Assembly (NCBI GenBank): GCA_030016635.1
Contig: JASEJQ010000018.1
Coordinates: forward strand, 1 to 38,555
Direction of reading: 5' to 3'
Length of the DNA: 38,555 bases
Source: Thermoanaerobacteraceae bacterium
GTDB lineage: Bacteria; Bacillota; Thermoanaerobacteria; Thermoanaerobacterales; UBA4877
Shown here: positions 1 to 38,555 of the stretch, one piece after another
Layout: each line of letters opens with the position of its first letter
How positions within the stretch are numbered: position 1 is the stretch's first letter
The notes under the pieces: generated by a model
What the model saw: the letters and a program-made list of their open reading frames with translations, nothing else
Database searches by the model: none
Told to the model about the DNA's origin: nothing
Made by a program: the position numbers and the translations under genes

Positions 1-3
1 AAA

Positions 4-35
4 GGGTGAGCAAAAGCCCACCCCGGTTTTTATAT
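4..35. terminator. hairpin terminator at left edge
   Basis: GGGTGAGC and GCCCACCC pair around an AAAA loop with one mismatch. A T-run follows on the plus strand. On the minus strand the hairpin lies just after the stop of the Nudix gene, so it probably ends that transcript and could also stop plus-strand transcription entering from outside the window. Confidence 0.5.
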
Positions 36-458
36 AGCAATTTTTTGCATATCCTTATATCGTTTGTATGAAAGATATACCAGAGACTTATCTTGACTAT
101 AGGTCACCATTTCAAGGGCATCTTCTATAGGATAAAACCCGCCTTCCTGAAACCCGTCTTCTGTACTCACACTGTACTCATCATCTTCACAGGTCATAAT
201 GTACCACACTATTTCATTATAGACAGGTATCTTTCTTGTAATTGAATAAAACTCGTAGCTGGTCTCACCTGCAGGAGAAATTATTACTGGATTTTTTAGT
301 CCCGTCTCCTTTCTTACCCTCTCCAGAGCTACATCTACATCAGTCTTGTTATCTCTAATGACCCCCTTTGGCAATACCCACTCATTCTTCTCATTCTTAA
401 GGAGAAAAACGCTTTCACCCTTAAAGACGACCCCTCCAGCACAGTTGCGCATTAACAT
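30..458 (-). CDS. Nudix-fold protein with degenerate Nudix box
   Basis: A 142-aa protein of the Nudix hydrolase fold, a family that cleaves nucleoside diphosphates linked to other groups. The N-terminal AGGVVF strand and the WVLPKG lead-in to the Nudix box are typical. The box itself departs from GX5EX7REUXEEXGU: the first Glu is Lys, the RE pair reads ER, and the EE pair reads KE, leaving one of the usual metal-binding glutamates. Catalysis may therefore be altered or lost. I chose ATG at 458 because GAGGGGG lies 7 nt upstream; the longer TTG start at 464 would be 1 nt from that site. It stands alone, with an AT-rich gap upstream and a hairpin downstream. The fold is fairly certain; the substrate is unknown. 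Confidence 0.8.
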   Translation of the reverse strand: MLMRNCAGGVVFKGESVFLLKNEKNEWVLPKGVIRDNKTDVDVALERVRKETGLKNPVIISPAGETSYEFYSITRKIPVYNEIVWYIMTCEDDEYSVSTEDGFQEGGFYPIEDALEMVTYSQDKSLVYLSYKRYKDMQKIAI

Positions 459-592
459 TGACAAGCCCCCTCTTGTTTATATTTATATATATTAATATTC
501 TAAACGCATTTCAAAAATCCTTCTTTTTCTATTCATTATTTATAATTTGCAATATTTAAAATAATATTCATGGTTTTTATTTTTATAAATTA

Positions 593-617
593 AAATAAAA
601 AGACCGCATATGCGGTC
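593..617 (-). terminator. intrinsic terminator of the decarboxylase gene
   Basis: A perfect palindrome GACCGCATATGCGGTC is followed on the minus strand by TTTTTATTTTAA. It begins 4 nt after the decarboxylase stop codon. Confidence 0.85.
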
Positions 618-620
618 ATA

Positions 621-2153
621 TTAAGCGGTTATTGTCAACGCTTCTAAATTTCTGACAACCTTTATATAGTTTACGTCAGGATCTTCAGGTCCCTGTACGT
701 GAAGTGAAGCCTCTTTCATTTTCTCTACGTATTCCACTATTTCACCTGTTACTCTTTCTCCAGGATAAATTACAGGTATTCCTGGAGGATACGCATAAAT
801 AAACTCTGCACTGATCTGGCCTACGCTGTCTTCAAGACACATAGTTATAGTCGGGCTGTTGTATGCTTCCCTGGGAGTCAATACCCTTTCAGGTATCTCG
901 GGTATTTCAAGCACTCCACCCATTCCTATATATTTCAGATAATACTCATTGCTTATTTCTTTTAATGCTTTTATCAGTTTATCTGCTTTTTTATAATCAT
1001 CGCCTATTGTCATAACGCAGAGGGTGTTGTACATATCAGCAAGTTCTGCCTGTATATAATATCTCTCAGCCAGAATAGTCTCCAATTCATAACCTGTTAT
1101 ACCAAGGTTTTTTGCAGTAATGGTAACCTTTGTAGGATCGAAATCATAAGCCCCAGGCTTTCCAACTACATCTCTGTCAAAGCAGTATAAACCATCTATC
1201 TCATTTATCCTATCTCTTGTATATTCAGCAACATCTATTGCATTGTCCAGGAGTTCTTTGCCGTAAAGAGCCATCTGTCTCCTGGCCGCATCAAGCGATG
1301 CCAGCAGAATATATGAAGGACTTGTGGTCTGCAGCATACTCATAACATTTTTTGCCCTGTTTATATTGATTCTGTCGCCCTTAATATGAAGCATGGATGC
1401 CTGAGTCATGGCACCAAGTATCTTATGCGTACTCTGAGCCACAATATCTGCGCCCGCCTCAAGAGCAGACACAGGAAGCCTGTCGTTAAACCTCAGGTGA
1501 GGACCATGAGCCTCATCCACCAGAAGAGGTATATCATAGCTGTGAACTATTCTGGCTATGGTCATTATATCAGAAGCTACTCCATAGTAAGTCGGATTTA
1601 TTATTAAAACAGCTTTAGCATCCGGGTTCTCTTCAAGCGCTTCTTTTACTGCCTCTGGTGTTACCCCCATGGCGACACCAATATTTTTATCTATTTCAGG
1701 CTGCACATACACCGGTACTGCTCCGCTCAGTATTATACCTGCTGTTACTGATTTATGAATGTTGCGCGGAACTATAATCTTGTCGCCCTCACCCACAGCA
1801 CTCATTATCATAGCCTGTATGGCACCGGATGTACCATGAATGCAAAAAAGCGTTGCATCCGCCCCGTATGCATCAGCTGCTAATTCCTGAGCCTCTTTGA
1901 TAACCCCTGTGGGTTTATGCAGACTGTCAACCTGGTCAAAGACAGTCACATCAATAGATAATACATTATAACCCACGAAATTCCTGAATTCTTCATCCAT
2001 ACCCTGTCCCCTCTTGTGGCCAGGTACATGATACGGAATGGTGTTGTTATACGAATATTGCAATAAAGCATCAAAAAGTGGGGTTTTAGATTGATTTAAC
2101 CTGAACAACTTAACATAACACCCTCTTTCTTTAATATTTGCATTTCTCCTCAT
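621..2153 (-). CDS. Orn/Lys/Arg decarboxylase, PLP-dependent (SpeA/Cad type)
   Basis: A fold-type I PLP enzyme of the Firmicute arginine/lysine/ornithine decarboxylase family, acting in polyamine or cadaverine synthesis in the cytosol. The N-terminal HVPGHKRG motif, the middle DEAHGPH motif that contacts PLP, and STHKILGAMTQ holding the Schiff-base lysine are all present, as is the C-terminal YPPGIP region typical of the family. The length of 510 aa is normal (about 480-500). The start is uncertain: the ATG at 2153 has a weak ribosome site, whereas GAGGG lies 12 nt before an in-frame TTG at 2108 that gives MFRLNQSKTPLFDAL, closer to where relatives begin. If the TTG is used, the protein is 495 aa. 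Substrate choice among Arg, Lys and Orn cannot be read from the sequence. Confidence 0.93.
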   Translation of the reverse strand: MRRNANIKERGCYVKLFRLNQSKTPLFDALLQYSYNNTIPYHVPGHKRGQGMDEEFRNFVGYNVLSIDVTVFDQVDSLHKPTGVIKEAQELAADAYGADATLFCIHGTSGAIQAMIMSAVGEGDKIIVPRNIHKSVTAGIILSGAVPVYVQPEIDKNIGVAMGVTPEAVKEALEENPDAKAVLIINPTYYGVASDIMTIARIVHSYDIPLLVDEAHGPHLRFNDRLPVSALEAGADIVAQSTHKILGAMTQASMLHIKGDRININRAKNVMSMLQTTSPSYILLASLDAARRQMALYGKELLDNAIDVAEYTRDRINEIDGLYCFDRDVVGKPGAYDFDPTKVTITAKNLGITGYELETILAERYYIQAELADMYNTLCVMTIGDDYKKADKLIKALKEISNEYYLKYIGMGGVLEIPEIPERVLTPREAYNSPTITMCLEDSVGQISAEFIYAYPPGIPVIYPGERVTGEIVEYVEKMKEASLHVQGPEDPDVNYIKVVRNLEALTITA

Positions 2154-2281
2154 CTGTTCTTTTATTTCAACAAAATTATATGACGGTAATATATAAAATG
2201 CAATATTTTTTTTGATAGGACAACGTTTTTCTCAGAATTGATGGGCAATATTTTTCATATAATAGAAATGAGGTGATAAGC

Positions 2282-2758
2282 TTGATAGTAATATATTATG
2301 ATTACGGAGGAACTCACACTTCTGTAGTTGCGTCAGCCATACATTTGGGAAAGCTCAACCCGGCTCAGGTGCCAGACGGTAAGGATATAATTAGACTTCC
2401 TCTTTTCGACAGTATAACTCAAAATGACCTCGGACACATTATTTATAACGGTACTGATGAATATGGGAACAACATATATACTTTAGGGATTAAAAATGCA
2501 AAAGACCTTGTAATGCCTGCAATTTCAGACATGTATAAAGCCATCTTTGGAAATACAAATGGCCTTTATCTTGCGGATGTAAGCGCAACTACAAATTTTT
2601 TCATGAAACTTGGTGGTCTAATATCCAGAGGTCTCAGGATTCAACCACTGGGCCTGCCTATTGTTGTCTATGGGACAAGGAAAGCTTATCCTGATATAGT
2701 TAGAATTGTACAAAATACCAAAAATACTGTCAAAGATTTTGGAGGAATACAAAAATAA
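2282..2758 (+). CDS. DUF3189 family protein
   Basis: A 158-aa protein matching DUF3189, a conserved family of unknown function in Clostridia and Bacilli. The N-terminal IYYDYGGTHTS segment and the central DEYGNNIYTLG segment are the recognisable parts. No signal peptide or membrane helix is seen. I chose TTG at 2282 because GAGGTG at 2270-2275 lies 6 nt upstream and the product then begins MIVIYYDYGG like its relatives; a GTG at 2273 overlaps that ribosome site. It is divergent from the decarboxylase gene and convergent with a small Cys-rich gene, separated from the latter by a shared terminator. The family is well supported; its role is not known. Confidence 0.85.
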   Translation: MIVIYYDYGGTHTSVVASAIHLGKLNPAQVPDGKDIIRLPLFDSITQNDLGHIIYNGTDEYGNNIYTLGIKNAKDLVMPAISDMYKAIFGNTNGLYLADVSATTNFFMKLGGLISRGLRIQPLGLPIVVYGTRKAYPDIVRIVQNTKNTVKDFGGIQK

Positions 2759-2785
2759 AAGGTGGAATATCTCATCCACCTTTTA
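2757..2785. terminator. bidirectional terminator
   Basis: GGTGGA and TCCACC pair, flanked by an A-run on the left and a T-run on the right, so the hairpin works in both directions. It separates two convergent genes. Confidence 0.85.
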
Positions 2786-2787
2786 TT

Positions 2788-2976
2788 TTATGTTTGGTCC
2801 AGACCTTCCAAAACCTTGTCGTACATGTCTATCCTGCACTTATTCCTTTTATGATCCCAGTGAAAACAAAGTTCGCAACTCTTTGCCCCCTCCAGGCTTG
2901 AATCTTCAAAGCTGCTTTCTTTTGTAAAATCAGGACAATTTTCTCCTACTGCCATAAATTCCTGTCTGCTCCCCAT
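2788..2976 (-). CDS. small Cys-containing protein, possible metal binder
   Basis: A 62-aa protein I do not recognise. The C-terminal half has CELCFHWDHKRNKC, a Cx2C pair followed by His and a further Cys, plus one more Cys near the N-terminus, which suggests zinc or iron-sulfur binding. I chose the ATG at 2976 because AGGAGG lies 7 nt upstream; the in-frame ATG at 2994 sits before the ribosome site. It is the last gene of the minus-strand run with the glycosyltransferases, about 50 bp downstream of the GT4 gene, and ends at the shared terminator. The strong ribosome site makes it likely to be translated. The function is open. Confidence 0.65.
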   Translation of the reverse strand: MGSRQEFMAVGENCPDFTKESSFEDSSLEGAKSCELCFHWDHKRNKCRIDMYDKVLEGLDQT

Positions 2977-3028
2977 AAATAATCCTCCTTTCATATCTTA
3001 ATTACTATCTTATCCATAAGTTAAAATT

Positions 3029-4066
3029 TTATAAATGCACTTTCCACTTACTTTTGCCTCTAATATATCCATCAATAATATCTGCCGCCTGCTTTGCCCT
3101 ATCTGACCACGAGTTTTTTCTGGCAAACTCAATTCTCTTTTCGACGTTGTAGTTTTTTTCTTTTAAAGCCTTTTCTATCATCCTGGAAAATGAAGCAGCA
3201 TCACTGCCGATGTAGGCCAGGCCGCTGGACACTACCTCGGGGAGAGGCGTGGATACGACAGGCTTTCCAGCGCTCATATACTCAAAAAACTTAATAGGGT
3301 CGCTTCCCTCAGTCATTTCTGTTATTTTAAAAGGAATCAAGCACACATCAAAATACTGAAGATATTCCGGCAGGAGGCTATATTCTTTTCTCCCCAAGAA
3401 AAAGGTATTGGATGCCTTAAATGATATAGGAAACTCACTGTATTTAGGGCCAATAAATACAAAGTTGTATGAAGGGTTATTCGTCACTGCATACTTTATA
3501 GCATCCCAGTCAAGCCAGGTTGATAACGCCCCTATAAAACCAATTATCGGCTTACCTGATGGAAGGTCTTTCGGCGGCAGCGAATATACATATCTTGCCC
3601 TGCTGAAGTGTTCAAAATCCGCACCATTCTTCAACATATGCAGATTTTCATGGGGCCATATATAATTATACAGTTTTCTCGATACCGTAAATACAATATT
3701 GGCCTTTTTCCTAATTTCAGAAATATCCTTCTTCCAGGCTGCAAACTCTCCACTCGGAAAATCTACAGCATCAAATACCACAACATTCTCTTTGAATGTC
3801 TTGCCAACAAGCCTCACATGGGGAGGATATGTTATCCACAATACTACTGGAGGCGTAACTAGAGCATCATATTCTACAGGGTAAAGTCTGCCGTTTACCA
3901 CAATGAGATTTTCATTCTCCACCGCAACTCTTTTGCCATCTTTTATATAGTTATTATTATTAAAAAAAATACATTTTATACCCAGTCTGGAAAATTCCCT
4001 CATAAGCTGCTGCGGCCTCTGATAAAGCCATTTGTAATCTATGGTGGGAGGATATATTATAGTCAT
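3029..4066 (-). CDS. glycosyltransferase, GT4-like
   Basis: A 345-aa GT-B fold glycosyltransferase. The N-terminal half includes the YQRPQQLM segment seen in this GT4 subgroup. The C-terminal half carries IGFIGALSTWLDWD and the sugar-nucleotide site EGSDPIKFFEYMSAGKPVVST, whose Glu residues match the EX7E region of GT4 enzymes. No membrane segment is seen, so it is probably cytosolic. I chose ATG at 4066, with AGGAGGGG a few bases upstream; the longer start at 4102 would overlap the upstream gene. It follows the GT2-TPR gene by 13 bp, so the two probably work in one glycan or glycoprotein pathway. Donor and acceptor are unknown. Confidence 0.88.
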   Translation of the reverse strand: MTIIYPPTIDYKWLYQRPQQLMREFSRLGIKCIFFNNNNYIKDGKRVAVENENLIVVNGRLYPVEYDALVTPPVVLWITYPPHVRLVGKTFKENVVVFDAVDFPSGEFAAWKKDISEIRKKANIVFTVSRKLYNYIWPHENLHMLKNGADFEHFSRARYVYSLPPKDLPSGKPIIGFIGALSTWLDWDAIKYAVTNNPSYNFVFIGPKYSEFPISFKASNTFFLGRKEYSLLPEYLQYFDVCLIPFKITEMTEGSDPIKFFEYMSAGKPVVSTPLPEVVSSGLAYIGSDAASFSRMIEKALKEKNYNVEKRIEFARKNSWSDRAKQAADIIDGYIRGKSKWKVHL

Positions 4067-4079
4067 AAGCACCCCTCCT

Positions 4080-5837
4080 TTACTGATTAGTCCTGCCCAC
4101 ATTGTTCAAAATGGCCATGGATTCCTCATCATAAACATTGAAGAGTTTTAACGACCTTAAAATCTCATCCTCAGCCATTTTATAGTAACCATACTTATAA
4201 TACAACTTACCAAGCCTGAGCAGGACGAAATGATCATTTACCTTATTTAAAAGTACAAGTGCCTTTTCAAAAATTTCTAAGCTGCCAGTAAACAAGAGAT
4301 TATCCAACACCTCAAAAATACAGTCCGTGTATAACCTGGACTCCCGTTCATCTTCGGATAACACCTCGCAGTCTTCACCCTTCAGAATCTTCATCAGAGA
4401 TATAAGCGTCCTTTTCATTGTATAATTGTTTAAACCATCAACATCTTTTTCAATATCGTCCATTGCACCTATAGCTAATCTTGACCAGATCTTTATCTGT
4501 AAAATCCTGTCATCCTGCTGACGGCAATCTTTCATTTCACTGACCAGCTCAGAAAAGCATTTTTTTCTATAAAGACACATGATTTTAAGGATATAAACCT
4601 CTTTTGTCATATTGCTAATATTTTCGATATAGGCCAATGCCCTGTCATAGTAGCCGTTAAGATACATGATATCAGCCAGTATCATCCTGTCCTTATCAGT
4701 ACATTTTTTAAAAAAGTCTTCCAGTCTATTACACGCGTAATCAATGTTGTAGTTTTTTAACAGTATACCTCCAATTTTGTATACCATGTCTAAATGATCC
4801 GGTTTCAATTTAAGAGCATTTATATAGCAGCGTATAGCTTCATCCATATCATTGAGTTCAAAATATATATCACCCAGTGCATTGTAAGCCTTATATCCAC
4901 CAACTCCATATACAAAGGCTATATTTATATCGGGTTCTCCCATATCAATACATGTATTAAAGTCTTTTATCGCCAGTGTATACTCTTTCTTAAGATGATG
5001 GATATGGCCCCTTAAAAAATATAAATCCGTAAAGGTTGGAAAGTCCTTCAGCCCTTGTTCTATAAAAGTTATTGCCTCGTCATATCTCTTTAATTCAATC
5101 AAACAAAGTACAACCCTTACATATAGCCTGGTTGTATATCCTGTTATGCCATTTGCATACTGAAAGGATTTCAAATAATGTATTAGTGCATCTTCAAATT
5201 CGCCCATGGCAAAATATTCATTTCCCAGATTAAAAAGCATAAATGGGTTTTCCGGGTTCTCCTTTAATTCTTCTCCTATAATTAATATATTTCTTTCCCT
5301 TTTTGCCTTTTTCTCTACTTCACTTTTAAGATATCCGTAATGATAAATTTTAACATCTGCCGTTTTTATGACGGCATTATTGTTAACATGCTTCACATTG
5401 TTTATTATCTGTTCATGTATCTTTCCGCTGTACCTGTATCCATTCCTGTTCTTTATGAGCCTCGGGTTTAACCCAATAATATCATCGCTTTCAGTCCTGC
5501 TGATTGTCTTGGATAAATAGACATCCACCCTGCTTCTGATGAGTGTGCGCAATTCCATAGCATCATTAGAATCCATCTCATCGTCAGCATCCATTATCAG
5601 TATCCACTCTCTCGTGGCTTTATCCATGCTGAAGTTCCTCGCATCACTAAAACTGCCATTCCAGCTAAAATAATAGACACTGGCTCCAAGGCTCCTTGCT
5701 ATCTCCACTGTTCTGTCATCTGAACCTGTATCCACGATTATGATTTCGTCAACGTAATTCTTTATACTGTTTAAGCATCTCGGTAAGTTCTCTTCTTCAT
5801 TTTTTACTATCATGCAAAGACTTATGCCTTTTTTCAT
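4080..5837 (-). CDS. GT2 glycosyltransferase with TPR region
   Basis: A 585-aa two-part protein. Residues about 1-200 are a GT-A family 2 domain: SLCMIVKNEEENL at the start, the IIVDTGSDDRT nucleotide site, and the metal-binding DADDE motif. The rest, from about residue 200, is helical with tetratricopeptide-type repeats such as FNLGNEYFAMGEFEDAL and NALGDIYFELNDMDEAI. This architecture, as in SunS-like and other GT2-TPR enzymes, usually glycosylates peptides or surface molecules, with the TPRs gripping the acceptor. ATG at 5837 lies 6 nt after GAGGTG; the GTG at 5846 is inside that site. It sits between the DUF6385 gene and the GT4 gene on the same strand. A spore or cell-surface glycosylation role is inference from the neighbours. 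Confidence 0.9.
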   Translation of the reverse strand: MKKGISLCMIVKNEEENLPRCLNSIKNYVDEIIIVDTGSDDRTVEIARSLGASVYYFSWNGSFSDARNFSMDKATREWILIMDADDEMDSNDAMELRTLIRSRVDVYLSKTISRTESDDIIGLNPRLIKNRNGYRYSGKIHEQIINNVKHVNNNAVIKTADVKIYHYGYLKSEVEKKAKRERNILIIGEELKENPENPFMLFNLGNEYFAMGEFEDALIHYLKSFQYANGITGYTTRLYVRVVLCLIELKRYDEAITFIEQGLKDFPTFTDLYFLRGHIHHLKKEYTLAIKDFNTCIDMGEPDINIAFVYGVGGYKAYNALGDIYFELNDMDEAIRCYINALKLKPDHLDMVYKIGGILLKNYNIDYACNRLEDFFKKCTDKDRMILADIMYLNGYYDRALAYIENISNMTKEVYILKIMCLYRKKCFSELVSEMKDCRQQDDRILQIKIWSRLAIGAMDDIEKDVDGLNNYTMKRTLISLMKILKGEDCEVLSEDERESRLYTDCIFEVLDNLLFTGSLEIFEKALVLLNKVNDHFVLLRLGKLYYKYGYYKMAEDEILRSLKLFNVYDEESMAILNNVGRTNQ

Positions 5838-5864
5838 ATAAGACACCTCTAAAACATTTTATGC

Positions 5865-5899
5865 ATATTAGATGGGGAGGTGAAAACCTCCCCTAATAT
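5865..5899. other. stem-loop between DUF6385 and GT2-TPR genes
   Basis: Outer arms ATATTA and TAATAT and inner arms GGGGAGG and CCTCCCC pair around a TGAAAA loop. It sits directly after the DUF6385 stop codon. No clear U-run follows on the minus strand, so it may be a weak terminator or an mRNA-processing or stability element that sets different levels of the two genes. Confidence 0.5.
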
Positions 5900-6625
5900 T
5901 TATACCTGACCATCGAACCATATATCCATGGTAGTTGTATCTGTTCCAACATCATAGAGCACTCTCGTATATCTCAGGTACCTTGATGGTACAAGTACTG
6001 TCTTAGATCCTGGTGCCAGTGTGACTGTAGCAACCTCATCATTAACAAAATAATCCACATTGTCTGTTGGACTGACCTGGATTACCAGTGTTACTGTGCT
6101 GATACCAAGGTTATTTGCATAATAAGAGTACATAGAATACTCAGAGGTATCTATCGTTAATACAGCATCGCTGCCTGTCACTGCAGACAGCATTATATTG
6201 GTTTCGGTAAAACGGCGACCAATCAATATTTCTGAGACAGAATCTGTTGTACCGCTCAGGCTTCTGATATTAACAGTGTCGCTTATACTCTGTACTGTAA
6301 CTATATCACTGGCTGTAAGGCTTCTAATGTTAACTGTATCGGTTATGCCCTGCACCATCACTATATCGCTGGCTGTGAGGCTCCTGATGTTAACTGTATC
6401 GGTTATGCTCTGCACTGTCACTACGTCGCTGTTAGTGAGATTCCTGATATTAATTGTATCTGTTATCCCCTGGACAGTTATAATGTCACTGGCCGTAAGC
6501 TGCCTTATAGACATATTTCCATCAGTATCCAACGATAGAGGTAAAACATTACCGTTGACATCCTGACCGTGAATTAGACTCTTTAGCTGGCTGGCTACAT
6601 TATTAAAAACAATATTATTGGGCAT
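5900..6625 (-). CDS. DUF6385 protein with 20-aa tandem repeats
   Basis: A 241-aa protein. Its middle holds four tandem 20-residue repeats of the form LTxSDIVTVQxITDTVNIRx, and its C-terminal third resembles DUF6385, a beta-rich domain found in Clostridia. No signal peptide is seen. The repeats are rich in Ser, Thr, Ile and Val and would suit a beta-solenoid or fibre. ATG at 6625 lies 6 nt after GAGAGGTG; the GTG at 6634 belongs to that site. It is first in the run with the GT2-TPR and GT4 genes, and the Ser/Thr-rich repeats make it a plausible glycosylation substrate for them, for example on the spore surface. That link is inference. Confidence 0.75.
   Translation of the reverse strand: MPNNIVFNNVASQLKSLIHGQDVNGNVLPLSLDTDGNMSIRQLTASDIITVQGITDTINIRNLTNSDVVTVQSITDTVNIRSLTASDIVMVQGITDTVNIRSLTASDIVTVQSISDTVNIRSLSGTTDSVSEILIGRRFTETNIMLSAVTGSDAVLTIDTSEYSMYSYYANNLGISTVTLVIQVSPTDNVDYFVNDEVATVTLAPGSKTVLVPSRYLRYTRVLYDVGTDTTTMDIWFDGQV
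6260..6499 (-). repeat. four 60-bp tandem repeats within the DUF6385 gene
   Basis: Four in-frame 60-bp units encode the 20-aa repeats. The third and fourth units are the most alike in bases, which points to recent slippage or recombination. Repeat number may vary between strains. Confidence 0.85.
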
Positions 6626-6775
6626 TCTATACACCTCTCATATATTATTTTTATATGCACTACATATATATGATGGCAATAAAAAAATGTGTTTGTCCGA
6701 TATATTTCAGGTAGGATTTTTTATATTTATGTAGAATATATATTATGAGCAAAATTTTGGTGTTGGGGGTATAAA

Positions 6776-7654
6776 ATGGGTAAAAGGAGGTACTTTACCA
6801 TTATCCTCATCCCCCATTCCAGTGAGAGGACCCTGTCCATAAAAATTCCCCTATATCTTATATGGACAACACTGGCTACCATATTATTAGCAATAGTCTA
6901 TTCATTATTCTTGACCCACTCGTACATAGGAATTATCGACAAGAAAGATGATCTCACAGCCCAGGTGCATACTCTTCAAGAAGAGAAAAATCAGAAAGAA
7001 TCAGAAATAAAGGCGTATGAGCTTGAGATGCAACAGATTTCAGGATATCTGAATAATTTGAAAGACCTGGAGCTGCAGGTACGACAAAAGGTAGGGCTCG
7101 AACTGCCCACTCCTTCCAGAAGCAACATAGACAGAGTAAGACTCTTAAAAGCTTCTGACTCTCAAAATAACGAGGACATTATTGAAGAGTTGCAGAAAAC
7201 TACAGAAGAATACCAGAGGCTATTAGAAGAAATTGCGGCGCGTGAGAAATACCTGCGCAACGTACCCAATATATACCCTGTAAGAGGAAGAATAACATCA
7301 AGATACGGTAACAGAATAAACCCCATAACAATGTCCCGCGAGTTCCATCCTGGGTTAGACATCGAAGCTGATTATGGCACCACGGTAAGGGCTGCCAGTG
7401 ATGGTGTTGTGGACTTCGCCGGTGTAAAGAGCGGATATGGTCGAACTGTAATTATAAAAAATAGCTATGGTTTTACCACACTTTATGGTCATAACTCAAA
7501 ATTGCTTGTAAAAGTGGGGCAGAAAATCAAAAAGGGAGATCCCATTGCTAAGGTTGGCAGTTCAGGACTAAGTACGGGTCCTCATGTGCATTTTGAAGTC
7601 TATAAAGGTGGAGTAAGAGTAGATCCTCTGAAATATCTTATGGGGGGTGAGTGA
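6776..7654 (+). CDS. M23 family metallopeptidase, membrane-anchored
   Basis: A 292-aa LytM/M23 endopeptidase that should cut peptidoglycan cross-bridges outside the membrane. Order of parts: a short basic N-terminus, one membrane helix at about residues 26-48, a coiled coil at about 52-110, a second helical stretch at about 132-160, and the M23 domain at about 168-288. The zinc and catalytic residues are visible as H191 and D195 in FHPGLDIE and H270 and H272 in GPHVHFE. The ATG follows GGGGG by 5 nt. It overlaps the bactofilin gene by 8 bp, and this pair is a known partnership in which bactofilin scaffolds locate an M23 peptidase for cell-shape or spore-shape control. Confidence 0.93.
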   Translation: MGKRRYFTIILIPHSSERTLSIKIPLYLIWTTLATILLAIVYSLFLTHSYIGIIDKKDDLTAQVHTLQEEKNQKESEIKAYELEMQQISGYLNNLKDLELQVRQKVGLELPTPSRSNIDRVRLLKASDSQNNEDIIEELQKTTEEYQRLLEEIAAREKYLRNVPNIYPVRGRITSRYGNRINPITMSREFHPGLDIEADYGTTVRAASDGVVDFAGVKSGYGRTVIIKNSYGFTTLYGHNSKLLVKVGQKIKKGDPIAKVGSSGLSTGPHVHFEVYKGGVRVDPLKYLMGGE

Positions 7655-8057
7655 TATTTTTGAAAAGAAAAAGCCTGTAGTAAACGTAAGCAGTGACAGG
7701 ATAACCACGCTTATAGGCCATGAAACATCCATTACAGGCAGTATAAAATCCGATGGCATATTGAGGATTGACGGAAAGGTAGATGGCGGTATCGAGGCCA
7801 CAGGTGATGTTATCCTTGGTGAGAAAAGTATTATCACCGGTGATATTAAGGCGGTAAATGCTGTTATAGCAGGTGAGCTTAACGGAAATATTACCTGCAG
7901 TGGGACAGTTTCCATCGAAAGTAGCGGAAAAGTTTTTGGAGATATAGAATCCTATAATCTTCGTATTGTTGAAGGGGCTGTCATTGAGGGCAGGTGTTCT
8001 GTAAAGAAAGAAGAAGATCAAATAGTTTCCGTAAGTTCTTCAGAAGAGCCGGCATAA
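7647..8057 (+). CDS. bactofilin family cytoskeletal protein
   Basis: A 136-aa polymer-forming protein of the bactofilin (DUF583) family. The core at about residues 20-115 shows the repeating G-x-I/V pattern of a right-handed beta-helix, for example SIKSDGILRIDGKVDGGI, with polar tails at both ends, as is typical. The start is GTG at 7647, the first possible in-frame start after an upstream stop. It overlaps the M23 gene by 8 bp, which suggests translational coupling. Bactofilins form filaments on the inner membrane face and recruit cell-wall enzymes, here most likely the M23 peptidase encoded just before it. Confidence 0.9.
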   Translation: MSDIFEKKKPVVNVSSDRITTLIGHETSITGSIKSDGILRIDGKVDGGIEATGDVILGEKSIITGDIKAVNAVIAGELNGNITCSGTVSIESSGKVFGDIESYNLRIVEGAVIEGRCSVKKEEDQIVSVSSSEEPA

Positions 8058-8075
8058 CGGCTCTTGTTATTTTTT
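8045..8075 (+). terminator. terminator of the M23-bactofilin operon
   Basis: AGAGCCG and CGGCTCT pair around a 6-nt loop, followed by TGTTATTTTTT. The bactofilin stop codon is inside the loop. Confidence 0.85.
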
Positions 8076-8109
8076 ATATCAATTATTTAATTCATTGGGA
8101 GGTATGGCT

Positions 8110-8916
8110 ATGAAAATATATATATCAGCCGACATGGAAGGAATATGCGGAGTAGTGAACAATGAACATACAGATAGAAACGGCAGGGAACATGATAGGG
8201 CAAGGAACTGGATGACTGAAGAGGTAAATGCAGCTATTCAAGGAGCTCTTGATGCCGGGGCCGACGAGGTAATTGTGAATGACTCTCACGGTACAATGAG
8301 AAATATTATACTGGAATCCCTTCACCCAGCGGCAAAACTTATAACTGGTTCACCTAAAAGATACAGCATGGTTGAGGGCCTGGATGATACTTTTGATGCA
8401 GCAGTCTTTATAGGATATCATGCCAGGGCAGGCTCCAGCGGGGTACTCTGCCACACTTATACCGGTACTATAGAGTACGTAAAGATAAATGAAATAGAGG
8501 TCGGCGAAACAGGATTAAACGCAGGGGTTGCAGGATACTATGGCGTACCATTGGTATGCGTTTCTGGAGATGACGTGCTTTGTGAAGAAGCCGCAAATCT
8601 TATACCTGGAATATATACTGCTGAGGTAAAAAAGGCACTTTCAAGATATGCCGCACTATGTATATCTCTAAAGTCAGCCCATGATCTGATAATGACTTCT
8701 GTCAAAGAAGCCCTGTCTCATAAAAATGATGTAAAGCCCCTGGTATTCAATAAACCTGTACTCCTCGAGGTGAGGTTTACAAATCCAGGATATGTAGACG
8801 CTGCTTCAATAGTTCCTGGTGTTAAAAGGATGGACCCGAAAACATTAACTTTCATGTGTGACGACTATCTTAAAGCTTTTGACGCCTTCAGGTCTATGGT
8901 AAATATAGAGCTTTAA
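8110..8916 (+). CDS. dppA: D-aminopeptidase DppA, M55 family
   Basis: A 268-aa zinc peptidase of family M55 that removes N-terminal D-amino acids, such as D-Ala-D-Ala, from peptides; it forms a decameric barrel in Bacillus subtilis. With ATG at 8110, the residues known from the B. subtilis enzyme fall at the same numbers: D8, E10, H60, H104 and E133 as zinc ligands and H115 as the nucleophile. GGGAGG lies 7 nt before this ATG; earlier in-frame starts at 8095 and 8104 overlap or abut that site. It follows the M23-bactofilin pair but has a terminator between them, so it may have its own promoter. A role in recycling cell-wall peptides, perhaps during sporulation, is inferred from the family. 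Confidence 0.95.
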   Translation: MKIYISADMEGICGVVNNEHTDRNGREHDRARNWMTEEVNAAIQGALDAGADEVIVNDSHGTMRNIILESLHPAAKLITGSPKRYSMVEGLDDTFDAAVFIGYHARAGSSGVLCHTYTGTIEYVKINEIEVGETGLNAGVAGYYGVPLVCVSGDDVLCEEAANLIPGIYTAEVKKALSRYAALCISLKSAHDLIMTSVKEALSHKNDVKPLVFNKPVLLEVRFTNPGYVDAASIVPGVKRMDPKTLTFMCDDYLKAFDAFRSMVNIEL

Positions 8917-8942
8917 AAAAGAGCCCTTCCGGGCTCTTTTTT
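8915..8942. terminator. bidirectional terminator
   Basis: GAGCCC and GGGCTC pair around TTCC, with A-run and T-run flanks. It serves both dppA and the convergent coat protein gene. Confidence 0.9.
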
Positions 8943-9669
8943 ATCTCTGATTATTTAGGTTGGCATTCCTCTCGCTGGGAGAAGGATTCGCTGACCCGAC
9001 CTCCTGGTTGGCATAGTTGCCTATATTGGACCACATGGCCTTCTCTACATTGCTGTTGGTTGCTCCGCCCCAGTCCTGGCCTGGCCTGTCTCCGTAATTT
9101 TGCGTCCTGTATGTCTGTGATGCACCATACTGGCTTTGTGACTGGTTTGCTGCATATCCTGCACTGCCTGTTAAATTGGCATTCTTCTCACTGGGTGAAG
9201 GATTCACTGACCCGATCTCCTGGTTGGCATAGTTGCCTATATTGGACCACATGGCCTTCTCTACACTGCTGTTGGTTGCTCCGCCCCAGTCCTGGCCTGG
9301 CCTGTCTCCATATGTTTGATTGCCATATTGATAGGTCGGTGTCTGCGTGAAGCTATACTGGTTGGATATACCCTGCATCCCTTGAGACATATTTTTCCAC
9401 ACAGACTGCATTTGATTGTTCAAATTATTGACGTCATTTTTAGCATTGTTAAGATCCTGCTGGTTTGCAGCAAAGGGTTTATACCATCCCCTCCTGTTCA
9501 TCACTTCAAATATCATATACTGATTGTTAAACTCATCATTTAAAATGCTTACCATGTCATTTCTGATAGACGCATTGGACGCTTCAGAAACCGCATATGT
9601 ATAGGTGTTGTTAAGCAGTTTCTGAGAATTTATGCAATCTAAAGCTATATCTCTATCCTGAAAGAACAT
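8941..9669 (-). CDS. CotF-type spore coat protein with duplicated tail
   Basis: A 242-aa protein. The first ~95 residues fit the CotF spore coat domain, a ferritin-like helical fold, with SEASNASIRNDM and the following FNNQYMIFEVMNRRGWY segment. The rest is Gln, Asn, Gly and Tyr-rich and contains two near-identical ~45-residue blocks, each starting YGDRPGQDWGGATNS and ending NPSPSE-NANL, set 72 residues apart. The second lies at the C-terminus. A good GGAGGTG site lies before the ATG at 9669. It follows a short CotF gene by 11 bp, so the two are probably co-transcribed late in sporulation in the mother cell. The low-complexity tail may drive assembly in the coat. The repeated block itself matches nothing I know. 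Confidence 0.88.
   Translation of the reverse strand: MFFQDRDIALDCINSQKLLNNTYTYAVSEASNASIRNDMVSILNDEFNNQYMIFEVMNRRGWYKPFAANQQDLNNAKNDVNNLNNQMQSVWKNMSQGMQGISNQYSFTQTPTYQYGNQTYGDRPGQDWGGATNSSVEKAMWSNIGNYANQEIGSVNPSPSEKNANLTGSAGYAANQSQSQYGASQTYRTQNYGDRPGQDWGGATNSNVEKAMWSNIGNYANQEVGSANPSPSERNANLNNQR
8960..9093 (-). repeat. 134-bp direct repeat in coat gene, copy A
   Basis: This block and 9176-9309 are the same length, in the same frame, and differ at about seven positions by eye. They encode the duplicated YGDRPGQDWGG blocks. Confidence 0.85.
9176..9309 (-). repeat. 134-bp direct repeat in coat gene, copy B
   Basis: Partner of 8960-9093, offset by 216 bp (72 codons), so loss or gain of one unit by recombination would keep the reading frame. 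Confidence 0.85.
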
Positions 9670-9680
9670 CCAATCACCTC

Positions 9681-9947
9681 CTAAAATTGATAATTATACT
9701 GCGCTTGAGTTGCTGTATATGCTGGTTGAGTTGTCGTAAAGGTCTGTGCTGCCCTTGCAGAATTCAGGTGCCTTATAAGGGTGTTGTAGTGATTCTGGTG
9801 CTTTTGTGCAACCTGCCTGCATACATTTTTCAGTTCAGGGTCACTGGTCATCTCTGCATAGTTCGAAAATTTTGTTATCATGCACATTTCCTGCATGATC
9901 TGGTCCTGCAGAACTAAAAGCTCTCTTTCTGTAAGATTTTCTTGCAT
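9681..9947 (-). CDS. small CotF-family spore coat protein
   Basis: An 88-aa protein of the CotF type. The helical core carries LLVLQDQIMQEMCMITKFSNYAEM and a second helix with RQVAQKHQNHYNTLIRHLN, the pattern of short coat proteins in Clostridia; the tail is Gln, Thr and Tyr-rich. It is about half the length of the classic B. subtilis CotF and has one domain. The ATG at 9947 has AAGGAGG upstream. It is the first gene of a two-gene coat operon with the larger repeat-bearing coat protein. Confidence 0.85.
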   Translation of the reverse strand: MQENLTERELLVLQDQIMQEMCMITKFSNYAEMTSDPELKNVCRQVAQKHQNHYNTLIRHLNSARAAQTFTTTQPAYTATQAQYNYQF

Positions 9948-10007
9948 ACCTCAACCTCCTTTTATATTTTTTCAATAATTAGTATCCCAATGGCATAATA
10001 TTTTATA

Positions 10008-10032
10008 CAAAAAAACCGCTATAAAAGCGGTT
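10008..10032 (-). terminator. terminator with the MocR stop codon in its loop
   Basis: AACCGCT and AGCGGTT pair and are followed on the minus strand by a long T-run. The TAG stop of the MocR gene lies within the hairpin, so the hairpin overlaps the end of the gene. Confidence 0.88.
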
Positions 10033-11467
10033 CACTATGGCTGAAATTTTTATTTTCCGAAACAGTAAGTATCTTTCTTATGACTTTCAGACCATTCTTT
10101 ATCTCTTCTTCATCAGTAGAAGCAAACCCCAGTCTGAGGTGTTTTTGTTCGGGACTATCCAGGTAGAAAAAACTACCCGGAGCTACTATCACTTTTTCCT
10201 TTATGGCCTCATCATAAATTTGTTTATCTTTAAAGCCCTCCGGCAACGTAAGCCAAAAATTCAAACCTCCATCCGGCACATTGAACATAATGCCTGTATC
10301 TCTCATTTGATTCAGACATTCTGCCATAAGGTCTCTCCTTGCCCTGTAAACCGCCCTTAGCATCTCTGTGTGCTTTCTCCATAGACCCTTATCAAGAAAA
10401 AGCTGAAGCACCCTCTGGAAAAAACCCGATGTCGCAATATCGCTGGTATATTTGGCTGCCTGTATGGAATCTAAGAGCATGTCCGGCAAGACCATAAAAG
10501 CCAGCCTGAGGCCTGGCATAAATACCTTTGAAAAACTCTTTATAAATATCACGTTGTCCGAATGACCGCAGCTCAAGAAAGAAGATGGTCTATTTTCATA
10601 ATAAATATCACTGGTAAAATCATCCTCAACAATAAAAAACCTGTATTCCTTAGAAAGCCTCAATATCTCTTTCTTTACCTCATCAGAATAGCATATCCCT
10701 GTGGGGTTCTGGAATTCAGGCATAACATAAAGCATCCTTATGCTCTGCTTTTTTAAAAGCTCCTCCAGATAGGGTATATTAATGCCGTCTTCCGTGAGCG
10801 GTACCTCTGATATACTGGCACCGCGCGATTTAAAAACAGCTATTGCCCCGGCATAGGTCGGCCTTTCCACAAGGACGTTATCACCCTGTTCTATAAGCAC
10901 CTTGGATATTATATCCAGACCCTGCTGGGCTCCGGATATCACCAATATGTTCCGTGAATTTACCTTTATGCCCTCCTCAGATAACAGACGCGCAAGCGAC
11001 TCCCTTAGAGGTCTGTATCCCATACTTTCCTGATAGGTAAAAGCCAGGCCACCATCACGGTCTAAGACCTCTGCAAATATACCCTTGAATTCCTCCACAG
11101 GAAAAAGCTCATGGGATGGATTGGAGCTGGCAAAATTGATGTACTCATCCCCTGCTGGTATATATGTGTTTTCAGCAGGTTCTAGTTCCCCGTCACTGGA
11201 AAGGTCAAGCCTGAAACCATCTGCTCCAATATAGGTGCCGCTTCCTACAATGGAATAGGCCAGGCCTTTCTCCTCCAGCATATGGTATGCATTTACTATG
11301 GTGACGCTATTTACCCCTAAGGACTTAGACAGCTTTCTTATAGTAGGAAGTTTAGCCCCCTCTTTTATAATCCCTTTCTCAACCATACCCTTTATCTGAA
11401 GATATACCTGCATATAAAGCGGCTCATCCCGTTTTCTATCTATTTTGATGAGGTCTTCAATATTCAT
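10019..11467 (-). CDS. MocR/PdxR-type regulator, GntR HTH plus aminotransferase-like domain
   Basis: A 482-aa protein with an N-terminal GntR winged helix (about residues 8-78, with LPTIRKLSKSLGVNSVTIVNAYHMLEEKGL) joined to a fold-type I PLP domain. The PLP domain shows GAQQGLD, YVMPEFQNPTG, VEDDF and the lysine motif SFSKVFMPGLR. This is the MocR subfamily, whose members sense PLP or amino-acid metabolites and often control vitamin B6, GABA or amine genes; some related proteins are true aminotransferases. ATG at 11467 is preceded by AGGGGAG; the ATG at 11473 abuts that site. It is the last gene of the ABC importer operon, 16 bp after the permease, so it probably responds to or controls the imported compound. 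Confidence 0.92.
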   Translation of the reverse strand: MNIEDLIKIDRKRDEPLYMQVYLQIKGMVEKGIIKEGAKLPTIRKLSKSLGVNSVTIVNAYHMLEEKGLAYSIVGSGTYIGADGFRLDLSSDGELEPAENTYIPAGDEYINFASSNPSHELFPVEEFKGIFAEVLDRDGGLAFTYQESMGYRPLRESLARLLSEEGIKVNSRNILVISGAQQGLDIISKVLIEQGDNVLVERPTYAGAIAVFKSRGASISEVPLTEDGINIPYLEELLKKQSIRMLYVMPEFQNPTGICYSDEVKKEILRLSKEYRFFIVEDDFTSDIYYENRPSSFLSCGHSDNVIFIKSFSKVFMPGLRLAFMVLPDMLLDSIQAAKYTSDIATSGFFQRVLQLFLDKGLWRKHTEMLRAVYRARRDLMAECLNQMRDTGIMFNVPDGGLNFWLTLPEGFKDKQIYDEAIKEKVIVAPGSFFYLDSPEQKHLRLGFASTDEEEIKNGLKVIRKILTVSENKNFSHSEPLL

Positions 11468-11483
11468 AGACATCTCCCCTGTT

Positions 11484-12224
11484 TCAGTGCTTCCATGGGC
11501 AGAGCAGAAACTCCAGCAGGTCTATTATGAGGAAAAGGCAAAGCCCTATTACGCTCAAGATTATTATACCAGAATACATATCCAGATAGTTTACCCTCAT
11601 CCAGGAATCCATTATGAAATAGCCCATCCCGTATTTTGTGCCGAACGTTTCAGTGAAAAAGAGCACTGAGACCGCTGTCCCCAGCCCTACCCTTATGGAG
11701 GTGAGAATCTCAGGCATAGACGCCGGCAGGACTATCTCCCTAAAAATGTCCATCCTGCCTGCCCCAAGGGATTTAAGTGAAAAATATGTTTCCTTTTGAA
11801 TGCCTTTTACTGCATCCCTTGACGACACAATGATTTGAAAGATAACTATGAGCATTATCATTATTATCTTGGATGATTCCCCCAGACCAAATATGAGCAT
11901 GACTACAGGAAGCAGAGCAATCTTTGGTATAGGGTATAAAAGATACACTACAGGAGATAGAATGCTGTCAAGGTGCGGAGTGTAGCCCATGGCCAGGCCT
12001 ATCGGCACACCGATAAGCGCTGACAGCATTAGGCCCATAAATATTCTATAGAGGCTGAATCCTGCATGTACCAAAATCTTTGACATAAAAATCCCATACA
12101 GGTTTATAAACACACTGATTGGAGATGGAATAATAGGAAGATGAATAATAAACGATATGATATACCAGAAAGCTACAACCACAGCAGCTGCGTAGAAATA
12201 GGTCAGATATCTTTTTAAACTCAT
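11484..12224 (-). CDS. ABC transporter permease, NitT/TauT type
   Basis: A 246-aa inner-membrane permease of the BPD_transp_1 family with about six helices. The EAA-like cytoplasmic loop that contacts the ATPase reads SLGAGRMDIFREIVLPASMPEIL, close to SsuC, TauC and ThiX-type permeases. The ATG overlaps the ATPase stop as ATGA, with AAGGA upstream. It works with the ATPase and lipoprotein genes before it as a full importer. The substrate class (sulfonate, nitrate, thiamine precursor or other) cannot be decided from the permease. Confidence 0.93.
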   Translation of the reverse strand: MSLKRYLTYFYAAAVVVAFWYIISFIIHLPIIPSPISVFINLYGIFMSKILVHAGFSLYRIFMGLMLSALIGVPIGLAMGYTPHLDSILSPVVYLLYPIPKIALLPVVMLIFGLGESSKIIMIMLIVIFQIIVSSRDAVKGIQKETYFSLKSLGAGRMDIFREIVLPASMPEILTSIRVGLGTAVSVLFFTETFGTKYGMGYFIMDSWMRVNYLDMYSGIIILSVIGLCLFLIIDLLEFLLCPWKH

Positions 12225-12970
12225 TTGGGTCCTTCTCCCTTTATTATTTTTCTTATCTCCATCTCCATCATGTAAAATTCATTTTTAAGCCTCAGGTCAT
12301 CCATCCCAAAAAGCGGATTGTCCATCACCTTCACAATCCTGCCGGGCGATGGAGAGAGGATAACAATCCTTCTGCCAAGATAAATTGCCTCCTCTATGCT
12401 ATGGGTAACAATGATTGTAGATACCTTGTATCTATCCCATATCTTGAGGAAAATGTCCTGCGTCTCTTCTCTGGTAATTGCATCCAGCGCCGAGAAAGGC
12501 TCGTCCATGAGGAGGATATCTGGCCTTAAAATGAAAGAACGGGCTATGGCAACCCTCTGCCTCTGTCCGCCGGAAATCTGGCCAGGATATCTGCCGGCCA
12601 GGCCATCAAGACCCAGCTGTTCCATGATATACCTAACATACTTAATGTCACCTTTTCCCCCGTCCTTGATCTTAAGTCCCAGTAAAGCATTGTCGTACAC
12701 AGTTCTCCATGGTAAAAGCCCATAGTCCTGCAGTATAAGTCCTATACGCTGACCTGCAGGGTCTACATCCCTCCCGTCTATCAGCACCTTGCCTTCATAA
12801 TCTTTAATGATGCCCGAAAGTACATACAGCAGTGTAGACTTCCCGCATCCAGAAGGTCCGATGACAGCGCAGATATCACCATCATCTATTGTAAGGTTTA
12901 TATCCTCAAGCGCTGTAAAAAATCCATCTTTATGCCTGTATCTCACTGTAAGGTCTTCTATTTCAATCAT
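12221..12970 (-). CDS. ABC transporter ATP-binding protein, NitT/TauT type
   Basis: A 249-aa ATPase with Walker A GPSGCGKST at residues 38-46, Q-loop LILQDYGLLPW, signature SGGQRQR, Walker B ILLMDEPFSALD and H-loop VTHSIEEA. The sequence fits the SsuB/TauB group. A GAGGT site precedes the ATG by 8 nt. It lies 6 bp after the binding-protein gene and overlaps the permease gene by 4 bp, so all three make one importer. Confidence 0.95.
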   Translation of the reverse strand: MIEIEDLTVRYRHKDGFFTALEDINLTIDDGDICAVIGPSGCGKSTLLYVLSGIIKDYEGKVLIDGRDVDPAGQRIGLILQDYGLLPWRTVYDNALLGLKIKDGGKGDIKYVRYIMEQLGLDGLAGRYPGQISGGQRQRVAIARSFILRPDILLMDEPFSALDAITREETQDIFLKIWDRYKVSTIIVTHSIEEAIYLGRRIVILSPSPGRIVKVMDNPLFGMDDLRLKNEFYMMEMEIRKIIKGEGPK

Positions 12971-12976
12971 CGGGTA

Positions 12977-13903
12977 TTACCTCACAAATTTATCTTCCAC
13001 CAGTTCATCATAGCTGAAGCCTTCTTTAATAAGTTTCTTACCTGTAAGCCATTCCATGACACTATCCACATCCTCTTTCGAAGGGAGTCCTGCCTCTGTA
13101 TAGGATGGGAGCTGCATGGAACCTTTGATATCCTCAGGGAAGCCAGCATCTTTTATGATGATATCTATATATTCAGTTACAGGCTGATTATTTAGATATT
13201 CTACGGCCCTGTTGTATGCCTTATACATGGCTTCTATTCCCTTAGAGTTTTTCTTTATAGAATCCGCTGTAAATATCATAACTCCGGGATTAATACCAAG
13301 TCTATCTGAGCTATCCAGGAGTTTTGCGCCATTTTTGACTGCTTCCGTTGCCAGGGGGTCAGGCAGTGTAGCAGCTGCCACCTTGCCGTTCTGAAGCATC
13401 TCAAGCCTTGTTGGTATCTGGGGTATGGCCACCTTATTCACATCAGTATCTTTAAGGCCAGCCTTCTCCAGCATCCTGTCAGTGGTATATTCTATTATGG
13501 TATTGGTAGATATGGCTACATCCTTGCCTTTAAGGTCAGCAACACTGGCTGCTCCTGCATCCTTATTTACCAGCAGCTTATAACTACCGTTTGTCATAGA
13601 GGTTATACTTACTTCAAACCCTCCGTCTTTTGCAAAAGCTGCTGCCAGTACATCAGATACAGCGCCATCTATTTTTCCGCTCTGCAGGGCGCTATCTCTC
13701 TCCTGAGCGCTCTTAAAGTGCTGTATCTCAACATCCACACCCGCATCCTTAAAATATCCGTTATTGGCTGCCACTATAAGGGGTATGGAATCAACATCAG
13801 GCAGCACCCCTATCTTTAAGACTGCATTGCTATCTCCCGAAGAACAGGCAGTTAATATAAACGCTAAAATAAGTAAAGATAACCATGTGCAGAACTTTTT
13901 CAT
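12977..13903 (-). CDS. ABC substrate-binding lipoprotein, NMT1/SsuA-like
   Basis: A 308-aa lipoprotein. The N-terminus has a basic start, a hydrophobic core and the lipobox LTAC, so the mature Cys is near residue 20. The rest fits the NMT1/SsuA/ThiY periplasmic-binding family: LKIGVLPDVDSIPLIVAANNGYF at the start, then DAALQSG-like and AISTNTIIEY segments. It is the first gene of the importer operon. Only a weak ribosome site precedes the ATG. The ligand is unknown; the MocR regulator at the end of the operon hints at an amine or a vitamin-related compound. A copy of the repeated structured element ends 67 bp upstream of the start. Confidence 0.92.
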   Translation of the reverse strand: MKKFCTWLSLLILAFILTACSSGDSNAVLKIGVLPDVDSIPLIVAANNGYFKDAGVDVEIQHFKSAQERDSALQSGKIDGAVSDVLAAAFAKDGGFEVSITSMTNGSYKLLVNKDAGAASVADLKGKDVAISTNTIIEYTTDRMLEKAGLKDTDVNKVAIPQIPTRLEMLQNGKVAAATLPDPLATEAVKNGAKLLDSSDRLGINPGVMIFTADSIKKNSKGIEAMYKAYNRAVEYLNNQPVTEYIDIIIKDAGFPEDIKGSMQLPSYTEAGLPSKEDVDSVMEWLTGKKLIKEGFSYDELVEDKFVR

Positions 13904-14281
13904 GTTATCATCACATTCCTTTCATTATTTCATTTTAATCAATGGGATTACACTGTAAGAACCATGTTGAGAATGATAGTGAGCATCAAATGCAACCTTA
14001 AAGCGAGTCTATGATACTCTTAATGAGTGGCAAATGTAGCCGGGGCATCTGGCATGGACTTAAGAGGCCGACGTTGAGGCAAGGACGACGAATGGAGGCG
14101 TACCCAGCTAAATAGCAGCTACGAATTATTAGAGTATCAAAACGAGCGATCAGGTGCATAGATGCCGCTATCATTCGTAAATAAACTTCATACCAATTAA
14201 TGAAAAATTACACTATAAGAAGATATTTTAGTCGACATGTCTCTATCAGAGTCACAGCCATAAGCACCCGTCCAGAAGGCG
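13904..14281. other. gene-free gap holding structured element copy 1
   Basis: This 378-bp gap between the binding-protein gene and ubiX contains copy 1 of the repeated element (13971-14176) and a pair of 15-bp direct repeats, ATTACACT(G/A)TAAGAA, at 13947-13961 and 14207-14221 that bracket it. The remaining ~60 bp next to ubiX shows no feature I can name. Confidence 0.7.
13971..14176 (+). repeat. repeated structured element, copy 1 (candidate ncRNA, leader or MITE)
   Basis: The ends pair: GAATGATAG at 13971 and CTATCATTC at 14168-14176, with the helix continuing through GCATC and GATGC. One U-G pair occurs if the plus strand is the RNA. A second helix pairs GATACTCT (14013-14020) with AGAGTATC (14131-14138). 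Copy 2 at 14912-15116 is the same length within a base and very similar over most of its length. No credible ORF is present. The strand is uncertain: the U-G pair favours plus, but on the minus strand each copy lies just upstream of a gene. Confidence 0.7.
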
Positions 14282-14854
14282 TCACAAGCCTGCATTCCAC
14301 TCATAATATAAGTCGTTATCTATCCCGAGGCTTAAAAGTATCCTTCCTGCAATGAAGTCAACCATGTCTTCCACACTCTGAGGCTTATTGTAGAAAGCAG
14401 GCATGGCTGGGAGTATGGTGGCTCCCATTTCACTCAACGTGAGCATATTTTTTATATGTATAGTGTTTAGGGGTGTTTCCCTGGGTACCACAACCAGTCT
14501 CCTCTTTTCCTTGAGCACTACATCTGCTGATCTTTCTAAAAGATTGCTGGAGACGCCAAGTGCAATCTTGGAAAGGGTAGACATGGAGCAGGGGGCAACA
14601 ACCATTCCATCTGTTTTGAATGACCCGCTAGATATGGGAGCAAAGAGGTCTTCTATATCATAATAGCAAAGACCCTTTTCATATTTGTCAGCTAAATCCT
14701 CTATAGTCCAGCCGGTCTCATATTTCATAACCCTCTCGCCGTTACCCGTAACCACCAGATGCACCTCATTATTCCTTTTTATGAGCTCGTCTATCAGTCT
14801 TATGGCATATACCGAGCCACTGGCTCCTGTTATACCTACAATGTATCTTTTCAA
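14282..14854 (-). CDS. ubiX: flavin prenyltransferase UbiX
   Basis: A 190-aa flavoprotein that joins dimethylallyl phosphate to FMN, making the prenyl-FMN cofactor used by UbiD decarboxylases. The N-terminal GITGASGSVYA FMN-phosphate loop, the middle VVAPCSMSTLSKIA segment and the VPRETPL motif are all present; length is normal. TTG at 14854 is the start, with GAGGTG 5 nt upstream. It belongs with the UbiD-family gene two genes away, whose activity needs prenyl-FMN. In the futalosine route to menaquinone such a protein is MqnM. Structured-element copies lie on both sides of this gene, and copy 2 separates it from ubiA in the run. Confidence 0.95.
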   Translation of the reverse strand: MKRYIVGITGASGSVYAIRLIDELIKRNNEVHLVVTGNGERVMKYETGWTIEDLADKYEKGLCYYDIEDLFAPISSGSFKTDGMVVAPCSMSTLSKIALGVSSNLLERSADVVLKEKRRLVVVPRETPLNTIHIKNMLTLSEMGATILPAMPAFYNKPQSVEDMVDFIAGRILLSLGIDNDLYYEWNAGL

Positions 14855-15156
14855 TGTATCACCTCAAAATTGATAAATCATGCATGATTACACTATAAAA
14901 ACCCTTATGAAGAATGATAGTGAACATCAAATGCAACCTTAAAGCGAGTCTATGATACTCTTAATGAGTGGCAAATGTAGCCGGGGCATCTGGCATGGAC
15001 TTAAAAGGCCGACCTTAAGGCTCGTGACGCCGAATGGAGGCGTACCCGACGAAATGCAGCCACGAATTATTAAGTATCAAGATGAGCGATCAGGTGCATG
15101 GATGCCGCTATCATTCGCAACAAATGGACTTCTTACACTAAAATCATACATACTCT
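14855..15156. other. gap between ubiA and ubiX holding element copy 2
   Basis: This 302-bp gap splits an otherwise tight same-strand run and is almost filled by copy 2 of the repeated element and its flanks, which begin with ATTACACTATAA at 14887. TTACACTA recurs at 15133-15140 past the other end. Confidence 0.7.
14912..15116 (+). repeat. repeated structured element, copy 2
   Basis: Direct-orientation partner of 13971-14176. The end helix GAATGATAG/CTATCATTC is kept. The second helix is kept with a shifted bulge (GATACT..TAAT with ATTA-AGTATC). The hairpin ACGCC-GAATGGA-GGCGT (about 15027-15043) is perfect here and in copy 3, but has a mismatch in copy 1. It lies 57 bp upstream of the ubiX start on the minus strand. 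Confidence 0.7.
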
Positions 15157-16014
15157 TTATAGCAAGAATATATCTGCGGTTGTAAATATCAGCAGCACCA
15201 CACTTACCACCTCATTTATATCATAGGAGGCTATCCTCACATTTTTCAGGTTGGCAGGTGAGACTATGGAGTGCTCGAGGTATAACAGATATGCAACTAA
15301 GGCCAGGCCAATGAGATACAGCCACCCCATATCCATAAGAAAATATAGATACACAAGCAGAGCTAAGGCCAACAGATGAAACCCTGTGGATATCCTCAGG
15401 GCATTCTCTACTCCAAACCTGGCAGGTATGGAATGTATCCCGTGGCTTCTATCAAACTCCACATCCTGTGTGCCGTATATGATATCAAAGCCAGCAATCC
15501 ACAGCGTAACCACTGCTCCAAGCACAAGGGAGGGCCACCCTATCTCTCCCCTTACAGCCATCCACGCCCCCACCGGCGCCCCGCCGCAGGCTATACCCAG
15601 AACTATGTGGCACAGCCATGTAAACCTCTTGGTGTATGAATATATTATGAATATTATTAGTGCCAGAGGCAGCAACTCCAAACAAAGGGGGTTTAATTCA
15701 TATGCCGCTAAGGTCATGAGAGCAAAGCAGAGAACCACGATCCCTATAACCTCATAATCCTTTATTATCCCACTGGGAAGGTGCCTGGTGGCAGTCCTTG
15801 GGTTTGCGGCGTCTATATTCTTATCTACCAGCCTGTTCAGGGCATTGGCGCCATTTCTGGCACCGACCAGAGCCACCAGAATCCAGAATACTATCCTGGC
15901 AGACGGCAGACCATCAGCTGCCCAGAACATGGATATCAGGCCAAAGGGCAGAGAAAAGAGGGTATGGGAAAACATCACCAGTTCCCCATACTGTTTTATC
16001 CGGTTAAATACCAT
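15157..16014 (-). CDS. ubiA: UbiA-family prenyltransferase (MqnP/DmkA-like candidate)
   Basis: A 285-aa membrane enzyme that attaches a polyprenyl chain to an aromatic ring in quinone synthesis. The first Asp-rich motif, N60-R-L-V-D64-K-N-I-D68, and the second, YGTQDVEFD, bind Mg-diphosphate; about eight helices surround them. The start overlaps the UbiD-family stop by 11 bp, with GGTGGGAGG upstream, which suggests coupled translation. Together with UbiD, UbiX and a polyprenyl synthase it makes up the late part of a menaquinone-type pathway. MqnP of the futalosine route and DmkA of the Listeria electron-export locus are both UbiA-family enzymes; which chemistry applies here is not settled by the sequence. 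Confidence 0.93.
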   Translation of the reverse strand: MVFNRIKQYGELVMFSHTLFSLPFGLISMFWAADGLPSARIVFWILVALVGARNGANALNRLVDKNIDAANPRTATRHLPSGIIKDYEVIGIVVLCFALMTLAAYELNPLCLELLPLALIIFIIYSYTKRFTWLCHIVLGIACGGAPVGAWMAVRGEIGWPSLVLGAVVTLWIAGFDIIYGTQDVEFDRSHGIHSIPARFGVENALRISTGFHLLALALLVYLYFLMDMGWLYLIGLALVAYLLYLEHSIVSPANLKNVRIASYDINEVVSVVLLIFTTADIFLL

Positions 16015-17440
16015 ACTCCTCCCACCTTCTATCTACCAGTTCCTTAATCTCTCTGTCCATCACTATATCATCAGGCCACTCCCTGGTATGGCCTTCCTCA
16101 GGCCACTTTTTTGTGGCGTCTATACCCATCTTATGTCCATAGTGGGGCAGCGGTGAAGCATGGTCCAATGCATCCAGAGGCCCTTCCACTATGACCACAT
16201 CCCGCTCTGCGTCTATATTGTTAAAGACCTTCCATGCCACTGTGGACATATCCTGTGGGTCTACATCCTCGTCTACAACTATTATCATCTTGGTGTACAT
16301 CATCTGGCCCATGCCCCAGAGGGCATGCATCACCTTTTTGGCCTGGCCGGGATATCTTTTCTTTATAGACACTATCACGCAGTTGTGAAAAACTCCCTCC
16401 AGCGGAAAATTCATATCTACAATCTCCGGGCACTGTATCTTTATTAAAGGCAGAAAAATCCTCTCTGTGGCCTTCCCAAGGAAGCAGTCCTCCATAGGAG
16501 GTTTCCCTACCACCGTGGCCGGGTATACTGGATTTTTCCTGTGGGTTATGCAGGTCACATGGAACACGGGATACATATCTTTGAGCGAGTAGTACCCGGT
16601 ATGGTCACCAAATGGTCCTTCTTCCCTCATCTCATCCACATCCACATAACCCTCCAGTACAAACTCCGCATTGGCAGGTATATAAATATCGTTGGTCTTT
16701 GACTTTACTATCTCCAGCGGTGCCTTTCTCAAAAAGCCCGCAAAAAGCATTTCATCAATCTCCTTGGGAAGCGGGGCTGTGGCCGCATAGATGGTGGCAG
16801 GGTCGCATCCCAGTGCAACGGACACAGGCATCCTACCCCCCATCCTCTTATACTTCTCATATATCTCCCTGCCATCCTTGTGAAGGTGCCAGTGCATTCC
16901 CGTTGTCGTCTCATCATATACCTGCAGCCTGTACATGCCCATGTTCTGCAGGCCTGTCTCCGGATCCTTTGTAATAACTAAAGGCAGGGTCATAAACCTG
17001 CCTCCATCCTCCGGCCAGCACTTCAACACAGGCAGCTTTGTAAGGTCAGGTTTTTCCACCACTTCCTGAGAGATCGCCCTCTCCACCTTTTTTGGAAACA
17101 CCTTGGCCAGCCTGGCCAGTTTAGGCACAGACTTAAGTTTATTCATAAATCCCACATAACTGGACATGTCCATGAAACCTTCTATTTCCCTGGCAATATC
17201 ATCTATCTCCTCTACCTCAAAGGCCAGGTTTAACCTCTCATATGTTCCAAAGGCATTTATCAATACAGGATACGGTGAACCCTTTATATTTTCAAAAAGC
17301 AGTGCCGGACCGCCAGCTTTCACCACTCTGTCATATATCTCCGTTATCTCTAAATCCCTATCAACCTCTGCCTTTACCCTTCTTAAAAGTCCTTTCTCAT
17401 CCAGTGCTCTAATGAAATCCTGCAAATCCTTGTAAGCCAT
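16004..17440 (-). CDS. ubiD: UbiD-family prenyl-FMN decarboxylase (MqnL-like candidate)
   Basis: A 478-aa decarboxylase of the UbiD family, which uses prenyl-FMN to remove a ring carboxylate. The diagnostic REEGPFGDHTGYYS segment and the C-terminal DASPLPHYGHKMGIDATKKW segment are present, and the length matches the family. ATG at 17440 lies downstream of AGGGGG by 6-8 nt; the GTG at 17449 is part of that site. It sits between the polyprenyl synthase (14 bp upstream) and ubiA (11-bp overlap) and depends on ubiX in the same run. Acting on a prenylated dihydroxynaphthoate, as MqnL does, is the likeliest role. Confidence 0.94.
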   Translation of the reverse strand: MAYKDLQDFIRALDEKGLLRRVKAEVDRDLEITEIYDRVVKAGGPALLFENIKGSPYPVLINAFGTYERLNLAFEVEEIDDIAREIEGFMDMSSYVGFMNKLKSVPKLARLAKVFPKKVERAISQEVVEKPDLTKLPVLKCWPEDGGRFMTLPLVITKDPETGLQNMGMYRLQVYDETTTGMHWHLHKDGREIYEKYKRMGGRMPVSVALGCDPATIYAATAPLPKEIDEMLFAGFLRKAPLEIVKSKTNDIYIPANAEFVLEGYVDVDEMREEGPFGDHTGYYSLKDMYPVFHVTCITHRKNPVYPATVVGKPPMEDCFLGKATERIFLPLIKIQCPEIVDMNFPLEGVFHNCVIVSIKKRYPGQAKKVMHALWGMGQMMYTKMIIVVDEDVDPQDMSTVAWKVFNNIDAERDVVIVEGPLDALDHASPLPHYGHKMGIDATKKWPEEGHTREWPDDIVMDREIKELVDRRWEEYGI

Positions 17441-17454
17441 ATCTATCACCCCCT

Positions 17455-18411
17455 TTAAAATTCTCTACTTACCAGATCATCAGTTAAATCAAAGAAAAAA
17501 TCCCTGAACTCACTGTGGGGCAGCTTATCAAGCTTAGCCTTAGCCTTGTCTGTATACCTGTCTAATAGTCTCTCCGCATACTCTATCCCGCCATATTTGA
17601 TGACAAGATTTATGATCCTCTCCACATCATACGGCTGATTTTCTAAAAGGCCGCTGAGTCTACCATCATTGTCATTACTCAAAGCATAGATTAAAGGCAA
17701 TGTGTATATACCGTCTTTCAAATCATTGCCCACAGGCTTTCCCACTGTGGCTTCGTCTCCAATGTAATCCAGGATATCATCTTTTATCTGAAAAGCCATG
17801 CCCAAAAACAGTCCAAACCTCTTTAATTGGTTTATCACATCCCGGCTGCAGTGGGAAACGCTGGCGCCCAGCTCACAGCTCAGCATAAAAAGTAATGCTG
17901 TCTTAGAGCGTATCCTTCTCAAATACCTGTATATTGTCATATCCAGGGAAAACCTGGAACGATACTGCTCTATCTCACCCTCGCATACCAACTTTACGAC
18001 AGAAGCAATGTGGGTTAGAAGGTTTCTATTCCCTTCTAAGCTGAGTATGCTAAAGGATTTACTGAATAGGTAGTCACCAGCAAATATGGCTATATTGATG
18101 CCGTGTTGCTGGTGAATAGTCTCCAGACCCCTTCTTGTCTTTGCCTCGTCTATTATATCATCATGAATGAGGGTTGCCATATGGAGAATCTCTATAGATG
18201 AGGCAACCCTCATAATCTCATCCATGTTGTATTCACCAAAATGAGCGCTGGCTATGGCCATGGCAGGCCTGAGCCTCTTGCCCCCCGCCGAAGCCAGTGA
18301 GCCCAGAGCAGAGTTAATCAGTTCGTTTTTTGAGGATAAAAATTTTCTCAATACGCCCTCAAAAATATCCATTTCTTCCTTTATAACAGGATAATTATCC
18401 CAAAGTATCAA
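17455..18411 (-). CDS. long-chain polyprenyl diphosphate synthase (HepT/DmkB-like)
   Basis: A 318-aa trans-polyprenyl synthase that builds the quinone side chain from FPP or GGPP and IPP. The first Asp-rich motif LIHDDIIDEA and the second FQIKDDILDY are intact, and GGKRLRP near the N-terminus binds IPP. TTG at 18411 is preferred, 6 nt after AGGTG; the GTG at 18420 lies within that site. It follows the NusG_II gene by about 18 bp and precedes ubiD by 14 bp. B. subtilis HepT needs a HepS partner; no HepS-like gene is seen here, so this may act alone, as octaprenyl and solanesyl synthases do. Confidence 0.93.
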   Translation of the reverse strand: MILWDNYPVIKEEMDIFEGVLRKFLSSKNELINSALGSLASAGGKRLRPAMAIASAHFGEYNMDEIMRVASSIEILHMATLIHDDIIDEAKTRRGLETIHQQHGINIAIFAGDYLFSKSFSILSLEGNRNLLTHIASVVKLVCEGEIEQYRSRFSLDMTIYRYLRRIRSKTALLFMLSCELGASVSHCSRDVINQLKRFGLFLGMAFQIKDDILDYIGDEATVGKPVGNDLKDGIYTLPLIYALSNDNDGRLSGLLENQPYDVERIINLVIKYGGIEYAERLLDRYTDKAKAKLDKLPHSEFRDFFFDLTDDLVSREF

Positions 18412-18429
18412 ATTAAACACCTACCAGAT

Positions 18430-18795
18430 CTAATATGTTACCTGATCTACATTCTTCATCCTGCCCGGAATTCTCACTACAACCCTGTGAGGCAGGCAGA
18501 TGATGTTTTCACCTGCTTCGTTTATCCAACCCTGTCTCACGCAGAGCCTGTCAGGGCAGTTGGCATCACTGATACGTACCCTGCCGTCCTTTATCTCAAC
18601 CACGTTATATCCATCCCCATCTACGTGGACAGTAACAGTCTTATCCTGGTCCAGGGGAAGTGCCTCATAGAGTTTGCCATCCACCTCTATATATACAGTA
18701 TCACCCTGCATCGCTGGCCTTAAAATCGAGTATGCAAAGCCGGCTACAGAGAAGATTATTACAGCTGCTATGAGTATTCTATCACCTATTTTCAT
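18430..18795 (-). CDS. NusG domain II protein, membrane-anchored (EetA-like)
   Basis: A 121-aa protein with one N-terminal membrane helix (about residues 7-26) and an extracytoplasmic NusG_II domain (PF07009 type), seen in DGDGYNVVEIKDGRVRI, CPDRLCVRQGWI and ICLPHRVVVRI. Two Cys (CPDRLC) and a third near ICLP are conserved in this family. It overlaps apbE by 14 bp and is followed by the polyprenyl synthase. In Firmicute electron-export loci a protein of this type, as I recall EetA, accompanies ApbE and quinone genes; the mechanism is unknown. No EetB-like partner is seen here. Confidence 0.87.
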   Translation of the reverse strand: MKIGDRILIAAVIIFSVAGFAYSILRPAMQGDTVYIEVDGKLYEALPLDQDKTVTVHVDGDGYNVVEIKDGRVRISDANCPDRLCVRQGWINEAGENIICLPHRVVVRIPGRMKNVDQVTY

Positions 18796-19828
18796 AGGTA
18801 TACTCCTTGTTTGTTATCTCCAAGATACTTTTAGCACCCGATGTGGTGTATACCTTTTTATCAGAGGTTATGATGACAGCCTCAACTCCATCCAACGGCT
18901 CAACCAGCTTTAAACCTTTATCCACCCCCAGCACAAATACCGATGTGGAAAGGGCATCACCATCTATGGACCTGTCGCTGATTATGGTGGTGCTGACTAT
19001 GCCGTTTTCAGAAGGATAGCCCGTTGAAAGGTCAAATATATGATGATACCTTTTGCCGTTTGCCTCGAAGTATCTCTCATAGTTTCCCGAGGTAACCACA
19101 GACTTATCCTTTACCCTTACTATCCCTATATAGTCCCCCCTGGAATTAAATGGGTCCTGTATGCCTATACGCCATTCAGAGCCATCCGGTTTTGAGCCCA
19201 CGGCGTATATATTACCACCAAGATTTATTAGGGCACTCTTTATGTCGTCTTTATTTAAGATCTCTTTAACAGCATCAGCTGCATATCCCTTGGCTATTCC
19301 GCCCAGATCCATCCGCATGCCTGCCTGCGGCAGCTTTACTTCCTTATTGCTTTCATTTATATTTACCCTTCTGTAATCGATAAGCCTCAATACCTCATCT
19401 ATCTCTTCTCTGGCAGGGACCCGGGCGTGGTCTGTCCCAATGCCCCATAGCCTTACCAGAGGCCCCACGGTTATATCAAACATGCCCCCTGTCAAATCCC
19501 CATATTTAATCCCTTCTTTAATCACATAGAATGTCTCGTCGTCAACCTTTACGTAATCCTTTCCGGCAGCCTCATTTATTTTTACCACATAGCTGGACGG
19601 AAGCTCCGGTGACATTTTGTTGTCAATATCCCTTATGCAGGCAAGAGCATCATCTACCGCCTTTTCAGCTTTAGTCTTCTCTCCGTAGGCAGTTACCTCT
19701 ATATTGGTATCCAGCATAAAGCCGTTCTTTGTGACAGGTTCTTCTTTTGCTGCTCCCGTGCATCCCTGCACTACAAGCGCCATTATTAATAGCAATAATA
19801 CTAACAATACAGTGTTCTTTTGTCTCAT
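18782..19828 (-). CDS. apbE: FAD:protein FMN transferase ApbE, lipoprotein
   Basis: A 348-aa lipoprotein that attaches FMN to Thr or Ser of target proteins outside the membrane. The N-terminus has a long hydrophobic core and the lipobox VQGC. The ApbE domain shows GGMFDITVGPLVRLWG, the DLGGIAKGYAAD motif, GGNIYAVG and the metal-site SIDGDALSTSVFVLG. GGAGG lies 7 nt before the ATG. It is the first gene of the minus-strand run and corresponds to FmnB of the Listeria electron-export locus. No FMN-acceptor protein of the PplA or RnfG type is seen in the window, so the target lies elsewhere. Its leader holds a short ORF and a terminator. Confidence 0.95.
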   Translation of the reverse strand: MRQKNTVLLVLLLLIMALVVQGCTGAAKEEPVTKNGFMLDTNIEVTAYGEKTKAEKAVDDALACIRDIDNKMSPELPSSYVVKINEAAGKDYVKVDDETFYVIKEGIKYGDLTGGMFDITVGPLVRLWGIGTDHARVPAREEIDEVLRLIDYRRVNINESNKEVKLPQAGMRMDLGGIAKGYAADAVKEILNKDDIKSALINLGGNIYAVGSKPDGSEWRIGIQDPFNSRGDYIGIVRVKDKSVVTSGNYERYFEANGKRYHHIFDLSTGYPSENGIVSTTIISDRSIDGDALSTSVFVLGVDKGLKLVEPLDGVEAVIITSDKKVYTTSGAKSILEITNKEYTYENR

Positions 19829-19882
19829 CTAAAAACCTCCAGGATTTAAGTTGAATTAAAAACATCACATATATAATACCTT

Positions 19883-19917
19883 AAAAAGTCCCAATTCCAC
19901 AATAACAGAATTGAGAC
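19883..19917 (-). terminator. intrinsic terminator in the apbE leader (candidate attenuator)
   Basis: On the minus strand GTCTCAATTC pairs with GAATTGGGAC across a 10-nt loop with one mismatch, then TTTTT. It ends about 55 nt before the apbE start codon, inside the probable leader transcript, so it would stop transcription before the operon unless prevented. Confidence 0.65.
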
Positions 19918-19925
19918 CAAAATTG

Positions 19926-19967
19926 TTAAAGCTTTGGCATAATCATAATATATATTCGATAAAACAT
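19926..19967 (-). CDS. 13-aa leader ORF upstream of the apbE attenuator
   Basis: ATG at 19967 is preceded by AAAGGAG with 6-7 nt spacing, better than many gene starts in the window. It reads MFYRIYIMIMPKL and stops 8 nt before the terminator hairpin. A short translated ORF placed just before a terminator is the layout of translation-controlled attenuation. The peptide is rich in Ile, Met and Tyr but has no long run of one amino acid. It could also be a chance ORF or a small membrane peptide. Confidence 0.4.
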   Translation of the reverse strand: MFYRIYIMIMPKL

Positions 19968-20020
19968 GGCAAACTCCTTTTTTGCAAAAAAATTTTTCAT
20001 CAATCCAATTACACATTTAT

Positions 20021-20050
20021 ATTATACAACTGAATAAACCTCTTGGTTAA
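20021..20050 (-). promoter_or_regulatory. possible promoter for the apbE operon
   Basis: A TATAAT -10 (20026-20021) with TTAACC 18 bp upstream as a weak -35. It would give a leader of about 185 nt that includes the short ORF and the terminator. Confidence 0.35.
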
Positions 20051-20155
20051 AAATTTTTATGTAAATATATAAATTAAGGAATACCATTTTTTATCCCGTT
20101 GTTGTATAATTGTCTTGGATTGTTTGACTAATATGTAATATAAGGGGGGCAGTAA

Positions 20156-21943
20156 ATGGCAAAGGGCTACAAAATCATTGTCCTCGGTGGCGGATTCGGC
20201 GGCCTGTCGGCAGCTCAGAATCTGGATAGATACCTGTGGGGAAAGAACGACGTTGAGATAACCCTCATCAACAGGACCGATAAGCAGGTATACATGACTG
20301 AGCTCCATGAAGTTGCCGGAAACCGTATCCCACCAGAGGGTGTATTATATTCCCTAAAAGAAGCTCTTGAGGGCACAAGAGTAAAACTGGTTGTGGACAG
20401 CGTCACAAAGGTTGATATCCAGAACAAAAAGCTCTTTTCTGAAAAAGGAGAGTACAACTTCGACTACCTGGTTATTGCCAACGGCAGTCAGCCCACATAC
20501 TTTGGCATACCTGGCATGAAGGAAAACGCCATGACGCTCTGGTCCTTAGAGGATGCAGTGAAGATTAGAGACCACGTTCAAGAGGTCTTTGAGGCTGCCT
20601 CTAAGGAGAAGGACCCAGAAAAGAGAAAATCCATGCTCACATTTATTGTAGGCGGCGGTGGATTTACAGGCATCGAGCTGGTAGGTGAATTTATAGAGTG
20701 GTTTGATGAACTGGCAGTAAGATACAACATCCCGCGGAATGAGATAGACCTCAGGGTTGTTGAGGCTCTTCCTACCATTCTTCCCAACTTCAAGGAGGAC
20801 CTCAGGACAAAGGCAGAAAATTATCTTAAATCCCACGGCGTAAAGCTAATGACCAATGCTGCCATTACCAGCGTTGAGTCTGATGGCATTTCATTAAAGA
20901 GCGGTGAGAAAATCTATACCAACACCTTCATATGGACTGGCGGCGTTGAGGCTGAGGGTACAGCAGCAGGTATAGAAGGTATAGAAAAGGGACGCCGCGG
21001 CAGGATAAAGGTTAACAGCTTCATGCAGACAAACGTACCCTATGTGTGTGCTATAGGCGACTGTGCAGAGTATGTTGACGAAAAGGGTGCTCCCATGCCC
21101 GCATTAGTTGAATCTGCTATGCAGTCTGGCGAGTGTGCTGCAAGAAATATCGCTGCAGATATACAGGGTAAAGAAAAGAAGCCGTTGAAGCTTAATCTCC
21201 ACGGCAACATGGTGTCCATAGGCAGCAAGTATACTGTATCTGATGCCGGTGGCATGCATACCTCTGGATTTATAGCTACTGCATTAAAGCACGCAGTAGA
21301 TATGCATTATCTCCTCTTTGCATCCGGTATCGGCATGGTTATACAATACCTATCCCATCAGTTTATGGAAAAGAAGACAAAGGTCGGATTCTGGATACAC
21401 CATGCAAAGGTGCGCACCAGTATGGCCTGGCTTGTACCGCTCAGGGTATTTTTAGGAATCCAGTGGCTTATAGAGGGTGTAAATAAGATAAACGGTGGCT
21501 GGCTTACAACACCCAACCTGATTCAGACAATGATACCAGGTGCTGCAGGAGCAGTTTCTGGAGCATCCCAGGCAGCAGAGGCTGTCACCAGTGCTACACA
21601 GGTTGCCGAAGCGACGGCTGCGTCAGCCCCTGGATGGTATATGTGGTTTATGCAGACATTTATATTCCCTCATTCTCTGCTCTTCCAGTGGGGAATTGCA
21701 CTGGGTGAGGCAATAATAGGCATACTTTTAATACTTGGACTCTTAACAGTTCTTGCCGGACTGGGCTCCATATTTCTGAATATAAACTTCATGCTGTCAG
21801 GCATGGGTGACTGGTGGTATATGATGTCCAGCATCCCGATGCTGGCAGGAGCAGGAAGGTCCTTTGGTCTGGACTATTGGTTTGTGCCATGGATCGCCAA
21901 GGTATTCAAGCGCTGGTACAGGGGAAGGCAAAAGTCGGTATAA
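20156..21943 (+). CDS. NDH-2-like NAD(P)H dehydrogenase with C-terminal DoxX-like membrane domain
   Basis: A 595-aa fusion. Residues about 1-420 are a two-dinucleotide-fold flavoprotein: FAD site GGGFGG at 11-16, NAD site VGGGGFTGIE at about 166-175, and the AIGDCAEY FAD motif at about 300. Residues about 420-590 hold about four hydrophobic segments resembling DoxX or the small subunit of thiosulfate:quinone oxidoreductase, with a low-complexity Ala/Ser stretch between. Such an enzyme passes electrons from NADH to a membrane quinone without pumping protons. The Listeria Ndh2 used for electron export also has a membrane tail. It is divergent from the apbE/quinone run, which should make its electron acceptor. 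GGGGGG precedes the ATG. Confidence 0.92.
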   Translation: MAKGYKIIVLGGGFGGLSAAQNLDRYLWGKNDVEITLINRTDKQVYMTELHEVAGNRIPPEGVLYSLKEALEGTRVKLVVDSVTKVDIQNKKLFSEKGEYNFDYLVIANGSQPTYFGIPGMKENAMTLWSLEDAVKIRDHVQEVFEAASKEKDPEKRKSMLTFIVGGGGFTGIELVGEFIEWFDELAVRYNIPRNEIDLRVVEALPTILPNFKEDLRTKAENYLKSHGVKLMTNAAITSVESDGISLKSGEKIYTNTFIWTGGVEAEGTAAGIEGIEKGRRGRIKVNSFMQTNVPYVCAIGDCAEYVDEKGAPMPALVESAMQSGECAARNIAADIQGKEKKPLKLNLHGNMVSIGSKYTVSDAGGMHTSGFIATALKHAVDMHYLLFASGIGMVIQYLSHQFMEKKTKVGFWIHHAKVRTSMAWLVPLRVFLGIQWLIEGVNKINGGWLTTPNLIQTMIPGAAGAVSGASQAAEAVTSATQVAEATAASAPGWYMWFMQTFIFPHSLLFQWGIALGEAIIGILLILGLLTVLAGLGSIFLNINFMLSGMGDWWYMMSSIPMLAGAGRSFGLDYWFVPWIAKVFKRWYRGRQKSV

Positions 21944-21947
21944 ACAT

Positions 21948-21980
21948 AAAAGACCTCGAAGCTTACCTTCGGGGTCTTTT
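21948..21980. terminator. bidirectional terminator
   Basis: AAAGACCTCGAAG and CTTCGGGGTCTTT pair over 13 bp with one G-T and a 5-nt loop. It serves the dehydrogenase gene and the convergent ANTAR gene, whose stop codon is in the loop. Confidence 0.88.
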
Positions 21981-22541
21981 CTTATACTTCTCTATTATAT
22001 TTTCTGCTACTTCATCCATAGATAGCGAAAAGTCCATAGCCGTCTTTTGTATGTATCTGTGGGCCTCTTCTTCAGTGTAGCGCTCATATTCCATCAGATA
22101 GGCCTTGGCCTTGTTAAGCCGCTTTTGCAGTTCCAGCCTTTTATCCAGCTCCTCAGCCTTACGGGCTGCAGCCTTAAGGTTCCTTTTATATTTCAGGAGG
22201 GAGTTCAAGGTGCCAAGGACAGTAAAAGGAGATACCGGTTTTATAAGGTAGACTATATCATCGGAATGTATGCTGGTTGTCTTATAGGTGCCTGCATTCA
22301 CCATGGTGATGACAGGAGAAATGCCCTCATCCACCAACATGTCGGATACTACCACGCCATTAATTCCGGAGAGGACCTCATCCAGCACAACCGCCTCAGG
22401 CTGGATTGACTTTGAAAGCCTTAAAGCAGACGCACCGTCGCTGGCCGTATAGACCACGTATCCCGATGATTTTAAGGTATCCTTTAACTGATCTTTTAGA
22501 TTAACATCCGAAGCAGCCAGAAGTATCTTCTCCTGTCCCAT
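21963..22541 (-). CDS. response regulator with ANTAR RNA-binding domain
   Basis: A 192-aa antiterminator-type regulator: an N-terminal receiver with the likely phosphorylation site D54 in VVLDEVLSG and the conserved Lys in LIKPVSPF, a coiled linker (about 118-140), and a C-terminal ANTAR domain with LNKAKAYLMEYERYTEEEAHRYIQKTAM. ANTAR domains bind paired small hairpins in leader RNAs and block terminator formation. It follows glnA by 20 bp, a common pairing in Clostridia where it is thought to control nitrogen genes. The glnA leader in this window contains a terminator-like hairpin that may be its target. Confidence 0.92.
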   Translation of the reverse strand: MGQEKILLAASDVNLKDQLKDTLKSSGYVVYTASDGASALRLSKSIQPEAVVLDEVLSGINGVVVSDMLVDEGISPVITMVNAGTYKTTSIHSDDIVYLIKPVSPFTVLGTLNSLLKYKRNLKAAARKAEELDKRLELQKRLNKAKAYLMEYERYTEEEAHRYIQKTAMDFSLSMDEVAENIIEKYKKRPRR

Positions 22542-22561
22542 TGAAACACCCCAATCAAATT

Positions 22562-23896
22562 TTAATACTTTGTGAGGTACCTTTCAAGCTCCCATGGTGT
22601 TACATATGTCCTGTACTGGTCCCATTCTTCCATTTCTGCTGCGATGAACCTCTCAACGGTGTGCGGGCTCAAGGTGTTCTTTATAACCTCATCCTTATCC
22701 AGCTCTTTAACAGCTTCCTCCAATGAACCTGGCAGCCTATCTATATTGGAATCACCCAGTTCTTCCTCAGTCATATGGTATATATTCCTGTTGACGGCCT
22801 CTGGAGGTTCTATCTTATTGATTATACCATCCAGGCCTGCCTCCAAGACAACAGCCAGTGCCAGATACGGGTTGCATGATGGATCAGGGTTTCTGAGCTC
22901 AAGCCTCGTTGATGCACCCCTCTTGGCAGGTATCCTTATAAGAGGGCTTCTGTTTCTTGCTGACCAAGCCACATAAACAGGTGCCTCAAATCCAGAAACA
23001 AGCCTCTTATATGAGTTTATTGTAGGATTTGTTATAGCGCATATGGCCTTTGCATGCTTCATTAGTCCACCCATAAAATAATATGCTTCCTTGCTGAGCT
23101 GTAGTTCACCATTTGGATCAAAAAACGCATTTTCCCCATCCTTAGTAAGAGACATGTTGGTATGCATACCCGAACCAGGTATACCGTAGACTGGCTTTGG
23201 CATGAATGTGGCATGAAGCCCATTCCGCTGCGCCACTATTCTTACCGCCATTTTAAAGGTCATGATGTTGTCTGCCGTTGCCAGGGCGTCATCATACTTG
23301 AAGTCTATCTCATGCTGGCCAGGCCCTACCTCGTGGTGTGAAGCCTCTATCTCAAACCCCATCTGCTTTAATGTCTTAACCATGTCACGCCTTGCTGCTT
23401 CTCCTAAGTCCACCGGTGCCAGGTCAAAATAGCTGGCATTGTCGTGGGTAATCGTGGTAGCTTCACCCTTCTCATTGGTGAGGAAAAGATAAAACTCACA
23501 CTCAGGCCCCACATTAAACCCATAGCCTAATTCTTCTGCATGTTTTAATGCCTTCTTAAGTATATATCTGGGGTCTCCATCAAAGGGTGTCCCATTGGGG
23601 TTGTATACGTCACAGATAAGCCTGGCCTCAAGGCTTTCGCCTGACCATGGGTAGATGGTAAAGCTGGACGGGTCTGGTCTTAAGTACATATCCGACTCCT
23701 CTATCCTTGCAAATCCATCAATGGAAGACCCGTCAAACATCTTCTCATTGTCTAAGGCCTTCTCCAGTTCCTCTCGTGTTATCGACACATTTTTCATCAC
23801 ACCAAAGATGTCCGTAAACTGCAGGTGAATAAACTCTACTCCTAATTCCTCAGCCTTTTTCAATACATCCTCTTTTGATAACTTTGGCCTTGCCAT
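22562..23896 (-). CDS. glnA: glutamine synthetase type I
   Basis: A 444-aa enzyme that makes glutamine from glutamate, ammonia and ATP. Family signatures include FDGSSIDGF, GPGQHEIDF, PKPVYGIPGSGMH, the ATP-site stretch around NSYKRLVSGFEAPVY and the RIPAKRGASTRLELRNPDPS block. The length and absence of the adenylylation loop fit the GSI-alpha type of Firmicutes. ATG at 23896 has AGGAGG 7 nt upstream; the longer frame runs into the leader. It is followed by an ANTAR regulator and preceded by a promoter and a leader hairpin, so control by antitermination is likely. Confidence 0.97.
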   Translation of the reverse strand: MARPKLSKEDVLKKAEELGVEFIHLQFTDIFGVMKNVSITREELEKALDNEKMFDGSSIDGFARIEESDMYLRPDPSSFTIYPWSGESLEARLICDVYNPNGTPFDGDPRYILKKALKHAEELGYGFNVGPECEFYLFLTNEKGEATTITHDNASYFDLAPVDLGEAARRDMVKTLKQMGFEIEASHHEVGPGQHEIDFKYDDALATADNIMTFKMAVRIVAQRNGLHATFMPKPVYGIPGSGMHTNMSLTKDGENAFFDPNGELQLSKEAYYFMGGLMKHAKAICAITNPTINSYKRLVSGFEAPVYVAWSARNRSPLIRIPAKRGASTRLELRNPDPSCNPYLALAVVLEAGLDGIINKIEPPEAVNRNIYHMTEEELGDSNIDRLPGSLEEAVKELDKDEVIKNTLSPHTVERFIAAEMEEWDQYRTYVTPWELERYLTKY

Positions 23897-23910
23897 ACAC
23901 AGTCCTCCTA

Positions 23911-23959
23911 TATAATAAAATAAGGTGCCCACGGTCAGTATTACACTGACCAGGACACC
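23911..23959 (-). promoter_or_regulatory. terminator-like hairpin in the glnA leader
   Basis: On the minus strand GGTGTCC and GGGCACC, and inside them GGTCAGT and ACTGACC, form one long interrupted stem around a short loop, followed by TTATTTTATTATA. It lies between the promoter and the ribosome site, so it can stop transcription before glnA. The ANTAR protein encoded next is the natural candidate for relieving it, although a clear pair of ANTAR hexaloops was not seen. Confidence 0.6.
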
Positions 23960-23982
23960 CTTGCCCAAAAAACTATGAATAT

Positions 23983-24012
23983 ATATTAACACATTCGCTG
24001 TTTATCTGTCAA
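23983..24012 (-). promoter_or_regulatory. glnA promoter
   Basis: Perfect -35 TTGACA (24012-24007), then an 18-bp spacer and TAATAT (23988-23983), or 17 bp to TTAATA. The -35 overlaps the last codons of the UGA-containing gene upstream. Confidence 0.75.
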
Positions 24013-24220
24013 TGGCTTTTTTCTGCTTTACAGCCTCATTCAACTCATTTAATAGCTTATTGAGGTCGCATCCATATATTTGAGCTGCCCGCTCAATGCT
24101 CTTATAGAGAGCACCTCCTCAGCCAAAGCAAACTATGCCGTTGTCATAGAATATATCCTCCAGATCTACATCTGGATATTTTTTGAGCACATCAAATATT
24201 ATCATATCCCTGGTAATCAT
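24002..24220 (-). CDS. DUF1858-like redox protein, candidate selenoprotein with CxxU motif
   Basis: Read through one in-frame TGA (24121-24119, codon 34) this is a 72-aa protein of the DUF1858/hybrid-cluster-associated redox disulfide type. Both sides match the family: MIIFDVLKKYPDVDLEDIFYDNG before, and SIERAAQIYGCDLNKLLNELNE after. The usual motif CxGC appears as C31-F-G-U34, with the TGA at the second Cys. A hairpin starting 23 nt after the TGA has a 6-bp stem and a GGGCA loop, matching bacterial SECIS rules. ATG at 24220 has AAGGGG 8 nt upstream and lies 12 bp after trxA, so the two are probably co-transcribed and may exchange electrons. The alternative is a Cys-to-stop mutation or a sequencing error. 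Confidence 0.7.
24080..24096 (-). promoter_or_regulatory. candidate bSECIS hairpin
   Basis: UUGAGC pairs perfectly with GCUCAA around the loop GGGCA. The loop begins 29 nt after the UGA, within the known 16-37 nt range, and has G in its first two positions as SelB binding requires. A competing hairpin, UGCUCU with AGAGCA (24113-24097), lies nearer to the UGA but has no G in its loop. Confidence 0.55.
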
Positions 24221-24232
24221 GTAGTCAACCCC

Positions 24233-24553
24233 TTAGATATATGCTTTTACTTTATTAAGCACAGCCTGTTTGGGAGTAACACCCACTATTTTATCCACCA
24301 TCTGGCCATTCTTGAATATGCCCATGGTAGGGATGCTCATAATCCTGTAGGCCGATGCAGTGGCTGGGTTCTCATCCACATTCAGCTTTGCAACTGTAAA
24401 GTCCTCATTCTCTGCAGCGATTTCGTCCAGTACCGGTGCCATCATCCTGCACGGCCCGCACCATGCCGCCCAGAAGTCCACAAGGACAACCTTATTTGAT
24501 TTTAATACTTTATCCTCAAAGTCTCTATCAGTTACTACTACTGGTTTACCCAT
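24233..24553 (-). CDS. trxA: thioredoxin
   Basis: A 106-aa cytosolic thioredoxin with the active site W31-CGPC at residues 32-35, the buried Asp in VDFWA, and the cis-Pro in SIPTMGIF. AAAGGAGG precedes the ATG. It has its own promoter just upstream and is followed 12 bp later by the CxxU protein, a possible partner. Confidence 0.96.
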   Translation of the reverse strand: MGKPVVVTDRDFEDKVLKSNKVVLVDFWAAWCGPCRMMAPVLDEIAAENEDFTVAKLNVDENPATASAYRIMSIPTMGIFKNGQMVDKIVGVTPKQAVLNKVKAYI

Positions 24554-24601
24554 AAATGTACCTCCTTTTACTATCCCCTCGTACAGGGGGGGACTATATA
24601 A

Positions 24602-24631
24602 ATAGTATCACATTATCTTTGATTTTGTCAA
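24602..24631 (-). promoter_or_regulatory. trxA promoter
   Basis: TTGACA (24631-24626), an 18-bp spacer and TACTAT (24607-24602). A small TCCCC/GGGGA hairpin would lie near the 5' end of the mRNA. Confidence 0.65.
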
Positions 24632-24639
24632 TACGTACT

Positions 24640-24909
24640 TTATCTGGTAAATTTAATCACAGAGTCAATCAGTTTTTTTACGTCATCTAACATTACTTTA
24701 TCCTTATCGTCCTTTATTATGCATTCCGCAGCATGCTCCTGAAGCAAAAAATATCCAATTTTTTCTATAGAAGATTTTACTGCAGCGATCTGCAGAAGTA
24801 TGTCATCGCAGCTTTTCCCGTCTTCTATCATCTTCTCTATACCGCCAATATGCCCCTGGACTGTATGCAGCCTGTTGATTATATCTTTTTTTACCTCTTC
24901 TGTAATCAT
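24640..24909 (-). CDS. csoR: CsoR/RcnR-family metal-sensing repressor
   Basis: An 89-aa all-helical repressor. C34, H59 and C63 match the Cys-His-Cys copper site of CsoR, where they are C36, H61 and C65 in Mycobacterium. RLHTVQGHIGGIEKMIEDG is the typical first helix. GGGAGGT precedes the ATG. CsoR proteins leave DNA when copper(I) binds; relatives sense persulfide or aldehydes, so the inducer is not certain. It lies just upstream of trxA, so a redox or persulfide link is possible. No copper ATPase is seen in the window. Confidence 0.9.
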   Translation of the reverse strand: MITEEVKKDIINRLHTVQGHIGGIEKMIEDGKSCDDILLQIAAVKSSIEKIGYFLLQEHAAECIIKDDKDKVMLDDVKKLIDSVIKFTR

Positions 24910-24959
24910 GGTTACCTCCCAAATTTCATAAGTATATTAATATTTTATCACAAAAAACA

Positions 24960-25169
24960 TCAAAAAGTAATTTTTCTAATTATATCTTTTCCATTCTGGC
25001 TCTTTTTTGAATAAATCTCAAAGCCTTCTTTTTTCTGCTGGTTTGCCCAATGCAGGAGATTTATGGCAACACCTATGGTATAAAACAAATCATTCCCATA
25101 GACGTCGCTGCACTCTACAAGTTTTTTATAAGACTCATCACTGAACTCTATGCTCAGCCTATTGGACAC
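24960..25169 (-). CDS. small RHH/CopG-like protein
   Basis: A 69-aa protein whose start, NRLSIEFSDESYKKL, fits the beta strand and first helix of a ribbon-helix-helix domain, with a charged C-terminal tail ending GKDIIRKITF. GTG at 25169 is chosen, 8 nt after AAGGGAG; an ATG at 25175 is possible but too close to that site. It overlaps the end of the upstream small membrane protein gene by 11 bp, which suggests coupled expression. A DNA-binding role is likely from the fold but is not shown. Confidence 0.65.
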   Translation of the reverse strand: MSNRLSIEFSDESYKKLVECSDVYGNDLFYTIGVAINLLHWANQQKKEGFEIYSKKSQNGKDIIRKITF

Positions 25170-25458
25170 CTGCATCACTCCCTTTGTTTGCATAATAATA
25201 GCCAAGGACGAAGCCAAGTGGACCAGTTATTATCTGATTGAATGTCTTGATAAGCTCCAGCACATTATCAAAACTTCCGCCCGTAGCAGTTAACCCCCAT
25301 ACTGCCATGATGATGTTTATCACAGCAAAAAGGCCAATAATTACAAAGCCCAGTATGCTGGCCGTCGCCTCTCTCTTTATCACCTGGACCTCTTCCTGAT
25401 TCAGGTTTATGTTGTCACCTATATTTCCCTCTAATTCCTCAATTGCAGGCGGCTCCAT
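25159..25458 (-). CDS. small membrane protein, unknown function
   Basis: A 99-aa protein with an acidic N-terminus and two membrane segments: about residues 34-56 (ILGFVIIGLFAVINIIMAVWG) and about 75-92 (IITGPLGFVLGYYYANKG). AGGGGTGATTTT precedes the ATG. It is coupled to the RHH-like gene by overlap. I do not recognise the family; small holin-like or signalling membrane proteins can look like this. Confidence 0.7.
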   Translation of the reverse strand: MEPPAIEELEGNIGDNINLNQEEVQVIKREATASILGFVIIGLFAVINIIMAVWGLTATGGSFDNVLELIKTFNQIITGPLGFVLGYYYANKGSDAGVQ

Positions 25459-25563
25459 AAAATCACCCCTAAATTAAATATATTCTCATTGCACCCTATA
25501 TGTTAATACAAAAAATGTATGCTATGGGACGCATGTGCGAATAATAAAATCGGAGGTGATACC

Positions 25564-25812
25564 ATGGCAAATGTCCAGGTTAGGTGCAGCGTAAATAACT
25601 GCCACTATTGGGCTCAAAATAACTACTGCACCGCCAATCAGATTCTTGTGACATCGGATAGTATAAGTGACAGGTATGGTGACAGCTACGATGCCCCGTC
25701 AGTACAGAGCACCCTTGCAACACCGGTACAGATGAGCATGGAGACTTGTTGCAAAACATTTGTACCCAAAAACTCCGGCGCCCACAACATGGACAATGTT
25801 AAAAGACAGTAA
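25564..25812 (+). CDS. DUF1540 protein
   Basis: An 82-aa protein that fits DUF1540: VRCSVNNCHYWAQNNYCTA followed by CCKTFVP, giving a set of conserved Cys that probably bind a metal. Proteins of this family are common in spore-forming Firmicutes and have no known function. ATG at 25564 is 7 nt after GGAGGTG; the frame extends upstream to 25519 but without a ribosome site. Confidence 0.85.
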   Translation: MANVQVRCSVNNCHYWAQNNYCTANQILVTSDSISDRYGDSYDAPSVQSTLATPVQMSMETCCKTFVPKNSGAHNMDNVKRQ

Positions 25813-25833
25813 AAGGCTGCTGAGCAGCCTTTT
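25811..25833. terminator. bidirectional terminator
   Basis: AAAAGGCTGC and GCAGCCTTTT pair around a TGA-centred loop, between the convergent DUF1540 and CAP genes. Confidence 0.88.
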
Positions 25834-27160
25834 ACCTTAATGTAACAAAGTTCTGGGTATAGTATGCACTCATTTGACCGCCAAAATATACTCCCACACC
25901 AAGTTCCTCAAAGTCTTTGTTTAATATGTTACTCCTGTGACCCTCAGAGTTCATCCAGCCCTCATGGGCAAATATGGCATCCCTGTATCCAGCGGCTATA
26001 TTTTCTCCAGCAGTAATGAAGTATTCTATACCTGCATCCTTCATCCTGTCAAATGGTGTTTTCCCCTGCAGGTCTGTATGGTTGAAATAGTTGTTTACAG
26101 CCATGTCCTTAGAATGATAAAGTGCAGATTCATGGGCCTTATCATTCCACTTCAGAGGTTTCATGCCCTCCCTAACCCTCACAATGTTTACCAGATCCAG
26201 TGTCTCCATCTCAAAGGCCCTGGCAATCGCATCATCTGCAGCTCCAAAAAATCCTATACTCTCCTCATATGATTTCTCTATAATCTGTAGGGACGTTACT
26301 GAGTTCCCCTTTTTCTTATCGAAGAATATTGTAGCATAACTATCTCCGGCATCCAGTGTAATATATCCATCATTATTCAGTATATAGTAGGTATTGCCTT
26401 TTAAAATCCTGTCAAGACCTGTACCATATACCTTCTCTACGTCCGTACGTCCTTCCCCATAGTATATATCCTTCCATTTTAAATCAGTAGAATTGGTATA
26501 TAGTGCTGCCACCTTGCCATTGCCAATGCCTACCTGTATATATTTACTATAGTCTTTATTATAAATCCACCATTCAAAACCATATTCACTCTTGTCCCTC
26601 CTCTGAGGCTTGCCCAATTTCTTTACTACCGCATCCTGGGTATCTCCTATGACTATACTGAATGGCAAAACAGCATTGGCATTGTTCTTGACCTCTGCAC
26701 CCTCTATGCTGCCCACAGTTTTTGGACTGACCAACGTTGCATCGGCAGTTGTAATTGCAACTGTATTAGAATCCCACAGGACATTAGCACCCAGTCCTTC
26801 ACTGACAACCCTCACAGGTACCATGGTATAACCATCCACAATCTGCGGCGGCACATCCAGCACTATATCCCTGCCGTCTATAACAGCTCTTGTGTTATCT
26901 ACCTGCATCCAGAGATTATCGGAAGTTATTGTTCTGTCTCTGTCATTCCATGTCACCTTATACCCCAGGGCCTCAAAGATGGACCGCATTGGTACCAGTA
27001 CCCTGCCTTCTTCTATTACCGGATTTATCGGTGTATTAAGCAATTCGCCATTAACTACTACAGAGATATTATCTTTTGCTGAAACTGCAGCAAAGGATGA
27101 AAATAATAGAAAAATCAGAAGCAGAAAAGATATGAAAGACTTTAGTTTATGCAACAACAT
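25832..27160 (-). CDS. secreted CAP-domain protein with copper-amine-oxidase-like N-domain
   Basis: A 442-aa exported protein. Residues 1-28 are a signal peptide ending near VSA; about 30-125 is the beta-rich Cu_amine_oxidN1 domain (NTPINPVIEEGRVLVPMRS), a cell-wall stalk in Clostridia; about 140-300 resembles the CAP-associated N-terminal domain (IGDTQDAVVKKLGKP); about 318-440 is the CAP/SCP domain, with HSKDMAVNNYFNH, GENIAAG and HRSNILN. CAP proteins with this fold are common on spores and cells (YkwD type). ATG at 27160 is chosen for its signal peptide, with AAAGGGAG close upstream; the open frame runs further but into element copy 3. The role is unknown. Confidence 0.9.
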   Translation of the reverse strand: MLLHKLKSFISFLLLIFLLFSSFAAVSAKDNISVVVNGELLNTPINPVIEEGRVLVPMRSIFEALGYKVTWNDRDRTITSDNLWMQVDNTRAVIDGRDIVLDVPPQIVDGYTMVPVRVVSEGLGANVLWDSNTVAITTADATLVSPKTVGSIEGAEVKNNANAVLPFSIVIGDTQDAVVKKLGKPQRRDKSEYGFEWWIYNKDYSKYIQVGIGNGKVAALYTNSTDLKWKDIYYGEGRTDVEKVYGTGLDRILKGNTYYILNNDGYITLDAGDSYATIFFDKKKGNSVTSLQIIEKSYEESIGFFGAADDAIARAFEMETLDLVNIVRVREGMKPLKWNDKAHESALYHSKDMAVNNYFNHTDLQGKTPFDRMKDAGIEYFITAGENIAAGYRDAIFAHEGWMNSEGHRSNILNKDFEELGVGVYFGGQMSAYYTQNFVTLR

Positions 27161-27499
27161 CAGCTCCCTTTTATAGTTAAAAATTAATTTTGCTGAAAAT
27201 TCATCAGGATGGACGCCTGCTGAGCCAACGCTTAAGGCTTGTGACGCCGAATGGAGGCGTACCCGGCGGAATGCAGACACAAATCTTAGAGTATCAAGAC
27301 GAGCGATCAGGTGCCGGGATGTTATTGCCATGCACATGTTCCAATAACTTATTAAAGTTAAATCAATTTGAGTTAATATTCAATGATGTATGCTTTATTA
27401 TACAATGAAAAATGGGCCTCAGGCAATGGTAGAAATAGCCCAGAGTGGTATAATTTATATAAGGTTTTCGCTTAGAATAAATATCAGGGAGGGATCATA
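27161..27499. other. gap holding element copy 3
   Basis: A 339-bp divergent gap between the CAP gene and the macro-domain gene. The CAP-proximal part holds the partial repeated element. Past it, GTTATTG and CAATAAC (about 27321-27348) form a hairpin. The last ~130 bp before the macro gene is AT-rich with no feature I can name apart from the GGGAGG ribosome site. Confidence 0.6.
27198..27330 (+). repeat. repeated structured element, partial copy 3
   Basis: Shares the 3' half of copies 1 and 2: AAGGCTTGTGACGCCGAATG, the ACGCC/GGCGT hairpin, GTACCCGGCGGAATGCAG, and GAGTATCAAGACGAGCGATC. The 5' half with the GAATGATAG end is missing. It lies 37 bp upstream of the CAP gene start on the minus strand. 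Confidence 0.65.
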
Positions 27500-28015
27500 A
27501 TGGAAAGTAAGATAACATTTGTGAAGGGTGATATAACACTGCAGGACACAGATGCCATAGTAAATGCAGCAAACTCCAGCCTCCTGGGAGGCGGAGGGGT
27601 AGATGGTGCTATACACAGGGCGGCAGGGCCAAAGCTGGATGAGGAATGCAGGAAGATTGGGGGCTGCCCCACTGGCCAGGCCGTAATAACCACCGGCGGC
27701 AACCTCAAGGCAAAATATGTAATCCACACCGTTGGGCCTGTATGGCACGGAGGCACACTTAACGAACCGGACCTCCTTGCCTCCTGCTATATAAATAGTC
27801 TCAAACTTGCAGATGAAAACGGCATAAAGACCATCGCCTTTCCATCTATCAGCACAGGGGCATATGGCTACCCTGTAGAACAAGCAGCACACATTGCAGT
27901 AAAGACAGTATCTGACTATTTAAAGAACAACATTGCAATAGAAGAGGTTAGATTTGTCCTCTTTTCAGACAGAGACTATCAGGTATATGTAAAAGCATAT
28001 AAGGAATTAAAGTAA
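27500..28015 (+). CDS. macro domain protein, ADP-ribose/O-acetyl-ADP-ribose hydrolase type
   Basis: A 171-aa single macro domain of the MacroD/YmdB type. DAIVNAANSSLLGGGGVDGAIHRAAG forms the catalytic loop, and SISTGAYGYP binds the diphosphate. Such proteins remove O-acetyl-ADP-ribose or mono-ADP-ribose from proteins or nucleic acids. GGGAGG precedes the ATG. It stands alone, convergent with the small HTH gene. No ADP-ribosyltransferase toxin is seen beside it. Confidence 0.94.
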   Translation: MESKITFVKGDITLQDTDAIVNAANSSLLGGGGVDGAIHRAAGPKLDEECRKIGGCPTGQAVITTGGNLKAKYVIHTVGPVWHGGTLNEPDLLASCYINSLKLADENGIKTIAFPSISTGAYGYPVEQAAHIAVKTVSDYLKNNIAIEEVRFVLFSDRDYQVYVKAYKELK

Positions 28016-28017
28016 CC

Positions 28018-28278
28018 CTATGAAGAGAGGGTATCCTTAGATGCCCTCTCCTTTAATATATCTGAGTATAGAATATGCCATTTCCGCAGTCTGTACTTTA
28101 CCTTTTCAAAACTGACGCCAAAGAGCTTAGCAATATCCGTCGTCGAAACCTCTGCGTAGAGCGTCTTTAATTCTTCCCTTGTAAGTTCATCCAGTTTTAA
28201 CTCCTCACCATTCATTTTCCGCGTTAACAGCTCATGATAAAAGCTGCCATATGTATTTCCATTAGCCTTATTTTCCAT
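28018..28278 (-). CDS. small HTH protein downstream of deoD
   Basis: An 86-aa protein with a helix-turn-helix at about residues 43-68: LYAEVSTTDIAKLFGVSFEKVKYRLRKW. The N-terminal part is unlike anything I know. ATG at 28278 is 5 nt after GGTGG, 16 bp downstream of the deoD stop, so it is probably co-transcribed with deoD. It may regulate nucleoside use; that is inference. Confidence 0.7.
   Translation of the reverse strand: MENKANGNTYGSFYHELLTRKMNGEELKLDELTREELKTLYAEVSTTDIAKLFGVSFEKVKYRLRKWHILYSDILKERASKDTLSS
28024..28049. terminator. hairpin between macro and HTH genes
   Basis: GAGAGGG and CCCTCTC pair across an 11-12 nt loop, just past the macro stop and inside the last codons of the HTH gene. 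A short T-containing stretch follows on the plus strand, so it may terminate the macro transcript. Confidence 0.45.
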
Positions 28279-28294
28279 CAGAACCACCCAATGC

Positions 28295-28996
28295 TTATTC
28301 TGCCACCTCAAGAGCAATTTCAATCATATCCTTAAAGGTTTTTTCTCTTTCCTCTGAGCTTGTGGCATGTCCCGTGACCAAGCTGTCGCTCACAGTAAGT
28401 ATGGTAAGGGCATCCACACCATACTTTGCAGCTAAGGTATACAGTCCTGCTGTCTCCATCTCCACAGCCAACACCCCGAACTTAGCCCACAGCCTCCACG
28501 CCTCCGGGTCATCATCATAGAAAGTATCAGATGAAAGGACATTACCCACTTTCACATCCATGCCCCTCTCCACTGCCACATCGTAAGCCTTCTTAAGAAG
28601 CCTGAAGCTGGCCGTAGGGGCATAATCCATTCCATTAAACCTCAGCTTATTTATAGCGGAGTCTGTAGAAGAACTCATAGCCAGTATTACATCCCTGATG
28701 TTTATACCCGGCTGCATCGCCCCGCAGGTTCCCACCCTGATGAGGTTCTTTACCCCGTACTGAGTAATAAGCTCATTTGCATAAATGGATATAGATGGTA
28801 TACCCATGCCGGTACCCTGTACAGACACTCTTTTCCCTTTATATGTACCGGTATATCCATACATTCCCCTTACCTCATTATAGCAAACTGCATCCTCTAA
28901 AAAATTTTCCGCTATATATTTTGCCCTCAATGGGTCTCCAGGCAAAAGGACCGTCTTTGCTATATCATTCTCCATTGCACCTATATGTATGCTCAT
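28295..28996 (-). CDS. deoD: purine-nucleoside phosphorylase DeoD
   Basis: A 233-aa hexameric-type (NP-I) phosphorylase that splits purine nucleosides with phosphate. Signatures: [14 protein letters not shown] for phosphate binding, [30 protein letters not shown] for the ribose site, and the catalytic Asp in [12 protein letters not shown] at 28996 has GGAGG upstream; the longer frame is leader sequence, which includes a TATAAT at about 29032. It is followed by the small HTH gene. Confidence 0.96.
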
Positions 28997-29076
28997 AAAT
29001 AAGACCTCCAATTCTTTAGCATAATACCATATAATTATAACACTTTTAACCTTTAGATAAAAATATCCATGCATCA

Positions 29077-29580
29077 TTAAAACTTAATTTTGTCCTTGTA
29101 AACCGCGGCAAGGCCAATGCATGTGTCTGCAGCGCCATAGTATACATAAATACTCCCGTTCTTTTCACATGCCCCACAACTAAAAACCACATTGGTACGA
29201 GGCCATTCCTCTCTCAATCCAGTTCCGGCTCCAGTATCGGCTCTTTTTGCCTTGCTATGACCTTTGATGGGTCGTCTGCATCCAGCAGTGCAGCTCCCAG
29301 CCTGTATATGTGGTTTTCATCGACCCTGTAGTACATCATTAGCCAGCCGTCTACTACCCTCAAAGGTGGACCGGCTATACCTATCTTTGTGGAATCCCAC
29401 CGGCCAGGCCTTGGCTCCATGATAACCTTGTGCCCATACCATTCTTTCAAGTCCTCAGAATAAGCAATCCATATATCCGGATGCCTCCTGTTAAACATCA
29501 CATACTTCCCATCTATCTTATCTGCATCATCAGTGCATAAAGAATCTATGGAGAGCCTTACAGGTATCCATCCATATACC
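29077..29580 (-). pseudogene. GH130-type glycoside phosphorylase fragment, truncated and frameshifted
   Basis: C-terminal part of a GH130 (mannosyl-glycan phosphorylase-like) enzyme: DGKYVMFNRRHPDIWIAYSEDL, GPPLRVVDGWLMMYY and, after a frameshift near 29208-29216, EWPRTNVVFSCGACEKNG and YYGAADTCIGLAAV, ending at a TAA (29079-29077). The first ~100 residues of the enzyme are missing; the upstream end joins an oxidoreductase fragment. The exact junction, between about 29526 and 29590, is not clear. Confidence 0.8.
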
Positions 29581-30015
29581 GCCGTTCTTTGTGTAGTACC
29601 AAAACCAGTGTCCAGGAGGTATATGATCATCGTGAGCATAATTTTCTAAATCCGCCCTCTCAAGAAGTCCAAAAATCCTGCTGTCGATTAGCCGCTTTAC
29701 TATAAGGTAGATAGAATTTCTCCTCATCACATAATCTATGGTAGTCTTTAACCCATTTTTCCTTGCAATTTCAATAAGCTCTTGAGTCTCTTCCGGCCTC
29801 AAAGCACCCGGCTTTTCAAAGAACACATGCTTACCTACCAGCAGTGCCTTTCTCCCAATACTGTAATGCAGATATGGTGGTGTAGCAATGATGGCTATGT
29901 CCACATTGGCGTCAGCTATAAGTTCATCGACATTCTCATAGGCTTTTGAAACTTTAAACCGCCTCTCAAACTCGCTCAGCTTTTCCCTATCCACGTCACA
30001 TACAGCAGCAATGAC
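29530..30015 (-). pseudogene. Gfo/Idh/MocA oxidoreductase fragment
   Basis: Middle part of an NAD(P)-dependent sugar or inositol dehydrogenase. VIAAVCDVDREKL (from about 30015), the ATPPYLHY segment, the EKP motif in HVFFEKPGALRPEE, and DHIPPGHWFWYYTKNGGIW are family-like. The Rossmann GxGxxG start and the C-terminal half are absent. The upstream end abuts a RAYT transposase remnant and the downstream end runs into the GH130 fragment, so this is deletion or insertion debris from a former carbohydrate locus. Confidence 0.8.
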
Positions 30016-30536
30016 GGCTAAATTTCTTCACTGCTGCTTTTTTGTCTTCGGAAAATAGGCCTAAAATTGTATCGGTATCTACCATTTTTGTAAAGTAATT
30101 ATTATCATTTAGATAGCAGCCATAGCTACTCCACTTATAGTCAGCCACCTTCTCAACTATCCCCGCTTTCACTGGATTTTGATGTATGTACCTTGCTAAA
30201 GACAATACGTAACTGTCCTGTTCCACTGCTTCACTTTTAAACCTATCCTGGAACAAATGACCTACCCTTTTATATTTCTTATTGAAATAATAGACGTAGC
30301 TTACAGTAATACGTTTCAAAACCCTGGATACGACCTCAGTTCCTTCACTTAACATTAACTGAATATGATTATCCATAAGGCATGAAGGTAAAACTTATCC
30401 CCTTGTTTCTTTTCATATACCGTTTCCATGAAGCGTTGTTTATCTTCATCGCAGTTAAATATGTTTTTCTCTCGTTCCCACGAAGCATAATATGGTAATA
30501 CCCGCTTTTACTTCAAATTCTTTGCTGTCTTGGCAT
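30016..30536 (-). pseudogene. REP-associated tyrosine (Y1/IS200-like) transposase remnant
   Basis: The ATG at 30536 starts MPRQQRI, then a TGA at codon 8, then SGYYHIMLRGNERK as in RAYT proteins. Frameshifts are evident near 30464-30468 (a shortened A-run) and 30377-30380. The later part, with YFNKKYKRVGHLFQDRFKSE and YIHQNPVKAGIV, is clear family sequence. The HUH metal motif reads HIQ instead of HIH, and the C-terminus is cut at the join with the oxidoreductase fragment. It is inactive. Confidence 0.85.
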
Positions 30537-30582
30537 TTTTATCACCCTATGAATAATATACCAATTGAAATGAGACCCGTCA

Positions 30583-30607
30583 AGACAAGGGAACCGTCCC
30601 CGTGTCT
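30583..30607. repeat. REP-like palindrome beside the RAYT remnant
   Basis: AGACA and TGTCT bracket an inner GGGAACCGTCCCC imperfect palindrome, about 50 bp upstream of the transposase start. REP palindromes next to their Y1 transposase gene are the expected arrangement. Confidence 0.6.
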
Positions 30608-30700
30608 GGGCGATTCCTATTTTTAATCTCCAGCATCCTTTGCACCTCCATTAATTATACAGATTTTCTATTCTGAAATTAAGACTTATGTATATATATT

Positions 30701-30749
30701 AAAGTCTCTCTCCCATCTGTCATATAATCTCCGACTGGAAAGAGACTTT
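30701..30749 (-). other. long-arm inverted repeat after the efflux operon
   Basis: AAAGTCTCT and AGAGACTTT, extendable to about 12 pairs with one mismatch, separated by about 25-30 nt. It follows the permease stop by about 30 bp on the minus strand. No clean U-run follows, so termination is only possible. Confidence 0.45.
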
Positions 30750-30779
30750 GACCATGTTCAACTTTTTCAATATATATTT

Positions 30780-31322
30780 CTATAGACTTTCAGCCTTTTT
30801 ATATATCTCATCGATTTCATCTTTTGATATTACTAATTGTAGAGCATAGGCTATTATTATTATGCCCGGTATGTCTACAAGTAACCTTGTAACTGCAAAA
30901 GGCACTCCAAGAGCTGATAATTCAAACAGAAACATTGGTATCTTAGTGGTAGACCAGGCCCCAATGAAAATAAGTATATTGCTGAATTTCACACCTTTTT
31001 TCATAAAGACTGCTGCTACTGGAAAAGCTCCATATAATGGACCCGCTGCTGCTGACCCAATAATAATTGCAAGTATTATCCCTTTAAGCCCTGACCCCTC
31101 TCCCATATATCTCATCATTATTTCCCTTGGTACCCATACATCAAGGAGCCCTAAAAGCACAAATACCGGAGGGATGACCAGTGCCATTTCTTTAAAACTA
31201 TATCCGGCAATGCCAAGTGCCTTTAGCCCAAGGCTTCTGTTGACTAATGCAACTATTGCAACTATAACTATTGTAACTAAAAAAAATTGGTATCTCTTTA
31301 ATAATCCCTTTATGTCCTTCAT
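30780..31322 (-). CDS. permease half B (PF03773/DUF318-like)
   Basis: A 180-aa membrane protein with about five helices. The IIIGSAAAGPLYGAFPVAAVFMKKG segment is the signature of the DUF318/ArsP-like permease family, whose full-length members are about 300-350 aa and export metal(loid)s or organoarsenicals. Here the ATG overlaps the stop of half A as ATGA, with GGGTGG upstream. The two halves would make one permease. Conserved Cys seen in ArsP are not evident, so the substrate is open. Confidence 0.8.
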   Translation of the reverse strand: MKDIKGLLKRYQFFLVTIVIVAIVALVNRSLGLKALGIAGYSFKEMALVIPPVFVLLGLLDVWVPREIMMRYMGEGSGLKGIILAIIIGSAAAGPLYGAFPVAAVFMKKGVKFSNILIFIGAWSTTKIPMFLFELSALGVPFAVTRLLVDIPGIIIIAYALQLVISKDEIDEIYKKAESL

Positions 31323-31804
31323 ATTCCACCCACAACCTTTCCAATAACAAATGCTACAACAAAAGAAAAGATAAATGCAAGTGAATTTCTCCATATTGTA
31401 AGTTTTTTACCAAAATACTTAATTTCAAGGGGCATCGTAACTACCCCTACCATCATAAGAGAAGAAACAAATGCACCTATCTGCATATATCCTGCCCCAT
31501 TTTGCAGCAACATGGCAGCCATAGGAAAGGCTACAAACCCCGGAATCAATGTTATTGCACCAATAATGGCACAGACAATTATCCCTATCCATCCTGAACT
31601 GTTACCAATCAATTTGGATACAGTCTCAGGGTTCAATGCTGCCAGTACAATTCCCATGAGCATAATCACCCCTAAAAACTGGGGAAGTATGTTTTCAAAA
31701 GATTTCCACGACTTTTTTAGTGCCTGTTTAGTCTTTTTCTTATCATTAAAATATGATATGAAAAGTAGTATTATAGTTATACCGTATAGAATATAATTAT
31801 CCAT
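31319..31804 (-). CDS. permease half A (PF03773/DUF318-like)
   Basis: A 161-aa membrane protein with about four helices. LIPGFVAFPMAAMLLQNGAG parallels the AGPLYGAFPVAAVFMKKG block of half B, so the two are related repeats of the permease fold encoded as separate genes. GGAGGGGG precedes the ATG. It is coupled to half B by a 4-bp overlap and follows the CDF gene by 14 bp. Confidence 0.8.
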   Translation of the reverse strand: MDNYILYGITIILLFISYFNDKKKTKQALKKSWKSFENILPQFLGVIMLMGIVLAALNPETVSKLIGNSSGWIGIIVCAIIGAITLIPGFVAFPMAAMLLQNGAGYMQIGAFVSSLMMVGVVTMPLEIKYFGKKLTIWRNSLAFIFSFVVAFVIGKVVGGI

Positions 31805-31818
31805 CTATACCCCCTCCT

Positions 31819-32733
31819 TTAATTCTTAATAATCCCAACATTGCAGCATCCATTATATTCAAACTGTATTGTAACATGGTTGATGCCAAAATGCTCATGT
31901 AGTTCATGCTCTATTTCCCCATATACTTCCCCTGTTTCACTTACCATCATATCTTTAATATTTACATGGGCCTCAAAGTTTATGTTGTTATCGTCCAGAC
32001 TCCACACATGCACATGGTGAACATCTTCAACTTCAGGTATTTTCTTTATTTCTTCCACAAGTTCATATATATTTATATTTTCAGGTACCCCTTGCATTAA
32101 TACATTCACTACTTTTTTTATTATCTCGAAGCTTTCCTTTAATACATAAATTCCTATTGCAACTGTAAGAAGCGGGTCTACCCAGTATACTTTAAAATAT
32201 CTGATCATCACGCCGCCAAACAGCACTCCTACTGAGGACAGTGCATCACTGAACAAATGCAAATATGCTGATTTTATGTTCATATCACCTTTAGAACCTT
32301 TATGAAGCAAATATGCACCTAAAAAATTTGCAATAAGTCCAATAAGAGCAACCCATATAACGACAGTCCCATTTATTGTTTCCGGACTTATAAATTTGCT
32401 ATATGCCTCTTTAAAAAGGAACAATGAAATACCTACCAAAACGGAAGAATTTATCAATGCTGCAAGTATGCTTGACCTTTTATAGCCAAACGTCCTTTTT
32501 TCATCATTCTGCTTTTGGGAAATTTTTATGGCAGTAATGCTGACAATGATTGAAAGCGCATCACTCAAATTATGAAGCGCATCTGAAACCAGCGACAGGC
32601 TACCTGCAAGGATACCGCCAATAACTTCCGCAGTAGTTATTATAAAATTCAATATCAATGTTATAACAAGATTTGCTGTCTTAATGCCCGACACATCATG
32701 GTTATGCAAATGACCATGTCTATAATTATCCAT
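31819..32733 (-). CDS. cation diffusion facilitator (CzcD/ZitB-like)
   Basis: A 304-aa metal:proton antiporter. Both HxxxD zinc-site motifs of the family are seen: HNLSD in helix 2 and HLFSD in helix 5. A His-rich N-terminus (HGHLHNHD) and a cytoplasmic C-terminal domain (about 210-295) with HHVHVWSLD follow the CDF pattern. AAGGAG precedes the ATG. It lies 77 bp after the arsR gene and 14 bp before the permease pair. Zinc, cadmium or cobalt export is likely. Confidence 0.94.
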   Translation of the reverse strand: MDNYRHGHLHNHDVSGIKTANLVITLILNFIITTAEVIGGILAGSLSLVSDALHNLSDALSIIVSITAIKISQKQNDEKRTFGYKRSSILAALINSSVLVGISLFLFKEAYSKFISPETINGTVVIWVALIGLIANFLGAYLLHKGSKGDMNIKSAYLHLFSDALSSVGVLFGGVMIRYFKVYWVDPLLTVAIGIYVLKESFEIIKKVVNVLMQGVPENINIYELVEEIKKIPEVEDVHHVHVWSLDDNNINFEAHVNIKDMMVSETGEVYGEIEHELHEHFGINHVTIQFEYNGCCNVGIIKN

Positions 32734-32810
32734 ATAAATAAACTCCTTCCATTAATTGAGGAAAATAATAACAATGGCTTGTCCCGATATATACTGTCTC
32801 GCCATATCAC

Positions 32811-33104
32811 CTACCTTATATCCTTAACATAGTCTGAAACAAACTTTTCAGTACTTGCTATAATATCCTTTACCTCTTCACTGCTCAGCCTGTAATGAAT
32901 ATTTAAACCCTTCTTTTCACATGTAACCAATCCTGCATCTTTCAGTATCCTCAAATGCTGGGATAAATTTGATTGGCTGAACTCAATGTTTTCGTTTAAT
33001 TTGCAAACACACTTCGGCCCTTCAAAAAGATATTTGATAATCTTATACCTTACAGGGTGTCCCAATGCTTTCAATACTCTTACACTTAAACTGTCCTGTT
33101 TCAT
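32811..33104 (-). CDS. ArsR/SmtB-family metal-responsive repressor
   Basis: A 97-aa winged-helix repressor. C32 and C34 in KCVCKLNE occupy the alpha3 metal site of ArsR/CadC-type sensors. SQSNLSQHLRILKDAGLV is the recognition helix region. GAGGAGG precedes the ATG. It is the first gene of the efflux operon and should repress it until metal binds. The CxC site favours As(III), Cd or Pb; the CDF partner favours Zn or Cd. Confidence 0.93.
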   Translation of the reverse strand: MKQDSLSVRVLKALGHPVRYKIIKYLFEGPKCVCKLNENIEFSQSNLSQHLRILKDAGLVTCEKKGLNIHYRLSSEEVKDIIASTEKFVSDYVKDIR

Positions 33105-33175
33105 AGCCTTTCCTCCTCTCGAACCTCTAACTTTTAATTTCTATAGATAACAGTCTTGCTGAGAGATACATATTT

Positions 33176-33187
33176 GTCAATATCTAT
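33176..33187. repeat. 12-bp direct repeat in the arsR leader, copy 1
   Basis: GTCAATATCTAT here and at 33253-33264, 77 bp apart. On the minus strand each contains ATAGATATTGAC, so both carry a TTGAC -35-like core. They may be repressor sites or duplicated promoters. Confidence 0.5.
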
Positions 33188-33227
33188 ATTGGCCTTTTTA
33201 TTTAAAGTTGTATTATTATATAAGTAA

Positions 33228-33257
33228 ATTATAAATTAATGATGCTTACTTAGTCAA
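33228..33257 (-). promoter_or_regulatory. arsR operon promoter
   Basis: TTGACT (33257-33252), an 18-bp spacer and a perfect TATAAT (33233-33228). The -35 lies in the second 12-bp repeat. The leader is about 115 nt. Confidence 0.75.
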
Positions 33258-33286
33258 TATCTATTTCTAAAAGGCAGGTAAAAATT

Positions 33287-33478
33287 GTGGTAATTGAAAC
33301 CATTAATACTCCCATAGCAATCCTTGGGGGAGAACCAGCAGGGTATGTGGCTGCCATCCGCGCCTCTCAGCTTGACATTTCTCCTTTCAGTACTTTCCTC
33401 TTTCAACTTAAAAAAGGGCACAAAAAAGCAGCTGCTTTTTCAAAAATCATGCAGCCGCTTATATTTGTGTTGTCTTAG
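33287..33478 (+). pseudogene. dihydrolipoamide dehydrogenase N-terminal scrap
   Basis: The first ~30 residues, VIETINTPIAILGGEPAGYV then AAIRASQL, match the FAD-binding start of dihydrolipoamide dehydrogenase, with Glu for the third Gly of GGGPAG. After about 33380 the likeness stops, and the rest is simple sequence with the palindrome AAAGCAGCTGCTTT. The open frame continues by chance to 33478. The remaining ~430 residues of the enzyme are absent. Confidence 0.7.
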
Positions 33479-33488
33479 GAGGCTATAT

Positions 33489-33527
33489 AAAACCGGCATT
33501 TAAATTTAAAATTTAATGCTGGTTTGT
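33489..33527 (+). terminator. long hairpin, possible terminator
   Basis: AAACCGGCATTTAAATTT pairs with AAATTTAATGCTGGTTT with one G-T and a bulge, followed by GTTTCC. It may be the leftover terminator of the dihydrolipoamide dehydrogenase locus. Confidence 0.45.
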
Positions 33528-33777
33528 TTCCTATTCCTGTAATTTTCTTAAGTATATTTAAAGTACATCTGTGGATTGGCGTTTTTAGAGGGTTAAAACC
33601 GCTCTTTTGTTTAACCGTGAAAAAATCAATATATAGTGCATTTATCTTTAATAATTTACTATATATTGTGGTTTTTAGCCTTTTCCATTAAAGTACATCA
33701 GAACCACTGCTTCAACATGCTCCGAGCGATGAAAAGCAAGCAAAAGAAAACACTTATATATATTTCCTTAAAGCATT

Positions 33778-33807
33778 AATAAAAGTAAACCCCGGGTTAC
33801 CCCAGGG
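33778..33807 (-). terminator. terminator of the GGDEF pseudogene
   Basis: On the minus strand CCCTGGG and CCCGGGG pair around GTAA, followed by TTTACTTTTATT. Confidence 0.7.
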
Positions 33808-33825
33808 CCGCTCATTCCAAAATAT

Positions 33826-35854
33826 CTATTCACATTCATGCATGTACCGCACACAATTCCTGCCGGCGGCTTTGGCCTCGTACATCAGGTCGTCTGCCCT
33901 TTGCATCAAACGTATCTCCGGGGCAGTAGCCGGCAACTCCGAAACTGGCAGTCACGCTACCCACACCCGGCATAGCCATACGGCTTAAACTTTCCCACAG
34001 TTCTTCCGCCAAAACTGCCGCCTTATTTACCGTTGTATCCGGCAGAAGTATAACAAATTCCTCCCCGCTCCAACGGGCAAGGGTATCTATTTTGCGGATC
34101 CTGTTCTTAATCATTTCTGCCATGCTTTTAAGAACTAAGTCTCCAGCGTTATGGCCAAAATGGTCATTGATGCTCTTAAACCGGTCTATGTCCAGCATGG
34201 TCAGGGAAAACTCTCTGCCCGCCCGCCTGGCCCGTTCTATTTCTTCTTCCAGTTTTGGCACAAAATAGCGGCGGTTTTAAACATTCGTCAGGGTATCAGT
34301 CATAGATAAAAGGCGAAGTTCCTCTTCAATTTTTTGTACCTGGTAACATCGGTAGCATAATGAAGATAAATGTCCTCTCCCAGTGGAACCCACCAGATAT
34401 CCCAGATAGTGCCCGACAGCTCTACTTCGCAGTTTACCGGTTCATTCATGTCCAAAGCTTCGTCGCCACGGCAGAAGCAGCATTTGGTGTCCGGCAGCGG
34501 CGAGCCGTTTTTTTCTAATGCCTCCCTGTATTCATCCGGCAGGTTCCCCCCCGCAAGGACTCTTTCCCAGCAATAATCTCCAATTTTTGTCCCAAATAAT
34601 GACGCCGCTGCTTTATTCTGTACCAGAATACGGCGTTCTCTTAAAACCAGCCAGGCTGGACTGGGAAGGCCCTCCAGCATCAGGCGGAGCCGCTCTTCTT
34701 TGCGCCTGTTTTCCTCTCCAGCCGCTTGCGTTCTCTGATGTCACGCACAATTCCCACCGCATGCCACTCGTCTTTGATTCTCAGTGCAGACAGTGAAAGT
34801 TCTACATCAAGCTTTCGCCCGTCTTTGTGTTTAGCTTTCAACTCAATTGTTTTCCCTATGGCATTCCCTTCCCCGGTCAACTGAAAGCACGTGAAAGCCT
34901 GAATATGAACCTCATAAAGACGCTCATCAGGTACCATCAGCCGGCGTAGTTCCTTCCCCAGGATTTCTTCCCGGGAGTAGCCGAATAGCTGTTCCGCCGC
35001 CGGGTTCCAAAAAGTGACGCTCCCCTGCCCATCAAGCATGACGATGGCGTCCCGGGCTGCGTCCATAATGGCGCTTAATGTCGCTTCTTTTTCTTGCAGC
35101 CCCTCTTCCATCGCTCTGCGTTCAGTCAGGTCAACAACCAACGCCAGACATAATTTTTCTCCCTCGTAATCGAAAAGCTGCAAATTTATTTCCACAGGAT
35201 ACAGGGTACCGTCTTTGCGGTGGTGCACTGTTTCAAATAGGACCTGCTCCTCTTCCCCGCTGAACAGTGGGTTAAGGAGTTTCTGGAAACTCTCCAGGTC
35301 AAATTCTGGTTTGAGGTCGAGAGGGGTCATGGTGTTCAGTTTTTCGATTGTATATCCCAGGTTTTTTCTGGCAGTGCGGTTTACTGCAACGAATTTTAAA
35401 GACTTCGGATGAAAAATATAGAGTTCATCCAGGGAGTTTTCAAACATTCTGGCATGGGTATTTGCTTCATGAAGCTTCATGGCCATTTCCACTGTGGATA
35501 GCAATGCAGCTTTGTCCGTATTTTTTAACACGAACCCATAAGCCTTAACCTCTTTTATTTTATCAATAATTTCCCCGGATGTGTTGGCGGTGAGAAATAC
35601 AACGGGAATATCCCGGGATTTAAGTATTCTGCGGGCCGCTTCTACGCCGTCCATTTTACCCGCCAATTCGATATCCATCAGAATCAGGTCTGGCGGAAAG
35701 CCGCCATAGGCTTTTTGCACCGCTTCTTCCCCTGTAACGGCAGTTTCCGTCTCATAGCCGTTTTTATGTAATAGCTCTAAAATAACAAGCTGGGTTAAAC
35801 GGCTGTCATACACCAACAGTATTTTTTTCTTTTTACCAAGTCTTTTTTACGCAT
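33826..35854 (-). pseudogene. receiver-PAS-PAS-PAS-GGDEF protein, broken by several lesions
   Basis: One former gene of about 670 codons, now in four frames. From ATG 35854: MRKKDLVKRKK; a frameshift in the A-run near 35822-35828; a receiver domain (LILMDIEL holds the phospho-Asp; the first acidic pair reads YD); two PAS domains; a frameshift near 34715; a third PAS (MLEGLPSPAW); a frameshift in the A-run near 34331; TAA in place of Tyr at 34279-34277 in LTNV-NRRYF; a GGDEF domain with WSGEEF and an RKID inhibitory site; and a frameshift near 33908 before the natural end RNCVRYMHECE at 33826. It was a diguanylate cyclase response regulator. Most lesions lie at short repeats, so sequencing error is possible, but the TAA is a base change. 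Confidence 0.85.
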
Positions 35855-35911
35855 TCCTTACCACCTTAAATTATCCCTTTACTTTCATCTATAGTTTAAG
35901 ATCATAGCACA

Positions 35912-37774
35912 TTATACTTTAAACCTCGCCACCAGGGAACACAGCTTTTTCCTATTGCTGGCCAAGAATATCCTTACAACCTCCGGGTCAAACTGGATAC
36001 CCGCATTTCTTTTTAGCTCAGCAACTGCCTCCTCACTGCTCATGGCTTTGCGGTACGGGCGGTCGCTGGTCATGGCGTCATAGGCGTCTGCCACAGCCAG
36101 AATACGGCAGAGTAAGGGGATTTCTTCGCCTTTTAAACCTCTCGGATAGCCTTTACCATCCCAGCGCTCGTGATGAGCGAGGATGTATTCAGCCACAGCC
36201 GAAAGTTCCGGAATGTTTCGGGCGATACGGTAGCCGATTTCGGGATGCTTTTTCATCTCCTCCCATTCTGCGGCATTCAAAGGTCCGGGCTTTTGTAAGA
36301 CACTTTCTTTAATACCTATTTTTCCAATGTCATGCAGCACAGCTAATAAAGCCAGCTCGTCCAGTTCTCTTACAGAAAGTTCCATTTCTCTGCCTATTGT
36401 AAGGCAGTAGTTTTTCAAACGTTCGGCATGTTCCTCCGTTTCCATGCTTTTGGAAAACAGGGTGGCAAGTAGGGTATTGATAATGCCATTATGGTAGCTT
36501 TTGCACTCAAGAAGCTTATGACGGTACATCCATTCCTCGGCTTCTTTGATGACTTGCCCAAGACTTTCCGATACTTGTGCCTTCACTGCATAACCCATGG
36601 CTATGCTAAGTTGCACGGGTCCGTCGCTATCCTTCAAACACCTGTTTTTGATCCGTTCAATGATTTCTTCTGCGGTTTTGGCGGAAGTCCGGGGCAGGAG
36701 GATAAGAAATTCGTCCCCTCCCCAGCGGGCGATGAAGTCTTCTTTTCGGCAGCTTTCCTTTAATATCTCTGCCGCTTTTTTCAAAAGCTTGTCCCCCTCT
36801 TCGTTGCCGAAGGCATCGTTAACCAGTTTCAGCCCGTTGACATCGGTCATGATTACCGCCAGGGGAAGTTCCAGCCGCTTGATCTGTTCTTCCATAAACC
36901 GCCGGTTATAAAGGCCGGTCAGTGAATCATGGTAGCTTAAATAGAGGATTTTTTCCTGCCAGGCTTTCTCCTGCGTGACATCGCGGAAAACCATGACCTC
37001 TCCGAAGGTTTGTCCTTTCTCGTCTTTGATTGGTGCAGTACTATAGGATATTGATATCTTACGTCCGTCTTTGGCAATTAGGGCAGTATGGTTGGCCAAG
37101 CCAGTAATTTTTCCTGTCTCCAGCACTTTCTCTACCGGGTCTTTTGCTTCTTCGCCGGTGGTCTCGTTGACAAGTTTAAAAACTTGGGCAAAGGACCTGC
37201 TTTTTGCTTCCTCCTCACTCCAGCCGGTTATTTCCTCCGCCGCCCTATTTATGGCCGTTATCCTGCCTTTCTCGTCGGTGGTGACCACCCCGTCGCTGAT
37301 GGAAAGAAGGGTGGCTCTAAGCAGTTCTTTTTCCCGGTATAGTTCTTCTTCAGCTCTTTTTTGCAAGGTTATGTCTTTGCTGGACCCTACCAGGTATTTT
37401 ACTTTTCCATTTTCAAATACTGGAGTGAGGCTTGTCAGCCAAACTCTTTCCCCACCGGGAAGTTTGAGGGTTTCTTCATAAATTATGGCTGTCCCAGCCT
37501 CCACACACCGCCGATAATTAGCCTCGACCTTTTCACCTATTTCTTCCCCTGCCAATTCAACAGGGGTTTTGCCTTGCAGTTGTGCCAGGCTGAAACCTGT
37601 CAATTTCTGATGGGAGATATTATTTCTAACGTAGCGGAATCCACCGTTTTCCACCCTGACGAGGAACATGGCATCCTGGGTACCGTTGAACACTGTTTCC
37701 AGATCTATGGTAAATTCCCTGATTTGCTGCTCATGTTTCTCCAGGGTTTTAATCCGCATTATTTTTTCTTCCAT
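35912..37774 (-). CDS. PAS-PAS-GGDEF-HD-GYP cyclic-di-GMP protein
   Basis: A 620-aa signalling protein. PAS domains lie at about 25-145 and 150-280, GGDEF at about 285-445, and HD-GYP at about 450-610. The GGDEF site is intact (ARWGGDEF), with the inhibitory RKED motif five residues before it. The HD-GYP site is also intact: LHDIGK, HHERWDGKGYP and DAYDAMTSDRPYR. It may both make and break cyclic-di-GMP, switched by the PAS domains. ATG at 37774 is 6-7 nt after AGGGGAGG; the frame runs upstream into cheW but without a site. It follows the cheW pseudogene. Base composition is richer in GC than the left part of the window, which suggests acquisition. Confidence 0.93.
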   Translation of the reverse strand: MEEKIMRIKTLEKHEQQIREFTIDLETVFNGTQDAMFLVRVENGGFRYVRNNISHQKLTGFSLAQLQGKTPVELAGEEIGEKVEANYRRCVEAGTAIIYEETLKLPGGERVWLTSLTPVFENGKVKYLVGSSKDITLQKRAEEELYREKELLRATLLSISDGVVTTDEKGRITAINRAAEEITGWSEEEAKSRSFAQVFKLVNETTGEEAKDPVEKVLETGKITGLANHTALIAKDGRKISISYSTAPIKDEKGQTFGEVMVFRDVTQEKAWQEKILYLSYHDSLTGLYNRRFMEEQIKRLELPLAVIMTDVNGLKLVNDAFGNEEGDKLLKKAAEILKESCRKEDFIARWGGDEFLILLPRTSAKTAEEIIERIKNRCLKDSDGPVQLSIAMGYAVKAQVSESLGQVIKEAEEWMYRHKLLECKSYHNGIINTLLATLFSKSMETEEHAERLKNYCLTIGREMELSVRELDELALLAVLHDIGKIGIKESVLQKPGPLNAAEWEEMKKHPEIGYRIARNIPELSAVAEYILAHHERWDGKGYPRGLKGEEIPLLCRILAVADAYDAMTSDRPYRKAMSSEEAVAELKRNAGIQFDPEVVRIFLASNRKKLCSLVARFKV

Positions 37775-37835
37775 CCTATCCCTCCCCTTCCTGATCTGAA
37801 AGTTGTTTATGCCGGATAATTTCATGCCCTGGTTT

Positions 37836-38288
37836 TCAGCCTGCAATTTTTTCAGTCTTCACTTCTAAGTCTTCCGCCAGTACAGCAGATTCTAAAAGAA
37901 TAATAATTTTCTCTCCCTTTTTCGCTAAACCGGCAATGTATTTGCATTCACAACCGGCAGTTATTTCCTGGGGCGGTTCTATTTCGCCATCACCAATTTT
38001 TGTTACCCGGGATACTACATCGACCAAAAACCCAGCTTTTTTGTCAAAAAGTTTCAGTACAATAATCCTGCTTTCAGCTTTAACCTTACTGCTCCCCAGA
38101 TTAAATCTTTTCCTGAGGTTGATTACAGGGATGATGTTTCCCCGCAGATTAATTATGCCTTACATATATGAAGGCATATTGGGAATTCTTGTCGGCACTT
38201 TATACCGTGTAATTTCCTGAGTGCTTAAAATGTCAATACTGTAGTGTTCGCCATCCAGTACAAAAACAACATATTGTTTCTCTGACAT
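37836..38288 (-). pseudogene. cheW: CheW-like chemotaxis coupling protein with internal TAA
   Basis: A 150-codon CheW: MSEKQYVVFVLDGEHYSID at the start, the INLRGNIIPVINLRKRF core, and LVDVVSRVTKIGDGEIEPP near the end. Codon 43 (38162-38160) is TAA, in the spot where relatives have Lys or a similar residue before GIINLRG; otherwise the frame is open. CheW links receptors to CheA kinase. TAA has no known recoding here, so this is a nonsense mutation or a sequence error. No CheA or receptor is seen in the window. Confidence 0.82.
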
Positions 38289-38520
38289 TTTACTTATCCC
38301 CCATTTTCTTCATTTTGGGTTTTGAGTTTTTCTGTAATTCTTTGCGGGCAGTTGACTTGTTCAGATTTTTTAGCAAAAATCAAAGGGGCTATTTTACACC
38401 GCTGTATTTTACATATTTTTCCAGCCAGTGAAAATAGACCCCTCTTTTTATTGTGATTATTTTTTACATTTGCAAAGCAAATAATCGCTTGCCAACTTTG
38501 TGAAATTAATACAGGTATTA

Positions 38521-38534
38521 CCCCCCCCCCCCCC
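38521..38534. repeat. 14-base C tract
   Basis: A run of 14 C followed by GGAGGG at the right edge. Such runs slip in replication and in sequencing; it may mark an assembly edge. Confidence 0.8.
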
Positions 38535-38539
38535 GGAGG

Positions 38540-38551
38540 GAACATATGTTC
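38540..38551. promoter_or_regulatory. LexA/DinR-type SOS box
   Basis: GAACATATGTTC is a perfect 12-bp palindrome that matches the core of the Firmicute LexA operator (CGAACATATGTTCG). Only the outermost bases differ (G and T). The gene it would control is not visible; it may lie beyond the window. Confidence 0.5.
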
Positions 38552-38555
38552 TATC

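Follow-up and report, generated by a model that had tools for sequence, protein, structure and literature searches.

The DNA analysed here, called the window below, is the whole 38,555-nucleotide stretch of contig JASEJQ010000018.1 from a Thermoanaerobacteraceae bacterium (GCA_030016635.1), whose genome comprises 2.35 Mb in 114 contigs and is 100% complete. The part of interest carries a small candidate selenoprotein gene preceded by genes for a thioredoxin and a CsoR-type repressor, with the following features.

24640..24909, minus strand: CsoR-family (Trns_repr_metal) repressor with Cys34-His59-Cys63 (PF02583, E 2.9e-23)
24602..24631, minus strand: promoter-like TTGACA-18-TACTAT ahead of the thioredoxin and candidate selenoprotein genes (consensus scan)
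24575..24591, minus strand: G/C-tract inverted repeat CCCCCC-TGTACGA-GGGG, a candidate CsoR-family operator (recurs in G023 and G020)
24233..24553, minus strand: thioredoxin with WCGPC (PF00085, E 9e-32; TIGR01068 above cut-off)
24002..24220, minus strand: candidate selenoprotein gene with a DUF1858/TIGR03980 domain (read-through translation, PF08984 and TIGR03980 matches, UGA-bearing homologues)
24119..24121, minus strand: in-frame UGA, the proposed selenocysteine (Sec) codon, at the second position of a CxxU motif (Cys31-Phe-Gly-Sec34), opposite a Cys in the alignment with 2K53 and 2K5E
24080..24096, minus strand: putative bSECIS hairpin with a 6-bp stem (TTGAGC/GCTCAA) and a 5-nt loop (GGGCA) (fold, covariation, absence from Cys homologues)

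An initial annotation of this DNA had proposed a 73-codon frame at 24002-24220, without naming the strand, and this frame does exist on the minus strand, running from an ATG at 24220 to a TAA at 24004-24002. It holds exactly one in-frame TGA, at 24121-24119 (codon 34), and the good ribosome site ascribed to it can be recognized as AAGGGG, a plausible site ahead of the ATG. As had also been stated of ORF callers, the gene is missed: it is absent from the table-11 ORF listing of the window. Read through, the frame gives a product of 72 residues with Sec34 (MITRDMIIFDVLKKYPDVDLEDIFYDNGIVCFGUGGALYKSIERAAQIYGCDLNKLLNELNEAVKQKKAIDR), which matches PF08984 (40.6 bits against a cut-off of 32.2, E 2.7e-10) and TIGR03980 (53.2 bits against 44.95, E 2.2e-14) over nearly its full length, so that the similarity spans both sides of the UGA. 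The NCBIfam matches of the product include no selenoprotein-specific model, and Rfam at gathering thresholds gave no match anywhere in the window. An AlphaFold model of the product (pLDDT 61, pTM 0.42) was too weak for use, and a Foldseek search with this weak model returned nothing at E 0.001.

DUF1858 with CxxU is a tabled selenoprotein family, with WP_012065717.1 as an example (PMC9312934, PMC13188914), and the first of these papers credits the DUF1858 selenoprotein to Zhang and Gladyshev (2008) and Peng et al. (2016). As the family is already published, the gene in the window is a further member and not a new family; likened by description, it and WP_012065717.1 have in common PF08984, CxxU and one Sec per protein. 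The passages on the domain in the two papers give no function for the DUF1858 selenoprotein, nor do they mention the CFGUGGALY(K/M)SIERAA subgroup described below, its thioredoxin and CsoR neighbours or the decayed sister copy. Among solved structures, 2K53, which represents the TIGR03980 redox disulfide domain, aligns over its whole length (E 3.9e-12) and places its CxxC on Cys31 and Sec34; the CxxC of 2K5E falls on the same columns. Thus, the earlier assignment of the TGA to the second Cys of a CxxC is borne out, and the protein in the window differs from these solved Cys forms in having Sec for the second Cys. The product was also described as hybrid-cluster-associated. This description agrees with the name of the TIGR03980 family, but the genome contains no hybrid cluster protein (TIGR01703, no match at E 0.001), which rules such a protein out as a partner; the TIGR03980 model itself does not require the association. 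The N-terminal domain of the ScdA/RIC proteins, which repair iron-sulfur clusters (9R7J, PF04405), shows a weak whole-length similarity that includes the C-GG motif (E 5.8e-12 by profile, 0.003 by single sequence). However, the protein in the window is without the di-iron C-terminal domain and scores below the ScdA_N and RIC cut-offs.

By gene content, the cell is able to read UGA as Sec. The genes selD (391 bits), selA (587 bits), selB (418 bits) and tRNA-Sec (74 bits) are consecutive on contig C33 of the genome. With selA, selB, selC and selD all present, the objection that the machinery might be lacking, which the initial annotation had foreseen, falls away. ARAGORN identifies the tRNA as a tRNA-SeC whose anticodon is TCA (UCA in the RNA), and the selD frame carries one in-frame TGA of its own. 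Reading of the UGA as tryptophan was set aside, because this column is Cys in homologues and the genome has a tRNA-Sec whose anticodon is UCA.

The UGA is widely kept. Within the order, three genomes proved to have TGA copies (G000, G020 and G003), a contig scan added four more in MAGs of Clostridia or Bacillota (L029-L032), and in a sample of 399 genomes from the phylum at least 25 genomes had a TGA copy among the matches listed, beside many Cys copies; all of these searches are samples with one genome per species. Aligned with DUF1858/TIGR03980 members, homologues have either Cys or UGA at the same column. In all, 20 UGA genes were compared, 19 further loci keeping TGA at the same codon as in the window. 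Homologues with identities of about 40-62% retain the UGA, and relatives that do so come from several families. This conservation in relatives argues that the TGA is no lone sequencing error. Two subgroups can be recognized, one with CFGUGGALY(K/M)SIERAA (the window, L023 and L029-L032) and the other with C(V/L/I)GUGG(A/S)LFE(S/T)(I/V)EQGA (e.g. L062-L066, L068-L070 and L075). At one locus in G003 (L025:1498-1689, minus strand), YYAU stands in place of CFGU, so that the UGA and hairpin are kept and the partner Cys is lost; a mono-selenol form may therefore exist.

The same comparison bears on whether the UGA is an ordinary stop, in which case just a 33-residue peptide would be made and the downstream similarity would be a relic. 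Sec insertion is usually inefficient, and the purine-rich context beside the UGA could allow termination. Nevertheless, most of the columns conserved among the homologues fall after the UGA, this part is kept across families, and in the closest homologues the differences in this part lie mostly at third positions (3, 3 and 10 at the three codon positions against L023). Furthermore, selB is present in all 25 genomes of the phylum sample with a UGA copy among the matches listed, compared with 266 of 399 overall (Fisher 2.7e-5, an optimistic figure because the homologues are related and kinship inflates significance). We consider an ordinary stop very improbable. The UGA of this small gene is very probably read as selenocysteine, and the Cys-to-Sec reading made from the DNA alone gains support from both the Sec machinery and the retention of the TGA across families.

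A bacterial selenoprotein gene is expected to carry a bSECIS element, and the hairpin already proposed (6-bp stem, GGGCA loop 29 nt after the UGA) was found at 24096-24080. Published limits for such elements are a stem of 4-16 bp, a loop of 3-9 nt that begins 16-37 nt after the UGA and has a G in its first two bases, and a minimum free energy of at most -7.5 (PMC13188914). The hairpin in the window lies inside the stem, loop, G and distance limits, and is borderline by the energy rule, as alone it reaches -7.0 kcal/mol, slightly short of the threshold. The predicted minimum-energy fold of 76 nt includes it, although this fold by itself shows no unusual stability (z -1.3). Comparison across homologues is decisive for the hairpin, in our reading, and single-sequence folding is not. 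All 20 UGA copies have a hairpin whose loop contains GG and begins 29-30 nt past the UGA, and 97% of the stem cells pair across these copies, as against 25-41% when the stem is slid by 1-3 columns. The covariation score was 0.308 for the 20 UGA sequences and 0.172 in shuffles, with none of 500 shuffles as high, although these figures overstate significance since the compared homologues are related. Among 29 Cys homologues, which are more distant and so an imperfect control, none has all six pairs and the mean is 1.5 of 6; when the same proteins were encoded with random synonymous codons, all six pairs arose in 0.04-3% of draws. With all 20 UGA homologues sharing the hairpin at the same place with covariation, and none of the 29 Cys homologues having the six-pair stem, it exceeds chance. 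One pair of alignment columns, 33 and 47, offers a clear example of how RNA structure may constrain protein sequence: 10 copies have UA here, nine have CG and a single one has AU, with none unpaired. The base in column 33 occupies the wobble position of an Ile or Val codon and that in column 47 the second position of a Gln, Arg or Leu codon, so that pairing in the stem appears to dictate which of these three residues is used.

A natural control for these ideas is provided by G023, a sister genus and the sole other genome of the window's family in the set, in which selB gave no match at E 1e-60. Its copy of the gene (L024:1437-1730, minus strand) stands between the thioredoxin gene and glnA, as in the window, and is decayed: the Sec codon is TAA, a T run contains a frameshift, the loop GGGCA has become CAGCA, and there is further damage. 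Around it, csoR (93% identical) and the thioredoxin gene (88%) are intact. This is the outcome that would be expected from loss of Sec decoding, and in effect the copy is a natural knock-out. It also shows that comparable decay occurs nearby, which favours the rival view that the gene in the window is itself dead or misread, that is, a Cys-type DUF1858 gene with its Cys codon mutated to TGA or altered by sequencing error. That explanation is extremely improbable, since many species have TGA at the same codon with the protein and the hairpin conserved beyond it, in the genomes searched the CFGxGGALY(K/M)SIERAA subgroup has no allele that encodes Cys, and the covariation of the hairpin speaks against it. 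We rejected both the pseudogene and the plain-stop readings because of the conservation, the covariation and the joint occurrence with selB.

The thioredoxin gene ends, with its stop, at 24233, 12 nt ahead of the ATG of the candidate selenoprotein gene, and the two are probably on one transcript. The initial annotation had the protein working with this thioredoxin; the adjacency is as described, and the partnership is plausible, but adjacency of thioredoxin to the UGA gene is kept only within the window's own family. In G020, the UGA gene directly follows a CsoR-family repressor with no thioredoxin gene between them, and this repressor is the most conserved neighbour of the selenoprotein gene. 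The C34-H59-C63 ligand spacing of the repressor in the window is the same in G020 and kept in orthologues, and C-x24-H-x3-C is the spacing of copper-sensing CsoR. The TTGACA/TACTAT promoter arrangement is also readable at L024. The G/C-tract repeat sits between the -10 box and the ribosome site of the thioredoxin gene, overlapping the expected start site, and has counterparts at the corresponding place in G023 (ACCCCCTATACAAGGGG) and G020 (CCCCCTATATATAAGGGGGG); none was found at the examined csoR loci that have neither the DUF1858 gene nor its relic. The combination of repressor, repeat and DUF1858 gene is found in two families, the second without thioredoxin. The pattern itself is weak, with 2.4 chance matches expected across the whole window, and the weight therefore rests on position and on recurrence in three loci. 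We read this repeat as a candidate CsoR-family operator.

Two arrangements at related loci may be recorded here. Across loci L105 and L106-L113, csoR and a DUF3006-like small gene are directly adjacent in genomes related to G020, and in G020 itself they are separated by the repeat and the UGA gene, which looks like insertion or loss of the unit. In addition, other genomes of the order have a second csoR paralogue that adjoins a thioredoxin gene (L114, L116, L118 and L119), so that the csoR-thioredoxin pairing is more general than the locus in the window.

Taken together, we put the probability at roughly 0.88 that this is a real selenoprotein with a CxxU pair, probably reduced by thioredoxin and controlled by CsoR, and most likely serving in thiol or metal stress. 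In the mechanism that we propose, SelB with Sec-tRNA(UCA) would bind the hairpin 29 nt past the UGA and the ribosome would insert Sec34, and the result would be a small DUF1858 protein that, from comparison, should have a Cys31-x-x-Sec34 redox pair. We infer a thiol-selenol redox protein, in which Cys and Sec would cycle between a selenylsulfide and the thiol/selenol form, with the thioredoxin encoded 12 nt upstream as the probable reductant. The neighbouring CsoR-family repressor would probably govern the thioredoxin-selenoprotein promoter at the CCCC/GGGG operator, and such control would most likely imply a role in thiol or metal stress and not one with the separately promoted glnA.

The nature of that stress can be read in more than one way. 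The selenoprotein could serve mainly for metal, with Cys-x-x-Sec binding or shuttling a soft metal such as Cu(I), control by a copper-type CsoR, and thioredoxin doing the reducing. The spacing of the repressor's ligands and the presence in two families of the repressor along with the repeat and the DUF1858 gene, together with the csoR loci that have neither gene, relic nor repeat, are consistent with this; but members of the CsoR family that have similar ligands can respond to other signals, most UGA copies (in Clostridia, L029-L032 and L062-L086) have no CsoR gene in the flanks examined, and L025 is without the first Cys. We regard metal handling as unlikely to be the main function. It is possible, if doubtful, that in this bacterial order the selenoprotein, with thioredoxin, is the effector of a CsoR-sensor regulon, induced by copper, another soft-metal stress or thiol stress and buffering or reducing it; if true, this would be a direct link between a selenoprotein and a metal-sensing repressor. 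A literature search for CsoR with a selenoprotein found no report of such a pairing among the papers listed. What is new here is the context, in which a CsoR-type repressor is followed by a promoter that a CCCC/GGGG operator-like repeat overlaps, and then by a thioredoxin and a selenoprotein. An uncharacterised published family thereby gains its first concrete genetic context, and hence a regulation that can be tested, and the annotation is corrected for what is very probably a working selenoprotein gene overlooked by ordinary ORF calling.

The downstream gene, glnA, is probably transcribed from a promoter of its own. A promoter-like TTGACA-18-TAATAT lies at the end of the selenoprotein gene (24012-23983, minus strand), and the same hexamers are readable in G023. 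With this site, and with different neighbours at the other scanned UGA loci, glnA is unlikely to be an operon partner. The leader before glnA (23897-24003, minus strand) begins with this promoter-like site and contains a long terminator-like hairpin (z -4.6), which is conserved in G023 (z -2.5), and the gene after glnA codes for an ANTAR-domain response regulator (ORF 21963-22541), an arrangement that suggests ANTAR antitermination of glnA. Finally, 20156-21943 on the plus strand encodes a fusion of a pyridine-nucleotide disulfide oxidoreductase with a C-terminal part that is DoxX-like, and this product weakly resembles the Nterm_to_SelD and sulfide-quinone-reductase-like models.
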